Shown here: positions 1 through 57,060 of the stretch, piece by piece
Layout of the letters: each line of letters opens with the position of its first letter
Numbering within the stretch: position 1 is the stretch's first letter
DNA from: an uncultured Clostridia bacterium
GTDB lineage: Bacteria > Bacillota > Clostridia > Christensenellales > Aristaeellaceae
DNA length: 57,060 nt
Direction: 5' to 3'
Assembly (NCBI GenBank): GCA_947166705.1
Contig: CAMVFE010000011.1
Location: 1 to 57,060 of the forward strand
The notes under the pieces: generated by a model
What the model was told of the DNA's origin: nothing
What the model saw: the letters and a program-made list of their open reading frames with translations, nothing else
The model's database searches: none
Program-made: the position numbers and the translations under genes

Positions 1-42
1 GCTCCCAAAGCACGCGCGCTAGCCAGACTGCGCTACACCCCG
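1..42 (-). tRNA. tRNA-Pro (anticodon TGG), 5' half, cut by window edge
   Basis: Read on the minus strand from 42, the sequence gives an acceptor strand CGGGGTG, then TA, a D arm with GCGC on both sides, and an anticodon stem CGTGC followed by loop TTTGGGA. The anticodon is therefore TGG (proline). The 3' half lies outside the window. A consensus promoter sits 41 bases upstream (83-111), which supports an independently transcribed tRNA gene. Confidence 0.93.
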
Positions 43-82
43 GTGCAACCTTCCCACGGTCTCCCCCGCAGGCGACTCGATT

Positions 83-111
83 AATATACACGATCCATTT
101 CAGTTTGTCAA
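83..111 (-). promoter_or_regulatory. Promoter of tRNA-Pro
   Basis: On the minus strand a perfect -35 TTGACA (106-111) and a -10 TATATT (83-88) are separated by exactly 17 bases. The predicted start is near 76, giving a leader of about 34 bases before the mature tRNA 5' end at 42. Confidence 0.85.
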
Positions 112-245
112 CCCATTTCCCATAAAATTTTCTTCTCTGTTTGAGAGAAATTTACGGAGTAATTCGCGTTTTCCCGGCAACCCTGAAATTCCCCGGAATA
201 CGCGAAAAGGGACTTCCGGGTTTACCGCATGCCCTGTATGCCGGA

Positions 246-272
246 ACGGGCCGCCCGTTTCGGGCGGCCCGT
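246..272 (-). terminator. Strong hairpin after yjfF
   Basis: A 12-bp GC-rich perfect stem (246-257 with 261-272) with a three-base loop follows the yjfF stop by about 45 bases. It lacks a U-run on either strand, so it may stabilise the 3' end rather than terminate intrinsically. The rest of 112-316 holds nothing else that I recognise. Confidence 0.5.
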
Positions 273-316
273 CTCTGAACATCGGTTTTGAATTCTTGTT
301 TTCCCTGCCGGCTGCC

Positions 317-1360
317 TTACTGCTTTCTTTCCCTGATCTTGGCGAAAATGGCCTGCAGCATAATGAACGCGAACAGCAGGAAGGCGGATACGACGTTGGG
401 CACCGTGCCGCCCAGCCGGGTCAGGTCAGCGTTGAAGCTGACGATACTGTTGATCGTACCGTTGATCAGGACGCCGAAGAAGGAGCCGAACACATTTCCG
501 ACGCCGCCCGTAAGCAGCGTTCCGCCGATGACCGCGGATGAAATCGCCTTCATTTCCAGGCCCAGCGCCTGTGTGGTCGTTCCGCACATGGTGTTCATGC
601 AGTAGCAGACTCCGCCGATCGAGCACAGGAAGGACGACAGCATGTAGGTGATCATCTTCGTGCGCCGCGTATTCAGTCCCATCAGCGTGGCGCTCTGCTG
701 GTTTCCGCCCACGGCGTACATGCTGCGTCCGGTGCGGGTATAGCGCAGCATCAGGAACACCAGGACCACGATCACCAGCGCGATCAGAACGGGGATGTTG
801 ATATAGGGCACCATCTTCACGCCGCGCTTGTTCACGACGGCGCCGAGCTCGAAGGGCATGTAGACCTTGATGCCCGCGACTTCCTTGAACCAGTTCTGCA
901 CGGTGATGTTGACCTGATCCGTGCAGATCATGGCCGTCATGCCGCGCGCGAAGAACATGCCCGCCATCGTCACGATAAAGGGCTGGATATCCAGGTATCC
1001 GATCAGGAATCCCTGCACTGCGCCGAACACGATCCCGATCAGCAGCACCAGCGGAACAAGCAGCGTGGGTGAAATCCCGTTGTTTTCCATTCCCACGCTC
1101 AGGATCATGCAGTCCATGGCGACCAGGGAACCCACGGAAATATCAATCCCGCCTGTGAGCATGACGCAGGTCATTCCGCACGCGATACAGATCAGAGCGG
1201 CATTGGTCCTGAAAATGTCCAGGAATGTCTGGAGCTTTTCAAAGCCCTTGGCGTTCTCGCCAAATCCGTACATGAAGTAGCCCGCCGCATACAGCAGGAT
1301 AAACAGGCCGATCGTGATCAGCAGCAGTATCGTATGGCTGTTGATGTTCTTTTTCTTCAT
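317..1360 (-). CDS. yjfF: Sugar ABC transporter permease, YjfF type
   Basis: This is one of two inner-membrane permeases of a pentose/galactofuranose-class importer (BPD_transp_2, RbsC superfamily). The 347-residue product has a hydrophobic N-terminal helix after MKKKN and then about eight to ten membrane segments. The conserved GGIDISVGS motif of RbsC/YjfF permeases lies around residues 70-78, and GGTLLTGGVGN near residue 285. The ATG at 1360 is preferred over the TTG at 1369 because AGGAG lies nine bases upstream of it. It is last in the ytfQ-ytfR-ytfT-yjfF order, five bases after ytfT, which is the E. coli gene order. Substrate (galactofuranose, galactose or another furanose/pentose) is inferred from family only. 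Confidence 0.88.
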   Translation of the reverse strand: MKKKNINSHTILLLITIGLFILLYAAGYFMYGFGENAKGFEKLQTFLDIFRTNAALICIACGMTCVMLTGGIDISVGSLVAMDCMILSVGMENNGISPTLLVPLVLLIGIVFGAVQGFLIGYLDIQPFIVTMAGMFFARGMTAMICTDQVNITVQNWFKEVAGIKVYMPFELGAVVNKRGVKMVPYINIPVLIALVIVVLVFLMLRYTRTGRSMYAVGGNQQSATLMGLNTRRTKMITYMLSSFLCSIGGVCYCMNTMCGTTTQALGLEMKAISSAVIGGTLLTGGVGNVFGSFFGVLINGTINSIVSFNADLTRLGGTVPNVVSAFLLFAFIMLQAIFAKIRERKQ

Positions 1361-1365
1361 TCCGA

Positions 1366-2457
1366 TCAACTCCTTCCCGCAACCGCGTAGGCCTGCAGCT
1401 TCTGCGCCCTGCGCCGTGCGAAGAACGCTTTCACCACGGGAGACTGTACCACCACGATCAGAATGACGATGATGGCCTTGTACACAGGCGCCTGCGCCTT
1501 GGCCACGCCCAGCGCGTACATGGTCGTCGTAATCGCCTGGATGGTATAGGCTCCGATAATCGATCCGGCCAGGTTGAACCGCCCGCCGCCCAGGCTGTTC
1601 CCGCCCAGCGCCACTGCCAGGATCGCGTCCAGCTCGAGGTTGAGGCCGATATTATTGGAATCCGCGGAGTAAATCCTGGAGGTTGCCACAATACCTGCCA
1701 CGCCGGAGAACAGGCCGCAGATCACGTAGCAGAGCAGGATGATAGCGGTGGAGTTGATGCCCGCGATCCGGGAAGCCCTCGGGTTGATGCCGACGGACTG
1801 CACGTACATGCCCAGCGACGTGGTCTTCAGGATCAGAACCATGATCAGGATACACGCCGCCGCGATCACCGTCGGCGTGGGGAAGATCCACAGCTTGCCG
1901 CCGAACACCTTGAACTCGTCCAGGTGGATGTAGACCATCTTGTTGTTGGTCAGCAGCAGCCCGATCGCGCGGCCCGCCGTGAAGAAGATCAGGGTCGCCA
2001 CCATCGGCTGGATTTTCATTTTCGCGACCAGGAAGCCGTTGAACAGGCCGCACAGGCTGGCGACCGCGATTCCCGCGAGCACGCCGACGAAGATCGGCAT
2101 CTGCAGGTCTCCGATTTCGCGCACGTGCGTGACGCCGAATCCGGCCAGCAGCATGCAGCACAGGCTGCCGGCCAGGCTCATCACGGAGCCGACGGATATG
2201 TCCGTGCCCGCGGAGGAGGAAACAACCAGCGTCATACCGATGGCGAGGATGGCCGCCTCGCTGCCGCGGTTCAGGATATCGATGATCCGGCCGTACAGGG
2301 CGCCTTCCTTCAGCTCCAGCCTGAAGAATTCCAGTGCGTAATTCCCCTGTACCGCATCATAGACCACATTGATGATCAGCACCAGAAAAACGCTGAACAG
2401 CGGCAAAAACAACCGCATTCCGGTGATTTTTTTCAGCCATGCCATTCCGTTTTTCAA
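1366..2457 (-). CDS. ytfT: Sugar ABC transporter permease, YtfT type
   Basis: Second permease of the importer, 363 residues, same superfamily as yjfF. It shows the TDISVGSVMSLAG signature near residue 85 and GGNSLGGGRFNLAGS near residue 285, with multiple membrane helices between. The start is a TTG overlapping the ytfR stop by four bases, with GGAGG nine bases upstream. An ATG at 2445 is an alternative. Tight overlaps with ytfR imply translational coupling, as expected for a heterodimeric permease with one tandem ATPase. Confidence 0.88.
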   Translation of the reverse strand: MKNGMAWLKKITGMRLFLPLFSVFLVLIINVVYDAVQGNYALEFFRLELKEGALYGRIIDILNRGSEAAILAIGMTLVVSSSAGTDISVGSVMSLAGSLCCMLLAGFGVTHVREIGDLQMPIFVGVLAGIAVASLCGLFNGFLVAKMKIQPMVATLIFFTAGRAIGLLLTNNKMVYIHLDEFKVFGGKLWIFPTPTVIAAACILIMVLILKTTSLGMYVQSVGINPRASRIAGINSTAIILLCYVICGLFSGVAGIVATSRIYSADSNNIGLNLELDAILAVALGGNSLGGGRFNLAGSIIGAYTIQAITTTMYALGVAKAQAPVYKAIIVILIVVVQSPVVKAFFARRRAQKLQAYAVAGRS

Positions 2458-3968
2458 CTCCGCTCACCTCCGGCAATAACCTTCATCACGGATTCCTGGG
2501 TCAGGTTCTCGGTCAGTTCGCCCACCTTTTCGCCGTCGCGCAGAACCGCGAGACGGTTGCAGGTGCGCAGCATCTCCTCGATCTCGGAGGAAATGAAAAT
2601 CACGCTCTTCCCCTGGCGGGCCAGCTGGACAACCAGCTTCTGGATCTCCGTCTTGGTTCCGACGTCAATTCCGCGGGTGGGCTCGTCCAGGATCAGGAAA
2701 TCCGGGTCCGTCGCCAGCCATCTGGCGATGATGACCTTCTGCTGGTTTCCGCCGGACAGCTGTTTGACAAGTGTCTCGGTGCTGGGTGTCTTGATTTCAA
2801 GCAGATCGATGTAGTGCTTTGTAATCTCCATCTGTTTTTCCATGGGAATGCGCTTCACAACACCCGCGAGCGACTGCATTCCCAGCATGATATTCTCCCG
2901 GACAGACAGATCCTCGACGATTCCCTCCGCCTTCCGGTCGTCCGGAAGCAGGCCCATTCCCAGACGCATCGCGTCGATCGGAGCATTGATCCTGACTTCC
3001 TTTCCCTTGACCTTCATGTGTCCGGTCTGAGCCCTGTCCGCTCCGTAGATGCAGCGCGCCAGCTCGCTGCGGCCGCTGCCCAGCAGCCCCGTCAGGCCGA
3101 CGACCTCTCCTCTGTGGATATCCAGATCGAAGGGCTTGATCTTCCTCGCGTGGCTCAGCCCGCGCGCCTCGATCAGTTTTTCATCCGAAACCTGCTCGTC
3201 CTCCTTGGACTTGATGGACTGCAGGTCGTCGAAATCCTTGCCCATCATCGCCGCGACCAGCCTGAGCCGGGGAAGGTCCGCGATTTCGTACTCGCCGACA
3301 AGCTGGCCGTTGCGCAGGACGGTTATCCGGTCGCAGACCGCGTAAACCTGCTCCAGGAAATGCGTCACGAAAATGATGCCGATCCCCTCATCCCGCAGGG
3401 ACCGCATCAGCGTAAAGAGCTTTTCAACTTCCTTGTCATCCAGGGAGGAGGTGGGCTCGTCCAGGATCAGTACCTTGCAATCCATATCCACCGCGCGGGC
3501 AATGGCAATCATCTGCTGCATCGCGATGGAGTAGTTTTCCAGCGTCTGGGTCACATCCACCTGGATGTCCAGCTTTTTCATCAGTTCCCTCGCCCGGCTG
3601 ATCATGCCCTTCCGGTTGATGGTTCCGAACCTGGTGAGTGGCTCGCGGCCGATAAACAGGTTCTCCGCCACGCTCAGGTTCGGACACAGGTTCACCTCCT
3701 GGTAAACGGTGGAAATGCCGTTCTTCTGAGCGTCCAGCGTGGAATGGTTCCGGATCGGATGCTGATCCTTCCCGAAAAAAATCTCCCCTTTTTCGAAATC
3801 ATTGACGCCCGTCAGGCACTTGATCAGGGTGGATTTCCCGGCGCCGTTCTCCCCCATCAGCGCATGAATCTCCCCTTCCCGCAGCGTGAAATCCACGTTG
3901 TTCAGCGCTTTCACGCCCGGGAAAGTCATGCAGATGCCACGCATACTGAGGACTACTTCTTTGTCCAT
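2454..3968 (-). CDS. ytfR: Sugar ABC transporter tandem ATPase, YtfR/RbsA/MglA type
   Basis: A cytoplasmic protein of about 504 residues with two fused nucleotide-binding domains, as in RbsA, MglA and YtfR. Domain 1 has Walker A GENGAGKST near residue 41 and Walker B VLILDEPTSS. Domain 2 has a degenerate P-loop (GLLGSGRSE), an intact LSGGNQQK signature and FLILDEPTRGID. Loss of the second Walker A lysine is normal for this family. The ATG at 3968 has AAGGGG nine bases upstream; the ATG at 3974 is too close to it. It lies 206 bases after ytfQ, separated by a hairpin that may set ytfQ expression above ytfRT. Confidence 0.92.
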   Translation of the reverse strand: MDKEVVLSMRGICMTFPGVKALNNVDFTLREGEIHALMGENGAGKSTLIKCLTGVNDFEKGEIFFGKDQHPIRNHSTLDAQKNGISTVYQEVNLCPNLSVAENLFIGREPLTRFGTINRKGMISRARELMKKLDIQVDVTQTLENYSIAMQQMIAIARAVDMDCKVLILDEPTSSLDDKEVEKLFTLMRSLRDEGIGIIFVTHFLEQVYAVCDRITVLRNGQLVGEYEIADLPRLRLVAAMMGKDFDDLQSIKSKEDEQVSDEKLIEARGLSHARKIKPFDLDIHRGEVVGLTGLLGSGRSELARCIYGADRAQTGHMKVKGKEVRINAPIDAMRLGMGLLPDDRKAEGIVEDLSVRENIMLGMQSLAGVVKRIPMEKQMEITKHYIDLLEIKTPSTETLVKQLSGGNQQKVIIARWLATDPDFLILDEPTRGIDVGTKTEIQKLVVQLARQGKSVIFISSEIEEMLRTCNRLAVLRDGEKVGELTENLTQESVMKVIAGGERS

Positions 3969-4091
3969 GACCATATTCCCCTTCGCAAGTTTTTACGCGG
4001 AACCTCCTGCTTCTCTTCCCTCCCCGGGAAAGCCGCTCCGGATCGGCTTTCGCCCCGGGGCCGCTCTCCCGGAAAGGGTTCGGAAACAGGT

Positions 4092-4132
4092 GAAAAAAGA
4101 AGCAGCGAAAGGAACCTTCCGGTTCCTTTCGC
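4092..4132 (-). terminator. Intercistronic hairpin between ytfQ and ytfR
   Basis: On the minus strand a perfect 12-bp stem (4132-4121 with 4116-4105) and four-base loop are followed by a T-rich stretch (six T at 4094-4099). This looks like an intrinsic terminator placed inside the operon. In binding-protein-dependent transport operons such elements let the binding protein be made in excess of the membrane parts. A second, weaker hairpin lies near 4030-4051. Confidence 0.6.
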
Positions 4133-4180
4133 CGTTTGTCAAAGAACTCTCAGCAGAACCGGCTGCTGACCGGGGCTGGA

Positions 4181-5158
4181 TTAATACTTCCGGCCGGCCA
4201 GAACTTCGTCGGTCATCGTGGTCACGATGGCGCTTTCAATGCCGGGAGCGCAGAATCCTTCGTCGGGCACCAGGGTGAACTTCTCGACGGTCTCGCCGGC
4301 CTGCAGGGCCTTGATAACGTTCATAACGATCACAGCCTGGATGGGGTTGCATTCCACGTCGCACAGGATCTGGCCGTCCAGCGTCCGCTTCAGGCCTTCA
4401 TTGGTGGCGTCGAAGGAGATGATGATCTTCTCGCCCACGCCGTACTTGATGCCGGCAGCATCCATGGCGTCCATGGCGCCGTAGGCTTCGTTATCGTTGT
4501 GGCACACAACCACGTCGAATTCCGGGAAGCGCTTGATGAAGTCTTCCATAACGGCCTGGCCGCCATTCTGGGTGAAATCGCCGTCCTGGCTCGCCAGGAT
4601 TTCCCACTCGGGATGATTCGCGGCAACCTTGTTGAAGCCTTCGGCACGGCCGATCGCGGCAGAGGAACCGGTGGAGCCTTCGATCACCAGGATCTTGGCT
4701 TCCTTGCCAGCCAGGTACTCTTCCAGCCACTTGCCGGCGGTCTCGCCTTCAGCGGTCATGTCGGTACCCACGGCGGTGGTGTACAGATCAGGAGAGGCAT
4801 CCACGGAACGGTCGGCGATGATGCAGGGGATTCCGGCATCCTGGACTTCCTTCAGGACGTCGTCCCAGCCGGCGGTCTGGATGGGGTCGATAACGATGTA
4901 GTCGAAGTCCTTCTGAACGAACTCACGGACCTTGGACAGCTGCAGCGCGTGGTCGTTGTCGCAGTCGATCAGCTCAAGGTCGAATCCAGCTTCCTTGGTG
5001 AACACGTCGAAGTAGTTCTGGGTGTTGGCCATACGCCAGTCAGACTCGTGACCGACCTGGACGTAACCGATCTTCAGCAGGTCTCCCTCGGCGTTCGCGG
5101 TCACGAACAGGCCGCAGGCCATAACCAAGGCACATACCAGGGCAAGGATTTTCTTCAT
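4181..5158 (-). CDS. ytfQ: Sugar-binding protein of the ABC importer, YtfQ type
   Basis: Extracytoplasmic periplasmic-binding-protein type I (Peripla_BP_4) protein of 325 residues. It begins with a signal peptide (MKKILALVC...); cleavage after ANA is likely, although VMAC could serve as an imperfect lipobox. Shared YtfQ features include VGHESDWR near residue 34, IDPIQTAGWDDVL, ADRSVD and VVCHNDNEAYGAMDA. The ATG at 5158, eight bases after AGGAGG, is chosen over an upstream ATG at 5191. A TAAAAT at 5209-5214 is the best -10 candidate upstream, with no convincing -35, so transcription may also arrive from the kinase gene. Confidence 0.9.
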   Translation of the reverse strand: MKKILALVCALVMACGLFVTANAEGDLLKIGYVQVGHESDWRMANTQNYFDVFTKEAGFDLELIDCDNDHALQLSKVREFVQKDFDYIVIDPIQTAGWDDVLKEVQDAGIPCIIADRSVDASPDLYTTAVGTDMTAEGETAGKWLEEYLAGKEAKILVIEGSTGSSAAIGRAEGFNKVAANHPEWEILASQDGDFTQNGGQAVMEDFIKRFPEFDVVVCHNDNEAYGAMDAMDAAGIKYGVGEKIIISFDATNEGLKRTLDGQILCDVECNPIQAVIVMNVIKALQAGETVEKFTLVPDEGFCAPGIESAIVTTMTDEVLAGRKY

Positions 5159-5326
5159 GTTTGTTTCCTCCTTCGATTTTGCTTTTGGCATTCCTGCCTT
5201 CTGCGATTATTTTACAAAAAAGAGGCGTCGCGGAAAATGCAGAGGATTTTGTTTTTGGTACAATTTTTTCCTTTTTTTCGGGATGGCCGGGGAGAAAAGT
5301 TCAGAATTTTTGGATCCGGGTTCATT

Positions 5327-5495
5327 TTTTTCTTCCCCCTGCTCCCTGCGGTATTCCCCGCGCGTCATCCCTGCGCTGCGTTTGAACACGAAGTCGTCAT
5401 ATCCGCAAAGGATCACCCTTCTCCTCCCAGGGGAAGGAATTCCGCAGACCCTCGCGGATGGCGATCTCGTCATCTGCCGGAAAGACCTTCGTCAC
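5327..5495 (-). pseudogene. Relic of a YesN-type response regulator (internal deletion)
   Basis: Two short protein remnants flank a deletion joint near 5400. From a GTG at 5495, with GGAGGAG upstream, the frame reads a receiver N-terminus (KVFPADDEIAIREG then SFPWEE) and stops at 5397. It closely matches the start of the intact regulator at 7930-9195 (KVFLVDDEIVIREG, SFPWDE). From 5404, one base out of frame, comes GYDD-FVFKRSAGMTRGEYRR, the end of an AraC-type DNA-binding domain. The receiver core, linker and most of the helix-turn-helix (roughly 350 or more codons) are missing. The relic start overlaps the kinase stop by 26 bases, as expected of an ancestral kinase-regulator pair. Confidence 0.82.
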
Positions 5496-6954
5496 GGTCA
5501 ATCTCCTCCTTCGTCCGGATCGGAATCACAAAGGAAACCTCTGTTCCCCCCGGGCCGGACTGAATCATCAGCCCGACCTTCTTCCGGTAATACAGCCGGA
5601 TCCTCATATTCACGTTCCGCAGGCCGAAGCCGAAATGCCCGGGCTCCTGCGCGGACTGGACGGTGATGTCCTCCTCCTCCAGCATCCTCCGGAGCTTCTC
5701 CAGCGTCTCAGGCGGCATGCCCTTTCCCGTATCCGACACGGTAAACTGCATCAGGCGCCCCTCCGTCCGGATCTGTACGGTGATCTTGCCCCCGCCCCGC
5801 TTCTCCTTGATGCCGTGATAGAGCGCGTTCTCCACCAGCGGCTGCAGGAGCAGCTTCAGCATATAGATGTTCTCCATGCCCTCCGGGGATTCGACTTCGT
5901 AGTGGAGGATATCCCGGTACCGGGTCTGCTGGATGCTCAGATAGGCGGACACATGCTTCAGCTCCTGGGACACCGGGATCCAGTCCGCCCCGGAGGAAAG
6001 GGAAATCCGGAAAAAATCGCTCAGGCTCCGGGTCAGCCGGACGACTTCCTCTCCCCTGTCCGCTTCCGCCTGCCAGACGATGGCGTCCAGCGTGTTGTAC
6101 AGAAAATGCGGATTGATCTGCGCCTGCAGCGTGCGCAGCTCCGCCTTTTTCAAATCCCGCTCGGCCTCAACCTGCTGCCGCATCATTTCTTCCAGGTTGT
6201 CCGCCATGATGTTGACCTTTCCGGTCAGGTTCCAGAACTCCTGTACCTGCGGAAGCGGGATCCGCGCGCTCATGTCCCCGTCGGCCAGCCGGGAGGTGAC
6301 CCGCTCCAGCTTGGCCACCGGTTCCTGGACGAACTGGGCCGTCTTTTTCCTGAACCGGGCCGTCATCGCAAGGGCCAGCAGCAGGATCGCGATTTCGGCC
6401 GTTCCTCCGATGTAAGCAATCCGCGTGATGCCGGCGACCATGCGCACCTCGGCCTCGATCGACCCCGTAATATAGTCGTTCAGCATGCTGACCACCAGCG
6501 CTGCCACGTCCCGGATCTCCGCCAGCACAGCCTCGTTCTCCACCACGGGGCGGCCCGCTTCCAGGTTTTCCCGGATTTTCCCCACATACTGGCTCAGCGT
6601 GTCCATGGTCCGCCTGGCCACGGTCAGCTCCAGCTTCCTGGCCTCCCCGGTCCGCGCGGTAATCCGGTCGATCGTTTCGTTGACTTCCTGAATCCGTTTC
6701 TCCACCCCGCTGTCCGCCATGGTGGCCCGTCCGCTGACCACCGTCCATACGGTTTCGGGAATTTCCGTCTCAATCACCGGCTTCAGTCCGGCAATGACGC
6801 TCATTCTGGAGTTGCTCTGGGCGTACTGGCTTGCGATCACGGCCGTCATGATCAGCGAAGCGATCACGGGAAGTCCGAGCATGAACATCAGCGTATAGGT
6901 CATGCTGTTGATCCGCCCGACGATGCTGGGATTTCTCCCTTTTCTTCTCATCAC
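5470..6954 (-). CDS. Sensor histidine kinase, YesM/LytS class
   Basis: Membrane sensor kinase of about 494 residues. Helix 1 lies near residues 21-42, then an extracytoplasmic helical region of about 135 residues, helix 2 near 180-200, a HAMP segment near 200-253 and the His_kinase domain with QAQINPHFLYN (phosphoacceptor His about 283). The ATPase part shows LLQPLVENALYHG and DTGKGMP with GFGLRNV. The start GTG (or the ATG next to it) follows the stop of the lipoprotein gene by one base. The module resembles the lipoprotein, kinase and YesN sensors that read an extracellular sugar through a binding protein. Its probable partner is the regulator at 7930-9195, since the regulator gene downstream of it is a relic. 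Confidence 0.9.
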   Translation of the reverse strand: MMRRKGRNPSIVGRINSMTYTLMFMLGLPVIASLIMTAVIASQYAQSNSRMSVIAGLKPVIETEIPETVWTVVSGRATMADSGVEKRIQEVNETIDRITARTGEARKLELTVARRTMDTLSQYVGKIRENLEAGRPVVENEAVLAEIRDVAALVVSMLNDYITGSIEAEVRMVAGITRIAYIGGTAEIAILLLALAMTARFRKKTAQFVQEPVAKLERVTSRLADGDMSARIPLPQVQEFWNLTGKVNIMADNLEEMMRQQVEAERDLKKAELRTLQAQINPHFLYNTLDAIVWQAEADRGEEVVRLTRSLSDFFRISLSSGADWIPVSQELKHVSAYLSIQQTRYRDILHYEVESPEGMENIYMLKLLLQPLVENALYHGIKEKRGGGKITVQIRTEGRLMQFTVSDTGKGMPPETLEKLRRMLEEEDITVQSAQEPGHFGFGLRNVNMRIRLYYRKKVGLMIQSGPGGTEVSFVIPIRTKEEIDRDEGLSGR

Positions 6955-6955
6955 C

Positions 6956-7933
6956 TTAATATCCTCTCGGCTCCAGCGCGTCCAGGTCGTCGTAATCGCT
7001 GAAGGTTCGCTCCTCCGGATGGATCTCCCGCTCCACGGTTTCCCCGGCGGCCAGCTTCAGCGCGGTCTCCATCAGCATGGCGCCCAGCTTCGGCGTGCAT
7101 TCCACGATGCAGTTGATCCGCCCCTCCTTCAGAATATCGATGGCCTCCTGTCCCCCGTCGATGGAAATCAGCAGGATATCCCGGCCGGGTACATAGCCTG
7201 CCTTTTCAATCTCGGGCAGCGCGCCGATCGTCATCTCATCATTGTGGCTGAAGACCACATCCACCTGATCCCCGTACTTTTCCAGCAGTTCGCGCATGCA
7301 TTCCGCTCCGCGGCTCCGCAGGAAATCTCCGTTCACGCTGTCCAGAATCTGCATCCTCGGATCCCCTGCTATCGCGTCCCTGAAGCCTTCGCGGCGCTGC
7401 TTCATGGGGGTGGAATCCTCCGTGCCGCGGATTTCCACGATGTTCAGATGATCCCGTCCCAGATCGTTCGCCTTCCGGATCAGGTACTCCCCGGCCATCC
7501 TGCCTTCCCGGTAAAAATCGGCGCCGATCATGGAGGCATACAGCCCTTCCTTCTCCGTCCGGATCGCCCGGTCCACCAACACGACGGGGATCCCGGCCTC
7601 CTTAGCCTCCGTCAGCACCGCGTCCCATCCGTCCTCCACGATGGGGGAAAAGGCGATCACATCCACCCGGTACGCGATGAAGCTCCGGATGGCCGCGATC
7701 TGGTTTTCCTGCTTCTGGTTCGCGTTCTCCATCATCAGGCTGATGCCGTATTTCCGGGCGTTCTCCTCCGTATCCCTGGTCGCCCCGATCCGGAATGCGC
7801 TTTCCGAGCCCAGCTGGCTGTAGCCGAGCAGCAGCTTCGGCGCATCCTTCGTGCCGGTCTCCTGCCGGTTTTCGCAGGCTGTCAGCCCCAGCAGCATCAG
7901 CGCCGCCAGGGCGCAGATCCATTTTTTCTTCAT
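6956..7933 (-). CDS. YtfQ-like sugar-binding lipoprotein, probably the sensor subunit
   Basis: A 325-residue binding protein with a clear lipobox (LGLTAC, Cys about 20), so it is anchored on the outer face of the membrane. Its body matches the YtfQ pattern (GYSQLGSESAFR, NANQKQENQIAAIRSF, FSPIVEDGWD, FSHNDEMTIGALPE) more closely than does the transporter subunit at 4181. The ATG overlaps the regulator stop (ATGA) and the kinase follows by one base. The position inside the two-component unit suggests that it presents ligand to the kinase rather than to the permeases. Both roles are inference. Confidence 0.85.
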   Translation of the reverse strand: MKKKWICALAALMLLGLTACENRQETGTKDAPKLLLGYSQLGSESAFRIGATRDTEENARKYGISLMMENANQKQENQIAAIRSFIAYRVDVIAFSPIVEDGWDAVLTEAKEAGIPVVLVDRAIRTEKEGLYASMIGADFYREGRMAGEYLIRKANDLGRDHLNIVEIRGTEDSTPMKQRREGFRDAIAGDPRMQILDSVNGDFLRSRGAECMRELLEKYGDQVDVVFSHNDEMTIGALPEIEKAGYVPGRDILLISIDGGQEAIDILKEGRINCIVECTPKLGAMLMETALKLAAGETVEREIHPEERTFSDYDDLDALEPRGY

Positions 7934-9195
7934 TCCGCGGCCCCCATTTCTCCGTCGGGCCGGTTCACTCCGCCGGCCCGGAACTCGCCCGGCGTCATCC
8001 CGACATTCTTTTTGAACAGGTAGCTGAAATAATGGCTGTCGTTATATCCGACCTCCAGCGCGATCTGGCTGCTTCGCCGGTCCGTGGTCAGCAGCAGCTC
8101 CTTGGCCTTCTCGATGCGCAGCCAGGTCAGGTATTCCGTGAAGGTCTTCCCGCTTTCCTGGGCGAACACCGTTGAAAACCGGCTGTTGCTCATGCCGACG
8201 GCTGCCGCCGCGTCCTGAAGCATCAGGCTGCCGTTCTGATAATGCTCCGCCAGGTACATCTTGGCTTTGGCGGCGATCACCGCGGCGCCTCGTTCTCCGC
8301 CGCCCTCGCTGAAATCCCGCACGCCCACGATCCTGGGTTCCGCGGTCTCCCCTCCGCCCAGCACATGGCGGATATGCCTGGCGCTCCGGAGGCTCTGATA
8401 GATCTTTTCCGGCCCGTCCACAATCTCCCCGATGCTGATCCGGATCCCGGTGCATCCGCTGCGTTCCAGCTCCAGCTCAAGGGAGGATGCGAAGGCGTAG
8501 GCCCTGTCCTCCGTATCATTTTCCGTATCCCCAAGCACCAGCGCCCGCCCGCCGGTCCGGTTCGCCGTCGCGTGGACCGTTCCGCCGCTGCTTTCCGCCA
8601 GGTCGGAGAGGATCTGGAATCCCTCGGCGAGGGGGGTAAACGCCGCGTCGATCACAGCATACCGGGCCGCCGCGATATTCGCGCCCATGCCCCGGAGCTG
8701 TCCCACCACGCCCTGGATGTCCTCTTCCCGGATATCCTCCCGGTAGAGCGAATCCAGCATCCGCTCCCGAAGGAAGCGCTCGTTGGAGTTCACATTCCGC
8801 GCGTTCCGCTCCCGCCGTTCGTTCCGCATGGCTTCGGATACGCGGTCCAGCGCCTGCTTGAGCTCCTCAGAAGTCACCGGCTTGAGCATATACTCCCGGA
8901 CGCCCAGCTGAATCCCTTTCCGCGCGTAGTCGAATTCATCGTAGCCGCTCAGAATGATAATGCCGATCCACGGCATCTGGCTGCGAACCGCCTGGCACAG
9001 CGCGATTCCGTCCATAAAGGGCATGCGGATATCCGTAATCAGGATATCCGGCCGCATATCCCGGATCATCGGAAGCGCCATCTCCCCGTCCGGGGCTTCA
9101 CCCACCAGCACGTATTCCGTTTCATCCCAGGGAAAGGATGTGCGGATTCCCTCCCGGATGACGATTTCATCATCCACCAGAAAAACTTTCAGCAT
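7930..9195 (-). CDS. Response regulator, YesN type (receiver plus AraC DNA-binding domain)
   Basis: A 421-residue transcription factor. The receiver domain (residues 1-120) carries the acidic pair D9/D10, the phosphoacceptor D55 in ILITDIRMPF, and a lysine in YMLKPVTSEEL. A linker of about 190 residues is followed by an AraC helix-turn-helix pair at the C-terminus (about 315-415), ending in GYNDSHYFSYLFKKNVGMTPGEFR. The ATG at 9195 is chosen because GAGGAG lies seven bases upstream; the GTG at 9201 is too near. First gene of the sensing and transport cluster, with its own promoter at 9231-9259. Probable activator of ytfQRT-yjfF. Confidence 0.92.
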   Translation of the reverse strand: MLKVFLVDDEIVIREGIRTSFPWDETEYVLVGEAPDGEMALPMIRDMRPDILITDIRMPFMDGIALCQAVRSQMPWIGIIILSGYDEFDYARKGIQLGVREYMLKPVTSEELKQALDRVSEAMRNERRERNARNVNSNERFLRERMLDSLYREDIREEDIQGVVGQLRGMGANIAAARYAVIDAAFTPLAEGFQILSDLAESSGGTVHATANRTGGRALVLGDTENDTEDRAYAFASSLELELERSGCTGIRISIGEIVDGPEKIYQSLRSARHIRHVLGGGETAEPRIVGVRDFSEGGGERGAAVIAAKAKMYLAEHYQNGSLMLQDAAAAVGMSNSRFSTVFAQESGKTFTEYLTWLRIEKAKELLLTTDRRSSQIALEVGYNDSHYFSYLFKKNVGMTPGEFRAGGVNRPDGEMGAAE

Positions 9196-9230
9196 GGCCA
9201 CGCTCCTCTATAGACGGTTCTGTTGGAAAT

Positions 9231-9259
9231 AATATATCGCAGAATGCCTTTTTTCGCAA
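9231..9259 (-). promoter_or_regulatory. Promoter of the yesN-type regulator cluster
   Basis: Minus strand: -35 TTGCGA at 9254-9259 and -10 TATATT at 9231-9236, spacer 17 bases. The predicted start is near 9224, about 28 bases before the ATG. Confidence 0.7.
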
Positions 9260-9270
9260 ATTTCCGGTAT

Positions 9271-9300
9271 GAAAAAACAGGGGCCGCGCGCGGCCCCTGT
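9271..9300 (-). terminator. Intrinsic terminator of the GntR/ABC operon
   Basis: A perfect 24-base palindrome (9277-9300, 12-bp arms, GC rich) is followed on the minus strand by six T. It sits about 37 bases after the stop of the winged-helix gene and just before the regulator promoter, so it insulates the two leftward units. Confidence 0.88.
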
Positions 9301-9336
9301 TTTCCTTCCCGCGGCGCTCCCGGAGCGCCGCCCTCT

Positions 9337-9591
9337 TCAGTTCATGACATAGCCTTTCCCGTAAACGGTGCGGATGGCTCCGCTGCCGATTTTCGTCCGC
9401 AGCCGCCTTACGCACATATCCACGGACCGGGTGTCCGCCTCCGCGGGGAATCCCCATACATTTCTCAGCAGCGCGTCCCGGGAGACCACCGCGCCGCGGT
9501 GCAGCCGCAGCCACCGGTAAAGATCGTATTCCGTCCTGGTCAGCCGGCAGCTCCGTCCCTCAATCCGAATTTCTTTTCCGCCTGCCTTCAT
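9337..9591 (-). CDS. Stand-alone OmpR-type winged-helix DNA-binding protein
   Basis: An 84-residue protein that consists only of the Trans_reg_C winged helix. It has an LTRTEYDLYRWL first helix, VVSRDALLRNVWG, the recognition helix region TRSVDMCVRRLRTKI, and the C-terminal wing IRTVYGKGYVM. No receiver domain is present and none is encoded just upstream. The ATG at 9591 has GGGAGG eight bases upstream; an ATG at 9612 would place this site inside the gene. It is the last gene of the operon starting at 13119 and follows the permease by 31 bases. Its target is unknown; it may be a phosphorylation-independent regulator or an evolutionary fragment. Confidence 0.85.
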   Translation of the reverse strand: MKAGGKEIRIEGRSCRLTRTEYDLYRWLRLHRGAVVSRDALLRNVWGFPAEADTRSVDMCVRRLRTKIGSGAIRTVYGKGYVMN

Positions 9592-9622
9592 GGCGGGTTC
9601 CTCCCTTCCCAACAGTTTTCCG

Positions 9623-11710
9623 TCATTTCAGCATCACCTGGTAGTCCCTGCTCCAGACCCCTTCGATCTCCGGCAGCCGGGCGAGCGTCTCCGGATCTTC
9701 CGGATCAAAGCTCCCGTCCTCCATGCTGTCGCGAAGCTCGTCCAGCGCGTATACCTGAACCCGCAGCTCCGGGTTTTCCGGCCACTGGAACATGCGCTCC
9801 GCGCCGCTGCTGACCCGGCTCATCCAGTCCCGGACCTCATCCGTCGATTCCGCCCGGCGCCAGTCCTTCAGGCGCGTTTCTCCTTCCCCGGTCTCTTCGT
9901 ATTCGCAGAGGAAGACCGCAACCCGATCGCTCGCGGCAAACCCGCCCTGCGCGTAGTCGATCCATTTGTCCGCGTCCGCACCCAGGATCAGCGCCAGCGT
10001 ATTCCGGTCGTCCGGCTTGATCGCAAAATCCTCCTCACTGTATTCGTAGATGCCGTTCTCCGGGTTCACCCCTTCAAAGCTGATCCGGATCAGCGTGGGC
10101 TCCTGCAGCGTTTCCAGCGTCCGGGCCTGCAGGTCCTTCCGCAGCGCCTCCCGGAGCTCCTTCGCGTTCACCGCCCGGCTGCCGCCCGTTTCCAGGGAAA
10201 AGCCGAACGCCTCGCGGAATTCCTCTCCGTAGATTCCGAAAGAGCTCAGCGCCGGATACCAGCTGGCCCTCGGCAGTTCCGGCAGGGTTTCGCTCATCTG
10301 CCTCCCCCTGGTTTTCGCGATCACCCTCAGCGCCGGCAGCACAGCGGCCTGGTCCTCCGGGTAGCCATACTGCCGGGTGACGGTGCTTCCGTCCTTTCCT
10401 TCGCAGAAGACCAGCGCATCCGGATAGACTCCCGTCCGGAAAGGCGCTTCCCGCCTGCTTTCCTGCCCTTCCTTCCGGATCTGCGCCATCCAGGCCAGGC
10501 CGGCCTCAATCTCCTCAGGGCTTTCCAGGCGGATCTCGCCCGGGCCGAAATCCCGCCGGATCCGGACCGCCGCGAGGTTCTCCGCGGCGGGAGCATACGT
10601 TTCATACCCTGCCGGGTCGGCGCGCAGCAGCAGCAGCGCGCAGACCATCGCGGCCGCCGCGGCCGCGGGCGCCTTCCAGCTCCGGAAATCCGGCCGGATC
10701 CGCTGGTTCACCAGCATCCCGGCAAGAATCCAGGCCAGCAGCGCGCCGAAGGCCAGCCCGATGTACAGGACGGCTTCCTGTCCCTGATACAGCGCCATTA
10801 CCGCGGCGCAGGCCGTACCGCCGAGCACGACCGCCCAGGCCAGAACCGCCGGCTCAAGGCTCCTGTGATTCAGCGCGTGGCCGGCCCGCTCCGGCAGGGC
10901 CCGCCTGTACGCCAGGAAGGCGAGGACTCCGAACAGAGCCGCCGCCAGCACGCCCGGCAGGATGCAGACCCGCTCCGGAAGATAAAAATTCTTATACTGC
11001 GTATACGCCGGGAAGAAGCGCGCGGCGTTCCGGATTGTCCCGGACGGATACATCGTATGCAGATACCATCCGGCCATGGCTATCCAGCCGTACATGACCG
11101 CTTCCCCGGAAACCGCCAGGACCGCGCCGCTCAGCGTCGCGGACCATACCGTGCTGAACAGCGCGGCGCTCAGGGCCCCGACGGCATAGCCGTACAGGTT
11201 GATCAGCAGCGTGCTTCCCGCCCGCATGGCATATACCGCCGGATCGAACAGGCTCCAGAGGCCGTAGGCCCTCACCGCGGCGGGATAGATCGCGAGGCAG
11301 AAGGCCAGCGGCAGCTGCACCATCAGGAGGTACACCCCCGTCCGCAGCAGGAAATCCCTTCCCCGGGTTATGGGAAGGCCCGCGGCCAGCATCGCCTGCT
11401 TCCGGCTGAACAGGTGCCGGAACAGCACCAGCGCTGCGCCGAATCCCACGGTGCCGAAAAGGGCGCAGAGCGTCTCCAGGTTCAGCGGGGAATAGACAAA
11501 ATCAAGCGTCAGCTCCTTCATGTAGTACTGGCGGGTGACGACGGAAAGCTGCCCGTCCCTCGTCTCCATCTCCCTGGCCGCGGACAGCACCCGCATCATC
11601 CCCTGCATGGGAAAGACCGCGAAGGCGATCAGGAATACCGCCACCAGCAGGAAGAGATTCCGCTTCAGCATCCACCGGAAAGGGGATGCCTTCATGTCTT
11701 TATTTCGCAT
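9623..11710 (-). CDS. ABC-2 type transporter permease, large
   Basis: A 695-residue membrane protein beginning MRNKDMKASPFRWMLKRNLFLL. A first helix follows, then a cluster of about five helices between residues 130 and 320, two more near 330-380, and a long C-terminal extracytoplasmic half (about 390-695) rich in Glu and Asp. This resembles the YtrC/YtrD-like or bacitracin-type permeases that pair with BcrA-family ATPases. The ATG at 11710 overlaps the ATPase stop by 11 bases and has GGAGGAA eight bases upstream, so translation is coupled. Substrate unknown; a role in envelope stress or antibiotic response is inferred from the GntR/YtrA-type regulator. Confidence 0.82.
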   Translation of the reverse strand: MRNKDMKASPFRWMLKRNLFLLVAVFLIAFAVFPMQGMMRVLSAAREMETRDGQLSVVTRQYYMKELTLDFVYSPLNLETLCALFGTVGFGAALVLFRHLFSRKQAMLAAGLPITRGRDFLLRTGVYLLMVQLPLAFCLAIYPAAVRAYGLWSLFDPAVYAMRAGSTLLINLYGYAVGALSAALFSTVWSATLSGAVLAVSGEAVMYGWIAMAGWYLHTMYPSGTIRNAARFFPAYTQYKNFYLPERVCILPGVLAAALFGVLAFLAYRRALPERAGHALNHRSLEPAVLAWAVVLGGTACAAVMALYQGQEAVLYIGLAFGALLAWILAGMLVNQRIRPDFRSWKAPAAAAAAMVCALLLLRADPAGYETYAPAAENLAAVRIRRDFGPGEIRLESPEEIEAGLAWMAQIRKEGQESRREAPFRTGVYPDALVFCEGKDGSTVTRQYGYPEDQAAVLPALRVIAKTRGRQMSETLPELPRASWYPALSSFGIYGEEFREAFGFSLETGGSRAVNAKELREALRKDLQARTLETLQEPTLIRISFEGVNPENGIYEYSEEDFAIKPDDRNTLALILGADADKWIDYAQGGFAASDRVAVFLCEYEETGEGETRLKDWRRAESTDEVRDWMSRVSSGAERMFQWPENPELRVQVYALDELRDSMEDGSFDPEDPETLARLPEIEGVWSRDYQVMLK

Positions 11711-12584
11711 AGCCCTGTTCCTCCATCTCCAGAATAAAGACCTCCTCCAGGGAAAGGGGAAGCGTTTCACAGAATTCGGGCTCCAGCGCCTGAACCGATT
11801 TCAGGACGGACTCCCGCTCCCCGCGCACCGTCAGCACGCACAGCCTTCCCTGGCGCTGCACCCGCAGCGGGTGAAGCTCCGCCAGCTTCTCCCCGGGAAT
11901 TTCCTCCCGTCCGGCAAACTGGACCCGGATCATCCCGCTTACCACCGTGTCCATATCCCCCGCGGTCAGCAGCCTGCCCTCATGCAGGAAGCCCACCTGA
12001 TCGCAGATATCCTCCATCTCCTGCAGGCTGTGGCCCGCCAGCACCGTCACCATCCCCCGGTCCCAGGTTTCCTCGCTGATGGTCCGCCGGAAAGCCTCGC
12101 GCATCACCGGATCCAGGCCGTCGAAGGTCTCGTCGCACAGCAGCACCCGGGGCCTTCTCGCCAGCGCCAGGCAGACCTGCACGCGCTTCTGGGTTCCCTT
12201 GGAAAGGCTGCTGATCCTTTCATCCATGGGCAGGTTGAACCTTTCGCAGAGCTCGCTGAGCCGCTTTCCGTCATGGGTGGGATACCAGGCCCGCTGGAAT
12301 GCGCCCATCTCCCGGATCGTCGCGGCGTTCAGGAACGCCGGATCATCGCTCAGGTAGCAGATCTGCGCCTTGGTCTCCGGGTTCTCCCAGACCGGCCGGT
12401 CGTCCAGGCATATTTCGCCCCGGTCCGCCCGCAGGATTCCCGCCGCCATTCTCATCAGGGTGGATTTCCCGGCGCCGTTGGTCCCCAGCAGCCCGAAGAT
12501 ATGCCCCTCCTCCAGCTGCAGCCCGATATCATGGAGCACCTCTCTGCTCCCGAAGCTTTTCCCCGCCTCCGTGATTCTCAGCAT
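11700..12584 (-). CDS. ABC transporter ATP-binding protein, BcrA/YtrB type
   Basis: A 294-residue cytoplasmic ATPase. Walker A is GTNGAGKST (about residue 34), the Q-loop region is ICYLSDD, the signature is LSKGTQKRVQ, Walker B is VLLCDETFDGLDP, and the H-loop lies in VLAGHSLQEMED. A C-terminal extension of about 90 residues is typical of this group. It follows the GntR regulator by 33 bases and overlaps the permease start, so the three form one unit with 9337. The partner permease is the protein at 9623-11710. Confidence 0.9.
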   Translation of the reverse strand: MLRITEAGKSFGSREVLHDIGLQLEEGHIFGLLGTNGAGKSTLMRMAAGILRADRGEICLDDRPVWENPETKAQICYLSDDPAFLNAATIREMGAFQRAWYPTHDGKRLSELCERFNLPMDERISSLSKGTQKRVQVCLALARRPRVLLCDETFDGLDPVMREAFRRTISEETWDRGMVTVLAGHSLQEMEDICDQVGFLHEGRLLTAGDMDTVVSGMIRVQFAGREEIPGEKLAELHPLRVQRQGRLCVLTVRGERESVLKSVQALEPEFCETLPLSLEEVFILEMEEQGYAK

Positions 12585-12617
12585 GTTCCGTCCTCCTCCG
12601 GCCGCGCCGGTTCCTTC

Positions 12618-12995
12618 TCAGGTTTCGTCCGCGCCGCCGTATACTTTCCGAACCAGCTCCGCCATGTCTTCCCGGCTGATTCCCATATCCTTTGCCTTCC
12701 TGATCTCCCGCTCCAGCAGGGCCGCCTGGCTTTCCTGCTGCCGTTTCCGCTGCTCCCCTGTCTTCGGCGTCACGAAGCTTCCGCGTCCGGGCCGGGAGTA
12801 GATCAGTCCCTCCTGCTCCATCTCGCGGTAGGCCTTCTGGATCGTGTTCGGATTGATCCCCAGCTCCGCGCTCAGCGTCCTCACGGACGGCAGCGGCTCT
12901 TCCGGAGCCAGGAATCCCATGGTGATCTGCCACCTCAGCTGCTCCCGCAGCTGCTCATAGATCGGAGCCTTGCTCCGCGGATCAATCACAAACAA
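12618..12995 (-). CDS. GntR-family transcriptional regulator, YtrA subfamily
   Basis: A 125-residue repressor-type protein: winged helix (IYEQLREQLRWQI, LPSVRTLSAELGINPNTIQKAYREMEQEGLI, GRGSFV), then a short C-terminal dimerisation region (REDMAELVRKVYGG). That length fits the YtrA group, which lacks a ligand domain. The TTG at 12995 has AGGAG nine bases upstream and begins right before the conserved FVIDPRSKAPIYEQ. The longer GTG start at 13103 would add a low-complexity Gly/Ala/Arg stretch with no ribosome site. It is first in the ABC operon, and an inverted repeat at its own transcription start implies autorepression. Confidence 0.88.
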   Translation of the reverse strand: MFVIDPRSKAPIYEQLREQLRWQITMGFLAPEEPLPSVRTLSAELGINPNTIQKAYREMEQEGLIYSRPGRGSFVTPKTGEQRKRQQESQAALLEREIRKAKDMGISREDMAELVRKVYGGADET

Positions 12996-13091
12996 ATACC
13001 ATCGCTCCTGTTCTCTGCCGGTCTGTTTCCCGCCGGCCGTCCTGCCGGCGCTGCCGCTCCCGCCGTTTCCCGCCGCCGCGGGTCGTTCCAT

Positions 13092-13114
13092 CTGTACTAT
13101 CACAATTAGTACAG
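13092..13114 (-). promoter_or_regulatory. Operator: perfect 8-7-8 inverted repeat at the GntR promoter
   Basis: CTGTACTA and TAGTACAG are exact reverse complements separated by seven bases. The repeat covers the predicted transcription start (about 13112) directly downstream of the -10 box. It resembles YtrA-type operators in having TGTA/TACA arms and is the obvious site for the regulator encoded downstream. Confidence 0.8.
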
Positions 13115-13118
13115 TTGC

Positions 13119-13147
13119 ATCATACGCTTCCCTTTTCCGTCTGTCAA
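13119..13147 (-). promoter_or_regulatory. Promoter of the GntR/ABC operon
   Basis: Minus strand: a perfect -35 TTGACA (13142-13147), 17-base spacer, -10 TATGAT (13119-13124). It drives the GntR, ATPase, permease and winged-helix genes up to the terminator at 9271. Confidence 0.88.
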
Positions 13148-13199
13148 CCGTCCGCCGCGTTTTGTTACATTCTTCCCATCACGCTTCTGGCTGGCCGGC

Positions 13200-13240
13200 C
13201 AAAAAAAACAGCGGCCCGGAAGCATCCGCTTCCGGGCCGC
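13200..13240 (-). terminator. Intrinsic terminator of htrA
   Basis: A 13-bp perfect stem (13211-13223 with 13228-13240) with a four-base loop is followed on the minus strand by TG and a run of eight T (13201-13208). It lies 27 bases after the htrA stop. Confidence 0.93.
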
Positions 13241-13266
13241 CGGCCTTCATTTGCTTCTGTGTTTCT

Positions 13267-14580
13267 TTACTGGGCAATGGCGTCCACAATCGCCAGGTTC
13301 AGCTTCAGGTCAACGTACTCGCCGTCCTCCGGCAGTTTCTCCGCCTTGGACAGATCCACGCCCGTACGGAAGACCTTCAGGCTGACCTCATCGCCTTCCT
13401 TCAGCTCCCCGACGATCCCCGTCAGCTCGCTGGCCGTCGTGATCACCTGGCCGTTCGCCTCCACGATGATGTCGTAGGGCTGGACGCCCGCCGCCTCGGC
13501 GGGGCTTCCGGATTCCACCTCGATGACATACACGCCGCGGGGCAGCACGCCGCTCTGTACGGCGCTCCCGGAAAGCGTGGTGATGGTCACGCCCATGCGC
13601 GGCTTTCCGCTCAGCCCGTTCTGGGTGCCGGCGCCCGCGCTCTGATTCTCCGTCCCGCTGCCGTTCTGGCCGAAGGAGGACACGTCCGCGTTCAGGGCCT
13701 TGTCGATCACGGTCTTCGCGTCATTCACCGGAATGCACATGCCGATGGATTCCACGGTGGCGGAGGAAGAATAGCGGCTGCCCGTATACTTCAGGGTCGG
13801 AATGCCCATCAGCTGGCCCTTCAGGTTGAACATGCCGCCGCCGCTGTTGCCGACGTTGATGGCGGCGTCCGTCTGGATCATCGTGTTGACCACGCTGGTG
13901 GTCCGGCCGTAGCGGTCCGTGGAGGTGCCGGTGTTGATCTCCCGGTTCAGCCCGGAGACGATGCCCGCGGTCACCGTATTGTTGAAGCCGATGGGGTTGC
14001 CGACGTTGAACACGAAGTCGCCCACCTGCAGGCTGTCGCTGTCGCCCAGCTCCACGGGTTCCAGCTGCAGGCCGGGTACGTACAGCACCGCAACGTCCAG
14101 GTCAGGATCGGACGCGGCGACCGTCGCCTTCAGCAGTTCGGGATCTTCCTGTCCTTCCTTGTTGATGGCAACCTCCACGCTGCTCGCGTTTTCCACCACA
14201 TGGTAGTTCGTCATGACATATTCCTTGGCGACGACGACGCCGGATCCGCTTCCGTACTTGACCTCGCGGTCGGGCTCCTGGTTGTTGCCGTTGCCGTAGC
14301 CGTAACCGTAGCCGAAGAAATCACCCCACGGGAAGGGACTGCCGTAGCCGTAGCCGTTTCCGTAGCGGTTCGAGACCAGCTGATAGTTGTTCACGCCGAC
14401 CACGCTGTCCTTCACCTTGGCGATCGCTTCCACAAAGGGCGATTCCGCGCTCTCCGTTCCCATCACGGAATTTGCGGCCTTCGCCGGCTGGCCGGCCATC
14501 AGGCCGGAGCCGATCATCAGGCACGCCACTGCCAGCGCCATATATCCAAGCATCTTCCTGTTCAGAATCTTCTTTAACAT
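13267..14580 (-). CDS. htrA: HtrA/DegP-type membrane-anchored serine protease
   Basis: A 437-residue envelope quality-control protease. An N-terminal signal anchor (LGYMALAVACLMIGSGLM, about 11-29) precedes a trypsin-like domain with the triad H127 (TNYHVV), D162 (DLDVAVL) and S246 (GNSGGG). A C-terminal PDZ domain occupies about 325-425. A Tyr/Gly/Pro-rich insertion (about residues 71-100, with YGYGYGNGN) interrupts the segment before the first strand of the protease domain and is unusual for the family. The ATG at 14580 is nine bases after AGGAGG. It is transcribed divergently from the PRPP synthetase; TATACT near 14620 on the minus strand is a possible -10. Confidence 0.93.
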   Translation of the reverse strand: MLKKILNRKMLGYMALAVACLMIGSGLMAGQPAKAANSVMGTESAESPFVEAIAKVKDSVVGVNNYQLVSNRYGNGYGYGSPFPWGDFFGYGYGYGNGNNQEPDREVKYGSGSGVVVAKEYVMTNYHVVENASSVEVAINKEGQEDPELLKATVAASDPDLDVAVLYVPGLQLEPVELGDSDSLQVGDFVFNVGNPIGFNNTVTAGIVSGLNREINTGTSTDRYGRTTSVVNTMIQTDAAINVGNSGGGMFNLKGQLMGIPTLKYTGSRYSSSATVESIGMCIPVNDAKTVIDKALNADVSSFGQNGSGTENQSAGAGTQNGLSGKPRMGVTITTLSGSAVQSGVLPRGVYVIEVESGSPAEAAGVQPYDIIVEANGQVITTASELTGIVGELKEGDEVSLKVFRTGVDLSKAEKLPEDGEYVDLKLNLAIVDAIAQ

Positions 14581-14743
14581 CTTCAAAATCCTCCTTTCCG
14601 GATTTCGTGGTCAGTATAGAACATCATTTTGTCCTGAGTATGAACGGAATGTTAACGTTTTTCCCCCCTTCCGCGCAAGCGTTTTTTTCCATTCTCCGGG
14701 CCGAAATGTGCGTTTCCGCCTTGAAAAAAGCCAAATTGCCCCC

Positions 14744-14772
14744 TTCTCAATTCCCATTTTTTCCGTTATAAT
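14744..14772 (+). promoter_or_regulatory. Promoter of the first PRPP synthetase gene
   Basis: TTCTCA (14744-14749), 17-base spacer, perfect TATAAT (14767-14772). The predicted start is near 14779, about 36 bases before the ATG, which is preceded by GGGAGG. Confidence 0.75.
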
Positions 14773-14814
14773 ACCAGTGTCACCTACTCCGAGGGACGCA
14801 GCGGGAGGTTACGC

Positions 14815-16032
14815 ATGACGGATTTCGTGAGCACGTGGAATACCGAATCCTTTCTGACCTATCCGGTCGGCCCTCTGGGGCTTATCGCCATGCCCGGGAC
14901 GGAACCCATGGGCGAAAAAGTGAACAGCTGGCTGAAAAAGTGGCGGGACCATACGGAGGAATCCCTCGGGGATGACAGCCGTACGACCCCCGGCTTCGAG
15001 CGCGATGATTTTCTGATCAGCGTGTCCTGTCCCCGTTTCGGAAACGGGGAGGGCAAGGGCCTGATCAAGGAATCCATCCGCGGCTATGACCTTTTCATCC
15101 TCTGCGATCCCGGCGCCTATAACCAGACCTACAAGCTCTACGGCATGGACGTTCCCCTCAGCCCGGATGATCATTTCGCCAATCTCCGGCGGATCATCGC
15201 CGCCACCAGCGGCAAGGCCAAGCGGATCACCGTGATCATGCCGATGCTCTACGAAGGTCGGCAGCACCGCCGTTCCAGCCGTGAAAGCCTGGACTGCGCC
15301 ATCATGCTCCAGGATCTGGAGCGCATGGGCGTCAGCAACATCATCACCTTCGACGCCCACGATCCCCGCGTGCAGAACGCGATTCCTGCCCTGGGGTTCG
15401 AGAGCTTCATGCCCAGCTATCAGGTCTTCAAGGCCCTGCTGAAGCGGGAAAAGACCCTGCAGATCGACAAGGATCACCTGATGATCGTCTCCCCGGACGA
15501 GGGCGCTATCGACCGCAACATCTTCTACGCGTCCGTCCTGGGGCTGGACATGGGCATGTTTTACAAGCGGCGGGACTATACCCGCATTGTCAACGGGCGC
15601 AATCCCATCGTGGCCCACGAATACATGGGCAACCTGGTTGAGGGCAAGGATGTTTTCGTCGCGGACGATATCATCTCCAGCGGCGAAAGCGTGATCGAGC
15701 TGGCCCGGGAGCTCAAGAAGCGAAACGCCGGCCGCATCTTTGCCGCCGCCACCTTCGCGCTCTTTACCAACGGCCTGGAAGCCTATGACCAGGCGTATAA
15801 GGAAGGCATCATCGACCGGGTCATCTCCACGAACCTGACCTATCACCGTCCCGAGATCAACGACCGGGAATGGTTCATCGAAGCAGATATGAGCAAATAT
15901 ATTTCCTTCATCATCGCCACGCTGAACCACGACCGCAGCCTCTCCCGCCTGCTGAATCCCTACGACAGGATCCGCGGCCTGCTCCGCCGCTATGAGCGGG
16001 AGCAGCAGGAAGCCGGCATCCGCCTGGTGTAA
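14815..16032 (+). CDS. prs: Divergent ribose-phosphate pyrophosphokinase (PRPP synthetase family)
   Basis: A 405-residue protein of the Prs fold, which makes PRPP from ribose-5-phosphate and ATP. The phosphoribosyltransferase part shows VADDIISSGESVIELA (PRPP loop, usually DDMIDTGGT). The N-terminal half shows MPMLYEGRQHRRSSRESLDCAIML, corresponding to the usual FGYARQDRK region. FDAHDPRVQ stands where DLHAGQIQGFF is normal, and SPDEGAIDR where SPDVGG is normal. It is about 90 residues longer than standard Prs, with an N-terminal extension and altered loops. A homolog lies at 40027-41121. PRPP synthesis is likely but changed substrate loops leave room for another activity or a regulatory role. 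Confidence 0.85.
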   Translation: MTDFVSTWNTESFLTYPVGPLGLIAMPGTEPMGEKVNSWLKKWRDHTEESLGDDSRTTPGFERDDFLISVSCPRFGNGEGKGLIKESIRGYDLFILCDPGAYNQTYKLYGMDVPLSPDDHFANLRRIIAATSGKAKRITVIMPMLYEGRQHRRSSRESLDCAIMLQDLERMGVSNIITFDAHDPRVQNAIPALGFESFMPSYQVFKALLKREKTLQIDKDHLMIVSPDEGAIDRNIFYASVLGLDMGMFYKRRDYTRIVNGRNPIVAHEYMGNLVEGKDVFVADDIISSGESVIELARELKKRNAGRIFAAATFALFTNGLEAYDQAYKEGIIDRVISTNLTYHRPEINDREWFIEADMSKYISFIIATLNHDRSLSRLLNPYDRIRGLLRRYEREQQEAGIRLV

Positions 16033-16063
16033 TCCGCCGCGTCCTTCATTCCGTTGTTTTTTC

Positions 16064-16092
16064 AGCCCTCAGTTGATCTGCGGGCTTTTTCT
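16064..16092 (+). terminator. Terminator after the first PRPP synthetase gene
   Basis: AGCCC (16064-16068) pairs with GGGCT (16082-16086), extended by CAG/CTG past one mismatch, and is followed by TTTTT. It ends 30 bases before nagA, so nagA may have its own start or be expressed by readthrough. Confidence 0.65.
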
Positions 16093-16121
16093 GACCCTTT
16101 CAAAGCAGGAGGAAATCAGGG

Positions 16122-17240
16122 ATGCTGATTCAGAACGCGCTTGTATTCGACGGGCAGGACTTTCGGACGGGCCGGTCCGTCCGCCTGGAGGAAGAACTGA
16201 TCTCGGCCGTCGGGGAGGATCTGTCCCCGGCGCCCGGCGAGGAGGTCCTGGACCTGGAGGGCAGCTTTCTGCTCCCGGGCTTCGTGGATGTGCATATCCA
16301 CGCCTTCCGGGGGCATGACGTGATGCAGGGCGAGGACGCCGTCCGGGCGATGAGCCGGGATCTGGCGCTCCTCGGGGTGGCAGCCTTCTGTCCCACGACG
16401 ATGAGCGCCTCTCCGGAGGAGACCCGCCGCGCCCTGCGGGGAATCCGCCAGGTCATGCTCCATCCGGAAAGGGGCGGCGCCCGCGTCCTCGGCGCCCATA
16501 TGGAGGCCCCTTTCCTGCAGAGCGCGAAGGCCGGCGCCCAGCGCGTTGAATTCTTTCGGAATCCGGACTGGGATGCCTTCCTCGGCATGACGGACGGGCA
16601 TCCGGAGGCGGTCCGGCTGATCACCCTTGCGCCGGAGCTGCCCTCGGCCGAAGCCTTCGTCCGGAAGGCCGCGAAGGCGGGGATCCATGTTTCCGTCGGT
16701 CACACCGCCGCCTCCGCGGAAGCCGTCCACGCGGCCGCGGACTGGGGGGCGGACCACGTGACGCACACCTTCAACGCCCAGACACCCCTCCATCACCGCC
16801 TTCCGGGCGTTCCGGGCGCGGCGCTGACGGACGACCGCCTGTGCTGCGAAATGATCTGCGACGGGATCCATCTGCACGGGGATATCGTCCGGCTCATCGT
16901 CCGCGCCAAGGGAGCGGAGCGGGCGCTCGCCGTAACCGACGCCATGGAGGCGGCCGGCATGTCTGAGGGCGAGTACGCTCTCGGCGGCCAGAAGGTTTTC
17001 GTCCGGGGCGGCGAGGCGCGCCTGGCGGACGGGACGCTGGCCGGTTCCGTCCTGACCATGCCCGCCGCCCTGAGCAATCTGATCCTCCGCTTCGGGATTC
17101 CGCCGCGGGAAGCCTGCGCCGTGTGCACTTCTTCCCCCGCCCGCTCCGTCGGCGAGCCCCTGGCCGGCAGGATCCTTCCCGGTTCTCCGGCCGTGCTGAC
17201 CCGCTGGTCCCCCGGCTGGGACCGTTTTTCCGTCGTCTGA
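16122..17240 (+). CDS. nagA: N-acetylglucosamine-6-phosphate deacetylase
   Basis: Cytoplasmic amidohydrolase of 372 residues that removes acetate from GlcNAc-6-phosphate on the way to fructose-6-phosphate. Visible family motifs are VDVHIHAFRGHD (metal-binding HxH, about residue 57), LGAHMEAPF (metal Glu; LGxHLEGPF in most members), VSVGHTAAS, HTFNAQTPLHHR (FNAM in most members), CDGIHLH and VTDAMEAAG with the catalytic Asp. AGGAGG precedes the ATG by nine bases. No nagB is adjacent; the gene stands between the PRPP synthetase and a convergent SPFH gene. The Ala-for-Gly change in the EAPF motif is minor. Confidence 0.92.
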   Translation: MLIQNALVFDGQDFRTGRSVRLEEELISAVGEDLSPAPGEEVLDLEGSFLLPGFVDVHIHAFRGHDVMQGEDAVRAMSRDLALLGVAAFCPTTMSASPEETRRALRGIRQVMLHPERGGARVLGAHMEAPFLQSAKAGAQRVEFFRNPDWDAFLGMTDGHPEAVRLITLAPELPSAEAFVRKAAKAGIHVSVGHTAASAEAVHAAADWGADHVTHTFNAQTPLHHRLPGVPGAALTDDRLCCEMICDGIHLHGDIVRLIVRAKGAERALAVTDAMEAAGMSEGEYALGGQKVFVRGGEARLADGTLAGSVLTMPAALSNLILRFGIPPREACAVCTSSPARSVGEPLAGRILPGSPAVLTRWSPGWDRFSVV

Positions 17241-17242
17241 AC

Positions 17243-17267
17243 CGGGGCGGCTTATTCAGCCGCCCCG
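17243..17267. terminator. Hairpin between convergent nagA and SPFH genes
   Basis: A perfect 10-bp GC-rich stem (17243-17252 with 17258-17267) overlaps the stop codon of the SPFH gene. There is no U-run on either side, so it may act as a weak bidirectional terminator or 3' stabiliser. Confidence 0.45.
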
Positions 17268-18133
17268 TTGTCCGTACCGTTTCCCAGGTTCAGCACAGGG
17301 ACCGTCGCGGCGCCCTCCCCCGCCATGTAGACGGGAAGCTTGCCGTCCCAGGTCCGGATTTCATTGAAGCGGATGAGGTTCTCCGTCAGAGATTCGGCGA
17401 TTTTGCGGTTCGCCTCCGCCTCCGCCTCGCTGCGGACCTTCATGGCGTAGGCTTCCGCGTCCGCGTTGATCTTCGCGACGTTGGATTCCGCCTCGGCATT
17501 GATCCGCTTGCGTTCCGCCTGCTGCTGGGTTTCCATGGTCATCTGGCCCTGCTCGATCTCCGCCTGCAGCTTTTTCTGGGCGGCCACCTGCTTCGCTTCG
17601 ACCGCGTCGGTGAACGCGTCCGTGAAGTCCAGGTTCTCGATGCTCACGCTGATCACGTTGATCCCGTACTCGTTCAGTTCCCCGTGCAGTCCCTCCCGGA
17701 TGGCCTCGCTCAGCTGCTGCCGGTTGGCGACCAGGTTCTCCGCGGTATACTTGCTGAACACGCCCTTGGTAATCTCAAGCATCCGGGGATACACGAGCTT
17801 GTTGAAATAGTCGGTGCCCACCTCCTTGAACAGGTTCATCGCCGTGCTCTTGTTGATCGCGTAGTTGATGGATCCGGTGATGTTCACCTGCTGAATATCG
17901 CTGGAGAAGGCTTCCGTGGTAAAGGAGCTCTTCTGCTCCCGGTTGTCCATGGCGATAATGCGCTGGAAGGGGCTCTTCAGGTGAAGGCCGGCTTCAAGCG
18001 TCCTGTCCTCCACCCGTCCGAACGTGGTCACAATTCCGGTATATCCCGTCTGCACCGTGGCCGTGCAGGTCAGCGCCGCCGCCGCGGCCAGAACCACCGC
18101 GGCCGCCGCAATAATCATGCCTTTCTTTTTCAT
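17252..18133 (-). CDS. SPFH/band 7 (prohibitin-like) membrane protein
   Basis: A 293-residue membrane-anchored protein with an N-terminal helix (residues 7-27). It has an SPFH domain beginning VQTGYTGIVTTFGRVEDRTLEAGLH and a long charged coiled coil in the C-terminal half (about 190-260, KQVAAQKKLQAEIEQGQM, ERKRINAEAESNVAKINADAEA). This is the HflC/prohibitin layout, associated with membrane-domain organisation and protease control. The ATG at 18133 is seven bases after AGGAGG; an ATG farther upstream (18208) would add a segment without a signal. It is transcribed divergently from the YczE-type gene. Confidence 0.9.
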   Translation of the reverse strand: MKKKGMIIAAAAVVLAAAAALTCTATVQTGYTGIVTTFGRVEDRTLEAGLHLKSPFQRIIAMDNREQKSSFTTEAFSSDIQQVNITGSINYAINKSTAMNLFKEVGTDYFNKLVYPRMLEITKGVFSKYTAENLVANRQQLSEAIREGLHGELNEYGINVISVSIENLDFTDAFTDAVEAKQVAAQKKLQAEIEQGQMTMETQQQAERKRINAEAESNVAKINADAEAYAMKVRSEAEAEANRKIAESLTENLIRFNEIRTWDGKLPVYMAGEGAATVPVLNLGNGTDNGAAE

Positions 18134-18198
18134 CTCTCCGTTCCTCCTTCGTTCCGGTTCCTTCTGTCCGGCGAAAGCCTGTCCTCCGCCGCATGCAG

Positions 18199-18228
18199 AA
18201 TATATCATAAAGGCGCTGTCCGGGTAAA
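18199..18228 (-). promoter_or_regulatory. Possible promoter of the SPFH gene
   Basis: Minus strand: TTTACC (18223-18228) and TATATT (18199-18204), spacer 18 bases. About 65 bases separate the -10 from the ATG. Confidence 0.5.
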
Positions 18229-18259
18229 TGCTTCTTTCAGCAATTTACCGCCCGCTATT

Positions 18260-18288
18260 TTGCCCTCCGGGCCTGAACGTGCTATACT
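18260..18288 (+). promoter_or_regulatory. Promoter of the YczE-type gene
   Basis: TTGCCC (18260-18265), 17-base spacer, TATACT (18283-18288). It leaves an 80-90 base leader before the ATG at 18378. Confidence 0.65.
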
Positions 18289-18377
18289 CAGCCTGTCCGC
18301 CGGGACCGGCGTCCGGAATTCCTCCGGGTGTTTTCTCCGTCTCCGGGCGGAACACCGCATTGCGTTCGGGAGGAAGC

Positions 18378-19025
18378 ATGAAGAAAATCAGCTGGCGCAG
18401 AGTCGCCATGTCCCTTTTCGGCGTCATCGTCTGCGCCGTCGCCGTCGGCTTTTTCAAGAAGGCAGCTCTCGGGGTGGACCCGTTCCAGAGCCTGATGAGC
18501 GGCCTCGACCGGCTCGTGCCCATCCCCTTCGGCACGCTGTATGTCATCGTCAACGTGGTTCTGCTGACCTTCAGCCTGGTTTTCAACCGGCACAACATCG
18601 GCATTGCTACCTTCATCAACCTCTTTCTGCTGGGCTATATCGCGCAGTATTCGCTGGCGCTGCTCGATGTGCTGGTTCCGGAGCCCGGCCTCGCGCTGCG
18701 CGTTCTGTTCCTCGCCTTCGGAATTCTGGTCATGTGCGTCGGCGCGGCGCTGTATATGACGGCCAACCTGGGCGTCTCTACCTATGACTCCATCGCCATC
18801 ACCCTCGCGAACAAATGGCACCTGGGGAAATTCCAGTACATCCGGATCGCGACGGACATCATCTGCGTGCTCCTGGGCGCGGCGCTCTTCCTGCTCGGCG
18901 GCGGTTCCTGGGCGCAGGTCCCGGAGATCATCGGAATCGGCACCATCATCACGGCCTTCTTCATGGGCCCGCTGATCGAGTTCTTCAATGTCCGCATCGC
19001 CCGGCCGCTCCTGAAGGCCGAATAA
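18378..19025 (+). CDS. YczE/YyaS-type integral membrane protein
   Basis: A 215-residue polytopic protein with about five membrane helices. It opens with KKISWRRVAMSLFGVIVCAVAVGFFKKA followed by LGVDPFQSLMSGL, and has ANLGVSTYDSIAITLA near the middle. Both motifs are typical of YczE-like proteins, whose molecular role is not settled. The ATG at 18378 has GGGAGG five bases upstream. The C-terminus ends in a short basic tail. It is preceded by its own promoter and followed by about 220 bases without a gene, in which I see only a possible TAAAAT at 19165-19170. Confidence 0.8.
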   Translation: MKKISWRRVAMSLFGVIVCAVAVGFFKKAALGVDPFQSLMSGLDRLVPIPFGTLYVIVNVVLLTFSLVFNRHNIGIATFINLFLLGYIAQYSLALLDVLVPEPGLALRVLFLAFGILVMCVGAALYMTANLGVSTYDSIAITLANKWHLGKFQYIRIATDIICVLLGAALFLLGGGSWAQVPEIIGIGTIITAFFMGPLIEFFNVRIARPLLKAE

Positions 19026-19247
19026 GCTCCCCTGCCGCCGGCGGCCGTGCTCTCCTTGCCGGAAAGGGTCTGGAAAGGGCGCCTCTCCGGGAGGGCTGAA
19101 AGCGGCGCCCGCCGCGATGTCCGAAATCATCCGGCGGACAGTAGAATTCTCTCTGTGAACATGTTAAAATGAAAGATACCCAGCGGGGCGGAAGGCTCTC
19201 CGAAACCATTCAGTAAGGCCTGCTTGAAGGCCGGGAGGTAAAGCGAA

Positions 19248-20375
19248 ATGAAAAAGTCAGACGTTTTCTTTACTGATTTCAGGACCCGGATCGGGGTCAG
19301 CCAGTGCGCCAAGCTGCAGAAGCTCTGCCGGGCCGCGGGCATCGCCGGCATTGATTTTCAGGACAAGTTTACCGCCATCAAGATGCATTTCGGTGAGCTC
19401 GGCAACTGCGCCTATCTCCGGCCGAACTACGTGAAGGCTGTAGCGGATCTGGTCCGGGAGCTGGGCGGCGTTCCCTTCCTGACGGACTGCAACACCCTCT
19501 ACCCCGGAAGCCGGAAGAACGCCGTCGACCATCTCACCTGCGCGGAGGTCAACGGCTTCAATACCGTGACCACCGGATGCCACGTGATCATCGCCGACGG
19601 GCTCCGGGGCACGGACGATGTGGAGGTGCCGGTTGTCAACGGCGAATACTGCACGACCGCGCTGATCGGCAGGGCCCTCATGGATGCGGATATCCTGATC
19701 TCCCTTTCCCATTTCAAGGGGCATGAGGCGACCGGCTTCGGCGGCGCCCTGAAGAACATCGGCATGGGCGGCGGCAGCCGGGCCGGAAAAATGCAGCAGC
19801 ACAACGAGGGGACCCCCATCGTCGAAAAGGATCTCTGCCGGGGCTGCCGGCGCTGCGCGAAGGAATGCGGCAGCGACGCCATCCGCTACGGGGAGGACGG
19901 GAAGGCCTTCATCGACCCTGAGATCTGCCGGGGCTGCGGCCGCTGCATCGGCGCCTGCGCCTTCGACGCGATTCACAATATCAACGACAGCGCCAATGAG
20001 CTCCTGTGCTGCAAGATTGCGGAATATACCCAGGCCGTCTGCTTCGGCAGGCCCTGCTTCCACATCAGCCTGATCATGGATGTTTCCCCCAACTGTGACT
20101 GCCACGATGAGAACGACGCGCCGATCCTGCCGAACATCGGCATGCTTGCCTCCTTCGATCCCGTGGCACTGGATCAGGCCTGCGTCGATCTCTGCCAGCA
20201 GGCCGTCCCCGTCCGCAACAGCCAGCTGGGCGATCATCTCGCGGATCCGAACTGGCATCACCATCATGATCATTTCCTGGACAGCAACCCGAATGTCCGC
20301 TGGAAGGAAACCCTTGCCCACGCGGAAAAGATCGGCCTGGGCACCCGGAATTACGAGCTGCACGTCGTCCGCTGA
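19248..20375 (+). CDS. DUF362-domain protein with two [4Fe-4S] clusters
   Basis: A 375-residue cytoplasmic protein. The N-terminal and C-terminal parts form a DUF362 domain (KMHFGELGNCAYLRP, SLSHFKGHEATGFGGALKNIGMG, ASFDPVALDQACVDL). A ferredoxin insert near residues 190-245 has two classic clusters: CRGCRRCAKEC and CRGCGRCIGAC, each followed by another acidic stretch. The C-terminus carries a His-rich stretch (NWHHHHDHF). Family members are annotated as ferredoxin-like but the reaction is not established. It is followed after 38 bases by an unknown exported protein, probably in the same transcript. Confidence 0.88.
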   Translation: MKKSDVFFTDFRTRIGVSQCAKLQKLCRAAGIAGIDFQDKFTAIKMHFGELGNCAYLRPNYVKAVADLVRELGGVPFLTDCNTLYPGSRKNAVDHLTCAEVNGFNTVTTGCHVIIADGLRGTDDVEVPVVNGEYCTTALIGRALMDADILISLSHFKGHEATGFGGALKNIGMGGGSRAGKMQQHNEGTPIVEKDLCRGCRRCAKECGSDAIRYGEDGKAFIDPEICRGCGRCIGACAFDAIHNINDSANELLCCKIAEYTQAVCFGRPCFHISLIMDVSPNCDCHDENDAPILPNIGMLASFDPVALDQACVDLCQQAVPVRNSQLGDHLADPNWHHHHDHFLDSNPNVRWKETLAHAEKIGLGTRNYELHVVR

Positions 20376-20413
20376 AAATCCGTCTCCGATCTGAGCAAAG
20401 GAGTCCCCGCCCC

Positions 20414-21589
20414 ATGCGACTGAAAAGCTGGCTTTCCCTGCTTCTGGCCCTGATGTTTCTCCTTCCTGCCGGCGCGCCGGCGGAGTCGTCGGTGAACTGG
20501 CTGTATTCCTTCTCCGCCGGGGAGGTCCTGTCCGGCCGGGAGATGAACGGTATCCGGGATTTTCTGGATGCGGTTCAGCTCTCCCTGACCTCCCGGCAGG
20601 CGGAAGGCCTCACATCAGGCCGGGCTGAGCTTCTCTCCCGGGGAAAGCCCGTCTTTTTCCTTCAGGCCGCGCTCTCCGATTCCGGGGAAATGGGGCTCGC
20701 CTGCTCCCTGACCGGAAACTGTACGCTGATGTGCCGCCAGGATCAGATCGGCGATTTTCTGGGAACCATCGTCCGTATGCTCGCGGAGCGCTCCATCCTG
20801 AAGGAAAGCGCGCTGGACCAGGCGGACATGCTGGCAGAAACTGCGGGAAACGCCCTGATCGCGCTGATCAGGAACAGCGCCGGCAGGGATTTCCGGATCG
20901 GTATCAATCCGGACGCTTACCTGAACCGGATCAGCGCCGTGGCCGCCGAAGCGGAGGTACGGGAGCTGGACGGGCAGGATCCGGAATGCCCCGGCGCCCT
21001 GCTGAAACGGACCTGGATCCTCAGCGAGGCGGAGCTGAACGCGCTGGCGGATACGGGGATCCGCAGGCTGAAGCAGATCCCGATTCTCAGCGACGAATTT
21101 GAAAAGGGCTCCATCCGCATCGGTAAACAGCGGATTACGGAGCCCTTCCTTCGGGAGCTTTTTGCTTCCATGCACGGGGAAACCGTCCTGGAGGCTTATC
21201 AGGATCCGGACGGCCAGGTCCTGCTGATGCGGCTGCTGACCCCGGAGCTTTCGGATTTTCAGGAGGATCCCCTTTTCAGCCGGATCCGGGGCATTGCGTT
21301 CTCCGTCTCCCGTTCCGGGAGCCTGGATGAAGGCGTTCAGGAAAGCCTGACGGAAATGCGCCTGATCGGCCTGGAGGGATCCGTCCTGGCGATCCGGATG
21401 CAAAAAGGTCCCGGGAGCGATATTCCCCCGCTTCCTTCCGGGAAGGTCTATCAGGTGGGGGACATGGACTCCCGGGAGCTGTGGGATCTCATCGGCAGCC
21501 TGCGCCTGACCATTGCGGCCAACGCCGTCGGCCTGATCCTGGATCTGCCGCGGATCGTTTTCGATACCCTGGTGGACAGGATCTTCTGA
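20414..21589 (+). CDS. Exported protein of unknown function
   Basis: I do not recognise a family. The 391-residue product starts with a type I signal peptide (LKSWLSLLLALMFLLPAGAPA, cleavage after PAE or APA). The rest is a soluble, mixed alpha/beta-looking chain with many Leu/Glu/Arg residues and a hydrophobic C-terminal helix (IAANAVGLILDLPRIVF), which could touch the membrane. Two Cys (ACSLTGNC) lie near residue 100. It lies 38 bases downstream of the DUF362 gene on the same strand and ends 50 bases before the convergent amylosucrase-type gene. Confidence 0.7.
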   Translation: MRLKSWLSLLLALMFLLPAGAPAESSVNWLYSFSAGEVLSGREMNGIRDFLDAVQLSLTSRQAEGLTSGRAELLSRGKPVFFLQAALSDSGEMGLACSLTGNCTLMCRQDQIGDFLGTIVRMLAERSILKESALDQADMLAETAGNALIALIRNSAGRDFRIGINPDAYLNRISAVAAEAEVRELDGQDPECPGALLKRTWILSEAELNALADTGIRRLKQIPILSDEFEKGSIRIGKQRITEPFLRELFASMHGETVLEAYQDPDGQVLLMRLLTPELSDFQEDPLFSRIRGIAFSVSRSGSLDEGVQESLTEMRLIGLEGSVLAIRMQKGPGSDIPPLPSGKVYQVGDMDSRELWDLIGSLRLTIAANAVGLILDLPRIVFDTLVDRIF

Positions 21590-21639
21590 CCGGAGCCGTC
21601 CGGCCGGAATCCGGTCCCTTTCCGGGACGCCGGAGTCTG

Positions 21640-23490
21640 TCAGTCCTTCTTCTCCGCGCAATTGCAGAGCATCCACACAAACCCGCCAGACGGAATCGCC
21701 ACGGCGGATTTGTTGATTTTCGCGCCGGTCAGCAGATCGGTGTATTCTCCCGGCTCGTCCACCGCCGCCGTCCTTTCCGTTTCGGCGAAGTTGAACAGGG
21801 CGGCCAGCTTCTCCTCCCCGCCGGAGCGGAGGATGCCCAGCAGGCTGTCGTCCCCCGTTTCGATCAGGCGGACCTCTTCGCCGCCGGCAAAGACGCCGTG
21901 AGCCCCGCGGATCTTTTCCAGCCTTCGCAGTCCCTGGAACAGCCGTCCCTCCGGGGTATCCGGGTCCTTTCTCAGGTCCGCCGCATCCCAGTTCATGTCC
22001 CCCCTGTGAAGCCATCGGCTGTCGTCCGCCTTCAGGGGATCGTGGTGATAGCCGTAATCATTCTCCTGCGCGACCTCGTCTCCGCTGTAGAGGACGGGAA
22101 TCCCGCTCAGCGTGAATACATAGGCATGCAGCATCAGGTCCAGCCGCAGCGCCCATTCCAGCTTGGCCTCGTCCCGTTCGTAGCGGGCCGCCTCGATTCC
22201 GCACAGGGAGGCGGTCGTTCCGCACAGCCGCGCGTCCCCCAGCCGGGGATCGTCATTGTACAGTTCTCCGCGGGCCGGGCTTCCGGCCCATTTCCCGGTC
22301 AGATAGTCGTTCAGGAATTTCTTGTGGCTGACCTCTCCCATGCCGAACCTGCCGAGGAAATCATAATCCAGCCCCCAGCCGATATCGTCGTGGCAGCGCA
22401 GGTAGTTCAGGAAGGTGTATTCCTTCGGCAGGGAAAAAACCTGCCGCAGCTGGTGCTTCAGCAGGCGCGTGTCCTTCGTCGCGACGGTGTGCCAGGTGCT
22501 GGCCATGGTGGTCACGTTGTAGAGCAGATGGCACTCCGGCCGGTCCACGCTGCCGAAATACGGCACCACCCTGCTGGGTTCCATGACCACCTCCCCCAGC
22601 AGCAGCGTGCCCGGGCACACGATCTCGCAGGCCAGGCGCATCATCCGCACCAGCGTATGCACCTGCGGAAGGTTGCGGCAGTTCGTTCCCTGTTCCTTCC
22701 AGATATACGGCACCGCGTCCAGGCGGATCACGTCCACCCCCTGATTGCACAGGAACAGCATATTTTCCGTCATATCGTTGAACACGGTGGGATTGGCGTA
22801 GTTCAGGTCCCACTGGTACGGATAGAAGGTGGTCATCACCACCTTGCCCGCCTCCCCGCACCAGGAGAAATTCCCCGGTGCGGTCGTCGGGAACACCTGC
22901 GGAACCGTCTTCTCAAATTCGCGGGGAATGTCCCAGCTGTCATAGAAAAAGTAGCGGCTCTGCGCCTCCGCGTCGCCCGCTCGGGCCGCCCTGGCCCAGG
23001 CGTGGTCCTCGCTGGTGTGATTCATCACAAAGTCCAGGCAGACGGTGATACCGCGCCGATGGCATTCCTCCGCCAGCGCGGCGAGGTCGTCCATCGTGCC
23101 CAGCTCCGGCTGGACCCTGCGGAAATCCGACACGGCGTATCCGCCGTCGCTCCGCCCCTCGGGGGATTCCAGCAGGGGCATCAGGTGAAGATAGTTGACG
23201 CCGCAGTCCTCCAGATAATCCAGCCGCTCCCGCACCCCGTTCAGCGTCCGGGCAAAGGCCTTCACATACAGAAGCATGCCGAGCAGCCCGTTGCCCGCGT
23301 ACCACCCGGGATTCGCCGCGCGCTTCCCGTCCAGCGCGCGCAGCGCTTCGGCGCGGGCCTCATGGCTGCCTCGCAGCATCGAGATAAAGCTGTCATAGGC
23401 CTGGGTATTTCCGTGATATAAATCGAGATACAGTTCCCGCAGCTCGCCGCCGAAGCGGGCCAGCCGGGTTTCGAATTCCTGATTCCGCAT
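21640..23490 (-). CDS. Amylosucrase-type GH13 enzyme
   Basis: A 616-residue alpha-amylase superfamily protein of the amylosucrase/sucrose hydrolase branch (GH13_4). After a helical N-terminal domain (about 1-85) comes the barrel. It has VCLDFVMNHTSEDH (about 150-163), the nucleophile D258 in DVIRLDAVPYIWKE, the acid/base E300 in LLLGEVV, and H367/D368 in LRCHDDIGW. No signal peptide is present, so it probably acts on sucrose or an imported glucoside in the cytoplasm. GGAGGAAACGGT precedes the ATG. It lies 195 bases downstream of the interrupted GH3 gene on the same strand; polymerase or hydrolase activity cannot be decided from sequence. Confidence 0.88.
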   Translation of the reverse strand: MRNQEFETRLARFGGELRELYLDLYHGNTQAYDSFISMLRGSHEARAEALRALDGKRAANPGWYAGNGLLGMLLYVKAFARTLNGVRERLDYLEDCGVNYLHLMPLLESPEGRSDGGYAVSDFRRVQPELGTMDDLAALAEECHRRGITVCLDFVMNHTSEDHAWARAARAGDAEAQSRYFFYDSWDIPREFEKTVPQVFPTTAPGNFSWCGEAGKVVMTTFYPYQWDLNYANPTVFNDMTENMLFLCNQGVDVIRLDAVPYIWKEQGTNCRNLPQVHTLVRMMRLACEIVCPGTLLLGEVVMEPSRVVPYFGSVDRPECHLLYNVTTMASTWHTVATKDTRLLKHQLRQVFSLPKEYTFLNYLRCHDDIGWGLDYDFLGRFGMGEVSHKKFLNDYLTGKWAGSPARGELYNDDPRLGDARLCGTTASLCGIEAARYERDEAKLEWALRLDLMLHAYVFTLSGIPVLYSGDEVAQENDYGYHHDPLKADDSRWLHRGDMNWDAADLRKDPDTPEGRLFQGLRRLEKIRGAHGVFAGGEEVRLIETGDDSLLGILRSGGEEKLAALFNFAETERTAAVDEPGEYTDLLTGAKINKSAVAIPSGGFVWMLCNCAEKKD

Positions 23491-23685
23491 ACCGTTTCCT
23501 CCGCGAAGTCGTCTTTCCCCCGGGCGTGCGATCCCTCAGGCTCCGCTCCGGCTGTCGGCCGGGCGCGCAGGACCGTTCGCAGCGTCAGATAATGAATTCG
23601 ATTCTCCGCCGCGGATTCCCTGCTTCCCTCTTCTTCACTCCGGGTCGCCCAGGAGGACATTGCGAAGAATACTCCGAACGCAATA

Positions 23686-26292
23686 TCAGATCTGCACCTG
23701 CGTCCTGACCCGCTCGTCCAGGCAGGAACCGCCGGCGTAGATCTCATAGGTTCCCGGCTCCGGGATCTTCCGGCCTTCCTTTTCCATGTAGATCGCCAGG
23801 TCGCAGGGATGCACGGTGAACTCCGCCGTTCTGTGCTCGCCGGGCTGAAGGTCGTGCAGCCGCTCGAAGCCGATCAGGCGGCGGAGCGGATGCACCGTAC
23901 CGGAGGGGGAAACGCGGCGGATATAAAGCTGGGCCGCCTCGTCCCCCGCCGTTTTGCCCGTGTTCGTGACATCGACGGAAACCTTCAGGTTTTCGCCTTC
24001 CCGTTCCGCCTTCAGGCCGCTGTATCCGAACGTGGTATAGGACAGGCCGTAGCCGAAGGGATACAGTACCGGCCTGTCAAAATACCGGTAGGTTCTCGGA
24101 TGGGCGATAAGGTCGTAATCCTCCATCGGCGGCAGGTCCGCGTCGCTGAGATACCAGGTCATCGGAAGGCGTCCGGCGGGATTCGTGTCCCCGAAAATCG
24201 CCGCGGCAAGGCCGTTTCCCATGTCCTGGGAGCCGGTCGCGTTCATCAGGATGGCCGGCACATGCGCCTGCATCCAGCGGATGTCATAGGGATAATTGGT
24301 GATCAGGACCACCGCGGTGTTCGGGTTCGCCGCATGGACGGCCTCGACCAGCTTTTCCTGCATCGGGATCATCCCGATGGTCTTCCGGTCGATTTCCTCC
24401 TTGGCGTTCATCACCGGGTTGCAGCCGACGGCGACGATCACCTTCTTCGCCTTTTTCGCCAGGGCCCTGGCGCGCTCGATCCCGTCGGACACGATCTCCA
24501 CCGTCAGGGTGGAGGCTTCCCTTTCGGAGCCGGCCCAGGCCTCGACGATGTTTCCGCCCTCCTTGGTGTTGCTCTCCGGCTACCTGCGGATCAGGCGGTC
24601 CGTCTTCAGCTTTCCGTCCTCCAGGTAGACGTTCCTGTTTCCGTAGCAGTAGAGCTTCACGTCGCACGCTTCGTCGTTCCAGTATTCCGAAAGCTCGACG
24701 CAGTTGGCGTTCCGGGGCTCCGGCAGCCGCACGGCGTCCGCCTTTCCGATGGTGAAGTTCTCGAAGATCATGAAGGTGAAGGGTTCGTCGGAGGCCAGGC
24801 TGATCTTTCCGTCCGTATCCACGGTCGCGTATTTCCGGTAGGCCGGGGCATAAAGGAAGTTGCTTCCCTCGCCCCAGTTCAGCTGCTCAAAGACAACCGC
24901 ATCCTCGGCCCGGTCCACCAGCACAAGCTCCGCAGGTTCCGGATGGAAGGGGAAGCGGTCCGGCATCGGCGGCCGGCTCGCGCCGATGTATTTTCCCCCG
25001 GCCCGGAAGCGGAACAGGGTCTGCCCGCTTTCATAGGGAATCTCCCGGCGCGTCTTCTTTTCCAGCCCCGCCTTCAGCGTCACCCTGTACAGGGGCTTGC
25101 CCCCGTACCAGTCCATATACCAGCTGTTGCCGACGAAGCCGATCAGGGCGATATCGTCATCCCTGCTGAAGGGAAGAAAGCCGTTCTCATTCTTCAGGAG
25201 GACGTTGGATTCCTCGCTCATCCTGAGGGAGATCCGTTTGGCCTCGTCCGTCCCGACGTCCGCCATGTCCAGATCCGCGTAGGGATCCTCCGCGTCAAAG
25301 GCGCCCTGGCGGATCAGCTCCATGATCGTGCAGCGAATGGACTTGTCCATTTCAGCCTCGGTGATCAGGCCGCGCTCAAAGGCTTCGCGGGCAGCCTTCT
25401 TCACCTCTTCCGGATTGTCGAGCATCGCGTCCACGCCGGCCCTGACGCCCTCGGCCAGGGTTTCCGCGTGGGTTTCGTAGTAGCGGTGGAAGTTCACGGT
25501 CTGCAGGAAGTCCCCGCCGTCCGTCATCGCGTATCGGATCCCCCACCGGTCCTTCAGGAAGTCCTGCACCTCGTGGTTCAGCATGGCCGGCAGGTGGTTG
25601 ATCTCGTTGTACGAGGTCATGACGCCCTCCGCGTGTCCTTCCTCGGCGCAGTAGCGGAAGGATTCCAGCTCGTAGTCGTATTTCACCTTGTCGGAAATAT
25701 CGAAGCTGTCGTAGGCTCTGCGGTACTCCTGATTGTTGGCGTAGAAATGCTTGAGCACGGCGCCGGTCCGGATCCTGTCCCCGCGCCCGCCCTCTGCCAC
25801 CGGACTTCCGTCGCGGTTGTGCTCGTCCTGCATGCCCCGGATATACGCGGAAGCCATCTTTCCGGTCAGATACGGATCCTCGCCGTAGCCCTCCTCGTTC
25901 CGTCCCCATCGGGGGTCCCGGCACAGGTCCACCGTGGGCGCCAGGCGGCAGTGTCCGCCTTTTCCGACCGCGTTTTCAAATGCGCGGGCTTCCTTTCCCG
26001 TCACGTCGCCGGCCTTCCGGATCAGCTCCCGGTCAAAGGTCGCGGCCATACCGATCGGCTGGGTGAAGGAGGTCGTCGGGGTCGGGGGATAGGCCTCACC
26101 CTGCCCGGCCCTCGCCTGGACGCCGTGGGCTCCCTCTCCTCCGCAGGTGGAAACCTGCAGCCCCAGCCGGTCGTTTCGGATCCGGAGCGTAAACCATTCG
26201 TATTTTTCCTCCAGGGTCAGCTGGGACAGAAGGTATTCGGCGCGCTCCCGGTCCGACAGGCCGGAATCATAAAGAGGTGTGTTGCAGTTCAT
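23686..26292 (-). pseudogene. GH3 glycoside hydrolase interrupted by one in-frame TAG
   Basis: Two blocks in the same frame form one GH3 protein of about 868 residues. Block 1 (24580-26292, 570 residues) has the GH3 barrel with GYGEDP, KHFYANNQEYRR and the nucleophile D258 in YAMTDGGDF. It also starts the second domain (ESNVLLKNENGFLP) and includes an inserted beta-rich segment (about 440-560, FRFRAGGKYIGAS). A TAG at 24580-24582 follows LIRR. The frame then continues without shift (PESNTKEGGNIVEAW) into the rest of GH3_C (TGSQDMGNGLAAAIFGD, GRLPMTWY) and a fibronectin-like end. No frameshift is needed; a single CAG-to-TAG change would explain it. It may be a true nonsense mutant, a sequencing error or a readthrough gene. 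No signal peptide, so probably a cytoplasmic beta-glycosidase. Confidence 0.85.
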
Positions 26293-26363
26293 GCTGCGGG
26301 CCCTCCGTTTCGCTTCCCTGCAGAGTCATTTTCGGAACATTTCTCTTCAGAATTTCTGTGAAA

Positions 26364-26392
26364 AGTATACGTTGCTTTGCGAAGGATATCAA
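26364..26392 (-). promoter_or_regulatory. Promoter of the GH3 gene
   Basis: Minus strand: TTGATA (26387-26392), 17-base spacer, TATACT (26364-26369). The ATG at 26292 follows about 70 bases later, with GGAGG nine bases before it. An intact promoter argues against long-standing decay of this gene. Confidence 0.8.
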
Positions 26393-27039
26393 GAGCAAAG
26401 TATTTTTATAAACAGATTACGCTTCCCCTGCGGAATGGGAGATCTTAAGAAAGCGCCAATCTTATTCTTCAGACTGACCGCCGGGATGAACATGGCATTG
26501 CCGATGAATCGTGCCGTTCTTCCCGGTCTTCGGTCTGATATCGCGGGTCAGGTTGTGCACCTGCTTCTGGAAGCAGCTGATCCGTCCCGCGGGTTCATCA
26601 GCCGGAGTATCTTCCTGCTCTGCTGTGACCGGCCAAGGTCAGTAACCTGCCGGTTGTACGCATCCGCCAGCCGCATCTCGGTGTTGATGTCACCCTTCAG
26701 GGCGGCCATTCGATATTGATCTTGTCGTTGCCCTTGGGATCCATCTTCTCCTTAATTCTCCTGACGAAATCCAGGTTATTCTTATGATCTGGTCCTACTG
26801 TAATATTCGCCAGAACAACATCTTCCTCCCCGAACTTGCTTTCCAGTGTGCAAAGCGTCTTTGACCAGATCGACTATTGCTGTTCGTTCCGTTCGTGTTT
26901 ACAATCTGATCTGTGACGTTGCCACTTGACTGCTCGATAAGCGAGCCCTTCCTGTTCAGGAATTCGGTCAGTGCTTCGTCTCTATTTATGTCCATAACAT
27001 CATAAAAAAGCTGATTCCGGTATAGTTCCGGTACAAAAG
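26393..27039. other. Gene-poor degenerate region beside tRNA-Ser genes
   Basis: About 650 bases with visibly lower GC than the flanks and no intact gene. On the minus strand, short protein-like pieces appear in different frames. One from 26995 reads MDINRDEALTEFLNRKG; a second gives FGEEDVVLANITVGPDHKNN and then RRIKEKMDPKGNDKINIEW (about 26850-26710). A third from about 26711 reads MAALKGDINTEMRLADAYN and ends near 26550. Frame changes between them suggest a decayed gene or genes from an inserted element. I cannot name the family, and see no terminal repeats or integrase. Confidence 0.5.
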
Positions 27040-27078
27040 CAAAAGAAAAATCGTAGGAGTGTTGAAATTCCTACGATT
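27040..27078 (-). terminator. Terminator of the tRNA-Ser pair
   Basis: A 10-bp perfect stem (27049-27058 with 27069-27078) is followed on the minus strand by TTTCTTTTG. It starts eight bases after the 3' end of tRNA-Ser(GCT). Confidence 0.85.
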
Positions 27079-27085
27079 CATTGAG

Positions 27086-27173
27086 CGGAGAAGCCGGGAT
27101 TTGAACCCGGGCTGCGGTCACCCGCACTACTCCCTTAGCAGGGGAGCCCCTTCGGCCACTTGGGTACTTCTCC
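27086..27173 (-). tRNA. tRNA-Ser (anticodon GCT)
   Basis: An 88-base class II tRNA on the minus strand: acceptor GGAGAAG/CTTCTCC with discriminator G, anticodon stem-loop CCCCTGCTAAGGG, a long variable arm, and a T arm with GGTTCAAATC. CCA is not encoded. It follows tRNA-Ser(TGA) by 12 bases. Confidence 0.96.
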
Positions 27174-27185
27174 AAAGCCGGTGAG

Positions 27186-27271
27186 CGGAGCGAGAGGGAT
27201 TCGAACCCCCGGTACCTTTCGGTATCACTGGTTTTCAAGACCAGCGCCTTCAACCGCTCGGCCATCGCTCC
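27186..27271 (-). tRNA. tRNA-Ser (anticodon TGA)
   Basis: An 86-base class II tRNA on the minus strand: acceptor GGAGCGA paired with CGCTCC plus G, anticodon loop in TGGTCTTGAAAACCA giving TGA, a long variable arm, and a T arm with GGTTCGAATC. First of two tRNA-Ser genes under one promoter. Confidence 0.96.
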
Positions 27272-27291
27272 AGGTTCAACCAGCGACAAGT

Positions 27292-27320
27292 ATCTTATCA
27301 TGAGCGGCTGTTTCCGTCAA
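27292..27320 (-). promoter_or_regulatory. Promoter of the tRNA-Ser pair
   Basis: Minus strand: TTGACG (27315-27320), 17-base spacer, TAAGAT (27292-27297), about 20 bases before the first tRNA. Confidence 0.8.
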
Positions 27321-27471
27321 GCCCCATTTTGACTGCCGCGGATTTCCGCAGGGCTTTTTCGTTTTGCTGCCGGCTTTCCGGATACGCCGTGCCGGCAGCC
27401 CCGGTATGCTCTCAGGTCCTCCTGCCCTCCGGCTTTCGCGAATCCGCGTACCGGTTTCCTGCCGGGTCCTT

Positions 27472-27951
27472 TTAAAGGATCCTCTCCATATACGTTTTCC
27501 TCGGCGTGAAACCCATCCTGCGGTAGAAGGCTTCAGCCGCGTCGTTCCCCGCCCACACGTTCAGCGTCACGTCATAGCAGCCCTTTTCCCGGGCGTAGGC
27601 TATGGCGTAATCGCACAGCATCTTCCCGACCTTCTGCCCGCGGGACTTTTCATCCACGCAGAAATCATCGATATACATGGACCGGGATTCCCGCAGATTG
27701 TTGGAATGGGTCACTGTCTCCAGCACGCAGAAGCAGTAGCCAATCACGTTTCCTTCCGCATCCTCCGCCACAAACACGGGCCGGTTCTCATCCTGAAAGA
27801 TGGTCTGGAGCTCATCCGCCGTATATTTCCGGGTTCCGGAGACAAAAAGGTCGGGCCGGATCACCGCGTGGATCTCGAGCACCTGGCTCAGCAGATCCAG
27901 CACCCGCTGGGTATCCTTGGCTTCCGCTCTGCGAATATTCAGCACGTTCAT
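27472..27951 (-). CDS. GNAT-family N-acetyltransferase
   Basis: A protein of 157-159 residues with the GNAT acetyl-CoA fold. The V/I-D-x-F-C-V strand and the A motif appear as MYIDDFCVDEKSRGQKVGKMLCDYAI (about 93-118), followed by LNVWAGNDAAEAFYRRMGFTPRK. The nearest ribosome site (GGAGG) is only two bases from the ATG at 27951 but eight bases from the GTG at 27945, so the GTG may be the real start. The substrate cannot be told from sequence. It lies 60 bases after the DUF1858 gene, beyond a hairpin. Confidence 0.88.
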   Translation of the reverse strand: MNVLNIRRAEAKDTQRVLDLLSQVLEIHAVIRPDLFVSGTRKYTADELQTIFQDENRPVFVAEDAEGNVIGYCFCVLETVTHSNNLRESRSMYIDDFCVDEKSRGQKVGKMLCDYAIAYAREKGCYDVTLNVWAGNDAAEAFYRRMGFTPRKTYMERIL

Positions 27952-27972
27952 TTCCTCCGCTTCATTCGTCTG

Positions 27973-28003
27973 AAAAGCCGTACCTTTCTGTGAGGTACGG
28001 CTT
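27973..28003 (-). terminator. Terminator after the DUF1858 gene
   Basis: A 10-bp perfect stem (27975-27984 with 27994-28003) is followed by four T on the minus strand. It lies eight bases past the DUF1858 stop and upstream of the GNAT gene. Confidence 0.65.
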
Positions 28004-28010
28004 CTTCAGT

Positions 28011-28214
28011 TCAGTTTGCCGCAGCAATCCGGGCGTTGATCGCTTCCACCACGGGAGCGGGATCAAACCCATGCACCATGCAGGCTTCCTCCAGGCTCTC
28101 CGCCTGACTGGCCGGGCAGCCCAGGCAGTGCATCCCGATGGACATCAGCACCTCGACCGCTTCCGGATGCTTCATGACGATTTCGCCGATCAGGGTTTTC
28201 TCATTAATTTCCAT
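28011..28214 (-). CDS. DUF1858-domain protein
   Basis: A 67-residue protein that is entirely one DUF1858 domain (IGEIVMKHPEAVEVLMSIGMHCLGCPAS). It carries the characteristic C-x-x-C pair (Cys 30 and 33), proposed to be redox-active or metal-binding in anaerobes, often with hybrid-cluster or RIC-type proteins. Here it stands alone under its own promoter (28269-28297). Function in this organism is unknown. Confidence 0.9.
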   Translation of the reverse strand: MEINEKTLIGEIVMKHPEAVEVLMSIGMHCLGCPASQAESLEEACMVHGFDPAPVVEAINARIAAAN

Positions 28215-28268
28215 GGTCTGAAAAACTCCTCTCCGTTTCCGGAAATCACCTGTTCCTTCAACACCGCC

Positions 28269-28297
28269 ATTGTATCACGGGTATCCGAGCTTTGCAA
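28269..28297 (-). promoter_or_regulatory. Promoter of the DUF1858 gene
   Basis: Minus strand: TTGCAA (28292-28297), 17-base spacer, TACAAT (28269-28274), about 55 bases before the ATG. Confidence 0.78.
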
Positions 28298-28408
28298 CCG
28301 TTCCGGAGGCTCTTCCGGCCGTCCTTTCCGCTCCGGCGTCCTGCCGGTTCCGGGGCCGTTCTTTTCGGCCCGGAGGTGTCTTTGCCCCGGATTTCATCCG
28401 GGCTGCGG

Positions 28409-28437
28409 TTGAAAACATGCTTCGTTTATATTATGAT
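28409..28437 (+). promoter_or_regulatory. Promoter of the alpha-galactosidase gene
   Basis: TTGAAA (28409-28414), 17-base spacer, TATGAT (28432-28437). The predicted start is near 28444, 30 bases before the ATG. Confidence 0.82.
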
Positions 28438-28473
28438 GAAGGCGCCTGAAAATACAAAGAGAGGATCATCGCC

Positions 28474-30663
28474 ATGAAAGAACTGGAAATCTTTACGCTG
28501 GAAGAAGCCGGTCTCCGCCTTGTGTTCGGCATTACCCCGCAGCGCAGGATCCGCCTGCTCTACTTTGGTACGGAAGCCTGGGAACCTTCCAGGGATCCCA
28601 ATCTCTGCTCTTCAGATCCTGAGCGGTGGCTGGAGGACGGATATCTTTTCTCCCAGATCCAGCTCGCCGGCATGAATTCTCCCTATGAGAAGCAGGGAAC
28701 CATGTATGTCGCCACCATGCCCGGCTGTTCCCTGGAATACGTCTCCCGCTCCGTTGAGGAAAACGAACGGGGCCGTCTTCTCACGATCGTCCAGGAGGAC
28801 GCGGCCGCCGGAATCCGGCTGACCAGTTTCTTTCAGTTCTTTTCCGGCCTTCCCCTGGTCCGGATGACGCACCGCGCGGAGAATACCGGCGCCGACGCCC
28901 GGGTGCTCACCTATCTGGGCTCCTTCTCCTGCCTGGGCTGGGAGCTGGGCGGAGAATCCTCCGCAGATCGGAAGATCCGCGTGCACATCCCGCATAACGG
29001 CTGGCAGAAGGAGCTGAGCTGGCGGGACTACGGCCTGCCCGATCTCGGCCTGGCGGAAACGCAGCCCCATGTGATGCGCCGGACCTCCAAAACCTTCGAG
29101 CTCACGAATACGGGCAACTGGTCCAGCAAGCACTTCCTTCCCATGGGCCTGCTGGAGAATACCGAGGCCGGCTCCGTGCTCTTCTTCCAGATCGAGCATA
29201 ACGGCTCCTGGCACTGGGAGATCGGGCTGCAGAGCAACCATTACTTCCTGAACATCTCCGGTCCTACCTGCACCCAGTCCGATTTTGCCGTCAGGCTGGC
29301 CTCCGGGGAGAGCTTCACTTCCGTCCCGGTCTGCGTCGGCGCAGTCCGCGGCGGGATCAGCGAGGCCGTCTCCGGGCTGGTTCAGTACCGGCGCCTGATC
29401 CGCCGCCCAAACCCGGACAACGAGAAGCTTCCGGTCATCTTCAATGATTACATGAACTGCCTTTTCGGCGATCCGACCACGGAGAAGGAGCTTCCGCTGA
29501 TCGAGGCCGCGCAAAAGGCCGGCTGCGAATACTATGTCATCGACGCGGGCTGGTACGCGGACGGGTTCTGGTGGGACGGCGTCGGGGAATGGAAGGAAAG
29601 CCGGAAGCGCTTCCCCGGCGGCCTGCGGGAACTGACGGACATCATCCGTTCCCGCGGCATGGTTCCCGGCCTCTGGCTGGAGCTGGAGGTCATGGGCATC
29701 CGCTGCCCGCTGGTCCCGGATCTGCCGAAGAACTGGTTCTTCCGGCGTTTCGGGGAGCCCGTGTATGACCGCAGCCGCATGCAGCTCGATTTCCGGAATC
29801 CGGAGGTGCGCGCCTTCGCGGACCGGATCATCGACCGGCTTGTGCGGGAATACGGCGCGGGATATATCAAGATGGATTATAATATCGAGCCCGGCGTCGG
29901 AACGGACGAAGGGGCCTTTACGCCCGGGGAAGGGCTCTACAGGCATGAACAGGCCTATCTGAGCTGGCTTGACGGCGTGTTTGCCCGCTATCCGGATCTG
30001 GTGATTGAAAACTGCTCCAGCGGCGGCATGCGCATGGATTACGCGATGCTTTCCCGCTATTCGATCCAGTCCACCAGCGATCAGGAGGACTTTGTCCATT
30101 ACGCGACGATCGCCTGCAATGCGCCCTCCGGGGTCAACAGCGAGCAGAGCGCGGTCTGGTCCTATCCGCAGCGGGATTCGGACGACGAAACGACCGTCTA
30201 TAATATGATCAACGCCATGACCGGCCGCGTTCATCAGTCCGGGCACCTGGCGGAGCTGGAGCCCTCGCCGCTCTCGCTGGTCCGGGAGGGGCTGGACCTG
30301 TACCGGCAGATGCGGAAAATGATTCCGCGCAGCCTCCCCTTCTGGCCGCTGGGCTTCGCCCATGCCGAGGAACCCTTTGCCTGCCTCGTACTCCGGGGCG
30401 GGGAAGAATGCTTCCTGGCCCTCTGGCACCAGACCCGCAGCCGGGAAGGGCTTCCGCGGACGATCAGCATCCCGCTGTCCGCCATGCCGGAAGCCGCGCG
30501 GCTTCTGGAGCCCGAAATCTTCTATCCCCGGAAGGAAAGCCTCCGGGAAGCTGTTTCCCATTCCTGGGACCCGGAGCGCGGGATCCTGTCCGTCACGTTC
30601 CGGGAAGCTCCCTGCGCCCGGCTTTTCCGGTTTCCGCTTCGGAAGGAAAGCCTGAAAGGCTGA
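28474..30663 (+). CDS. Alpha-galactosidase, GH36
   Basis: A 729-residue retaining alpha-galactosidase. The N-terminal beta-sandwich domain (about 1-310) precedes a barrel with YYVIDAGWYADGFWWDGVGEW. The nucleophile is D468 in YIKMDYNIEPG, and the acid/base D536 lies in IQSTSDQED, where GH36 enzymes have SDxTD-like sequence. NCSSGGMRMDYAMLSRY is also typical. No signal peptide, so it acts on imported raffinose-family or melibiose-type oligosaccharides in the cytoplasm. AGAGGA precedes the ATG. It is monocistronic, with its own promoter and terminator. Confidence 0.94.
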   Translation: MKELEIFTLEEAGLRLVFGITPQRRIRLLYFGTEAWEPSRDPNLCSSDPERWLEDGYLFSQIQLAGMNSPYEKQGTMYVATMPGCSLEYVSRSVEENERGRLLTIVQEDAAAGIRLTSFFQFFSGLPLVRMTHRAENTGADARVLTYLGSFSCLGWELGGESSADRKIRVHIPHNGWQKELSWRDYGLPDLGLAETQPHVMRRTSKTFELTNTGNWSSKHFLPMGLLENTEAGSVLFFQIEHNGSWHWEIGLQSNHYFLNISGPTCTQSDFAVRLASGESFTSVPVCVGAVRGGISEAVSGLVQYRRLIRRPNPDNEKLPVIFNDYMNCLFGDPTTEKELPLIEAAQKAGCEYYVIDAGWYADGFWWDGVGEWKESRKRFPGGLRELTDIIRSRGMVPGLWLELEVMGIRCPLVPDLPKNWFFRRFGEPVYDRSRMQLDFRNPEVRAFADRIIDRLVREYGAGYIKMDYNIEPGVGTDEGAFTPGEGLYRHEQAYLSWLDGVFARYPDLVIENCSSGGMRMDYAMLSRYSIQSTSDQEDFVHYATIACNAPSGVNSEQSAVWSYPQRDSDDETTVYNMINAMTGRVHQSGHLAELEPSPLSLVREGLDLYRQMRKMIPRSLPFWPLGFAHAEEPFACLVLRGGEECFLALWHQTRSREGLPRTISIPLSAMPEAARLLEPEIFYPRKESLREAVSHSWDPERGILSVTFREAPCARLFRFPLRKESLKG

Positions 30664-30693
30664 TCCTCCGCGGAGCGGACAGCTGATTTTACC

Positions 30694-31824
30694 TCAGCCG
30701 GCTTCCGGTTTCGGAAGGCCGGCTTTCTTTCTCTGTCCGAACGGAGGGCACAGAACCCATCCCGTCAGGAAAAGTACGGTGCCCCATCTCAGGACGCCGC
30801 TCCAGAAAAGAATCTCCGCCATTTCGGGAGTCCGGAAGCGCAGCGGCCGGGACGCCTCCGCCGTCAGCTCCCGGAAGCGCCGGATCAGCGCCTCGGGATC
30901 CACGAGGGAATCCGGAACCCATTCCGGGAAGGCCGTCATCGGCTGCGCGGCCCAGACCACCAGCGCCGCGCAGGCCACGCCAAGCGCTGCCCACAGGAGG
31001 GCCGTCCGAAGGGCCTGCCAGGTCAGCCAGCCCGCGATCTGCCGCGGATAGCGGCTTTTCAGCTTTTCTCTGATCTCCCCGGCGCGGCGGCGCGTGTATT
31101 TCATCAGCAGCCTGACGCAGAGGCCCAGCAGGCGTACCGCGCCCAGCAGCAGCGCCGCGCGTGGCAGGATGGTGCCCCGCATTCTCTCCTTAGCCAGAAA
31201 GAAGGCCTGTCCCTCGCCGCAGATTTCCCGCGCTCCCGTTTCGAAAACCGACCGGAGGGCGTCCGCGGCGCGTCCGCCCGCGGACAGCGTCAGAACCGTA
31301 ACCGCGGGCGCGCCGGAGGCGCCCAGCGGAATCCAGGCGAAGCAGGCGCCGCCGTCGCCGATCCGGCGGACCTGCGCCGCGACTCCCACCACCTCGTATT
31401 TTTTCTCCGCCAGGGTCACTGTTTTCCCCAGCGGATCCTCATCTCCGAAAAGCCCGAAGGCCAGCCGCTCATCCAGCACGATGACCGCCCGTCCCCGGTC
31501 CCCCCGCGTCAGGGGGCGGCCTGAGACAAACCTGCGGGGATAAATCTCAAAATAGCCTCCCGCCGTTTCGGTCAGGATCAGCTCATCCCGGGCAGCCTGT
31601 TCGGTGGAAACGGACGTTTTTTCCGCTGTTCCGTGCAGGGAGAGCGTCGGGAATTCGTTTCCCCACTTGTCCTCCGCCCTGCTCAGAAGCTCCGCGGGAT
31701 CCTTTCCCCCCGCCGGAAAAGCGTACTGGCTGATTTCCGGCCCGCTGTACAGGCCGATCACGCCGGCCAGCGCCAGCAGCAGACCCAGCGCCGTCAGCCA
31801 GGAAATCCTTCTTCGCCTGCTCAT
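30694..31824 (-). CDS. MacB-like membrane protein without ATPase
   Basis: A 376-residue protein. An N-terminal helix (about 9-27) is followed by an extracytoplasmic domain (about 30-205) resembling the MacB periplasmic core (GGYFEIYPRRFVSGRPLTRGDRGRAVIVLDERLAFGLFGDEDPLGKTV). Further helices lie near 218-238, 272-297 and 340-362. That is the MacB/FtsX layout, but no nucleotide-binding domain is attached or encoded nearby. The ATG overlaps the stop of the adaptor gene upstream (ATGA). As the last gene of the operon it probably works with the HlyD-like proteins. Exporter or mechanotransmission role is inference. Confidence 0.72.
   Translation of the reverse strand: MSRRRRISWLTALGLLLALAGVIGLYSGPEISQYAFPAGGKDPAELLSRAEDKWGNEFPTLSLHGTAEKTSVSTEQAARDELILTETAGGYFEIYPRRFVSGRPLTRGDRGRAVIVLDERLAFGLFGDEDPLGKTVTLAEKKYEVVGVAAQVRRIGDGGACFAWIPLGASGAPAVTVLTLSAGGRAADALRSVFETGAREICGEGQAFFLAKERMRGTILPRAALLLGAVRLLGLCVRLLMKYTRRRAGEIREKLKSRYPRQIAGWLTWQALRTALLWAALGVACAALVVWAAQPMTAFPEWVPDSLVDPEALIRRFRELTAEASRPLRFRTPEMAEILFWSGVLRWGTVLFLTGWVLCPPFGQRKKAGLPKPEAG
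30696..30734 (+). terminator. Terminator of the GH36 gene
   Basis: A stem of 7 plus 5 bp with one bulged base (30696-30724) is followed by TTTCTTTCTC. It lies within and just past the convergent stop of the MacB-like gene. Confidence 0.65.
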
Positions 31825-33170
31825 TTATCCTGATCCTTTGCGTATTCCATCACCGCGCCGCCCTCGGTCAGGGCGCGGTCCTCCATATACAGTACCTTCT
31901 GGTAGGTCAGGTCCTCGGCGACGGAGACCGTGGAGCCGCTCTCCGCCAGCACCGTCACATCCGTTTTCCGGGCCTTCATACGGCTTCCGCCGAAGGCCGA
32001 GCTGTCCGTCTCCGCCACATAGACGTATCGGTTTTTTCCGCTTCCCCGGACGGCGGAAGCGGGCAGAAGGCAGGTTGACTCCCGGCTCCGCGTGACCAGC
32101 TTGGCCTTGATTTCATTTTTCATCAGGGTCGATACGCTTCCCAGCGCGTACAGGACGTCCTGCGTGATCTCGGCATCCGCGTAGGGCCTGCCCTCCAGCG
32201 TCAGCCCGGTCTGGATGACCTGGACGGCCGGCTGGCTCCAGCCGTCGCTCTCCAGGATCACCGTCGTTCCGGGATTCACTTCCTGCTTCACATCCGCCAG
32301 GCTCAGCCGGATTACCGGCTGCGATCCCTCCGCGGTCATCTTCATGACAACCGTATCCCCGTCCACGGTGGATCCCTTTTCCACGCCGACCTCTGTCACA
32401 TAGGCCGCCCGGGGCGCCGTGATCTTTTCCGCCGTCCTGATCATCACCTGCGTCGCCGTCAGCTGCTCCTCGAGGGCGGCCGTTTTATCCTCCTGGGCTT
32501 TCAGCTGCTGCAGCAGCGTCCAGGTGCTCTCCGGAATCGCGTAGCGCTCCAGCGCGGTCAGCTCTCCGGCACTTTCCGTTCTTTCCTGCTCCGCCTGCCG
32601 CCAGGCCTGCCAGAGCGTTTCGATCTCCTCTCCGGCCCCTTCCGGAAGCCGGTCCCCTTCCATTTCCAGGCCCGCGCGGCGCAGCGCGGAAAACAGGCCG
32701 ATCCGGGCTTCCTGCGCGGCCGCCGCCGCCGCGGCGTCGCGTTCCCAGGCTTCCCGCCATTTCTGCTCTCCGCGGTTCAGGCGGATATCCGCGGTCTTCT
32801 TCTGCAGCTCGCGCAGCTCCTTCTGCGCCGTCAGCAGATCCTTCCGCAGGGTTTCCAGCGTCTTTTCCCCATCCGTGACCCTCGCGCTCAGAAGCGGGTC
32901 TCCTGCCTTGACCCGTGCTCCGGCTTCCGCCTGTACGCGCGTGACCGTCAGGGTCATCCCCTCCGGAACGGGCAGGGTGAACTCCACGGTCTCCGGAAAT
33001 ACGACCTGGCCCTTCAGCTCCGTTTCCACTTCCATCTTTCCCATTCTCGCCTGGGCAAAGCGGACCTTCGGGGTCGTCAGGTTCCGGACCGTTCCGGAAA
33101 AAAAGATGCACAGGGCAACCGCCGCCGCCAGCACAATCATGCCCCTCAGGGCGAATTTCTTCATCTTCAT
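31821..33170 (-). CDS. HlyD/MacA-like adaptor protein (first in gene order on the map)
   Basis: A 449-residue membrane-anchored adaptor. N-terminal helix (residues 8-28), then a biotinyl-lipoyl-like half (VPEGMTLTVTRVQAEAGARVKAGDPLLSA), a long alpha-hairpin (about 100-245, with ETLRKDLLTAQKELRELQKK), and the return lipoyl half (AYVTEVGVEKGSTVDGDTVVMKM). Beta-barrel and membrane-proximal domains follow. Such proteins bridge a membrane transporter to the cell surface. It overlaps the permease stop by four bases and the MacB-like start by four bases, so the three are translationally coupled. Confidence 0.82.
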   Translation of the reverse strand: MKMKKFALRGMIVLAAAVALCIFFSGTVRNLTTPKVRFAQARMGKMEVETELKGQVVFPETVEFTLPVPEGMTLTVTRVQAEAGARVKAGDPLLSARVTDGEKTLETLRKDLLTAQKELRELQKKTADIRLNRGEQKWREAWERDAAAAAAAQEARIGLFSALRRAGLEMEGDRLPEGAGEEIETLWQAWRQAEQERTESAGELTALERYAIPESTWTLLQQLKAQEDKTAALEEQLTATQVMIRTAEKITAPRAAYVTEVGVEKGSTVDGDTVVMKMTAEGSQPVIRLSLADVKQEVNPGTTVILESDGWSQPAVQVIQTGLTLEGRPYADAEITQDVLYALGSVSTLMKNEIKAKLVTRSRESTCLLPASAVRGSGKNRYVYVAETDSSAFGGSRMKARKTDVTVLAESGSTVSVAEDLTYQKVLYMEDRALTEGGAVMEYAKDQDK

Positions 33171-34027
33171 TTTAACTCCGTCAATTGAATTCCGCTGAGG
33201 ATATCCTCCTGGAAGAACAGATATACGAACAGCGCCGGCAGGATATACAGCGCCGCTCCCGCGAACTCAAAGCCCGTGTTTTCCCGGGCCAGCTGGTTGA
33301 ACATGGTGCTCAGCGGCTGAAGGTCCTGTCTGTTTGTCAGATAGGTCAGCGGCTGCTCCACCAGGTTCCAGCTCTCCGCGAAGGACAGCGCCGCCGCGGC
33401 GCCCAGGATCGGGCGGCAGACCGGCAGGATCACCCGCAGGTATACGCTCAGCGTTCCCGCGCCGTCCATTTCCGCCGCCTCAATCAGCTCTCCCGGAAGC
33501 GCCACCATGTACTGCCGGATCAGGAAAATATAGAAAGGCGCGAACCACATCGGCAGGATGACCGCCCAGGCCGTATTGATCAGGCCGAGGCTTCGGAGCG
33601 TCAGCACGTTGGGAACCATCGTCACCTGGAACGGCAGAAGCATCAGCAGGATGATCCCGAAGAAGATCCCGTTCCGGCCCGGGAACCGGAACCGGCTCAG
33701 GGCGAAGGCCAGGGCGGGAATCACCGCCGCCTGGCCGGCCAGGATCAGCGCCGCGTACATCGCGGAGTTCACGAACAGGCGCAGCACGGTGTTATCCGTG
33801 ATCAGAATCTGATGGTACTGGCCGAGCGAAACCATGTCGGGAATCAGATGCGCGTCCATCCACAGGCTGACGTCGTAGCTTCCCCGCGTTTTCATGTAGG
33901 CCTTCATCTCGTCCATGGAGCAGAAGGAATACAGGAAGGTCTGGATCATGGGCAGGAGCAGCAGCACGGCCGTTCCGAACAGGAAAGCCTGCAGCGCCCG
34001 CAGCCTGAATCCCCGGATTTTTCTCAT
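33167..34027 (-). CDS. Carbohydrate ABC permease, MalG type
   Basis: A 286-residue permease with an N-terminal helix (about 14-31), a large loop (about 35-80) and then five helices. The EAA loop reads ELIEAAEMDGAGTLSVYLRVILPVCRPIL, with the conserved EAA---G pattern that docks on an ATPase. This start is chosen because GGGAGG lies eight bases upstream; a longer frame upstream is only overlap with the previous gene. It sits 14 bases after the MalF-type permease. No ATPase is encoded in the operon. Confidence 0.85.
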   Translation of the reverse strand: MRKIRGFRLRALQAFLFGTAVLLLLPMIQTFLYSFCSMDEMKAYMKTRGSYDVSLWMDAHLIPDMVSLGQYHQILITDNTVLRLFVNSAMYAALILAGQAAVIPALAFALSRFRFPGRNGIFFGIILLMLLPFQVTMVPNVLTLRSLGLINTAWAVILPMWFAPFYIFLIRQYMVALPGELIEAAEMDGAGTLSVYLRVILPVCRPILGAAAALSFAESWNLVEQPLTYLTNRQDLQPLSTMFNQLARENTGFEFAGAALYILPALFVYLFFQEDILSGIQLTELK

Positions 34028-34041
34028 CCGCGCTGCCTCCC

Positions 34042-34896
34042 TTACTCCAGCCCGCGCCTGGCGCGGGCCTGCAGGAAGAACAGAATGCCGAACAGCGCAA
34101 ACACGATCACCGCGAAGCTGTAGGCCGCCGTTGTCACGTTCTGATAATTCAGCTTTCCGTACATGTTGTTCATATAGTTCTGGAGCGTGTACAGCGGCTC
34201 GTCCGGGTAAGCGCCGCCGATAAAGTAGATCTCCTTGAAAATCCGGAACGCGTTGACCCAGCACAGGATGAAGACCAGGAACGCCGATGGCACAATCAGC
34301 GGCAGGGTGATGGTAAAAGCCTGCCGGGTCAGGGACGCCCCTTCCAGCGCGGCGTATTCGTACAGGCTCTCCGGCACGCCCTGCAGCGCGGCCAGGAAGA
34401 TGACGACACAGAAACCCAGGTTCTTCCACAGGAACAGCAGCACCACCGGAAGCCTGAGCTCCGCGCCCTGCAGCCACAGAACCCGCTGTCCCCCCAGCAG
34501 CGTGATCAGGCGGTTGACGGGTCCTCCGTAGTCGAACCACAGCAGCCAGATGATCAGCACCGCGCTGGAGGGCATCAGATAGGGTAGGAGCACCGTGTTC
34601 CGGAAGACTCCTCCCGCCGGGCGCATCCGGTTCAGCAGGACGGCGAAGACAAAAGCCAGCAGGAAAAGGCCCGGCGCGCAGATCAGGCTCATCTCCATCG
34701 TATTCTTCAGCCCCAGCTGGAACATGGGGTTCTGCCATACGTTCAGATAGTTCTGAAACCCGACGAAGGCATTCTGAAAGCTTCCGTCCGTCAGGCTGTA
34801 CCAGATGCCGCCGAAGAAGGGGATCACATAGAACAGCAGGATCCCGGCCAGCCCCGGCAGCAGAAACGGCAGAACCAGCCTTTTCTTTCGATACAA
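34042..34896 (-). CDS. Carbohydrate ABC permease, MalF type
   Basis: A 284-residue permease with about six helices. It opens with VLPFLLPGLAGILLFYVIPFFGGIWYSL, a typical MalF/UgpA start. The EAA loop is YEYAALEGASLTRQAFTITLPLIVPS, with EYAALEGA and ITLPLI in the usual places. It heterodimerises in this family with a MalG-type partner, here the next gene. It lies 38 bases after the solute-binding gene. A shared MsmX/MsiK-like ATPase encoded elsewhere would be needed for import. Confidence 0.87.
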   Translation of the reverse strand: MYRKKRLVLPFLLPGLAGILLFYVIPFFGGIWYSLTDGSFQNAFVGFQNYLNVWQNPMFQLGLKNTMEMSLICAPGLFLLAFVFAVLLNRMRPAGGVFRNTVLLPYLMPSSAVLIIWLLWFDYGGPVNRLITLLGGQRVLWLQGAELRLPVVLLFLWKNLGFCVVIFLAALQGVPESLYEYAALEGASLTRQAFTITLPLIVPSAFLVFILCWVNAFRIFKEIYFIGGAYPDEPLYTLQNYMNNMYGKLNYQNVTTAAYSFAVIVFALFGILFFLQARARRGLE

Positions 34897-34934
34897 ATCT
34901 TTTTCGTTCCTTCCTTATGCCTCAGGCGGATCCG

Positions 34935-37268
34935 TCAGAGGTCCTCCAGCCGCATCATCTGCACCTTTTTGTCAAGGTAGCTCAGCAGATCTCCGGCGGA
35001 AACGGTTCCCTGCGCGAAGCCCGTCTGCATGTTCCAGAATTCCTCCCCGCTGTCCCCGTTCTGCAGGGTGCCGAAGAGGTTCCAGGTGATCGGGCGCAGG
35101 TACTTTGCCCTGGCCTGATAGCGCGCAATCGTCTCCGCGCTGATCATCCAGCTGTATTCGTCAAAATCCTCCAGCGTCTTTTCGTAGTCGCCGACAACCT
35201 TCTCCCAGGAAATCCGCTCGTCCTCGTCGGCGGCGTTCTCCAGGCTCTTCCTGGCTGTATTCAGCCATTTTTCCAGCTCCCGCTTCTCCTGCTCGTGGCC
35301 GGGGTTGCGAACGGGCTCGCTCCGGTCCTGCAGAAGGGTATAGGCGTTCTCCGTGTCCAGGCACTCCATCAGGCTTTCCAGGAAAAGCATGGCCTCCTGA
35401 GGATGCGCGGACCAGGGATTCACGAAGGCGACGCTCATGCTGACCGGCAGGATCGGCTCCTCCCCTTCCTGAAGGGCAGTCAGCAGCGGAACGCTATCCT
35501 CCCAGACGGCCAGGCCGCACTCCGTATTGATGGTCAGCAGGCTTTCCTGCCCGCCTCCCATCTCCTCGTATCTGCCCTGCTGGTCAGCCTCCTCAATCTC
35601 CTCGTCCGTCAGAATCCCGAGCCGGTCGAAATTCACATGCTGAAGCCGGTCCAGCAGCCCGCGAAGCTCCTCCGAGTTCAGGGCCGCCTCTCCCCGGGCC
35701 AGGATGTACTGGTTCAGGATCTGCCGCAGGATCTCCGTCTGGAAAGAATCCCGGTAGGTGTACAGCGAAAAGGCGCGGATTCCCTTCCCCTCCAGCAGCT
35801 CCGGCAGGGTTTCCAGGAAATCGAAGAACTGGTTCCAGGTCTTCGGCAGGTCCTTTTCCTCCAGGCCCAGCTTTTCAAGGACATCTGGATTGTATCCGAT
35901 CCAGGTGCCTCTCGCCGTCAGCGGCACGGCCATCAGCCGGCCGTCCGGGCTCAGCGATTCCCGGAAGGCGGGATAAACCCGCTCCATCGTTTCCGCAAGC
36001 TTCGCGTTTCCGCTCAGGTCCGCCGTATAGCCCCTTCCCAGCACCGCGCTGAAGGCGCCGGAATCCCGGCCGATCAGGTACACATCCACGCTCGCGTCCT
36101 GGTTCATCATGCCCTGAAGCAGCGTGTTCTCGTCGCCGTAATCCTCCCGGATCAGCGAAATTCCGCCCTGCTCGTTCTGGAATCTGTTGCAGGCCTTATC
36201 CAGCCCGCTTCCCCATTCGAAGGGGCGGATGCGCAGGGAAATCTCGCTGCGGAGCGCGGGATCCGTATTCCGCAGGTAGATATGGCTGTAATCCCAGACC
36301 AGAAGGCGTCCGTCCGCGGTCAGGCGCGCAAATTCCCGCCCGGAGATCAGGCATTCATTCACGGCCTGAGCCCGGGAAAGATCCCTTTCGGGAACGGCGA
36401 ACACTTCCCCGTTCCGTACAAAATAGGCGGTGTCCGTCTCCGCCTGCCAGGCAAAGGAGCCCACGGTGCCCGCCTCGCCCGTTCCGATCCGGATCAGCGG
36501 CTCCAGGCTTTCCGTCGCGGGATCGTAAAAGCTGTAAACCTGCGCGGGATCTTCGCCCCATTCATACTGGCAAACCATCAGCCGGCCGTCCTGCGCCGGC
36601 ATGAAATCGTTCATCTCCGGAATCATCCGCTCTGTCATTCCGCCCGCGGCCAGGTCAAAAATGCCCAGCATCTGATTCCCGTTTTCATCATAGGAGCCGA
36701 TGTACAGCGTATTCCCCTGCGCGGCGCATGTGCTGATATACCGGGAGGTTTCCCGGCTGCCCTCGGTTTCCGTCATGCCGCTCCAGTCCAGGCGGAAAGC
36801 GTCCTCCTGTTCCAGCTCCGCCTTCCCGTCCGCCAGGATCAGCCGGCGGATATGCCCGCCGTCCATCCGGCTGCGCTCTCCCGCGGATCCGATGCGGTTC
36901 ACCAGCGCGTAGATCTCTCCGTCCTTCTCGAACCAGGCCTGAACGCTTTCCGTCCAGCGCAGCCCGTCCTCGTCCGGCGCGGCCGGTTCCTCTCCCTCGG
37001 CGGTCAGCCCGCTCATCCGGTCCATCATCTCCTGGAGGTCATAGGTCTCCGTTTCCCCCGTTTTCAGGCTGATGGCCTTCAGCTCCTGGCCTGATCCGAA
37101 CAGAAACGCATAAACCGTCTCGTCCGTCGCAAGCACCGTCTGGATGGAGTTGAAATATCCCAGGTCGTCCTCCATCATTAGCAGTGTCCGGTCTCCTTCT
37201 CCCGCCGTCGCCGCTCCGCACATCAGCAGCATCGCTGCCGCCAGAATAACCGATAAGATTTTTTTCAT
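34935..37268 (-). CDS. Beta-propeller fused to an ABC solute-binding protein
   Basis: A 777-residue exported protein. Signal peptide MKKILSVILAAAMLLMCGAATA. Residues about 25-345 hold repeated propeller-like strands (VYAFLFGSGQELKAISLKTG, LYIGSYDENGNQMLGIFDLA, QVYSFYDPATESLEPLI, AYFVRNGEVFAVP). Residues about 350-777 form a type SBP_bac_1/8 binding protein (DVYLIGRDSGAFSAVLGRGYTADLS, MAVPLTARGTWIGYNPDVLEKLGL, TWNQFFDFLETLP, VSMSVAFVNPWSAHP). The ATG at 37268 follows AAGGA by about eight bases; the longer frame has no signal. Fusion of a propeller to such a binding protein is unusual. It precedes the MalF/MalG permeases; ligand unknown. Confidence 0.78.
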   Translation of the reverse strand: MKKILSVILAAAMLLMCGAATAGEGDRTLLMMEDDLGYFNSIQTVLATDETVYAFLFGSGQELKAISLKTGETETYDLQEMMDRMSGLTAEGEEPAAPDEDGLRWTESVQAWFEKDGEIYALVNRIGSAGERSRMDGGHIRRLILADGKAELEQEDAFRLDWSGMTETEGSRETSRYISTCAAQGNTLYIGSYDENGNQMLGIFDLAAGGMTERMIPEMNDFMPAQDGRLMVCQYEWGEDPAQVYSFYDPATESLEPLIRIGTGEAGTVGSFAWQAETDTAYFVRNGEVFAVPERDLSRAQAVNECLISGREFARLTADGRLLVWDYSHIYLRNTDPALRSEISLRIRPFEWGSGLDKACNRFQNEQGGISLIREDYGDENTLLQGMMNQDASVDVYLIGRDSGAFSAVLGRGYTADLSGNAKLAETMERVYPAFRESLSPDGRLMAVPLTARGTWIGYNPDVLEKLGLEEKDLPKTWNQFFDFLETLPELLEGKGIRAFSLYTYRDSFQTEILRQILNQYILARGEAALNSEELRGLLDRLQHVNFDRLGILTDEEIEEADQQGRYEEMGGGQESLLTINTECGLAVWEDSVPLLTALQEGEEPILPVSMSVAFVNPWSAHPQEAMLFLESLMECLDTENAYTLLQDRSEPVRNPGHEQEKRELEKWLNTARKSLENAADEDERISWEKVVGDYEKTLEDFDEYSWMISAETIARYQARAKYLRPITWNLFGTLQNGDSGEEFWNMQTGFAQGTVSAGDLLSYLDKKVQMMRLEDL

Positions 37269-37299
37269 CTTCTTTTCCTTTCCCTGTCCCGGATTCTTC

Positions 37300-38415
37300 T
37301 CAGCTTCCCTGCCGGGTTTCCTTTTCATCCGCGGGCGCGGTCGTGACGCCCACGGTGACCAGTACGGTCATGCCGGCCCGGACCCTTTCATCCGCGTCGA
37401 TGGAAGCCCGGACCCGGTAGGTCTTTCTGTCGGTTTCCGATTTCTGTTCCGTGTTCCGGTAGGCGATGGACAGGATCTCCCCGGAATAGGTTTTTCCGGT
37501 CTCCGTCTCCCAGTACAGCTCCATGCTGACCTTCATGCCCTCCCGGAGGTAGAACAGATCCGCCTCCGGCGCCTCGAACTCGACGGTCATGCTGTCGGAG
37601 GACGTCACCGTCATCAGCGTGTCCCCCTTGGCGGCAGTTTCCCCGTTCTTCTTCTCGACGCTCGCCGCGAAGCCGTTCACGGGGGAAACGATCCTTTTGT
37701 CCGGCGCGTACAGCCCGTCCAGCACGCCTTCCACCGTTTCAAACAGCATTTCGCCGCGCTCCACAAAATCCCCGTTCTTTACATGTATTTTCAGGACGCT
37801 CCCCGTGCCTTTGACCGCCACGGGCTTGGCCCGGTCCACGGTTCCGCGCCCGATGCAGCTGTCCTTGGCGTAATCCTCCGCACGGAAGGCGTCCACCTTT
37901 TCCTCCATGTAAAAGTCCCCGCCGGTCACCTCGATCTCATAGCCCTTTTCCGTCAGCGCGGAAACGCGGCCTGTGCCCCGGTGGGTTCCGTCCGTCACGC
38001 ATTTCAGGTAGACCTGCTCGCCCAGGTGGATGTAGCGGTTTTCGCTGGCATTGAACGCCTTGTCCGTCGTGGCGGTAATTTTATAGCGGTTCACCGGTTC
38101 GATATACAGGCTGGCCCCATAGCGCTCCGTAATGTCCTCCGCCTTGTCGCCCTCCGCGATATAGAGCCCGGCCACCGTTCCCTCCACGGGGGCGTAATTC
38201 GGCGCCGTCTCGATCTCGGCCAGCGTCTCGCCTTCCAGCACCTGCTCGCCCGGCTGCTTCTGAAGCTTCCGGATCCGGCCGCCGAAGGGGAAGGTCACCG
38301 CCGTCGTTTCCCCGGCGGTCACGGTTCCTTCATAGTACAGGTCCGCCAGGGCAGAGCCCAGGCCGCAGAGAATCATCACAGCGGCCAGGATTCCCGCTGT
38401 CGTCCGCTTCTTCAT
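37300..38415 (-). CDS. HlyD-like adaptor protein (second copy)
   Basis: A 371-residue exported adaptor starting MKKRTTAGILAAVMILCGLGSALA (signal peptide or anchor). Lipoyl-like segments appear twice (FPFGGRIRKLQKQPGEQVLEGETLAEIE near 43-70 and GSVLKIHVKNGDFVERGEMLFETVEG near 205-230). A beta-barrel region (VEFEAPEADLFYLREGMKVSMELYWET) and a C-terminal segment follow. There is no long alpha-hairpin, unlike the copy at 31821, so the two are not simple duplicates. The ATG overlaps the stop of the LRR gene (ATGA). It probably forms part of the same envelope complex. Confidence 0.75.
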   Translation of the reverse strand: MKKRTTAGILAAVMILCGLGSALADLYYEGTVTAGETTAVTFPFGGRIRKLQKQPGEQVLEGETLAEIETAPNYAPVEGTVAGLYIAEGDKAEDITERYGASLYIEPVNRYKITATTDKAFNASENRYIHLGEQVYLKCVTDGTHRGTGRVSALTEKGYEIEVTGGDFYMEEKVDAFRAEDYAKDSCIGRGTVDRAKPVAVKGTGSVLKIHVKNGDFVERGEMLFETVEGVLDGLYAPDKRIVSPVNGFAASVEKKNGETAAKGDTLMTVTSSDSMTVEFEAPEADLFYLREGMKVSMELYWETETGKTYSGEILSIAYRNTEQKSETDRKTYRVRASIDADERVRAGMTVLVTVGVTTAPADEKETRQGS

Positions 38416-39806
38416 CTCGCGCTCTCCTCCTTCCGTGCCGCAGGCGCCGTGTCCGTTTCCCGGCGGATGCCGGTCAGATAGAAGGGCGCCCGGGGATCCT
38501 CCTTCAGTTCGTATGTCCGTCCCTCAACCGTCACCTGACATTCCGGCGGGTTTTCCGTTCCGTCCATGATCAGGGTGTAGTCAAATTTCCTGCCCGGGGT
38601 TCCCCGGCTTTTCAGCTCGTCGTAGGCCCAGCCGGCCAGGAATCCTTCCGTAGGCACGGTAAAGTCCTGTCCGCCCTGCCTGAACCGGAGAAAACCGATC
38701 CCGCTCCGGTTCAGCTTCCGAAGCACGGCGCCGTTCACATGCCACAGGGCGGCTCCGCCCCCGGGGTCCTTTTCGGCTTCCAGGATCAGGATATCTGCCT
38801 CGTCCTCCCGGAGCCCGCTCCCGGCCAGGCCGAGGCGGAACCTGCGCTCCGCGCCCTCCGCGTCCGACAGGCTCAGCTCAAGCTCCTCGCCGCCGAGGGT
38901 CAGCACATGCATGGATTCTTCCGGAATCTCCCCCGGTTTCGGGATATAGACCTGGTCATACCCGTGGAGCACCTTGATCCTGCTCTTTCCGTGGCTTTTT
39001 CGCTTTCCGCCTCCCGGGGCCGCGGGTGCCGCCTCCGGGATATCCCATTCCGGTTCCGGCTCCGGCTCCGGCGTCGCGGTCGGGGAAGGCTTGTGCGTTT
39101 TCGTCGGCTTCGGCGTCTCCTTTTCCGAAGGCTTCTTCGTTCCGGCCGCGCCCTCGAAAGCGTCGCCCGCGATCTCCGGCACGCCTTCCGCAAAGCTGCG
39201 GTCGATCCGGCCGCACCGGCGGAAGGCGCCGTTTCCGATCCGGCGGAGCCGGGTCCCGGAGGAAAGGACAACCTCCTTCAGGGCGGAGCATTCCGCGAAT
39301 GCCTCGTCCTGTATTTCCTCCGCGGAATCCGGCAGGATCACCTTCTCCAGCTTCCCGTCCCCCTGAAAAACGCCCGGCGCGATCACCCGGACGCCTTCCG
39401 GAATCCGGATTTCCTTCTGCCGGTTCATGCCCCGGTACGCCGTCAGGACGCCGTCCCTGATCTCAAAAAGCTCCTCCGCGGGAGGGGGCGTCGTCTGCTC
39501 CGCGGGCGGCGGAGTCGTTGTCTCCGGAGGCGGTGTGGTCTCCGCGGGCGGCGTCGTTTCCGCGGGCGGCGGGGTCGTTGTCTCCGGAGGCGGCGTGGTC
39601 TCCGCGGGCGGCGGAGTCGTCGTTTCCGGAGGCGGCGTCGTCTCCTCGGGCGGCGGAGTCGTCGTTTCCGGAGGCGGCGTCGTCTCCTCCGAAGCGGGCG
39701 TCGTTTCAGCCGGCGGATCATTTTCATCCGCCAGGGCCGCCGGGACCGTCCACGCAATGCCCGCCGCCAGCAGCAGGCAGCAGGCTTTTCTGAAATGGAT
39801 CCTCAT
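38412..39806 (-). CDS. Exported LRR_5 protein with Pro/Thr/Glu repeats
   Basis: A 464-residue protein. The signal peptide is RIHFRKACCLLLAAGIAWTVPAALA. Residues 31-110 are a low-complexity array of TTPPPET/TTPPPAE units, probably an extended wall-spanning stalk. Residues about 113-215 contain BspA-type LRR_5 repeats (IRIPEGVRVIAPGVFQG, LEKVILPDSAEEIQDEAFAEC, LRRIGNGAFRRCG). A second Pro/Lys/Thr linker follows (about 218-250), then a beta-rich C-terminal domain with no family I recognise. The ATG at 39806 is the first in frame with a signal peptide. First gene of the seven-gene operon under the promoter at 39885. Confidence 0.78.
   Translation of the reverse strand: MRIHFRKACCLLLAAGIAWTVPAALADENDPPAETTPASEETTPPPETTTPPPEETTPPPETTTPPPAETTPPPETTTPPPAETTPPAETTPPPETTTPPPAEQTTPPPAEELFEIRDGVLTAYRGMNRQKEIRIPEGVRVIAPGVFQGDGKLEKVILPDSAEEIQDEAFAECSALKEVVLSSGTRLRRIGNGAFRRCGRIDRSFAEGVPEIAGDAFEGAAGTKKPSEKETPKPTKTHKPSPTATPEPEPEPEWDIPEAAPAAPGGGKRKSHGKSRIKVLHGYDQVYIPKPGEIPEESMHVLTLGGEELELSLSDAEGAERRFRLGLAGSGLREDEADILILEAEKDPGGGAALWHVNGAVLRKLNRSGIGFLRFRQGGQDFTVPTEGFLAGWAYDELKSRGTPGRKFDYTLIMDGTENPPECQVTVEGRTYELKEDPRAPFYLTGIRRETDTAPAARKEESAR
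39477..39716 (-). repeat. Coding repeat, Pro/Thr/Glu units
   Basis: Imperfect tandem units of about 21-42 bases that encode ETTPPPE/ETTTPPPA within the LRR protein. Units differ by small changes, so slippage expansion and contraction are likely. Confidence 0.85.
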
Positions 39807-39840
39807 AGGTTCCTTGTTCGTTCCTTTCCGCTTTCGAAAA

Positions 39841-39881
39841 AAATACCAAAAACGGCACGAACCAGTCTCCTGATTCGTGCC
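39841..39881 (-). terminator. Terminator-like hairpin within the operon leader
   Basis: On the minus strand a 12-bp stem (39881-39870 with 39865-39854, one G-T pair) closed by a GAGA tetraloop is followed by GTTTTTGG and then TATTTTTTT. It lies 146 bases after the stop of the second PRPP synthetase gene and could end that transcript. It also starts at about +1 of the promoter at 39885. Confidence 0.78.
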
Positions 39882-39884
39882 CTG

Positions 39885-39913
39885 ATTATACCTTTTTCCC
39901 CGCATCCTGTCCA
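39885..39913 (-). promoter_or_regulatory. Promoter of the seven-gene operon
   Basis: Minus strand: TGGACA (39908-39913), 17-base spacer, perfect TATAAT (39885-39890). The predicted start (about 39878) falls in the 5' arm of the hairpin at 39854-39881. The LRR gene starts about 72 bases later. Confidence 0.8.
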
Positions 39914-40026
39914 TGATTTGCGGGTTTTGTTACAAATGGCGGCCTGCCGTCCCTCCCCGGCGCGGGGGACGCGGGAGGCGCGTCTCCCCCGTCCCGTCTT
40001 TCCGTGGGTGCGGGAAGCGCCGCGCC

Positions 40027-41121
40027 TCAGCCGCCCTGCCTGTACAGCTCCAGCATTTCCCGGATTCTTCCGGCGGGCCTGATCAGCTCCTGAATGGTCT
40101 CGCCCCGGTTGATGGTGTCGATCAGCGCCGCGATGTACCGGTCCATATTGACCGAAAAGTACCATGGCCGTTCCTTCAGCTCCGGGCTCTGGTAGATCAG
40201 GTTCGTCGTGAAAATCCGGTCGAATCCGCCGTTTTCGTAGGCCCTGTCGAATTTTTCCAGCCCGCTGGTAAACAGGCCGAACGTGGAGAAGATGAAGACC
40301 CGCTTCGCGCCCATCTCCTTCAGCTGGCGGGCGGTGTCCAGCATGCTTCCGCCCGAGGCGATCATATCGTCCACCACGATCACGTCCATGCCCGCCACGG
40401 AAGAGCCGCAGAAATCATGGGCGATCACCGGGTTCGAGCCGTTCACGATGCGGGTATAATCCCGTCTTTTATAGAACATGCCGATGTTTACGCCGAAAAG
40501 GGTCGCCAGGAAAACCACCCTTTCCGTGGCGCCCTCGTCCGGGGCAATGAACATCATGTGCGCGCTGTCCGTCGTCAGGTTCTCGTATTCCGTCAGCAGC
40601 GCCTGGGTGAACTGAAGCGCCGGAGAAACATTCTCCAGGCCCATCAGCGGCACGACATTCTGCATTCGGGGATCATGGGCGTCAAAGGTCAGGATGCTGT
40701 GAACCCCCATCATTTCCAGCTCCCGGAGCATCACGGCGCAGTCCAGGGACTCCCGCATGGTTTTCCGGTGCTGGCGGCCTTCGTACAGGAAGGGCATGAT
40801 CACGGTAATCCGGTCCGCATTTCCGTTGCAGGCGGCGATAACGCGCTTCAGATCCTGATAGTGGTCGTCCGGGGACATCCGGTTGAGCCCGTCCCCCATC
40901 CGGTAGGTCAGGGACGTATTGCAGACGTCCAGAAGGATGTACACATCGCGGTCGCGTACGGATTCGTGGATCACGCATTTTCCCTCGCCGCTTGAGAAGC
41001 GCGGGCATTCGACGGGCGTCAGGAAATTTTCCCCTCCCCGCCATTCGGACAGAATCCTGTTCACCCTGTCGCCGATATGGGCCGCTGATTCCAGCGCGAT
41101 CAGGCTCAGCTTGCCGGGCAT
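40027..41121 (-). CDS. prs: Second divergent ribose-phosphate pyrophosphokinase
   Basis: A 364-residue paralogue of the protein at 14815. They share CPRF-x-x-GEGK, SPDDHY/SPDDHF, VIMPFLYEGRQHRKTMRESLDCAVML, FDAHDPRMQN and MFYKRRDYTRIVNG. APDEGATER stands in place of SPDVGG, and the PRPP loop reads VVDDMIASGGSMLDTA, nearer to the canonical DDMIDTGG than in the first copy. It lacks the first copy's N- and C-terminal extensions. GGAGG lies nine bases before the ATG. It follows the NAGPA lipoprotein gene by 103 bases of purine-rich DNA. Two divergent copies and no standard Prs in the window suggest a clade-specific PRPP enzyme pair. Confidence 0.85.
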   Translation of the reverse strand: MPGKLSLIALESAAHIGDRVNRILSEWRGGENFLTPVECPRFSSGEGKCVIHESVRDRDVYILLDVCNTSLTYRMGDGLNRMSPDDHYQDLKRVIAACNGNADRITVIMPFLYEGRQHRKTMRESLDCAVMLRELEMMGVHSILTFDAHDPRMQNVVPLMGLENVSPALQFTQALLTEYENLTTDSAHMMFIAPDEGATERVVFLATLFGVNIGMFYKRRDYTRIVNGSNPVIAHDFCGSSVAGMDVIVVDDMIASGGSMLDTARQLKEMGAKRVFIFSTFGLFTSGLEKFDRAYENGGFDRIFTTNLIYQSPELKERPWYFSVNMDRYIAALIDTINRGETIQELIRPAGRIREMLELYRQGG

Positions 41122-41223
41122 CTGTTTTCGCCTCCGTTCTTTTTTCCTTTCTTTTCTTCTGCTCCTTTTTTTCCGTTCTTTCCGTTCCTTTTTTGCCGCT
41201 CTGATCTTTCTTTTCCGGCCTTT
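41122..41223. other. Purine-rich spacer between the NAGPA and prs genes
   Basis: About 100 bases that are almost all A and G on the minus (transcribed) strand, in runs such as AAGAAAAGAAAGG. I see no hairpin or promoter in it. It ends in the GGAGG of the PRPP synthetase gene. Confidence 0.6.
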
Positions 41224-42108
41224 TTACTCCGGAATCTTCCCGAAGCAGATCATGCTTCCCTGGGAGCGCAGCCCGTCGCCGCCCGTTTCCAGCATTTTCC
41301 CGTTGAACATCATGGTGACGGTCTGTCCCCCGTCCAGGTTCAGCGCTTCCGTGCATCCCCGGTCCTTCATCAGCTGCGCCAGCCAGTCCAGATGCACCCC
41401 GGCGTAGCTTTGCTTCGGCCGGCCGCGGACCACCACCGCCACATAATGCCAGGGCTCCACCATCCCGATGGCCGCGCGGGGCTCGTTGTAGGGATAATAC
41501 TTGGGATTCAGAACCTCCGGATTGATCTCTCCCCCGGAGAGGAGCCACGGGCCGAAGGAGAACACCTGCACCGCGCCCATGGAAAGGTATTCCTCCGCGG
41601 TGTGCGCGTCGCAGACAAAGGTCTGCATACGGCCGTCCGGAAACAGCGCCAGGGTGTCCAGGTTCGGCCAGGGGCGCTTTTTGGCGCTGTTCCGGGTCTT
41701 CTCCGCCATGATCTCCCCGTCCCGGATCACCACGCCCTGAAACTTATAGCGCTGCAGCCGGATGCCGTACATATCGTCGCTCATGGCAAACAGCGGGGCC
41801 GCCTTCTCCTGCAGCAGCTCCGGGCTGACCAGTTTGTATCCGGCGGGGCGCTTCTTCGTGGGATCCGTCATCACCGGGTACAGCGGGGATTCCGGGGAAG
41901 CCTGAATGTCCGCCACGCAGTATTCCCGGGTTTTTTTCGTTTTTCCGGACTTCACGCTCTCCGTGATTCTTTCGATCGTGATCGTCAGGCTCCCGGAGCG
42001 GTATTCCCATTTCCCGTTCTCCGGATCCTCGATCAGCGCAGGCTCCTCCGCCGCGCAGGCGGTGAGCAGCGCCGCGGCAGCCAGCAGCGCGGCCATCCAG
42101 CGTTTCAT
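41224..42108 (-). CDS. Phosphodiester glycosidase (NAGPA) domain lipoprotein
   Basis: A 294-residue exported protein with a lipobox-like LLTACAAE (Cys about 18). The C-terminal half is the NAGPA-type domain: ALFPDGRMQTFVCDAHTAEEYLSMGAVQVFSFGPWLLSGGE, RAAIGMVEPWHYVAVVVRGR, DWLAQLMKDRGCTEALNLDGGQTVTMMFNG. In characterised relatives the domain cleaves sugar phosphodiesters, including wall polymer or exopolysaccharide modifications; the substrate here is unknown. AGGAGG is about 10 bases before the ATG. It lies between the SDR (87 bases upstream) and the second PRPP synthetase, all leftward. Confidence 0.85.
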   Translation of the reverse strand: MKRWMAALLAAAALLTACAAEEPALIEDPENGKWEYRSGSLTITIERITESVKSGKTKKTREYCVADIQASPESPLYPVMTDPTKKRPAGYKLVSPELLQEKAAPLFAMSDDMYGIRLQRYKFQGVVIRDGEIMAEKTRNSAKKRPWPNLDTLALFPDGRMQTFVCDAHTAEEYLSMGAVQVFSFGPWLLSGGEINPEVLNPKYYPYNEPRAAIGMVEPWHYVAVVVRGRPKQSYAGVHLDWLAQLMKDRGCTEALNLDGGQTVTMMFNGKMLETGGDGLRSQGSMICFGKIPE

Positions 42109-42194
42109 TCTTTCCCGGCCTCCTGTCCTCCGCGCCGAAGCCCCGCTCCGGCGCCCTCGTTTTGTCTTTCCGCCCTTCCGGGCGGATTCCGCGC

Positions 42195-43013
42195 TTATTT
42201 CCGGATGTAATAGCTTCGCAGAATGAGCTCGTTCCAGCGCGCCGGCAGAAATTTATGCAGATACACCGCCAGATGCTGGTCCGGGCTGGCGATGCGTTTC
42301 CGGAAGGGCATCCGTTTCCGCCCGAGCGCCCGCGCCACCTTCCGCCCCAGCCGGTCCGGATCGCTGCCGTGGGTCTCATCGTGATGAATCCGCGCGGTCG
42401 CGCTCTCAAAGGCCGCGGCGTAAGGGGAGCCGGCGCCGGACCGCGCCGCGTGGGGGCGGTATTTATCGCTTCCGCTGCGGTGGTCCCCGGGCTCCACCAG
42501 CATCACCTGGATTCCGAAGGGGCGGACCTCCATCTGCAGGCCCTCCGCGTATCCTTCAATGGCATGCTTGCTGGCGGTATAGGCGTTCTGAAAGGGAATG
42601 CCCATCAGCCCGTTGATGGAGGAATACATCACGATCCGGCCCTCCTTCTGGGCACGCATGATGGGCAGCGCCTGGCGGTTCACCCGCACCATGCCCAGAA
42701 AATTGGTCTCCATGACCCGGCTGTACTCCTCCTGGGATGTTTCCTCGCAGGAACCCAGCACCAGCATGCCCGCGCACTGCACCACCGCGGAGACCCAGGG
42801 CGAGATTTCCAGCGCCCGGTCGCAGAAGGCGCGGACACTCTCCTCCCGGGTCACGTCCAGCGGCAGCAGGTGCATCCCGTCCTTCTCCTCCGGCACCGAA
42901 AAGCTCCGCGCGCCGGCGATCACCGTCCATCCCGCGTCCCGCAGCGCCATGGCCGTATGCAGTCCCAGCCCGCTTGAGGCCCCGGTGACCCAGACCGTTT
43001 TCGGATGTGTCAT
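42195..43013 (-). CDS. Short-chain dehydrogenase/reductase
   Basis: A 272-residue NAD(P)-binding SDR. The nucleotide motif TGASSGLGLH lies at residues 9-18, NNAG is replaced by CAGM, and the catalytic set is Ser in MYSSINGLMG and Tyr-x-x-x-Lys in AYTASKHAIEG (about 152-162). The C-terminal 80 residues are basic and ill-defined. The ATG at 43013 overlaps the stop of the nuclease fusion gene (ATGA) and has GGAGG seven bases upstream; an earlier ATG would lie inside that gene. Substrate unknown. The coupling to a nuclease gene has no obvious metabolic sense. Confidence 0.9.
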   Translation of the reverse strand: MTHPKTVWVTGASSGLGLHTAMALRDAGWTVIAGARSFSVPEEKDGMHLLPLDVTREESVRAFCDRALEISPWVSAVVQCAGMLVLGSCEETSQEEYSRVMETNFLGMVRVNRQALPIMRAQKEGRIVMYSSINGLMGIPFQNAYTASKHAIEGYAEGLQMEVRPFGIQVMLVEPGDHRSGSDKYRPHAARSGAGSPYAAAFESATARIHHDETHGSDPDRLGRKVARALGRKRMPFRKRIASPDQHLAVYLHKFLPARWNELILRSYYIRK

Positions 43014-44608
43014 CCCTTCTCCTCCGTTTCCGCGCCGTCCCGTTCCTGAATCAGGCGCAGCTTTTCCTTCCGGGTCAGGCGCTTCAGGTGCCATTCCCGG
43101 CTCATCGCTTCCTGCCGGGTGCCGAATGCCTCGGCGTAGACCAGCCTGACCGGCCTCCGGCTCCGGGTGTATCGGGCGCCGCGTCCTTCGTTGTGCTTCC
43201 GCACCCGTCCCTCAAGATCGTCGGTCCATCCGCAGTACAGGGATCCGTCCGCGCATTCCACCAGGTAGGTGTAATTTCCCTTCTCCGGCAGGGCGCTCCT
43301 CTGCCGCAGAATCCGGATCAAATGAGGATCCGCCTTCCGCAGGCGCCGCAGAAAGCTTTTTCCCCGCGGCGACGCGGCCCAGTCCGCGGGGATCAGGAAG
43401 ATCCTTCGCCCCGCGAAATCCCTCTCCCCCGGCCCGTCCGTCCATCCCGCCGGAAACTCGGCGGGCTCCACCAGCAGGGTTCCGCAGTCTTCCGGCCTGC
43501 CCCGCCTTCCCGCGCGGATCCCCCGGGCCCGAAGCTCCGCGTCCGTCCGCAGCAGCTCCGTCCGGTCCGGGGCAATCCAGTATGTCCTCGATCCCGGAAT
43601 CCGCTCCCCTGCCCAGATCAGCAGGGATACCAGCATCCCCGTCTCCCCCGCGGCTCCCGCCGCGGGCAGCATCCCGCCGGGACGGCCCTGCCGGAGCCTC
43701 ATCTCCTGGCGCCAGAGCGCGAAAAACTGGGCGGAGGACAGCAGCCTTTTACGGGCGCCGCCGTCTTCCGTCTCGAAGCGGATACCGTACCGGAGGAAAA
43801 ACAGAAACCTTTCCGGGGAGAACAATCCGCTGAGCATCCTGTGGGCGGCGGTTTTCGGGGACAGATTCCGCCGAAGCTCTCCCGGCGCAATCCGCCCGTC
43901 CATCCCGCAGTCCTTCAGGATCAGGGCCTCCGTCTCCCGGTTCCGGGGCTCAAGGGCGGGCAGCGAGCCGGGAGCTCCTTCCTGAAAGGCATGGAGGCAG
44001 AAATCGCCCTCCGCCGCCGTGCCGTAGCAGGCGCCCTCCGTGGGCAGCAGCCGGTTCGGATCGTTCTCCCGGTCGTTGCAGAACGCCCAGACCTGGGCCG
44101 CCTGAAGGAAGGGGCGGAACGCCTTCCTCCGGAACCGCTCCATCATCCGATCGTACTCCGCCCGGATGCCCCGGGGCTGCCTGCCGGTTTTGACCTCGAT
44201 CATGGCCAGCGGCAGGCCGTTGACATACAGGGTGATATCCGGACGGAAAACGGCGCCGTCCCGCGCGCAGGCGGTCTCCGGCGCCGCCCCGAAGCGGTTG
44301 CGCTCCGGCGCGTAAAAATCTATCAGGCGCAGGCCCTCCCATCCGTCCCGGATCATCGCGTAAAAGGCCTGGCCAAGGTCCTCCCGCTCCATCCGGTCCC
44401 GCAGCGCGTCAAGCAGCCGCCGGAACTCCTCTTCCGCCGGCTCGCGCCCGTTGATCCGGGCCAGCGCTTTCCGCAGGATGTCCGGGATCAGGCCGGTTTC
44501 CCGGTCCCGGCCGTGGATTCTCCGGGGCAGATATCCGTATCCGAGGCGGCACAGGTGAATCAGCGCCGGAATCTTCATCCGCGCGTCTTCCTGTCGGACT
44601 CCCGGCAT
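43010..44608 (-). CDS. HsdR nuclease domain, dead helicase remnant and GIY-YIG nuclease in one protein
   Basis: A 532-residue chain. Residues about 10-215 match the HSDR_N domain of type I restriction R subunits, with the PD-(D/E)xK site intact (D124 in FRPDITLYVNG, E138 and K140 in MIEVKTG). Residues about 285-435 match the start of the HsdR helicase, but Walker A is PAAGAAGETGML instead of GSGKS, and the DEAH position reads PADW. Residues 444-521 are a full GIY-YIG (UPF0213-type) nuclease: NYTYLVECADGSLYCGW, LEGRVRKHN, GARYT, and the catalytic Glu in RQEAMSREWHLKR. No hsdM or hsdS is nearby. The ATG at 44608 has GGAGG eight bases upstream; ATGs at 44641 and 44578 are alternatives. No stop or frameshift interrupts it. 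Confidence 0.83.
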   Translation of the reverse strand: MPGVRQEDARMKIPALIHLCRLGYGYLPRRIHGRDRETGLIPDILRKALARINGREPAEEEFRRLLDALRDRMEREDLGQAFYAMIRDGWEGLRLIDFYAPERNRFGAAPETACARDGAVFRPDITLYVNGLPLAMIEVKTGRQPRGIRAEYDRMMERFRRKAFRPFLQAAQVWAFCNDRENDPNRLLPTEGACYGTAAEGDFCLHAFQEGAPGSLPALEPRNRETEALILKDCGMDGRIAPGELRRNLSPKTAAHRMLSGLFSPERFLFFLRYGIRFETEDGGARKRLLSSAQFFALWRQEMRLRQGRPGGMLPAAGAAGETGMLVSLLIWAGERIPGSRTYWIAPDRTELLRTDAELRARGIRAGRRGRPEDCGTLLVEPAEFPAGWTDGPGERDFAGRRIFLIPADWAASPRGKSFLRRLRKADPHLIRILRQRSALPEKGNYTYLVECADGSLYCGWTDDLEGRVRKHNEGRGARYTRSRRPVRLVYAEAFGTRQEAMSREWHLKRLTRKEKLRLIQERDGAETEEKG

Positions 44609-44678
44609 GGGCCGCCCCTCCCCCCCGAAAAGCTTATCCATGGCTCAGCTGCCGAAATCATACCACATTTTCAGGCAG

Positions 44679-44725
44679 GAAAAAAGCCCGCCCGGCAGAT
44701 CCCCGAAGGAATCCGCAGGCGGGCT
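44679..44725 (-). terminator. Terminator of the rubredoxin gene
   Basis: AGCCCGCC (44685-44692) pairs with GGCGGGCT (44718-44725) and, on the minus strand, is followed by a run of T. It lies just after the rubredoxin stop and before the nuclease fusion gene. Confidence 0.8.
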
Positions 44726-44733
44726 GTCCGCGT

Positions 44734-44892
44734 TTATTCAACTTCCGTAAAGGCGTCCTTTCCCAGGCCGCATACGGGGCAGACCCAGTCCTCGGGAATA
44801 TCCTCGAAAGCAGTGCCGGGGGCGATGCCGCTGTCCGGATCGCCGGCTTCGGGATCATAAATATATCCGCAGGGGCATTCGTACTTCTTCAT
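44734..44892 (-). CDS. Rubredoxin
   Basis: A 52-residue electron carrier with one Fe(Cys)4 site. It reads [18 protein letters not shown] near the start and [14 protein letters not shown] near the end. The Cys pairs are C-P-C (residues 6 and 8) and C-P-V-C (38 and 41). The first pair is C-x-C rather than the usual C-x-x-C, a known variant. GGAGGAAACAGC precedes the ATG. The length, [11 protein letters not shown] and the terminator directly behind it support a complete gene. It may serve oxygen detoxification; partners are not adjacent. Confidence 0.93.
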
Positions 44893-44969
44893 GCTGTTTC
44901 CTCCTTTTTCCGGGCGGAGCGGCGCTCCCCCTCTTCTGCCGTTATTCTACGCGACGCGCCTTCCGGCTG

Positions 44970-45605
44970 TCAAGCGAAAAAAATCTCCGCCCTGGCCGGC
45001 AGCTCCCGGATATCCCCGATTCGGGGCGTTCCCTCCGGGACCTCCCCGAATCCGTAGGCCGCGTGAAGGAAGGGAATCCCCGCCTCCGCCGCCGCGTCGT
45101 AGTCGCCCCGGGTATCGCCCAGATACAGCGCCCGCTCCAGGCCGTTCCGCTCCAGGACGAGGCGGATGTTGCTCCCTTTTCCGCGGCCTGTATGCCCGAA
45201 GCATTCCCGGTCGTCGAAATAGTATCCCAGTCCGTGCCGCTCCAGAAAGGCTTCGATATACCCCTCCTGGCAGTTGCTGACGACGGCCAGGAACCACCCG
45301 TTCCGCCTCAGGGCTCCCAGCGTCTCCTCCAAACCCTCAAAGAGCCTGCCGCCGTGGATCCGGAGATATTCGTTCTCCGTCTTCATGCAGACGGCCATTC
45401 TGCGCTGCGCCTCCTCGTCCGGCATCTCGGGGAAGAACAGCCGCGCAATGACGTCCATCGTTTTTCCCATGACGGCATGCACGCCCTCCGCGGTTGCCCG
45501 CGGCGGCATGCCCATTCCCGCCAGGGCCAGGTTCCAGGAGGCCGCCACGCCTTCCGCCGAATCCCACAGCGTCCCGTCCAGGTCAAAAAGAATCCCTTTC
45601 TTCAT
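44970..45605 (-). CDS. HAD-superfamily phosphatase (phosphoglycolate phosphatase-like)
   Basis: A 211-residue cytoplasmic hydrolase. Motif I is ILFDLDGTLWDS (nucleophile Asp about 8), motif II is AVVSNCQEG, motif III includes the Lys in TGRGKGSNIRLVL, and motif IV is YLGDTRGDYDAA. A helical cap lies between motifs I and II. The ATG at 45605 follows CGGAGG by four to five bases; the frame extends upstream but without a start site. It precedes the rubredoxin gene by 77 bases and follows the small conserved gene after a terminator. The natural substrate cannot be told. Confidence 0.88.
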   Translation of the reverse strand: MKKGILFDLDGTLWDSAEGVAASWNLALAGMGMPPRATAEGVHAVMGKTMDVIARLFFPEMPDEEAQRRMAVCMKTENEYLRIHGGRLFEGLEETLGALRRNGWFLAVVSNCQEGYIEAFLERHGLGYYFDDRECFGHTGRGKGSNIRLVLERNGLERALYLGDTRGDYDAAAEAGIPFLHAAYGFGEVPEGTPRIGDIRELPARAEIFFA

Positions 45606-45660
45606 CCGTTCCTCCGTCCTTCTTTCCGCCCCGCGGGGCCGCCCGCGGCCGCCTCCGCTC

Positions 45661-45705
45661 ATACAAAAAGCCGGGGAAGGGGGTCCGCCCTCTCCTCCGG
45701 CTTTT
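45661..45705 (-). terminator. Terminator of the small conserved gene
   Basis: AAAAGCCGG (45666-45674) pairs with CCGGCTTTT (45697-45705) around a GC-rich inner stem, and T residues follow on the minus strand. The symmetry suggests it could work in both directions. Confidence 0.7.
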
Positions 45706-45718
45706 CCGCAGGCGCGGA

Positions 45719-45952
45719 TTACTTATTCGCCTGCAGCCATTCTTCCGCCTTCGCGGCGGACATGCGCTTAATATCTTCCTTCGTATAGGGAGACTGCTCG
45801 CCGCCGTTGGTGTACAGGAAGAACTTTCCGTCCGCATTCTTGAAGAGGCACTCTTCATAGCCGGCGGGATCGCCGATGGATCCTGCAGTTACCTTGCCCA
45901 GCAGTTCAGCCGTCTCGGTATCGTAATCCACCTTGCAGATCGTCTTCTTCAT
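45719..45952 (-). CDS. Small conserved protein of unknown function
   Basis: A 77-residue protein that begins MKKTICKVDYDTETAELLGK. The middle reads GDPAGYEECLFKNADGKFFLY, and the end SPYTKEDIKRMSAAKAEEWL. It resembles a recurring family of short hypothetical proteins in clostridia; I know no function. Composition is charged, without signal or membrane segment. The ATG at 45952 is preceded by GGAGAGAAAGGG. It has its own promoter and terminator, which argues for a real, independently regulated gene. Confidence 0.75.
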   Translation of the reverse strand: MKKTICKVDYDTETAELLGKVTAGSIGDPAGYEECLFKNADGKFFLYTNGGEQSPYTKEDIKRMSAAKAEEWLQANK

Positions 45953-46025
45953 ACCCTTTCTCTCCTTTTTCCCTCTTGATGGAATTCGCAAGCCCTTATA
46001 AATCAAGCCTTTGAATTCATGCGAG

Positions 46026-46054
46026 ATGATAGCATAAAATATGAAATAATGCAA
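46026..46054 (-). promoter_or_regulatory. Possible promoter of the small conserved gene
   Basis: Minus strand: TTGCAT (46049-46054), 17-base spacer, TATCAT (46026-46031). About 70 bases before the ATG at 45952. A second candidate -10, TATAAG, lies near 45995. Confidence 0.5.
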
Positions 46055-46105
46055 CAGAGCCGGGATGGTCGGTTTCCGTCCGTATCGGACAGGTGATCCG
46101 CCCTC

Positions 46106-47140
46106 TCAGCCGTTCCAGGGCGCGGCCTGTTCCCCTTCCGGGGTCTCCGCCTGCTCATCCGACTGCTGCGGAACCACCTGGATGACCTGGCTTTCGCCGT
46201 TCGTGTTCAGCATGCCCGGATCCAGCACGATGTAGATCACATAGGGCGGGTTTTCCGTATCCCCGCCGGCCTGGGCGGGAGCCTGGACCGGAGCGGCCGC
46301 CGGAGCCTGAGCCGGAGCCTGGGCCGACGTCTCCTCCTCCACGGGCACGATGTCCACCCGAAGCAGGTCGCCGCGGATATATCCCACGTAACCGGAGTAC
46401 AGCTTCACCGCGTACCAGGTTTCCCCGGCGCTGTTCAGTACTTCCGCGGTCACCTCGACCTCCGTGCCCGCCTGCAGGATCCGCGTAACCCACCCGCTGC
46501 GGGTGCTGGCCATGGTGCGGACGTTCACCTTGTGAACCGTCGTCCACCCGCGCCCGATGACCGGCGTGCTGCGGATAATGGTTTCCAGGGGATAGACATA
46601 TCCGCCGCTGTGGCGCCTGCGGCTGCCGGAAGATCCCGAGCCGGAGCCGGCGCTGGAACTGGCGCTTGAGCTGGAGCTCCCGCCGGCGGAGGACGCCGCG
46701 GCTCCCGCCGAAGCGGAGCCGCCCGACGCGCTGCTCGAGGAGCTGGAGCTGCTCGTGGTCGTGGTGGTGGTCGTCGTCGTGGTGGTGCTGCTGGAGCTGG
46801 AGGAGCTGCTGCTTCCCCCGCCCGTGCTGACCGCACTCGAGGAGGTATCCCCCGCGCTGGCCGAAGCCGCGCCCGCGCCGGCGCCGGCGCCGTCGTCCCC
46901 CGTGCTCACGGAAGCCGCGCTGACCTCCGCGCTGGTATTCGGCGTGGAAGCGGATGCGGATCCGCTGGAGGCGGACGCGTCCCCGCTTCCCGAAGTGGAT
47001 ACCGCGGAATCCGCGCTCGAGGATCCCGCGTCCGCCGCGGAGGAGCCGCTGCCGCTCTCTCCCAGCGCCGCGGCCGTGAAGGCGACGCACAGCGTCAGCA
47101 CCGCCGCGAGAAGAATCATCAGTCCGTTCTTCCTTTTCAT
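46106..47140 (-). CDS. Exported SH3-domain protein with Ser/Thr homopolymer stalk
   Basis: A 344-residue exported protein. The signal peptide is LMILLAAVLTLCVAFTAAALG. Residues about 30-175 are low complexity, mainly Ser, Ala and Gly, with a run of nine Ser, eleven Thr and eight Ser. A bacterial SH3 (SH3_3-like) domain follows at about 200-262 (TVHKVNVRTMASTRSGWVTRILQAGTEVEVTAEV, WYAVKLYSGYVGYIRGDLLRV), then a Pro/Ala/Gln-rich tail. It is probably a cell-wall-associated surface protein, with the stalk spanning the wall. The promoter at 47269 leaves a leader of about 120 bases. Confidence 0.82.
   Translation of the reverse strand: MKRKNGLMILLAAVLTLCVAFTAAALGESGSGSSAADAGSSSADSAVSTSGSGDASASSGSASASTPNTSAEVSAASVSTGDDGAGAGAGAASASAGDTSSSAVSTGGGSSSSSSSSSTTTTTTTTTTTSSSSSSSSASGGSASAGAAASSAGGSSSSSASSSAGSGSGSSGSRRRHSGGYVYPLETIIRSTPVIGRGWTTVHKVNVRTMASTRSGWVTRILQAGTEVEVTAEVLNSAGETWYAVKLYSGYVGYIRGDLLRVDIVPVEEETSAQAPAQAPAAAPVQAPAQAGGDTENPPYVIYIVLDPGMLNTNGESQVIQVVPQQSDEQAETPEGEQAAPWNG
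46733..46818 (-). repeat. Triplet repeats encoding poly-Ser/poly-Thr
   Basis: Near-homogeneous runs of Ser and Thr codons (AGC/TCC-type and ACN) within the SH3 protein. They should be prone to replication slippage and to assembly error. Confidence 0.8.
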
Positions 47141-47268
47141 TTTCTCCCGCTCCTTTTAGTCTTCTCCCTGATCATCCGAACCCGATCAACGGCGCCGCTG
47201 CCCGGCTCCGGGGTGTTTTGCAGTTCCCCCGTGCCTCCGCGCCGGAAACCGTTTACTTTTCACCCTGC

Positions 47269-47297
47269 ATTATATCTGTTTGTTTCCTAATTGTAAA
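47269..47297 (-). promoter_or_regulatory. Promoter of the SH3 protein gene
   Basis: Minus strand: TTTACA (47292-47297), 17-base spacer, perfect TATAAT (47269-47274). It lies directly behind the hflX stop (47314). Confidence 0.85.
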
Positions 47298-47313
47298 TGC
47301 TTTATTAAAATTT

Positions 47314-49101
47314 TTATTCATTTTTGTTATTATTTTGCCCGTTCTCCGCGAGAATCTCCGTCCCGTACTGGCGGACCAGCCGGTTCACGTCCTCCCGGGC
47401 CATCGCCATGGTCAGCTCCGTCCCCGTCTCCGTATAGTTCTCCGAAACCGCGCGGCCCAGGGGCCTGATCTGGGCGGTCAGCCCGTAGCGGTCAAAGGGG
47501 ATCCGGAAGGTGACCGTCACGGTGCTTTCCTGCAGGGCATCGGCGATCCTTTCCTTCAGCTCCTCCAGGCCCTCCCCGGTCTTCGCTGAGATCATCACCG
47601 CCCCGGGGAAGGTCGGCCACGGATCCGCCGCGTCGCACTTGTTCACGGCCTCGATGCGGCGGGTCTCCCCGGCGCCGAGCTCACTGAGCACTTGCTCCAC
47701 CGTATCGTGCTGCGCCGCCATTTCCCGGCTCGATCCGTCGTTCACGATCACGAGCACGTCCGCCAGCGCGGCCTCCTCCAGGGTGGAGCGGAAGGCGCTG
47801 ACCAGGGCATGGGGCAGCTTCCGGATGAAGCCCACGGTGTCCACCAGCAGGTATTCCGTTTTTTCCGCCGTTTCCATCCGCCGGGAAACCGCATCCAGCG
47901 TCGCGAACAGCTGATCCCGGGCATAGACCTGGGACCCGGTCAGGCTGTTGAGCAGCGTGGATTTTCCGCTGTTGGTATAGCCGACCAGCGCCACGACGGG
48001 CGTTCCGTTCTTCTCACGGCTTTTCCGGCGGATCTCCCGCTGCTTTTCCACCTCCTCCAGCCTGCGGCGCAGCTCGGTCATCCGCTCCCGGATGCGGCGG
48101 CGGTTCATCTCCAGCCGGCTCTCTCCGGGCCCCCGGGTGCCGATTCCGCCCGCAAGCCTGCTCAGCACCAGCCCCTGGCCGATCAGCCTTGTGCTCCGGT
48201 ACTGGAGCTGCGCGAGCTCCACCTGAAGCTTGCCCTCCGCGCTGGAAGCCCGCCGGGCGAAGATGTCCAGGATCAGCATCGTCCGGTCCACGACCCTGAC
48301 CCGCAGGATATCCTCCAGGTTCCGGGCCTGAATTCCCGTCAGCTCCTCGTCAAAAATACAAAGATCCGCGTCCTGCGCCTGGCATTCGCGCGCCAGCTCC
48401 TCCGCCCGGCCGCGTCCGATAAAGAGCGCGCTGTCCGGCTTATCCCGCCGCTGCAGGAAGCAGCCCGCCACGCGCGCTCCCGCCGTCTCCGCCAGGCGCC
48501 TCAGCTCCTCAAGGGATTCCTGGCTTTCAATGCCCATCAGCACGGCTGTTTCGGGTCCTTCGTCGGATTCGTCCGTTTCCTCCCGGCCCACCAGCCCGTC
48601 GCTGATCCCGATCTGCTCCAGCCAGTTCCGGTCCGGAACCCTGTACCACGGAACCGCCTCCGGCATCAGCAGATCGCGTTCGGAAACCAGAAAGGCGGTC
48701 TGAACGTTCACGGGTTCGCCTCCCCGGACGCCCACCGCCGTCATGGCGTCATAGCGGAAGATTTTCAGCGCGCTCAGGTCCACGTCGCTCAGATGCCCGT
48801 CCCCGTCGGGATGGGTATGGACGCACCGCACGCCGCTCAGCCTCCGGGCGTTCCGCCGGAGGCGGAAATCCGTCAGTTCCACGTCGCAGTCCGTGCCCAC
48901 CGCCACGTGGACGATCTCCCCGTCCCGGGTCAGATAGACCGCGATCTCGCGGTTCAGCCTGCAGGAATAATCCGCCAGCAGGCGCATCAGCTCCCGGGGC
49001 AGGAATTCCCCTTCCTCCGCCTCGTAGCTGTACAGCTCGTCCAGCTGCCGCAGCAGCGCGTCGCGGATGCCCTCCGTGTTTCCCTGTACGTTGTGCTTCA
49101 C
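47314..49101 (-). CDS. hflX: GTPase HflX with a JAMM-like N-terminal domain
   Basis: A 595-residue ribosome-associated GTPase. The C-terminal two thirds is HflX: the N-terminal HflX domain (GRGRAEELAREC, DEELTGIQARNLEDIL), a coiled linker, G1 VGYTNSGKST (about 374-382), VDTVGFIRKLPHALVSAFRSTLEE, and a G4 NKCD near residue 480. The first 170 residues are extra compared with the usual length of about 430. They contain HTHPDGDGHLSDVD (residues 95-108), which fits the HxHP-x6-SxxD metal site of JAB/JAMM proteins, with a candidate Glu at 52. The start is GTG at 49101, with GGAG upstream. It follows manA by 75 bases. Confidence 0.92.
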   Translation of the reverse strand: MKHNVQGNTEGIRDALLRQLDELYSYEAEEGEFLPRELMRLLADYSCRLNREIAVYLTRDGEIVHVAVGTDCDVELTDFRLRRNARRLSGVRCVHTHPDGDGHLSDVDLSALKIFRYDAMTAVGVRGGEPVNVQTAFLVSERDLLMPEAVPWYRVPDRNWLEQIGISDGLVGREETDESDEGPETAVLMGIESQESLEELRRLAETAGARVAGCFLQRRDKPDSALFIGRGRAEELARECQAQDADLCIFDEELTGIQARNLEDILRVRVVDRTMLILDIFARRASSAEGKLQVELAQLQYRSTRLIGQGLVLSRLAGGIGTRGPGESRLEMNRRRIRERMTELRRRLEEVEKQREIRRKSREKNGTPVVALVGYTNSGKSTLLNSLTGSQVYARDQLFATLDAVSRRMETAEKTEYLLVDTVGFIRKLPHALVSAFRSTLEEAALADVLVIVNDGSSREMAAQHDTVEQVLSELGAGETRRIEAVNKCDAADPWPTFPGAVMISAKTGEGLEELKERIADALQESTVTVTFRIPFDRYGLTAQIRPLGRAVSENYTETGTELTMAMAREDVNRLVRQYGTEILAENGQNNNKNE

Positions 49102-49176
49102 CCGTATCTCCGATCCCCGGCTCCGCCCTTCCGGACGGTTCCGGCCTGTTTCTCGCGCTTCCTTCCCCGCGCCGGC

Positions 49177-50145
49177 TCAGCCCTGCCCGTCCCGGGGCAT
49201 GGACAGCGCGGCGCTTCCCGTTCCCCGGATCACGAGCCCGGCGCAGTCCCGGGGCAGGAAGAAGCTTTCTCCCTTTTTCATCGCGGTCCCGCCGCCATCC
49301 CACAGAAGGCTCAGCTCCCCGTCCAGGGCGGTCAGGAACCCGAAATCCCTCAGGCCGGGAAGCCGGACAGCCTCGCCCTCAGCCCGGATCAGGTCCAGGC
49401 TGAAATAGGGCTCCTCCAGCATCCGCGCCACGCCCGGCCGGCCGTCCCAGTGCTTCGGTTCCGGCGCGAAATCCAGCCGGGTCACATCCAGCGCTTTTTC
49501 CAGATGCAGCTCCCGCCGGTTCCCCTGGGCGTCCGTCCGGTCCCAGTCATAGAAGCGGTAGGTCACGTCCGAACTCTGCTGTATTTCGTAGAGGAGAATC
49601 CCGGCGCCGATGGCGTGCACCGTTCCCGCAGGGATGCTGCACACGTCTCCCGGCCGGACCCGGACCCTCCGCAGCAGCGGCGCCACGGCGCTTCCGCGCT
49701 CGCAGGCCTCCCTCAGGGCTTCCCGCGTCGTTCCGGGCTGAATCCCGTAAACCAGCTCCGCGTCCTCCGGGCAGTCCAGGATCAGCCAGGCTTCCGTCTT
49801 CCCCAGCTTCCCGCCCTCGCGGACCCGGGCATAGGCGTCGTCCGGGTGCACCTGCACGCTCAGGGCCTCCCGGGCGTCGATCAGCTTCAGCAGCAGCGGG
49901 AAGGCCTTTCCGGCGTATTTCCCCTCCGCCCGCTCGCCCTGCTCCGCCAGGATGTCCGTCAGCTTCCTGCCCGCGTCGTCCCGGCTCTCCAGTCCCGGGA
50001 TGCAGCTGATCTCCAGGCTTTCGCCCACCGGGCCCTCCGGCGTATCCTTTCCGAAGACTGTCCGCAGCCTTTCCCCTCCCCAGGGGGTCAGTTTTCCGCC
50101 CCGGAAGGCCGGGTGCATCCGTATCGGCGCCGTCATGCTGTTCAT
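49177..50145 (-). CDS. manA: Mannose-6-phosphate isomerase, class I
   Basis: A 322-residue zinc isomerase that interconverts fructose-6-phosphate and mannose-6-phosphate. The metal site is visible in LSVQVHPDDAYA (about 97-108), GKTEAWLIL and the HAIGAGILLYEIQQSSDVTYRFYDWDR segment (about 172-199). The ATG at 50145 is seven bases after GGAGG; an upstream in-frame ATG would overlap dut in full. It may supply mannose precursors for glycan synthesis with the nearby GT2 and UDP-GlcNAc epimerase genes, or serve sugar catabolism. It lies 43 bases after dut. Confidence 0.92.
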   Translation of the reverse strand: MNSMTAPIRMHPAFRGGKLTPWGGERLRTVFGKDTPEGPVGESLEISCIPGLESRDDAGRKLTDILAEQGERAEGKYAGKAFPLLLKLIDAREALSVQVHPDDAYARVREGGKLGKTEAWLILDCPEDAELVYGIQPGTTREALREACERGSAVAPLLRRVRVRPGDVCSIPAGTVHAIGAGILLYEIQQSSDVTYRFYDWDRTDAQGNRRELHLEKALDVTRLDFAPEPKHWDGRPGVARMLEEPYFSLDLIRAEGEAVRLPGLRDFGFLTALDGELSLLWDGGGTAMKKGESFFLPRDCAGLVIRGTGSAALSMPRDGQG

Positions 50146-50188
50146 GTTCTTTCCTCCCTCTGCTTCCTTCAGGCCGCCGGGCGGCCGT

Positions 50189-50674
50189 TTATCTTCCCGT
50201 GGATCCGAGCCCGCCCCTGCGCGCGGGGATCCCGTCCCCATCCTCTTCCGCCAGCCCGAAGGGCAGGAAAATCCCCTGGCAGAACCGCTCTCCACGGCCG
50301 ATCACCAGCTCGCGGTCCAGCGGATTGCGAAGGGAAACCAGGATATGCCCCTCGTTGTCCGCAAAAGCATAGTCGCTGTCGATGATCCCCACCGTGTTGC
50401 TCAGGCGGATCTGATGCCGGAACCCCAGCCCGCTCCGGGGAAAGAGCATCAGGACCCATCCCTCCTCCATCTCGCAGCGTATCCCCGTCGGAATCACCGC
50501 GGTTCCGCCCCCGGGAACCGCGGTCCGCACGGGCGCCGTGAAATCATATCCGGCGCTTCCCCGCGTGGATCTGCGCGGCAGCGGGATCTCATTCAGGGGA
50601 AGGAAGTCCTCCCTCCCCGCCATGGCGGCCTGGTACTGGCTCTCCGAAACATGTGAAAACCGGGCAATACTCAT
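50189..50674 (-). CDS. dut: Deoxyuridine 5'-triphosphate nucleotidohydrolase
   Basis: A 161-residue trimeric-type dUTPase that removes dUTP from the nucleotide pool. The five motifs can be seen: GSAGYDF (I), PRSGLGF (II), NTVGIIDSDYAFADNEGHI (III), GERFCQGIF (IV) and RRGGLGSTGR (V). Motif V reads GGLGSTG instead of GGFGSTG. An N-terminal segment of about 25 residues precedes the normal start of the domain. It is 36 bases after rsmA, in the rsmA-dut-manA-hflX string. Confidence 0.93.
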   Translation of the reverse strand: MSIARFSHVSESQYQAAMAGREDFLPLNEIPLPRRSTRGSAGYDFTAPVRTAVPGGGTAVIPTGIRCEMEEGWVLMLFPRSGLGFRHQIRLSNTVGIIDSDYAFADNEGHILVSLRNPLDRELVIGRGERFCQGIFLPFGLAEEDGDGIPARRGGLGSTGR

Positions 50675-50710
50675 GCTTTTCCTCCTGTCCTTCTGTCCTT
50701 CGGCGCGCCT

Positions 50711-51544
50711 TCAGCTCTCCGTCCAGGCATCCGCCAGCGCGCCGAGCTGGGCGATGGTCAGCTCCTCGCCCCGGACCTTCGGATCCAGGCCGGCCTTCTC
50801 CATCAGGGCGCGTGCTTCCTCCCGTTCCAGATGCAGCGAGGCGGTCAGCCCGTTGGCCATCGTCTTCCGCCGCAGGGCAAAGGCCGCCGTTACGATCCGG
50901 AAAAAGGCCTTCTCATCCCGAACCCGCACGGCCGGTTCCTTCCGGACGGGCATCACCACGAAGGCGCTGTCCACCTTCGGCGCGGGCGTAAAGCATGCCG
51001 CGGGCACCTCCCGGGCCAGATACGGCTCGCAGAAGTACTGGCAGCGCACCGCCAGCGGCCCCCAGCCCTCTCCCCCGGGCCGGCTCAGAATCTTTCCGGC
51101 AACCTCCTTCTGCACCATCAGGGCCAGCCGGCTCAGCGGCAGGTCCGAGGAGAGCAGCCTGGTGATCAGAGGCGTCGTAATATAGTAGGGGATGTTGGCT
51201 ACGACGGCAAAGGGAGTCCGGAGGTCTCCGGTGACCGCGCGCAGGTCCGCCGTCATCGCGTCGCCCTGCACCAGGGTGAAATTGTCCTGCCCGGCCATGA
51301 AGGCGTTCAGCAGGGGAATCAGCCGCTCGTCCAGCTCAAGGCTCAGCACCCGGTGCGCCGCCCGGCAAAGGGGTTTGGTCAGGCTTCCCGCTCCCGGCCC
51401 GATTTCCAGCACGTCCTCGTCCTTCGCGACGCCCGCGTCCCGGACCAGGGCCTCCAGCAGCTCCTCGTCGTAGATAAAGTTCTGCCCAAGATTCTTCCGG
51501 TACTGCAGGGTGGTCTCCCGGATCCTTTCCTTCGTTCTGCTCAA
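50711..51544 (-). CDS. rsmA: 16S rRNA dimethyladenosine transferase RsmA
   Basis: A 277-residue SAM-dependent enzyme that dimethylates A1518 and A1519 of 16S rRNA. It begins with the typical YRKNLGQNFIYDEELL. The SAM-binding loop is VLEIGPGAGSLTKPL (about 45-59), and the catalytic NIPYYITTPLI is at about 113. A basic C-terminal domain follows. The start is a TTG at 51544 with GGGAGG seven bases upstream; ATGs farther upstream lie before the promoter and have no ribosome site. First gene in the string toward hflX. Confidence 0.93.
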   Translation of the reverse strand: MSRTKERIRETTLQYRKNLGQNFIYDEELLEALVRDAGVAKDEDVLEIGPGAGSLTKPLCRAAHRVLSLELDERLIPLLNAFMAGQDNFTLVQGDAMTADLRAVTGDLRTPFAVVANIPYYITTPLITRLLSSDLPLSRLALMVQKEVAGKILSRPGGEGWGPLAVRCQYFCEPYLAREVPAACFTPAPKVDSAFVVMPVRKEPAVRVRDEKAFFRIVTAAFALRRKTMANGLTASLHLEREEARALMEKAGLDPKVRGEELTIAQLGALADAWTES

Positions 51545-51567
51545 GGCGCTCCCTCCCTTCCGGATGA

Positions 51568-51576
51568 CATTATACC
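51568..51576 (-). promoter_or_regulatory. Extended -10 promoter of rsmA
   Basis: Minus strand: TGG followed directly by TATAAT (51568-51573), an extended -10. No good -35 is present. The predicted start is near 51561, 17 bases before the TTG. Confidence 0.65.
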
Positions 51577-51753
51577 ATACGCGGCCGGGTTTTGCGCCCC
51601 TGAAAACCGCCGCCGGAGCCGGAGTCTTCCCCCTGTTCCCGCGCTTCTGCCTCCCGTGCAGGCGAAGGTTGTCCGAAACGGCAGGAAAACCCGCTCTGAA
51701 ATACATGAAAAATCATGTGATAAACGCGTGAAAATTCTGTGAAAAAACCGGGC

Positions 51754-51782
51754 TTGACAATCGGAAAATCCTGCGGTTTAAT
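51754..51782 (+). promoter_or_regulatory. Promoter of the GT2 gene
   Basis: Perfect TTGACA (51754-51759), 17-base spacer, TTTAAT (51777-51782). The leader to the ATG at 51870 is about 80 bases. Confidence 0.82.
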
Positions 51783-51869
51783 AGCTGGGTTGGCATGCGC
51801 CGCAGGGGCGTACGCCTTCGCATAAAGTTCAGGCAGGGCAATTGTTTCCTGAAGGTAAGGAGATGCGTC

Positions 51870-53183
51870 ATGGAGGTCCTCAGGCTGTTCCTGGAAGCGG
51901 TCGGCACGCTGGCCGGGCTTCTGCTGGTCCTTTTCTTTGTCTATCAGATCGTGATCGGCCTCTTCGGTTTCCGCAGGCCGACGAAGGACTACGCGGACCA
52001 TGATCCCGCTTCCCGTTTCCTGGTGCTGATTCCGGCTCATAACGAGGAACGCGTGATCGGCGATATCATCCGGAATCTGGAGGAAATGGATTATCCCCGG
52101 GAGCTGTACGATTATTACGTCATCGCCGACAACTGCACGGACGATACGGCGGAGGTGGCCCGCAGGGCCGGCGCGAAGGTCATCGAAACCCGGAAGGAAT
52201 CTCCGGACTCGCCGACCGGAAAGCCCATCGCGCTGCGCAAGGCGCTGGAATCCCTGGGGGATTATCAGAACCGCTACGACCTGATGATGGTTTTTGACGC
52301 CGACAATCTGATGGACACCAACATGTTCCGCGAGGTGAACAGCCAGTATCTTGACTGCGGGCGTCCGGACTTCATCCAGTGCTATCTCGGCGCGAAGAAC
52401 CGGGAGGGCGTGGTGGCCTGGTTCTATTACTCCGGCTATACGCTGACCAACCGCTTCTTCGACCTGGCGAAGCACCGGCTCTCCCTGAACTGCCCCATCG
52501 GCGGCACGGGTTTCGCCATGTCTACCGATTACCTGTACAGGCGCGGCGGCTGGACGACCATGTCCCTGACGGAGGACTTTGAAATTCAGGTTGAAGCCAC
52601 GCTGGAAGGCCGGAGGATCCTCTGGAACCATAATACGCGCGTATACGACGAAAAGCCCACCCGGCTCTCCGCCGCCATCCGCCAGCGGATGCGCTGGGGC
52701 CAGGGGCAGTGGTATGTCACCTTCAAAAATACGGGCAGGGTTTTCTCGAGCCTTTTCAGGGGCCGGATCAGCTTCGGTGAATTCCTGAGCCTGCTGACCT
52801 ATATGTACAGCGTCGCCGCCGTGCCCCTCTCGCTCATTCAGGGAGCATGCCGGCTGGGTCTCTGGCTGATGGATTCGCGGAAGCCGCTGCTGGATTTTTC
52901 CGCGGACGGTGTGCTCATCGGCGCGGCCGTCCTGGCTTACAGCTATTTCTTCCTGTTCTACCTGGCCGACTGGATGGACAACCGCCGGGCCTTCGACTTC
53001 AGAACCCTGCCGCTGATGATCGGCGGGTTCGCCGCCAACGCGGTCGTCGGTGCCTTCATGCAGATCGGCGGCCTGCTCCGCTGCCGGGATCAGCAGCACT
53101 GGGTCAAGACGGATCACGCCATCGCAGCGCATACGGTATCGGCCCGGGAGTGCTCTCCCCGGCTGACCAGAAAGGCCGCGTAA
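51870..53183 (+). CDS. Membrane glycosyltransferase, GT2 family
   Basis: A 437-residue inverting glycosyltransferase of the processive-like GT2 group. An N-terminal helix (about 9-33) is followed by the catalytic domain: VLIPAHNEERVIGDIIRNL (about 51), the DxD in FDADNLMDTN, SLTEDFEIQ (catalytic Asp/Glu), and QRMRWGQGQW (QxxRW). Two or three C-terminal helices end the protein. The ATG at 51870 is close to AAGGAG; the longer frame upstream begins inside the promoter region. It could build a surface polysaccharide. It ends against the convergent UDP-GlcNAc epimerase, which fits envelope glycan synthesis. Confidence 0.9.
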   Translation: MEVLRLFLEAVGTLAGLLLVLFFVYQIVIGLFGFRRPTKDYADHDPASRFLVLIPAHNEERVIGDIIRNLEEMDYPRELYDYYVIADNCTDDTAEVARRAGAKVIETRKESPDSPTGKPIALRKALESLGDYQNRYDLMMVFDADNLMDTNMFREVNSQYLDCGRPDFIQCYLGAKNREGVVAWFYYSGYTLTNRFFDLAKHRLSLNCPIGGTGFAMSTDYLYRRGGWTTMSLTEDFEIQVEATLEGRRILWNHNTRVYDEKPTRLSAAIRQRMRWGQGQWYVTFKNTGRVFSSLFRGRISFGEFLSLLTYMYSVAAVPLSLIQGACRLGLWLMDSRKPLLDFSADGVLIGAAVLAYSYFFLFYLADWMDNRRAFDFRTLPLMIGGFAANAVVGAFMQIGGLLRCRDQQHWVKTDHAIAAHTVSARECSPRLTRKAA

Positions 53184-53200
53184 GCCTTCCGCTTTTCTTC

Positions 53201-53234
53201 CCGGCTTCCGGAATCGGAAGCCGGTTTTATTTTT
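53201..53234 (+). terminator. Terminator of the GT2 gene
   Basis: A perfect 10-bp stem (53201-53210 with 53215-53224) and four-base loop, followed by TTTTATTTTT. The T-run overlaps the stop of the convergent epimerase gene. Confidence 0.93.
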
Positions 53235-54348
53235 CCGGATTCCAGGGGGAATAATCCTTTCCCTCGAGGATGTCGGCTATCCTTTCGCAGGCGCGGCCGT
53301 CCCCGTAGGGATTGCTGGCATGCGACATTCGTTCATATTCTTCCCGGTCGTCCAGCAGCCGGGTAAAGCTCCGCCGGATCGTTTCCTCATCCGTGCCGAC
53401 CAGCTTCAGCGTTCCGGCCTTCACGCCCTCCGGGCGCTCGGTGGTATCGCGCATCACCAGCACGGGAACCCCCCATCCCGGGCATTCCTCCTGGATTCCC
53501 CCGGAGTCCGTCAGGCAGAGATAGGCCCTCGCCTCAAAGTTATGGCAGGCGGTCACATCGATCGGTTCAATGATGTGCATCCGTTCGCAGCCCGCCAGCT
53601 CCTCGGCGGCCGCCTGCCGAACAGCCGGATTCATATGAATCGGATAGACGGCCTTGCAGTCCTCATGCTCCTCCAGCACCCTGCGGATCGCCCGGAACAT
53701 GTGCCGCATGGGCTCTCCCAGGTTTTCCCTGCGGTGGGCGGTAATCAGAATCAGCCTGCTGTCCGCCGCCCATTCCAGCTCGGGGTGGGTATAGTCGCGT
53801 CTCACGGTGTGCCGCATGGCGTCGATCACCGTGTTCCCCGTCACAAAGATCGTTTCCGGCCTTTTCCCTTCGCGGATCAGGTTGTCCCGGGCCAGCGGCG
53901 TGGGCGCGAAATTGTACCGGCTGATGATGCCCACCGCTTCCCGGTTGAATTCCTCGGGATACGGGGAATCGATATTGTAGGTGCGCAGGCCGGCCTCCAC
54001 GTGGCCCACGGGAATCCGCAGATAGAAGCAGGCGAGCGCCGCCGCGAAGCTGGTCGATGTATCCCCGTGCACAAGCACCGTATCCGGATGCTCCTTTTCG
54101 AGCACTTCCCGGACATCTCTCAGGATGCTCTCCGTAATATCGAACAGCGTCTGCCGCTCTTTCATGATGTTGAGGTCGTAGTCCGGCGCCACCCCGAAGG
54201 TACTCAGCACCTGATCCAGCATCTGCCTGTGCTGGGCGGTCACGCATACCACGGTCCGGATCCCCGGGCGCTTCCGGAGCTCCAGCGCCAGCGGGCACAT
54301 CTTGATGGCTTCCGGGCGCGTGCCGAATATCAGCATGATTTTTTTCAT
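53227..54348 (-). CDS. wecB: UDP-N-acetylglucosamine 2-epimerase (non-hydrolysing)
   Basis: A 373-residue enzyme that interconverts UDP-GlcNAc and UDP-ManNAc for wall teichoic acid or capsule precursors. Key segments are LIFGTRPEAIKMCPL (about 5-19), VHGDTSTSFAAALACFYLRIPVGHVEAGLRT (about 93-123), PEEFNR, and LTDSGGIQEECPGWGVPVLVMR (about 286). The ATG at 54348 is preceded by an AG-rich stretch. It lies behind the rplA terminator and may rely on readthrough or a promoter I cannot see. Convergent with the GT2 gene. Confidence 0.94.
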   Translation of the reverse strand: MKKIMLIFGTRPEAIKMCPLALELRKRPGIRTVVCVTAQHRQMLDQVLSTFGVAPDYDLNIMKERQTLFDITESILRDVREVLEKEHPDTVLVHGDTSTSFAAALACFYLRIPVGHVEAGLRTYNIDSPYPEEFNREAVGIISRYNFAPTPLARDNLIREGKRPETIFVTGNTVIDAMRHTVRRDYTHPELEWAADSRLILITAHRRENLGEPMRHMFRAIRRVLEEHEDCKAVYPIHMNPAVRQAAAEELAGCERMHIIEPIDVTACHNFEARAYLCLTDSGGIQEECPGWGVPVLVMRDTTERPEGVKAGTLKLVGTDEETIRRSFTRLLDDREEYERMSHASNPYGDGRACERIADILEGKDYSPWNPEK

Positions 54349-54408
54349 CGTCTGCGCTGCTTCCCTTTTCCTTTCTTTTTCCGCCTGTCCTCCCGGCCGC
54401 TGCGGCTT

Positions 54409-54445
54409 TTTACAAAAAGAGGCTGGAACAGGTTTCCGTTCCAGC
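54409..54445 (-). terminator. Terminator of the secE-nusG-rplK-rplA operon
   Basis: GCTGGAAC pairs with GTTCCAGC (54422-54429 with 54438-54445) around an eight-base loop, followed on the minus strand by CTCTTTTTG. It lies about 24 bases after the rplA stop. Confidence 0.88.
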
Positions 54446-54468
54446 GCTCTTCTTCTGATGATGTTTTC

Positions 54469-55158
54469 TCAGAACTTCAGCGGATTCACCCTCACGCCGG
54501 GACCCATGGTGCTGGAGAGATAAACGCTCCGCATATAGGTTCCCTTGGCGGCCGCGGGCTTCGCCTTGTTGATCGCATCGATCAGCACGTTCAGGTTCTC
54601 CTGCAGCTTTTCCTTGCCGAAGGAAACCTTGCCGATGGGGCAGTGGATGATCGCGGTCTTGTCCAGGCGGTACTCAACCTTACCGGCTTTGATATCGTTC
54701 ACAGCCCGGGTGATATCCATGGTCACGGTGCCGGACTTCGGGTTCGGCATCAGGCCCTTCGGGCCCAGGATGCGGCCGATACGGCCGATCATGCCCATCA
54801 TGTCGGGGGTGGCTACGCAGACATCGAAGTCGAACCAGTTCTCCTGCTGGATCTTCTGGATCATTTCCTCAGCGCCCACGTAATCGGCTCCGGCGGCTTC
54901 CGCTTCCTTCGCCTTGTCGCCCTTGGCGATAACCAGAACCCGGATGGTACGGCCGGTGCCGTGAGGCAGGACGACCGCGCCGCGAACCTGCTGATCCGCG
55001 TGCCGGGGATCCACGCCCAGGCGGACGGAAATCTCCACGGTTTCGTCAAACTTGGCTTTGCCGGTCTGCAGGACCAGATCCACCGCTTCCTCGGGATCGT
55101 ACTGCTTCAGATGGTCGATCAGCTTCGCGCTGTCGGTGTATTTCTTTCCGTGCTTCAT
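54469..55158 (-). CDS. rplA: 50S ribosomal protein L1
   Basis: A 229-residue ribosomal protein of normal length. It shows [15 protein letters not shown] at the start, [21 protein letters not shown] and the L1 signature region [15 protein letters not shown] (about 130-144), ending in [12 protein letters not shown]. It forms the L1 stalk and in many bacteria represses its own operon. It follows rplK by 14 bases and closes the secE-nusG-rplK-rplA cluster. Confidence 0.97.
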
Positions 55159-55172
55159 GCTCGTCCGCCCCC

Positions 55173-55598
55173 TTATTCTTCAACGGTCACGCCCATGCTG
55201 CGGGCGGTGCCGGCGACCATGCTCATGGCCGCTTCCAGGCTGCCCGCGTTCAGGTCGGGCATCTTGATGGTGGCGATCTTCTTCAGCTGCTCCTTCGTCA
55301 GCTGGCCCACCTTATCCCGGTTGGGACGGCCGCTGGCGGTCTCCAGGCCCAGTTCCTTCTTGATCAGGACGGGAGCCGGAGGGGTCTTGGTGACGAAGGT
55401 GAAGGTCCGGTCGGTATACACGGTGATCACCACGGGGATGATCAGCCCGGCATCCTTGGCGGTCCGGTCATTGAATTCCTTGCAGAATCCGGGGATGTTG
55501 ACGCCGTGCTGGCCCAGGGCGGGACCGATGGGCGGTGCGGGCGTCGCCTTGGCGGCGGGAACCTGCAGCTTGATATAAGCAGCTACTTTCTTTGCCAT
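55173..55598 (-). CDS. rplK: 50S ribosomal protein L11
   Basis: A 141-residue protein of normal length that forms the GTPase-associated centre with 23S rRNA. It begins [20 protein letters not shown] and shows [19 protein letters not shown]. It is 151 bases downstream of nusG; that gap holds GC-rich sequence with some inverted repeats but no clear promoter to me. AGGAGG stands before the ATG. Confidence 0.97.
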
Positions 55599-55749
55599 TT
55601 TCTGGCACCTCCTAAAAATGTGGTCAGGCGAAAGCTTGTTTCATCTTTCTCCCACGATCCTCCCCGCAGGGAGAACCCTGCCCTGCTGTGCGCAGGACTC
55701 TGCAAAGGGAGAGGATGGTTCCTCTCCCGAAGCATTCTCTTCCGGAAGA

Positions 55750-56286
55750 TCAGTCTTCCTTTTTGACCTGGTCGAGGTCGACCTCCACGGGCATCTCCCG
55801 GCCCAGGAACATCTGCACCTTGACGGTCAGCTTGCCCCGGACGGTGTCGACATCCTCCACCACGCCCTCGAAATTCTCCAGGGGGCCGGACAGGATCCGG
55901 ACATGCTCGCCGATGGCGAAGCCGAAGTCGATGCTGCTCTGTTCTGTGTTGAGCATCATGTCGACTTCCTCCTGGGTCAGCGGGACCGGCTTGGAATCCG
56001 GGCCCACAAAGCCGGTCACGCCCCGGGTGTTCCGAACGACATACCAGCTCTCGCTGGTTTCGATCATATGCACCAGCACGTACCCCGGATACACCTTACG
56101 GGTGCTCTTGACCCGCTTTCCGTTCCGGATCTCGACAACTTCCTCCATGGGGACTCTGACCTCAAAGATCAGATCCTGCATGCCGTTGTTCTCGACGGAC
56201 TTCTCCAGCGTATCCTTTACCTTGTTCTCGTAGCCCGAATAGGTATGGATGACATACCAGCAGGGCTCCTTGCTCGTTCCTGCCAT
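55750..56286 (-). CDS. nusG: Transcription antitermination factor NusG
   Basis: A 178-residue transcription elongation factor. The NGN domain begins CWYVIHTYSGYENKVKDTLEK, with PGYVLVHM near residue 87, and the KOW domain follows (IGEHVRILSGPLENFEGVVEDVDTVRGKLTVKVQMFLG). The length and order are normal. It starts three bases after the secE stop, so the pair is probably coupled. Confidence 0.97.
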   Translation of the reverse strand: MAGTSKEPCWYVIHTYSGYENKVKDTLEKSVENNGMQDLIFEVRVPMEEVVEIRNGKRVKSTRKVYPGYVLVHMIETSESWYVVRNTRGVTGFVGPDSKPVPLTQEEVDMMLNTEQSSIDFGFAIGEHVRILSGPLENFEGVVEDVDTVRGKLTVKVQMFLGREMPVEVDLDQVKKED

Positions 56287-56289
56287 TGC

Positions 56290-56958
56290 TTATTTCCCCT
56301 CGGAAGCGTCCTCCGCGGTCTTCTCCGCGGTTTCCTGAGTTCCTTCCGCGGCGTTCACGGCGGTTTCCGCCGCGTCCGTCACGGTTTCGGCCGCATTGTC
56401 CACGGCGGTTTCCGCTCCGGCAGCCGCGTTCTCCGCAGTCTCCTCCACGGCCTGCGCCGCGTTGTCCGCGGCGGTTTCCGCTCCGGCGGCCGCGGTCTCC
56501 GCGGTCTCCTTCACGGCTTCGGCCGCGTTATCCACGGCGGTTTCCGCTCCGGCAGCCGCGTTCTCCGCGGTCTCCTCCACGGCCTGCGCCGCGTTGTCCG
56601 CGGCGGTTTCCGCTCCGGCGGCAGCTTCCTCCGCGGTCTCCTCCACGGTCTGCGCCGCGTCCTGGGCCGTTTCCGTCACCGCGGTGGAGGCGGTGCCGTT
56701 GATCAGCGCGCGCACGCCGGTGGAGGCGCCCAGATCCAGCAGACCGATCACGATGCTCATGAACAGCATGAACACGAGCACGATGATGGAGTAGGTAATC
56801 AGCCGCTGCTTGGAGGGCCAGGTCACCTTCTTCAGCTCGTAATACATGTTCCTGAAGGGCTTCGCGATCCTCTGGGGGAGGGTCCTGAACCAGTTCAGAA
56901 TCTTCGCGGCTTTACCGGGCTGCGCTTTCTTCGCCGGTGTCTTGTTTTCCTCAGCCAT
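56290..56958 (-). CDS. secE: Preprotein translocase subunit SecE with a repeat tail
   Basis: A 222-residue protein, three times the usual SecE length. Residues 1-78 are normal: a Lys-rich N-terminus, FRNMYYELKKVTWPSKQRLITYS, and one membrane helix (about 53-75). From residue 98 to 218 come eleven consecutive 11-residue units in exact register (for example ADNAAQAVEET, AENAAAGAETA, VDNAAEAVKET), rich in Ala, Glu and Thr. Known SecE topology puts this tail on the outer face. The pattern resembles 11-mer LEA-type or apolipoprotein-like amphipathic helices. No stop separates the two parts, and nusG follows normally. Confidence 0.95.
   Translation of the reverse strand: MAEENKTPAKKAQPGKAAKILNWFRTLPQRIAKPFRNMYYELKKVTWPSKQRLITYSIIVLVFMLFMSIVIGLLDLGASTGVRALINGTASTAVTETAQDAAQTVEETAEEAAAGAETAADNAAQAVEETAENAAAGAETAVDNAAEAVKETAETAAAGAETAADNAAQAVEETAENAAAGAETAVDNAAETVTDAAETAVNAAEGTQETAEKTAEDASEGK
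56305..56667 (-). repeat. 11-residue (33-base) tandem repeat array in secE
   Basis: Eleven units of 33 bases. Two blocks 132 bases apart are almost identical, pointing to recent duplication. The array ends four codons before the secE stop. Confidence 0.9.
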
Positions 56959-57003
56959 TTTCTTTCACATCCTCACAGTTTGTTGCGGTGTGTGATTCAG
57001 AAA

Positions 57004-57060
57004 TCACTTGGTCTCGCGATGAGTGGTATGCTTCTTGCAGAAGGGGCAGTACTTCATCAG
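57004..57060 (-). CDS. rpmG: 50S ribosomal protein L33, C-terminal part (cut by window edge)
   Basis: The last 18 residues are visible (LMKYCPFCKKHTTHRETK). The CPFCKKHT zinc ribbon is typical of the zinc-binding L33 form. The N-terminus lies outside the window. The order rpmG, secE, nusG, rplK, rplA is standard. Confidence 0.93.
   Translation of the reverse strand: MMKYCPFCKKHTTHRETK

Follow-up and report, generated by a model that had tools for sequence, protein, structure and literature searches.

A single reading frame in the 57,060-nucleotide stretch of DNA analysed here (the window) encodes a chimeric protein in which the N-terminal nuclease of a type I restriction subunit, HsdR, is joined through a degenerate helicase segment to a complete GIY-YIG nuclease of the UPF0213 family. 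The function favored for this protein, on which our confidence is evenly divided, is that of a once-made chimera acting as an ATP-independent, sequence-nonspecific two-nuclease DNA-processing enzyme in routine genome upkeep, as predicted from its conserved residues and its relatives. The capture of the HsdR fragment can be followed through the genomes of one genus, where the fused gene marks a single branch and a close relative still carries the unfused GIY-YIG gene.

Domain architecture of the chimera

The features of the gene and its immediate surroundings are as follows.

43010..44608, minus strand: chimeric gene, 532 aa, ATG at 44608 (open frame and homologs)
44069..44593, minus strand: HSDR_N PD-(D/E)xK nuclease domain, residues 17-191 of 543 (PF04313, E 4.5e-20)
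44237..44239, minus strand: catalytic Asp, D135 of 543 (D124 in the original prediction), aligned with D151 of EcoR124I HsdR
44189..44197, minus strand: ExK, E149 and K151 (E138 and K140 in the original prediction), aligned with E165/K167 of EcoR124I
43292..43789, minus strand: degenerate HsdR RecA1 segment, residues 285-450, without Walker A, DEAH and motif III
43631..43666, minus strand: former P-loop, PAAGAAGETGML, aligned to HTQGSGKT of full-length HsdRs
43379..43390, minus strand: former DEAH box, PADW, aligned to DEAH of full-length HsdRs
43061..43276, minus strand: GIY-YIG nuclease domain of UPF0213 type, residues 456-527 (PF01541, E 6.5e-19)
42195..43013, minus strand: SDR gene (PF00106, E 1.1e-39), its start overlapping the chimera stop
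41224..42108, minus strand: NAGPA (phosphodiester glycosidase) gene (PF09992, E 5.6e-21), downstream
44734..44892, minus strand: small rubredoxin-like gene (named by eye), upstream of the chimera

The one uninterrupted frame of about 532 codons proposed in the original prediction was recovered, and its strand, absent from that account, is the minus strand. An alternative first ATG at 44641 gives a protein of 543 aa (43010-44641, minus strand), on which residues are numbered here. The better start is the ATG at 44608 (M12 in this numbering), which has a G-rich Shine-Dalgarno-like run just 5' of it; no such run precedes the ATG at 44641 (both by eye). A possible -10 element, TATGAT with TGG before it, was seen by eye at 44657..44662 (minus strand) and is absent from the promoter-scan listing, and terminator-like stems at 44687-44707 lie ahead of it. 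The overlap between the chimera stop and the SDR start, also foreseen, takes the form ATGA (43010-43013) with GGAGGAG upstream. Separate translation of the GIY-YIG domain was considered and set aside: in all 10 fused genes, the interval running from 35 codons ahead of the domain to its fifth codon contains no in-frame start codon preceded by an SD-like motif.

Only HSDR_N and GIY-YIG pass the Pfam cut-offs in the window protein, with no family above cut-off between them and no methyltransferase or target-recognition domain. The PD-(D/E)xK site described at the outset is indeed intact. When residues are counted on the HMMER alignment, the D, E and K fall on their counterparts in EcoR124I HsdR; E165 is also the residue altered in PDB 4xjx, whose title names an E165H mutant. 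All three residues are invariant in 13/13 family sequences, the window included. The window protein scores 49.2 bits against TIGR00348, for which the cut-off is 284.55. Matches to the HsdR part were also found at 20 loci in viral sequences, and a plasmid search returned 10 records, each with less than 80% of the query covered.

The segment between the nucleases had been described as an inactivated helicase, and its middle portion, taken alone, matches the RecA1 profile of HsdR (hhalign 96.5%, E 9.2e-10, 149 columns, one profile pair). The RecA fold match spans residues 285-450, which places the segment among RecA-like SF2 proteins and includes the stretch (285-435) to which the original prediction had assigned this fold. 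Both Walker motifs are lost, as first reported: the Walker A position reads PAAGAAGET in the window protein and HTQGSGKT in all six full-length HsdRs compared, and across the 13 family sequences neither Walker A nor DEAH is intact, both being present in the 6/6 full-length proteins. Homology to HsdR ends at motif III, where the GIY-YIG domain comes next, and RecA2 and the C-terminal helical part are missing. Judged by these motifs, the ATPase of the chimera is dead and truncated. The remnant folded alone without an alignment has a pLDDT of 46, and a PDB search with its profile gave no HsdR match and two weak matches to other proteins (E 0.55 and 0.76).

The GIY-YIG domain is complete, as proposed, and matches UPF0213 protein BH0048 (1zg2) with an E-value of 4.7e-20. 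Its residues Y459, Y469, R479 and H483 are invariant in the 10 fused proteins. The Glu in the AMSREW stretch, which we take to be the catalytic Glu, is replaced by Asp in one of the ten (G026). E. coli YhbQ and B. subtilis YazA are presumably members of the same UPF0213 family. A contig scan returned 26 loci, all of them matching at the GIY-YIG end.

Distribution and origin of the fusion

Of the 45 genomes searched within the genus, 10 carry the full chimera, that of the window among them (in G017 one intact frame is split into two matches). Since the fused homologs in the nine other genomes are colinear with the window protein (43-56% identity), the chimera is not a chance product. The locus around it is largely shared. 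The HsdR part stands alone (458-503 aa) in three genomes (G041, G011, G003), each of which has a separate UPF0213 gene elsewhere. Full-length HsdR was found in G023 and G035, where it lies next to hsdM (PF02384) and to a gene that resembles hsdS by eye. The prediction would have been refuted by a GIY-YIG gene standing separately next to an intact hsdR; separate genes do occur in relatives, none of them seen beside an intact hsdR.

No chimera was seen outside the genus among 308 family, 396 order and 398 phylum genomes (overlapping sets), in searches that scored 3-4 candidates per genome, with one listing restricted to E <= 1e-20 and another to E <= 1e-60; because few candidates were scored under strict E-value limits, such searches might overlook a fusion that is rare or has diverged. 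A separate UPF0213 gene is found in none of the 10 fused genomes (54-97% complete) and in 30 of the 35 others (Fisher 9.4e-7, for genomes that are not phylogenetically independent). The reported lack of a nearby hsdM extends to the whole genome of the window (71% complete), which has no PF02384 match. No PF02384 match above 40 bits was found in 7/10 fused genomes, and strong matches in the other three (G017, G026, G039) lie on contigs other than that of the chimera. No hsdS was recognised among the neighbour genes of the chimera.

The gene order around the chimera is informative about its origin. SDR follows the fused gene at 7/9 other loci (not in G026 and G043), and NAGPA lies downstream at 7/9, the remaining two being G018, which ends at a contig edge, and G013, whose 7-kb contig has none. 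Upstream sequence is available for eight of these loci, and there HflX is found at six, a small gene at seven, HAD at six and the rubredoxin-like gene at seven; the rubredoxin-like gene has the opposite orientation in G031, where the upstream neighbourhood differs from the other fused loci. Unfused genomes G036 and G008 carry a free GIY-YIG gene, SDR and NAGPA in that order, and in unfused G024 the GIY-YIG gene adjoins SDR at a contig edge. A free UPF0213 gene therefore lies directly before SDR in 3 of the 30 unfused genomes that have one; in the other 27, UPF0213 and the best SDR match are apart or SDR is poorly found. No DNA-repair genes were found among the neighbour genes identified, a point against the upkeep role proposed below.

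The genome phylogeny was approximated with HflX, which in the other fused genomes is 81-85% identical to the HflX of the window. In this tree (42/45 genomes, midpoint root; an HflX match at 1e-150 was lacking in G005, G015 and G042), the 10 fused genomes form one side of a branch (100/99), and these together with G036 form one side of the next (97/93). The tree of the GIY-YIG domain is too weakly resolved to support a single origin, with 4 of 28 inner branches well supported; taken at face value it does not show one, as the fused domains need two changes and G036 is not beside them. The distribution is most simply explained by a single fusion in the GIY-YIG-SDR-NAGPA operon, in which the chimera replaced the free GIY-YIG copy. 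In this scenario the 5' part of an hsdR gene (nuclease and RecA1 up to motif III) would have been fused in frame to the UPF0213 GIY-YIG gene already leading the operon, in the ancestor of one clade of the genus, and the chimera would then have become the only copy of that GIY-YIG gene in the lineage.

The lone HsdR parts were considered as pre-fusion ancestors, a candidate that was rejected on the HsdR-part tree, where they nest within the fused set beside G018 (99/96); a tree holding the fused rows together was rejected (p-AU 0.013). The HflX tree places their genomes outside the fused branch, in two different regions of the genus, so that the two trees disagree on their placement. Because the lone parts sit inside the fused set and the constrained tree is rejected, the HsdR fragment seems to have separated from the chimera afterwards and passed from lineage to lineage. 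This order of events is likely, not certain, given the length of the branch to full-length HsdR (1.71) and the odd composition of 10 of the 29 rows. A GIY-YIG remnant was sought after the lone HsdR parts, and the single match, at the end of the G041 protein, is unconvincing (10/17 residues, E 0.064).

The locus shows with good resolution how a chromosomal operon took up a fragment of a restriction enzyme. The capture can be read from living genomes, in which the nearest relative is unfused, the fused genomes form a single branch, the motor motifs are lost and the nuclease is kept, and the HsdR fragment alone appears to have spread later.

Selection on the domains and proposed function

Conservation among the 10 fused proteins differs along the chain. 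Mean identity is 57% in the nuclease, 45% in the segment that follows, 33% in the RecA remnant and 71% in the GIY-YIG domain, with 44/175, 11/93, 5/166 and 38/80 positions invariant, respectively. The mean pN/pS values (0.52, 0.65, 0.77 and 0.34 in the same order) come from saturated distances and are a rough guide. Both ends appear to be held and the middle loosely held, and the chimera looks preserved by selection. The HsdR nuclease also seems to be under selection without its GIY-YIG partner, because the lone HsdR parts keep D, E and K in all three genomes. Truncated as it is by the loss of RecA2 and the C-terminal part, and weakly constrained, the remnant is probably a relic spacer more than a rebuilt module.

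In the function that we favor, the GIY-YIG end would keep an ancestral Slx1-like task, the cutting of branched or flapped DNA, and the HsdR nuclease would add a second incision or end trimming, with the RecA1 remnant serving as a DNA-side scaffold or spacer. The role would be routine genome upkeep, not methylation-guided restriction. As the chimera presumably cannot translocate and has no target recognition, any cutting would depend on DNA structure or ends. Structure-directed DNA processing is favored because YhbQ and YazA are grouped with Slx1 in the available part of one source (PMC7017083) and because, in the accessible passages of another, the ATPase-dead RecA domains of XPF can serve its nuclease as a DNA-binding platform (PMC7048804). 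The ATP-independent two-nuclease effector originally envisaged is partly supported, as far as a chimera of two nucleases derived from HsdR, with its RecA1 inactivated, is concerned. Should both sites prove to cut DNA, this would be a compact two-nuclease enzyme needing no ATP, methyltransferase or specificity subunit.

A defence gene would also suit some of the evidence, since the HsdR part evolves faster than the GIY-YIG domain or HflX and stands alone in three genomes. The chimera would then be an anti-phage or anti-plasmid effector, directed to invading DNA by structural features (ends, replication forks) and cutting it with no guidance from methylation. Its HsdR ancestry, reflected in PADLOC REase_I matches (best E 3e-11), and the discordance of the HsdR-part and HflX trees over the lone parts are consistent with such a role. 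We nevertheless regard it as rather improbable, as the 10 fused genomes share a largely stable locus that seems to have been inherited vertically, no defence genes are among the flanking genes that could be identified by matching them to those of the window, the protein has no part for self/non-self discrimination, and the chimera carries the only UPF0213 copy found in these genomes.

The fusion may instead be incidental, two neighbouring frames having merged into one chain with two independently useful nucleases and no joint mechanism. This is suggested by the poor conservation of the linker and RecA remnant, by the HsdR parts without GIY-YIG, and by the other partners of UPF0213. Nine long frames with a UPF0213 domain, chosen by length, were scanned and a second family passed in eight. 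The domain is fused to an M32 carboxypeptidase in three proteins (G319, G322, G323; family of the window genome), to a 2-thiouracil desulfurase in one (G012, from the window's genus), to a GNAT acetyltransferase in two (L032, L033) and to a 4HBT thioesterase in two (L034, L035). These counts give no fusion rate, because the frames were chosen by length. The survey suggests that UPF0213, on which the literature found is very scarce, is a fusion-prone domain, and since it joins several unrelated enzymes, its fusion in the chimera is weak evidence of functional coupling. An incidental merger is still unlikely in our judgement, because the chimera is kept in all 10 genomes of its HflX-tree branch (3 of the 45 genomes are outside the tree) and DNA is the type of substrate on which either end acts. 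That the gene is a restriction gene in decay, with no remaining use but as a leader for GIY-YIG, as the loose RecA1 remnant might suggest, is highly improbable, as the nuclease domain has far more invariant positions and a lower mean pN/pS, and its catalytic residues are kept also where GIY-YIG is absent.

Relationship to known enzymes

The chimera shares its N-terminal PD-(D/E)xK domain with the type I subunit HsdR (EcoR124I; PDB 2w00, 6h2j, 4xjx). It differs from HsdR in having an appended GIY-YIG domain and in being without Walker A/B, motif III, RecA2, the C-terminal part and an hsdM found with it. A close precedent is MCA0838 of Methylococcus capsulatus, which, according to the available text of the report, is a typical HsdR apart from a GIY-YIG domain inserted at about position 800; a close homolog lacks the insertion, and the authors doubted its relevance (PMC1564403). 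MCA0838 thus resembles the chimera in combining HsdR and an Slx1-like GIY-YIG domain in one polypeptide, as far as it is described there, whereas the HsdR of the chimera is cut off after RecA1 and ATPase-dead, and its fusion is found in 10 genomes. Among the matches listed for HsdR/GIY-YIG fusions, UPF0213 and truncated or orphan HsdR, in the portions of the literature available, the architecture of the chimera is absent. HsdR and GIY-YIG in one chain are on record once, as MCA0838, and the truncated, ATPase-dead HsdR-UPF0213 form is new within the literature found, to the extent of those portions.

Restriction nucleases without a motor are known from other settings. HsdR nuclease parts without the motor occur as fusions to HsdM (PMC8432527), and the type IIB and IIG enzymes are motor-less relatives of type I (PMC6158711), as described in the excerpts of these papers at hand. 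On that description, a restriction nuclease without a motor is common to these enzymes and the chimera; they pair it with a methyltransferase (in IIB/IIG also with target recognition), whereas in the chimera the partner is a second nuclease.

A bolder analogy is with XPF-SLX1, in which, as far as the sources available in part describe it, an ATPase-dead SF2 RecA domain lies beside a nuclease and is linked via SLX4 to an Slx1-type nuclease. By this analogy alone the chimera might be a bacterial single-polypeptide counterpart, in which an ATPase-dead SF2 RecA domain would present the PD-(D/E)xK nuclease to branched DNA and the tethered Slx1-type GIY-YIG would make the partner incision, the whole being derived from a domesticated restriction enzyme fixed in one lineage. 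We consider this doubtful. XPF-SLX1, as portrayed in those partial sources, differs from the chimera in its nuclease motif, in its reverse domain order and in consisting of separate proteins. The GDXnERKX3D motif and tandem HhH of XPF/ERCC4 are absent from the chimera, which has IEVK and no ERKxxxD, and no HhH family was found with Pfam at E-values up to 1.

At its C-terminal end, the chimera retains the UPF0213 domain in full. The solved members of this family (1zg2, 1ywl) are single-domain proteins of about 100 aa, whereas in the chimera the domain makes up approximately the last sixth of the chain.

Free-standing HsdR N-halves

Three genomes each carry an ATPase-dead HsdR N-half that stands free of the GIY-YIG domain (coordinates local to each locus):

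L065, 8129-9568, free-standing HsdR N-half
L066, 8387-9898, free-standing HsdR N-half
L068, 7271-8647, free-standing HsdR N-half

A profile search of the contigs bearing these three genes returned no match to PF02384, the profile used for hsdM. The free-standing HsdR N-halves apparently descend from the fused gene. Among the fused proteins themselves, that of genome G026 (L063, 7641-9248) is the only one in which the GIY-YIG Glu position is occupied by Asp.

UPF0213 fusions with other enzymes

The UPF0213 GIY-YIG domain is also joined to an M32 carboxypeptidase in a single open frame in three genomes that belong to a different genus within the same family, and further long open frames pair UPF0213 with other domains (local coordinates):

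L215 (G319), 2977-5214, M32 carboxypeptidase
L216 (G322), 879-3050, M32 carboxypeptidase
L217 (G323), 2660-4783, M32 carboxypeptidase
L034, 5105-5770, 4HBT thioesterase
L035, 6961-7626, 4HBT thioesterase
L032, 1464-2246, GNAT acetyltransferase
L033, 7980-8762, GNAT acetyltransferase
L220, 1252-2253, 2-thiouracil desulfurase domain

Rubredoxin-like neighbor and other features of the window

The chimera and the HAD gene are separated by a small gene whose product, named by eye, is 88-94% identical at seven of the eight other fused loci examined:

44734-44892 (-), 52-aa rubredoxin-like protein

Elsewhere, the window contains the following, with the LRR-like and SH3-like names assigned by eye:

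27085-27173 and 27185-27271 (-), adjoining tRNA-Ser pair with different anticodons (GCT, TGA)
38412-39914 (-), LRR-like protein with an extended run of (P)ETTTPPP repeats following its N-terminus
46106-47140 (-), protein in which a long low-complexity region rich in serine and threonine precedes an SH3-like domain
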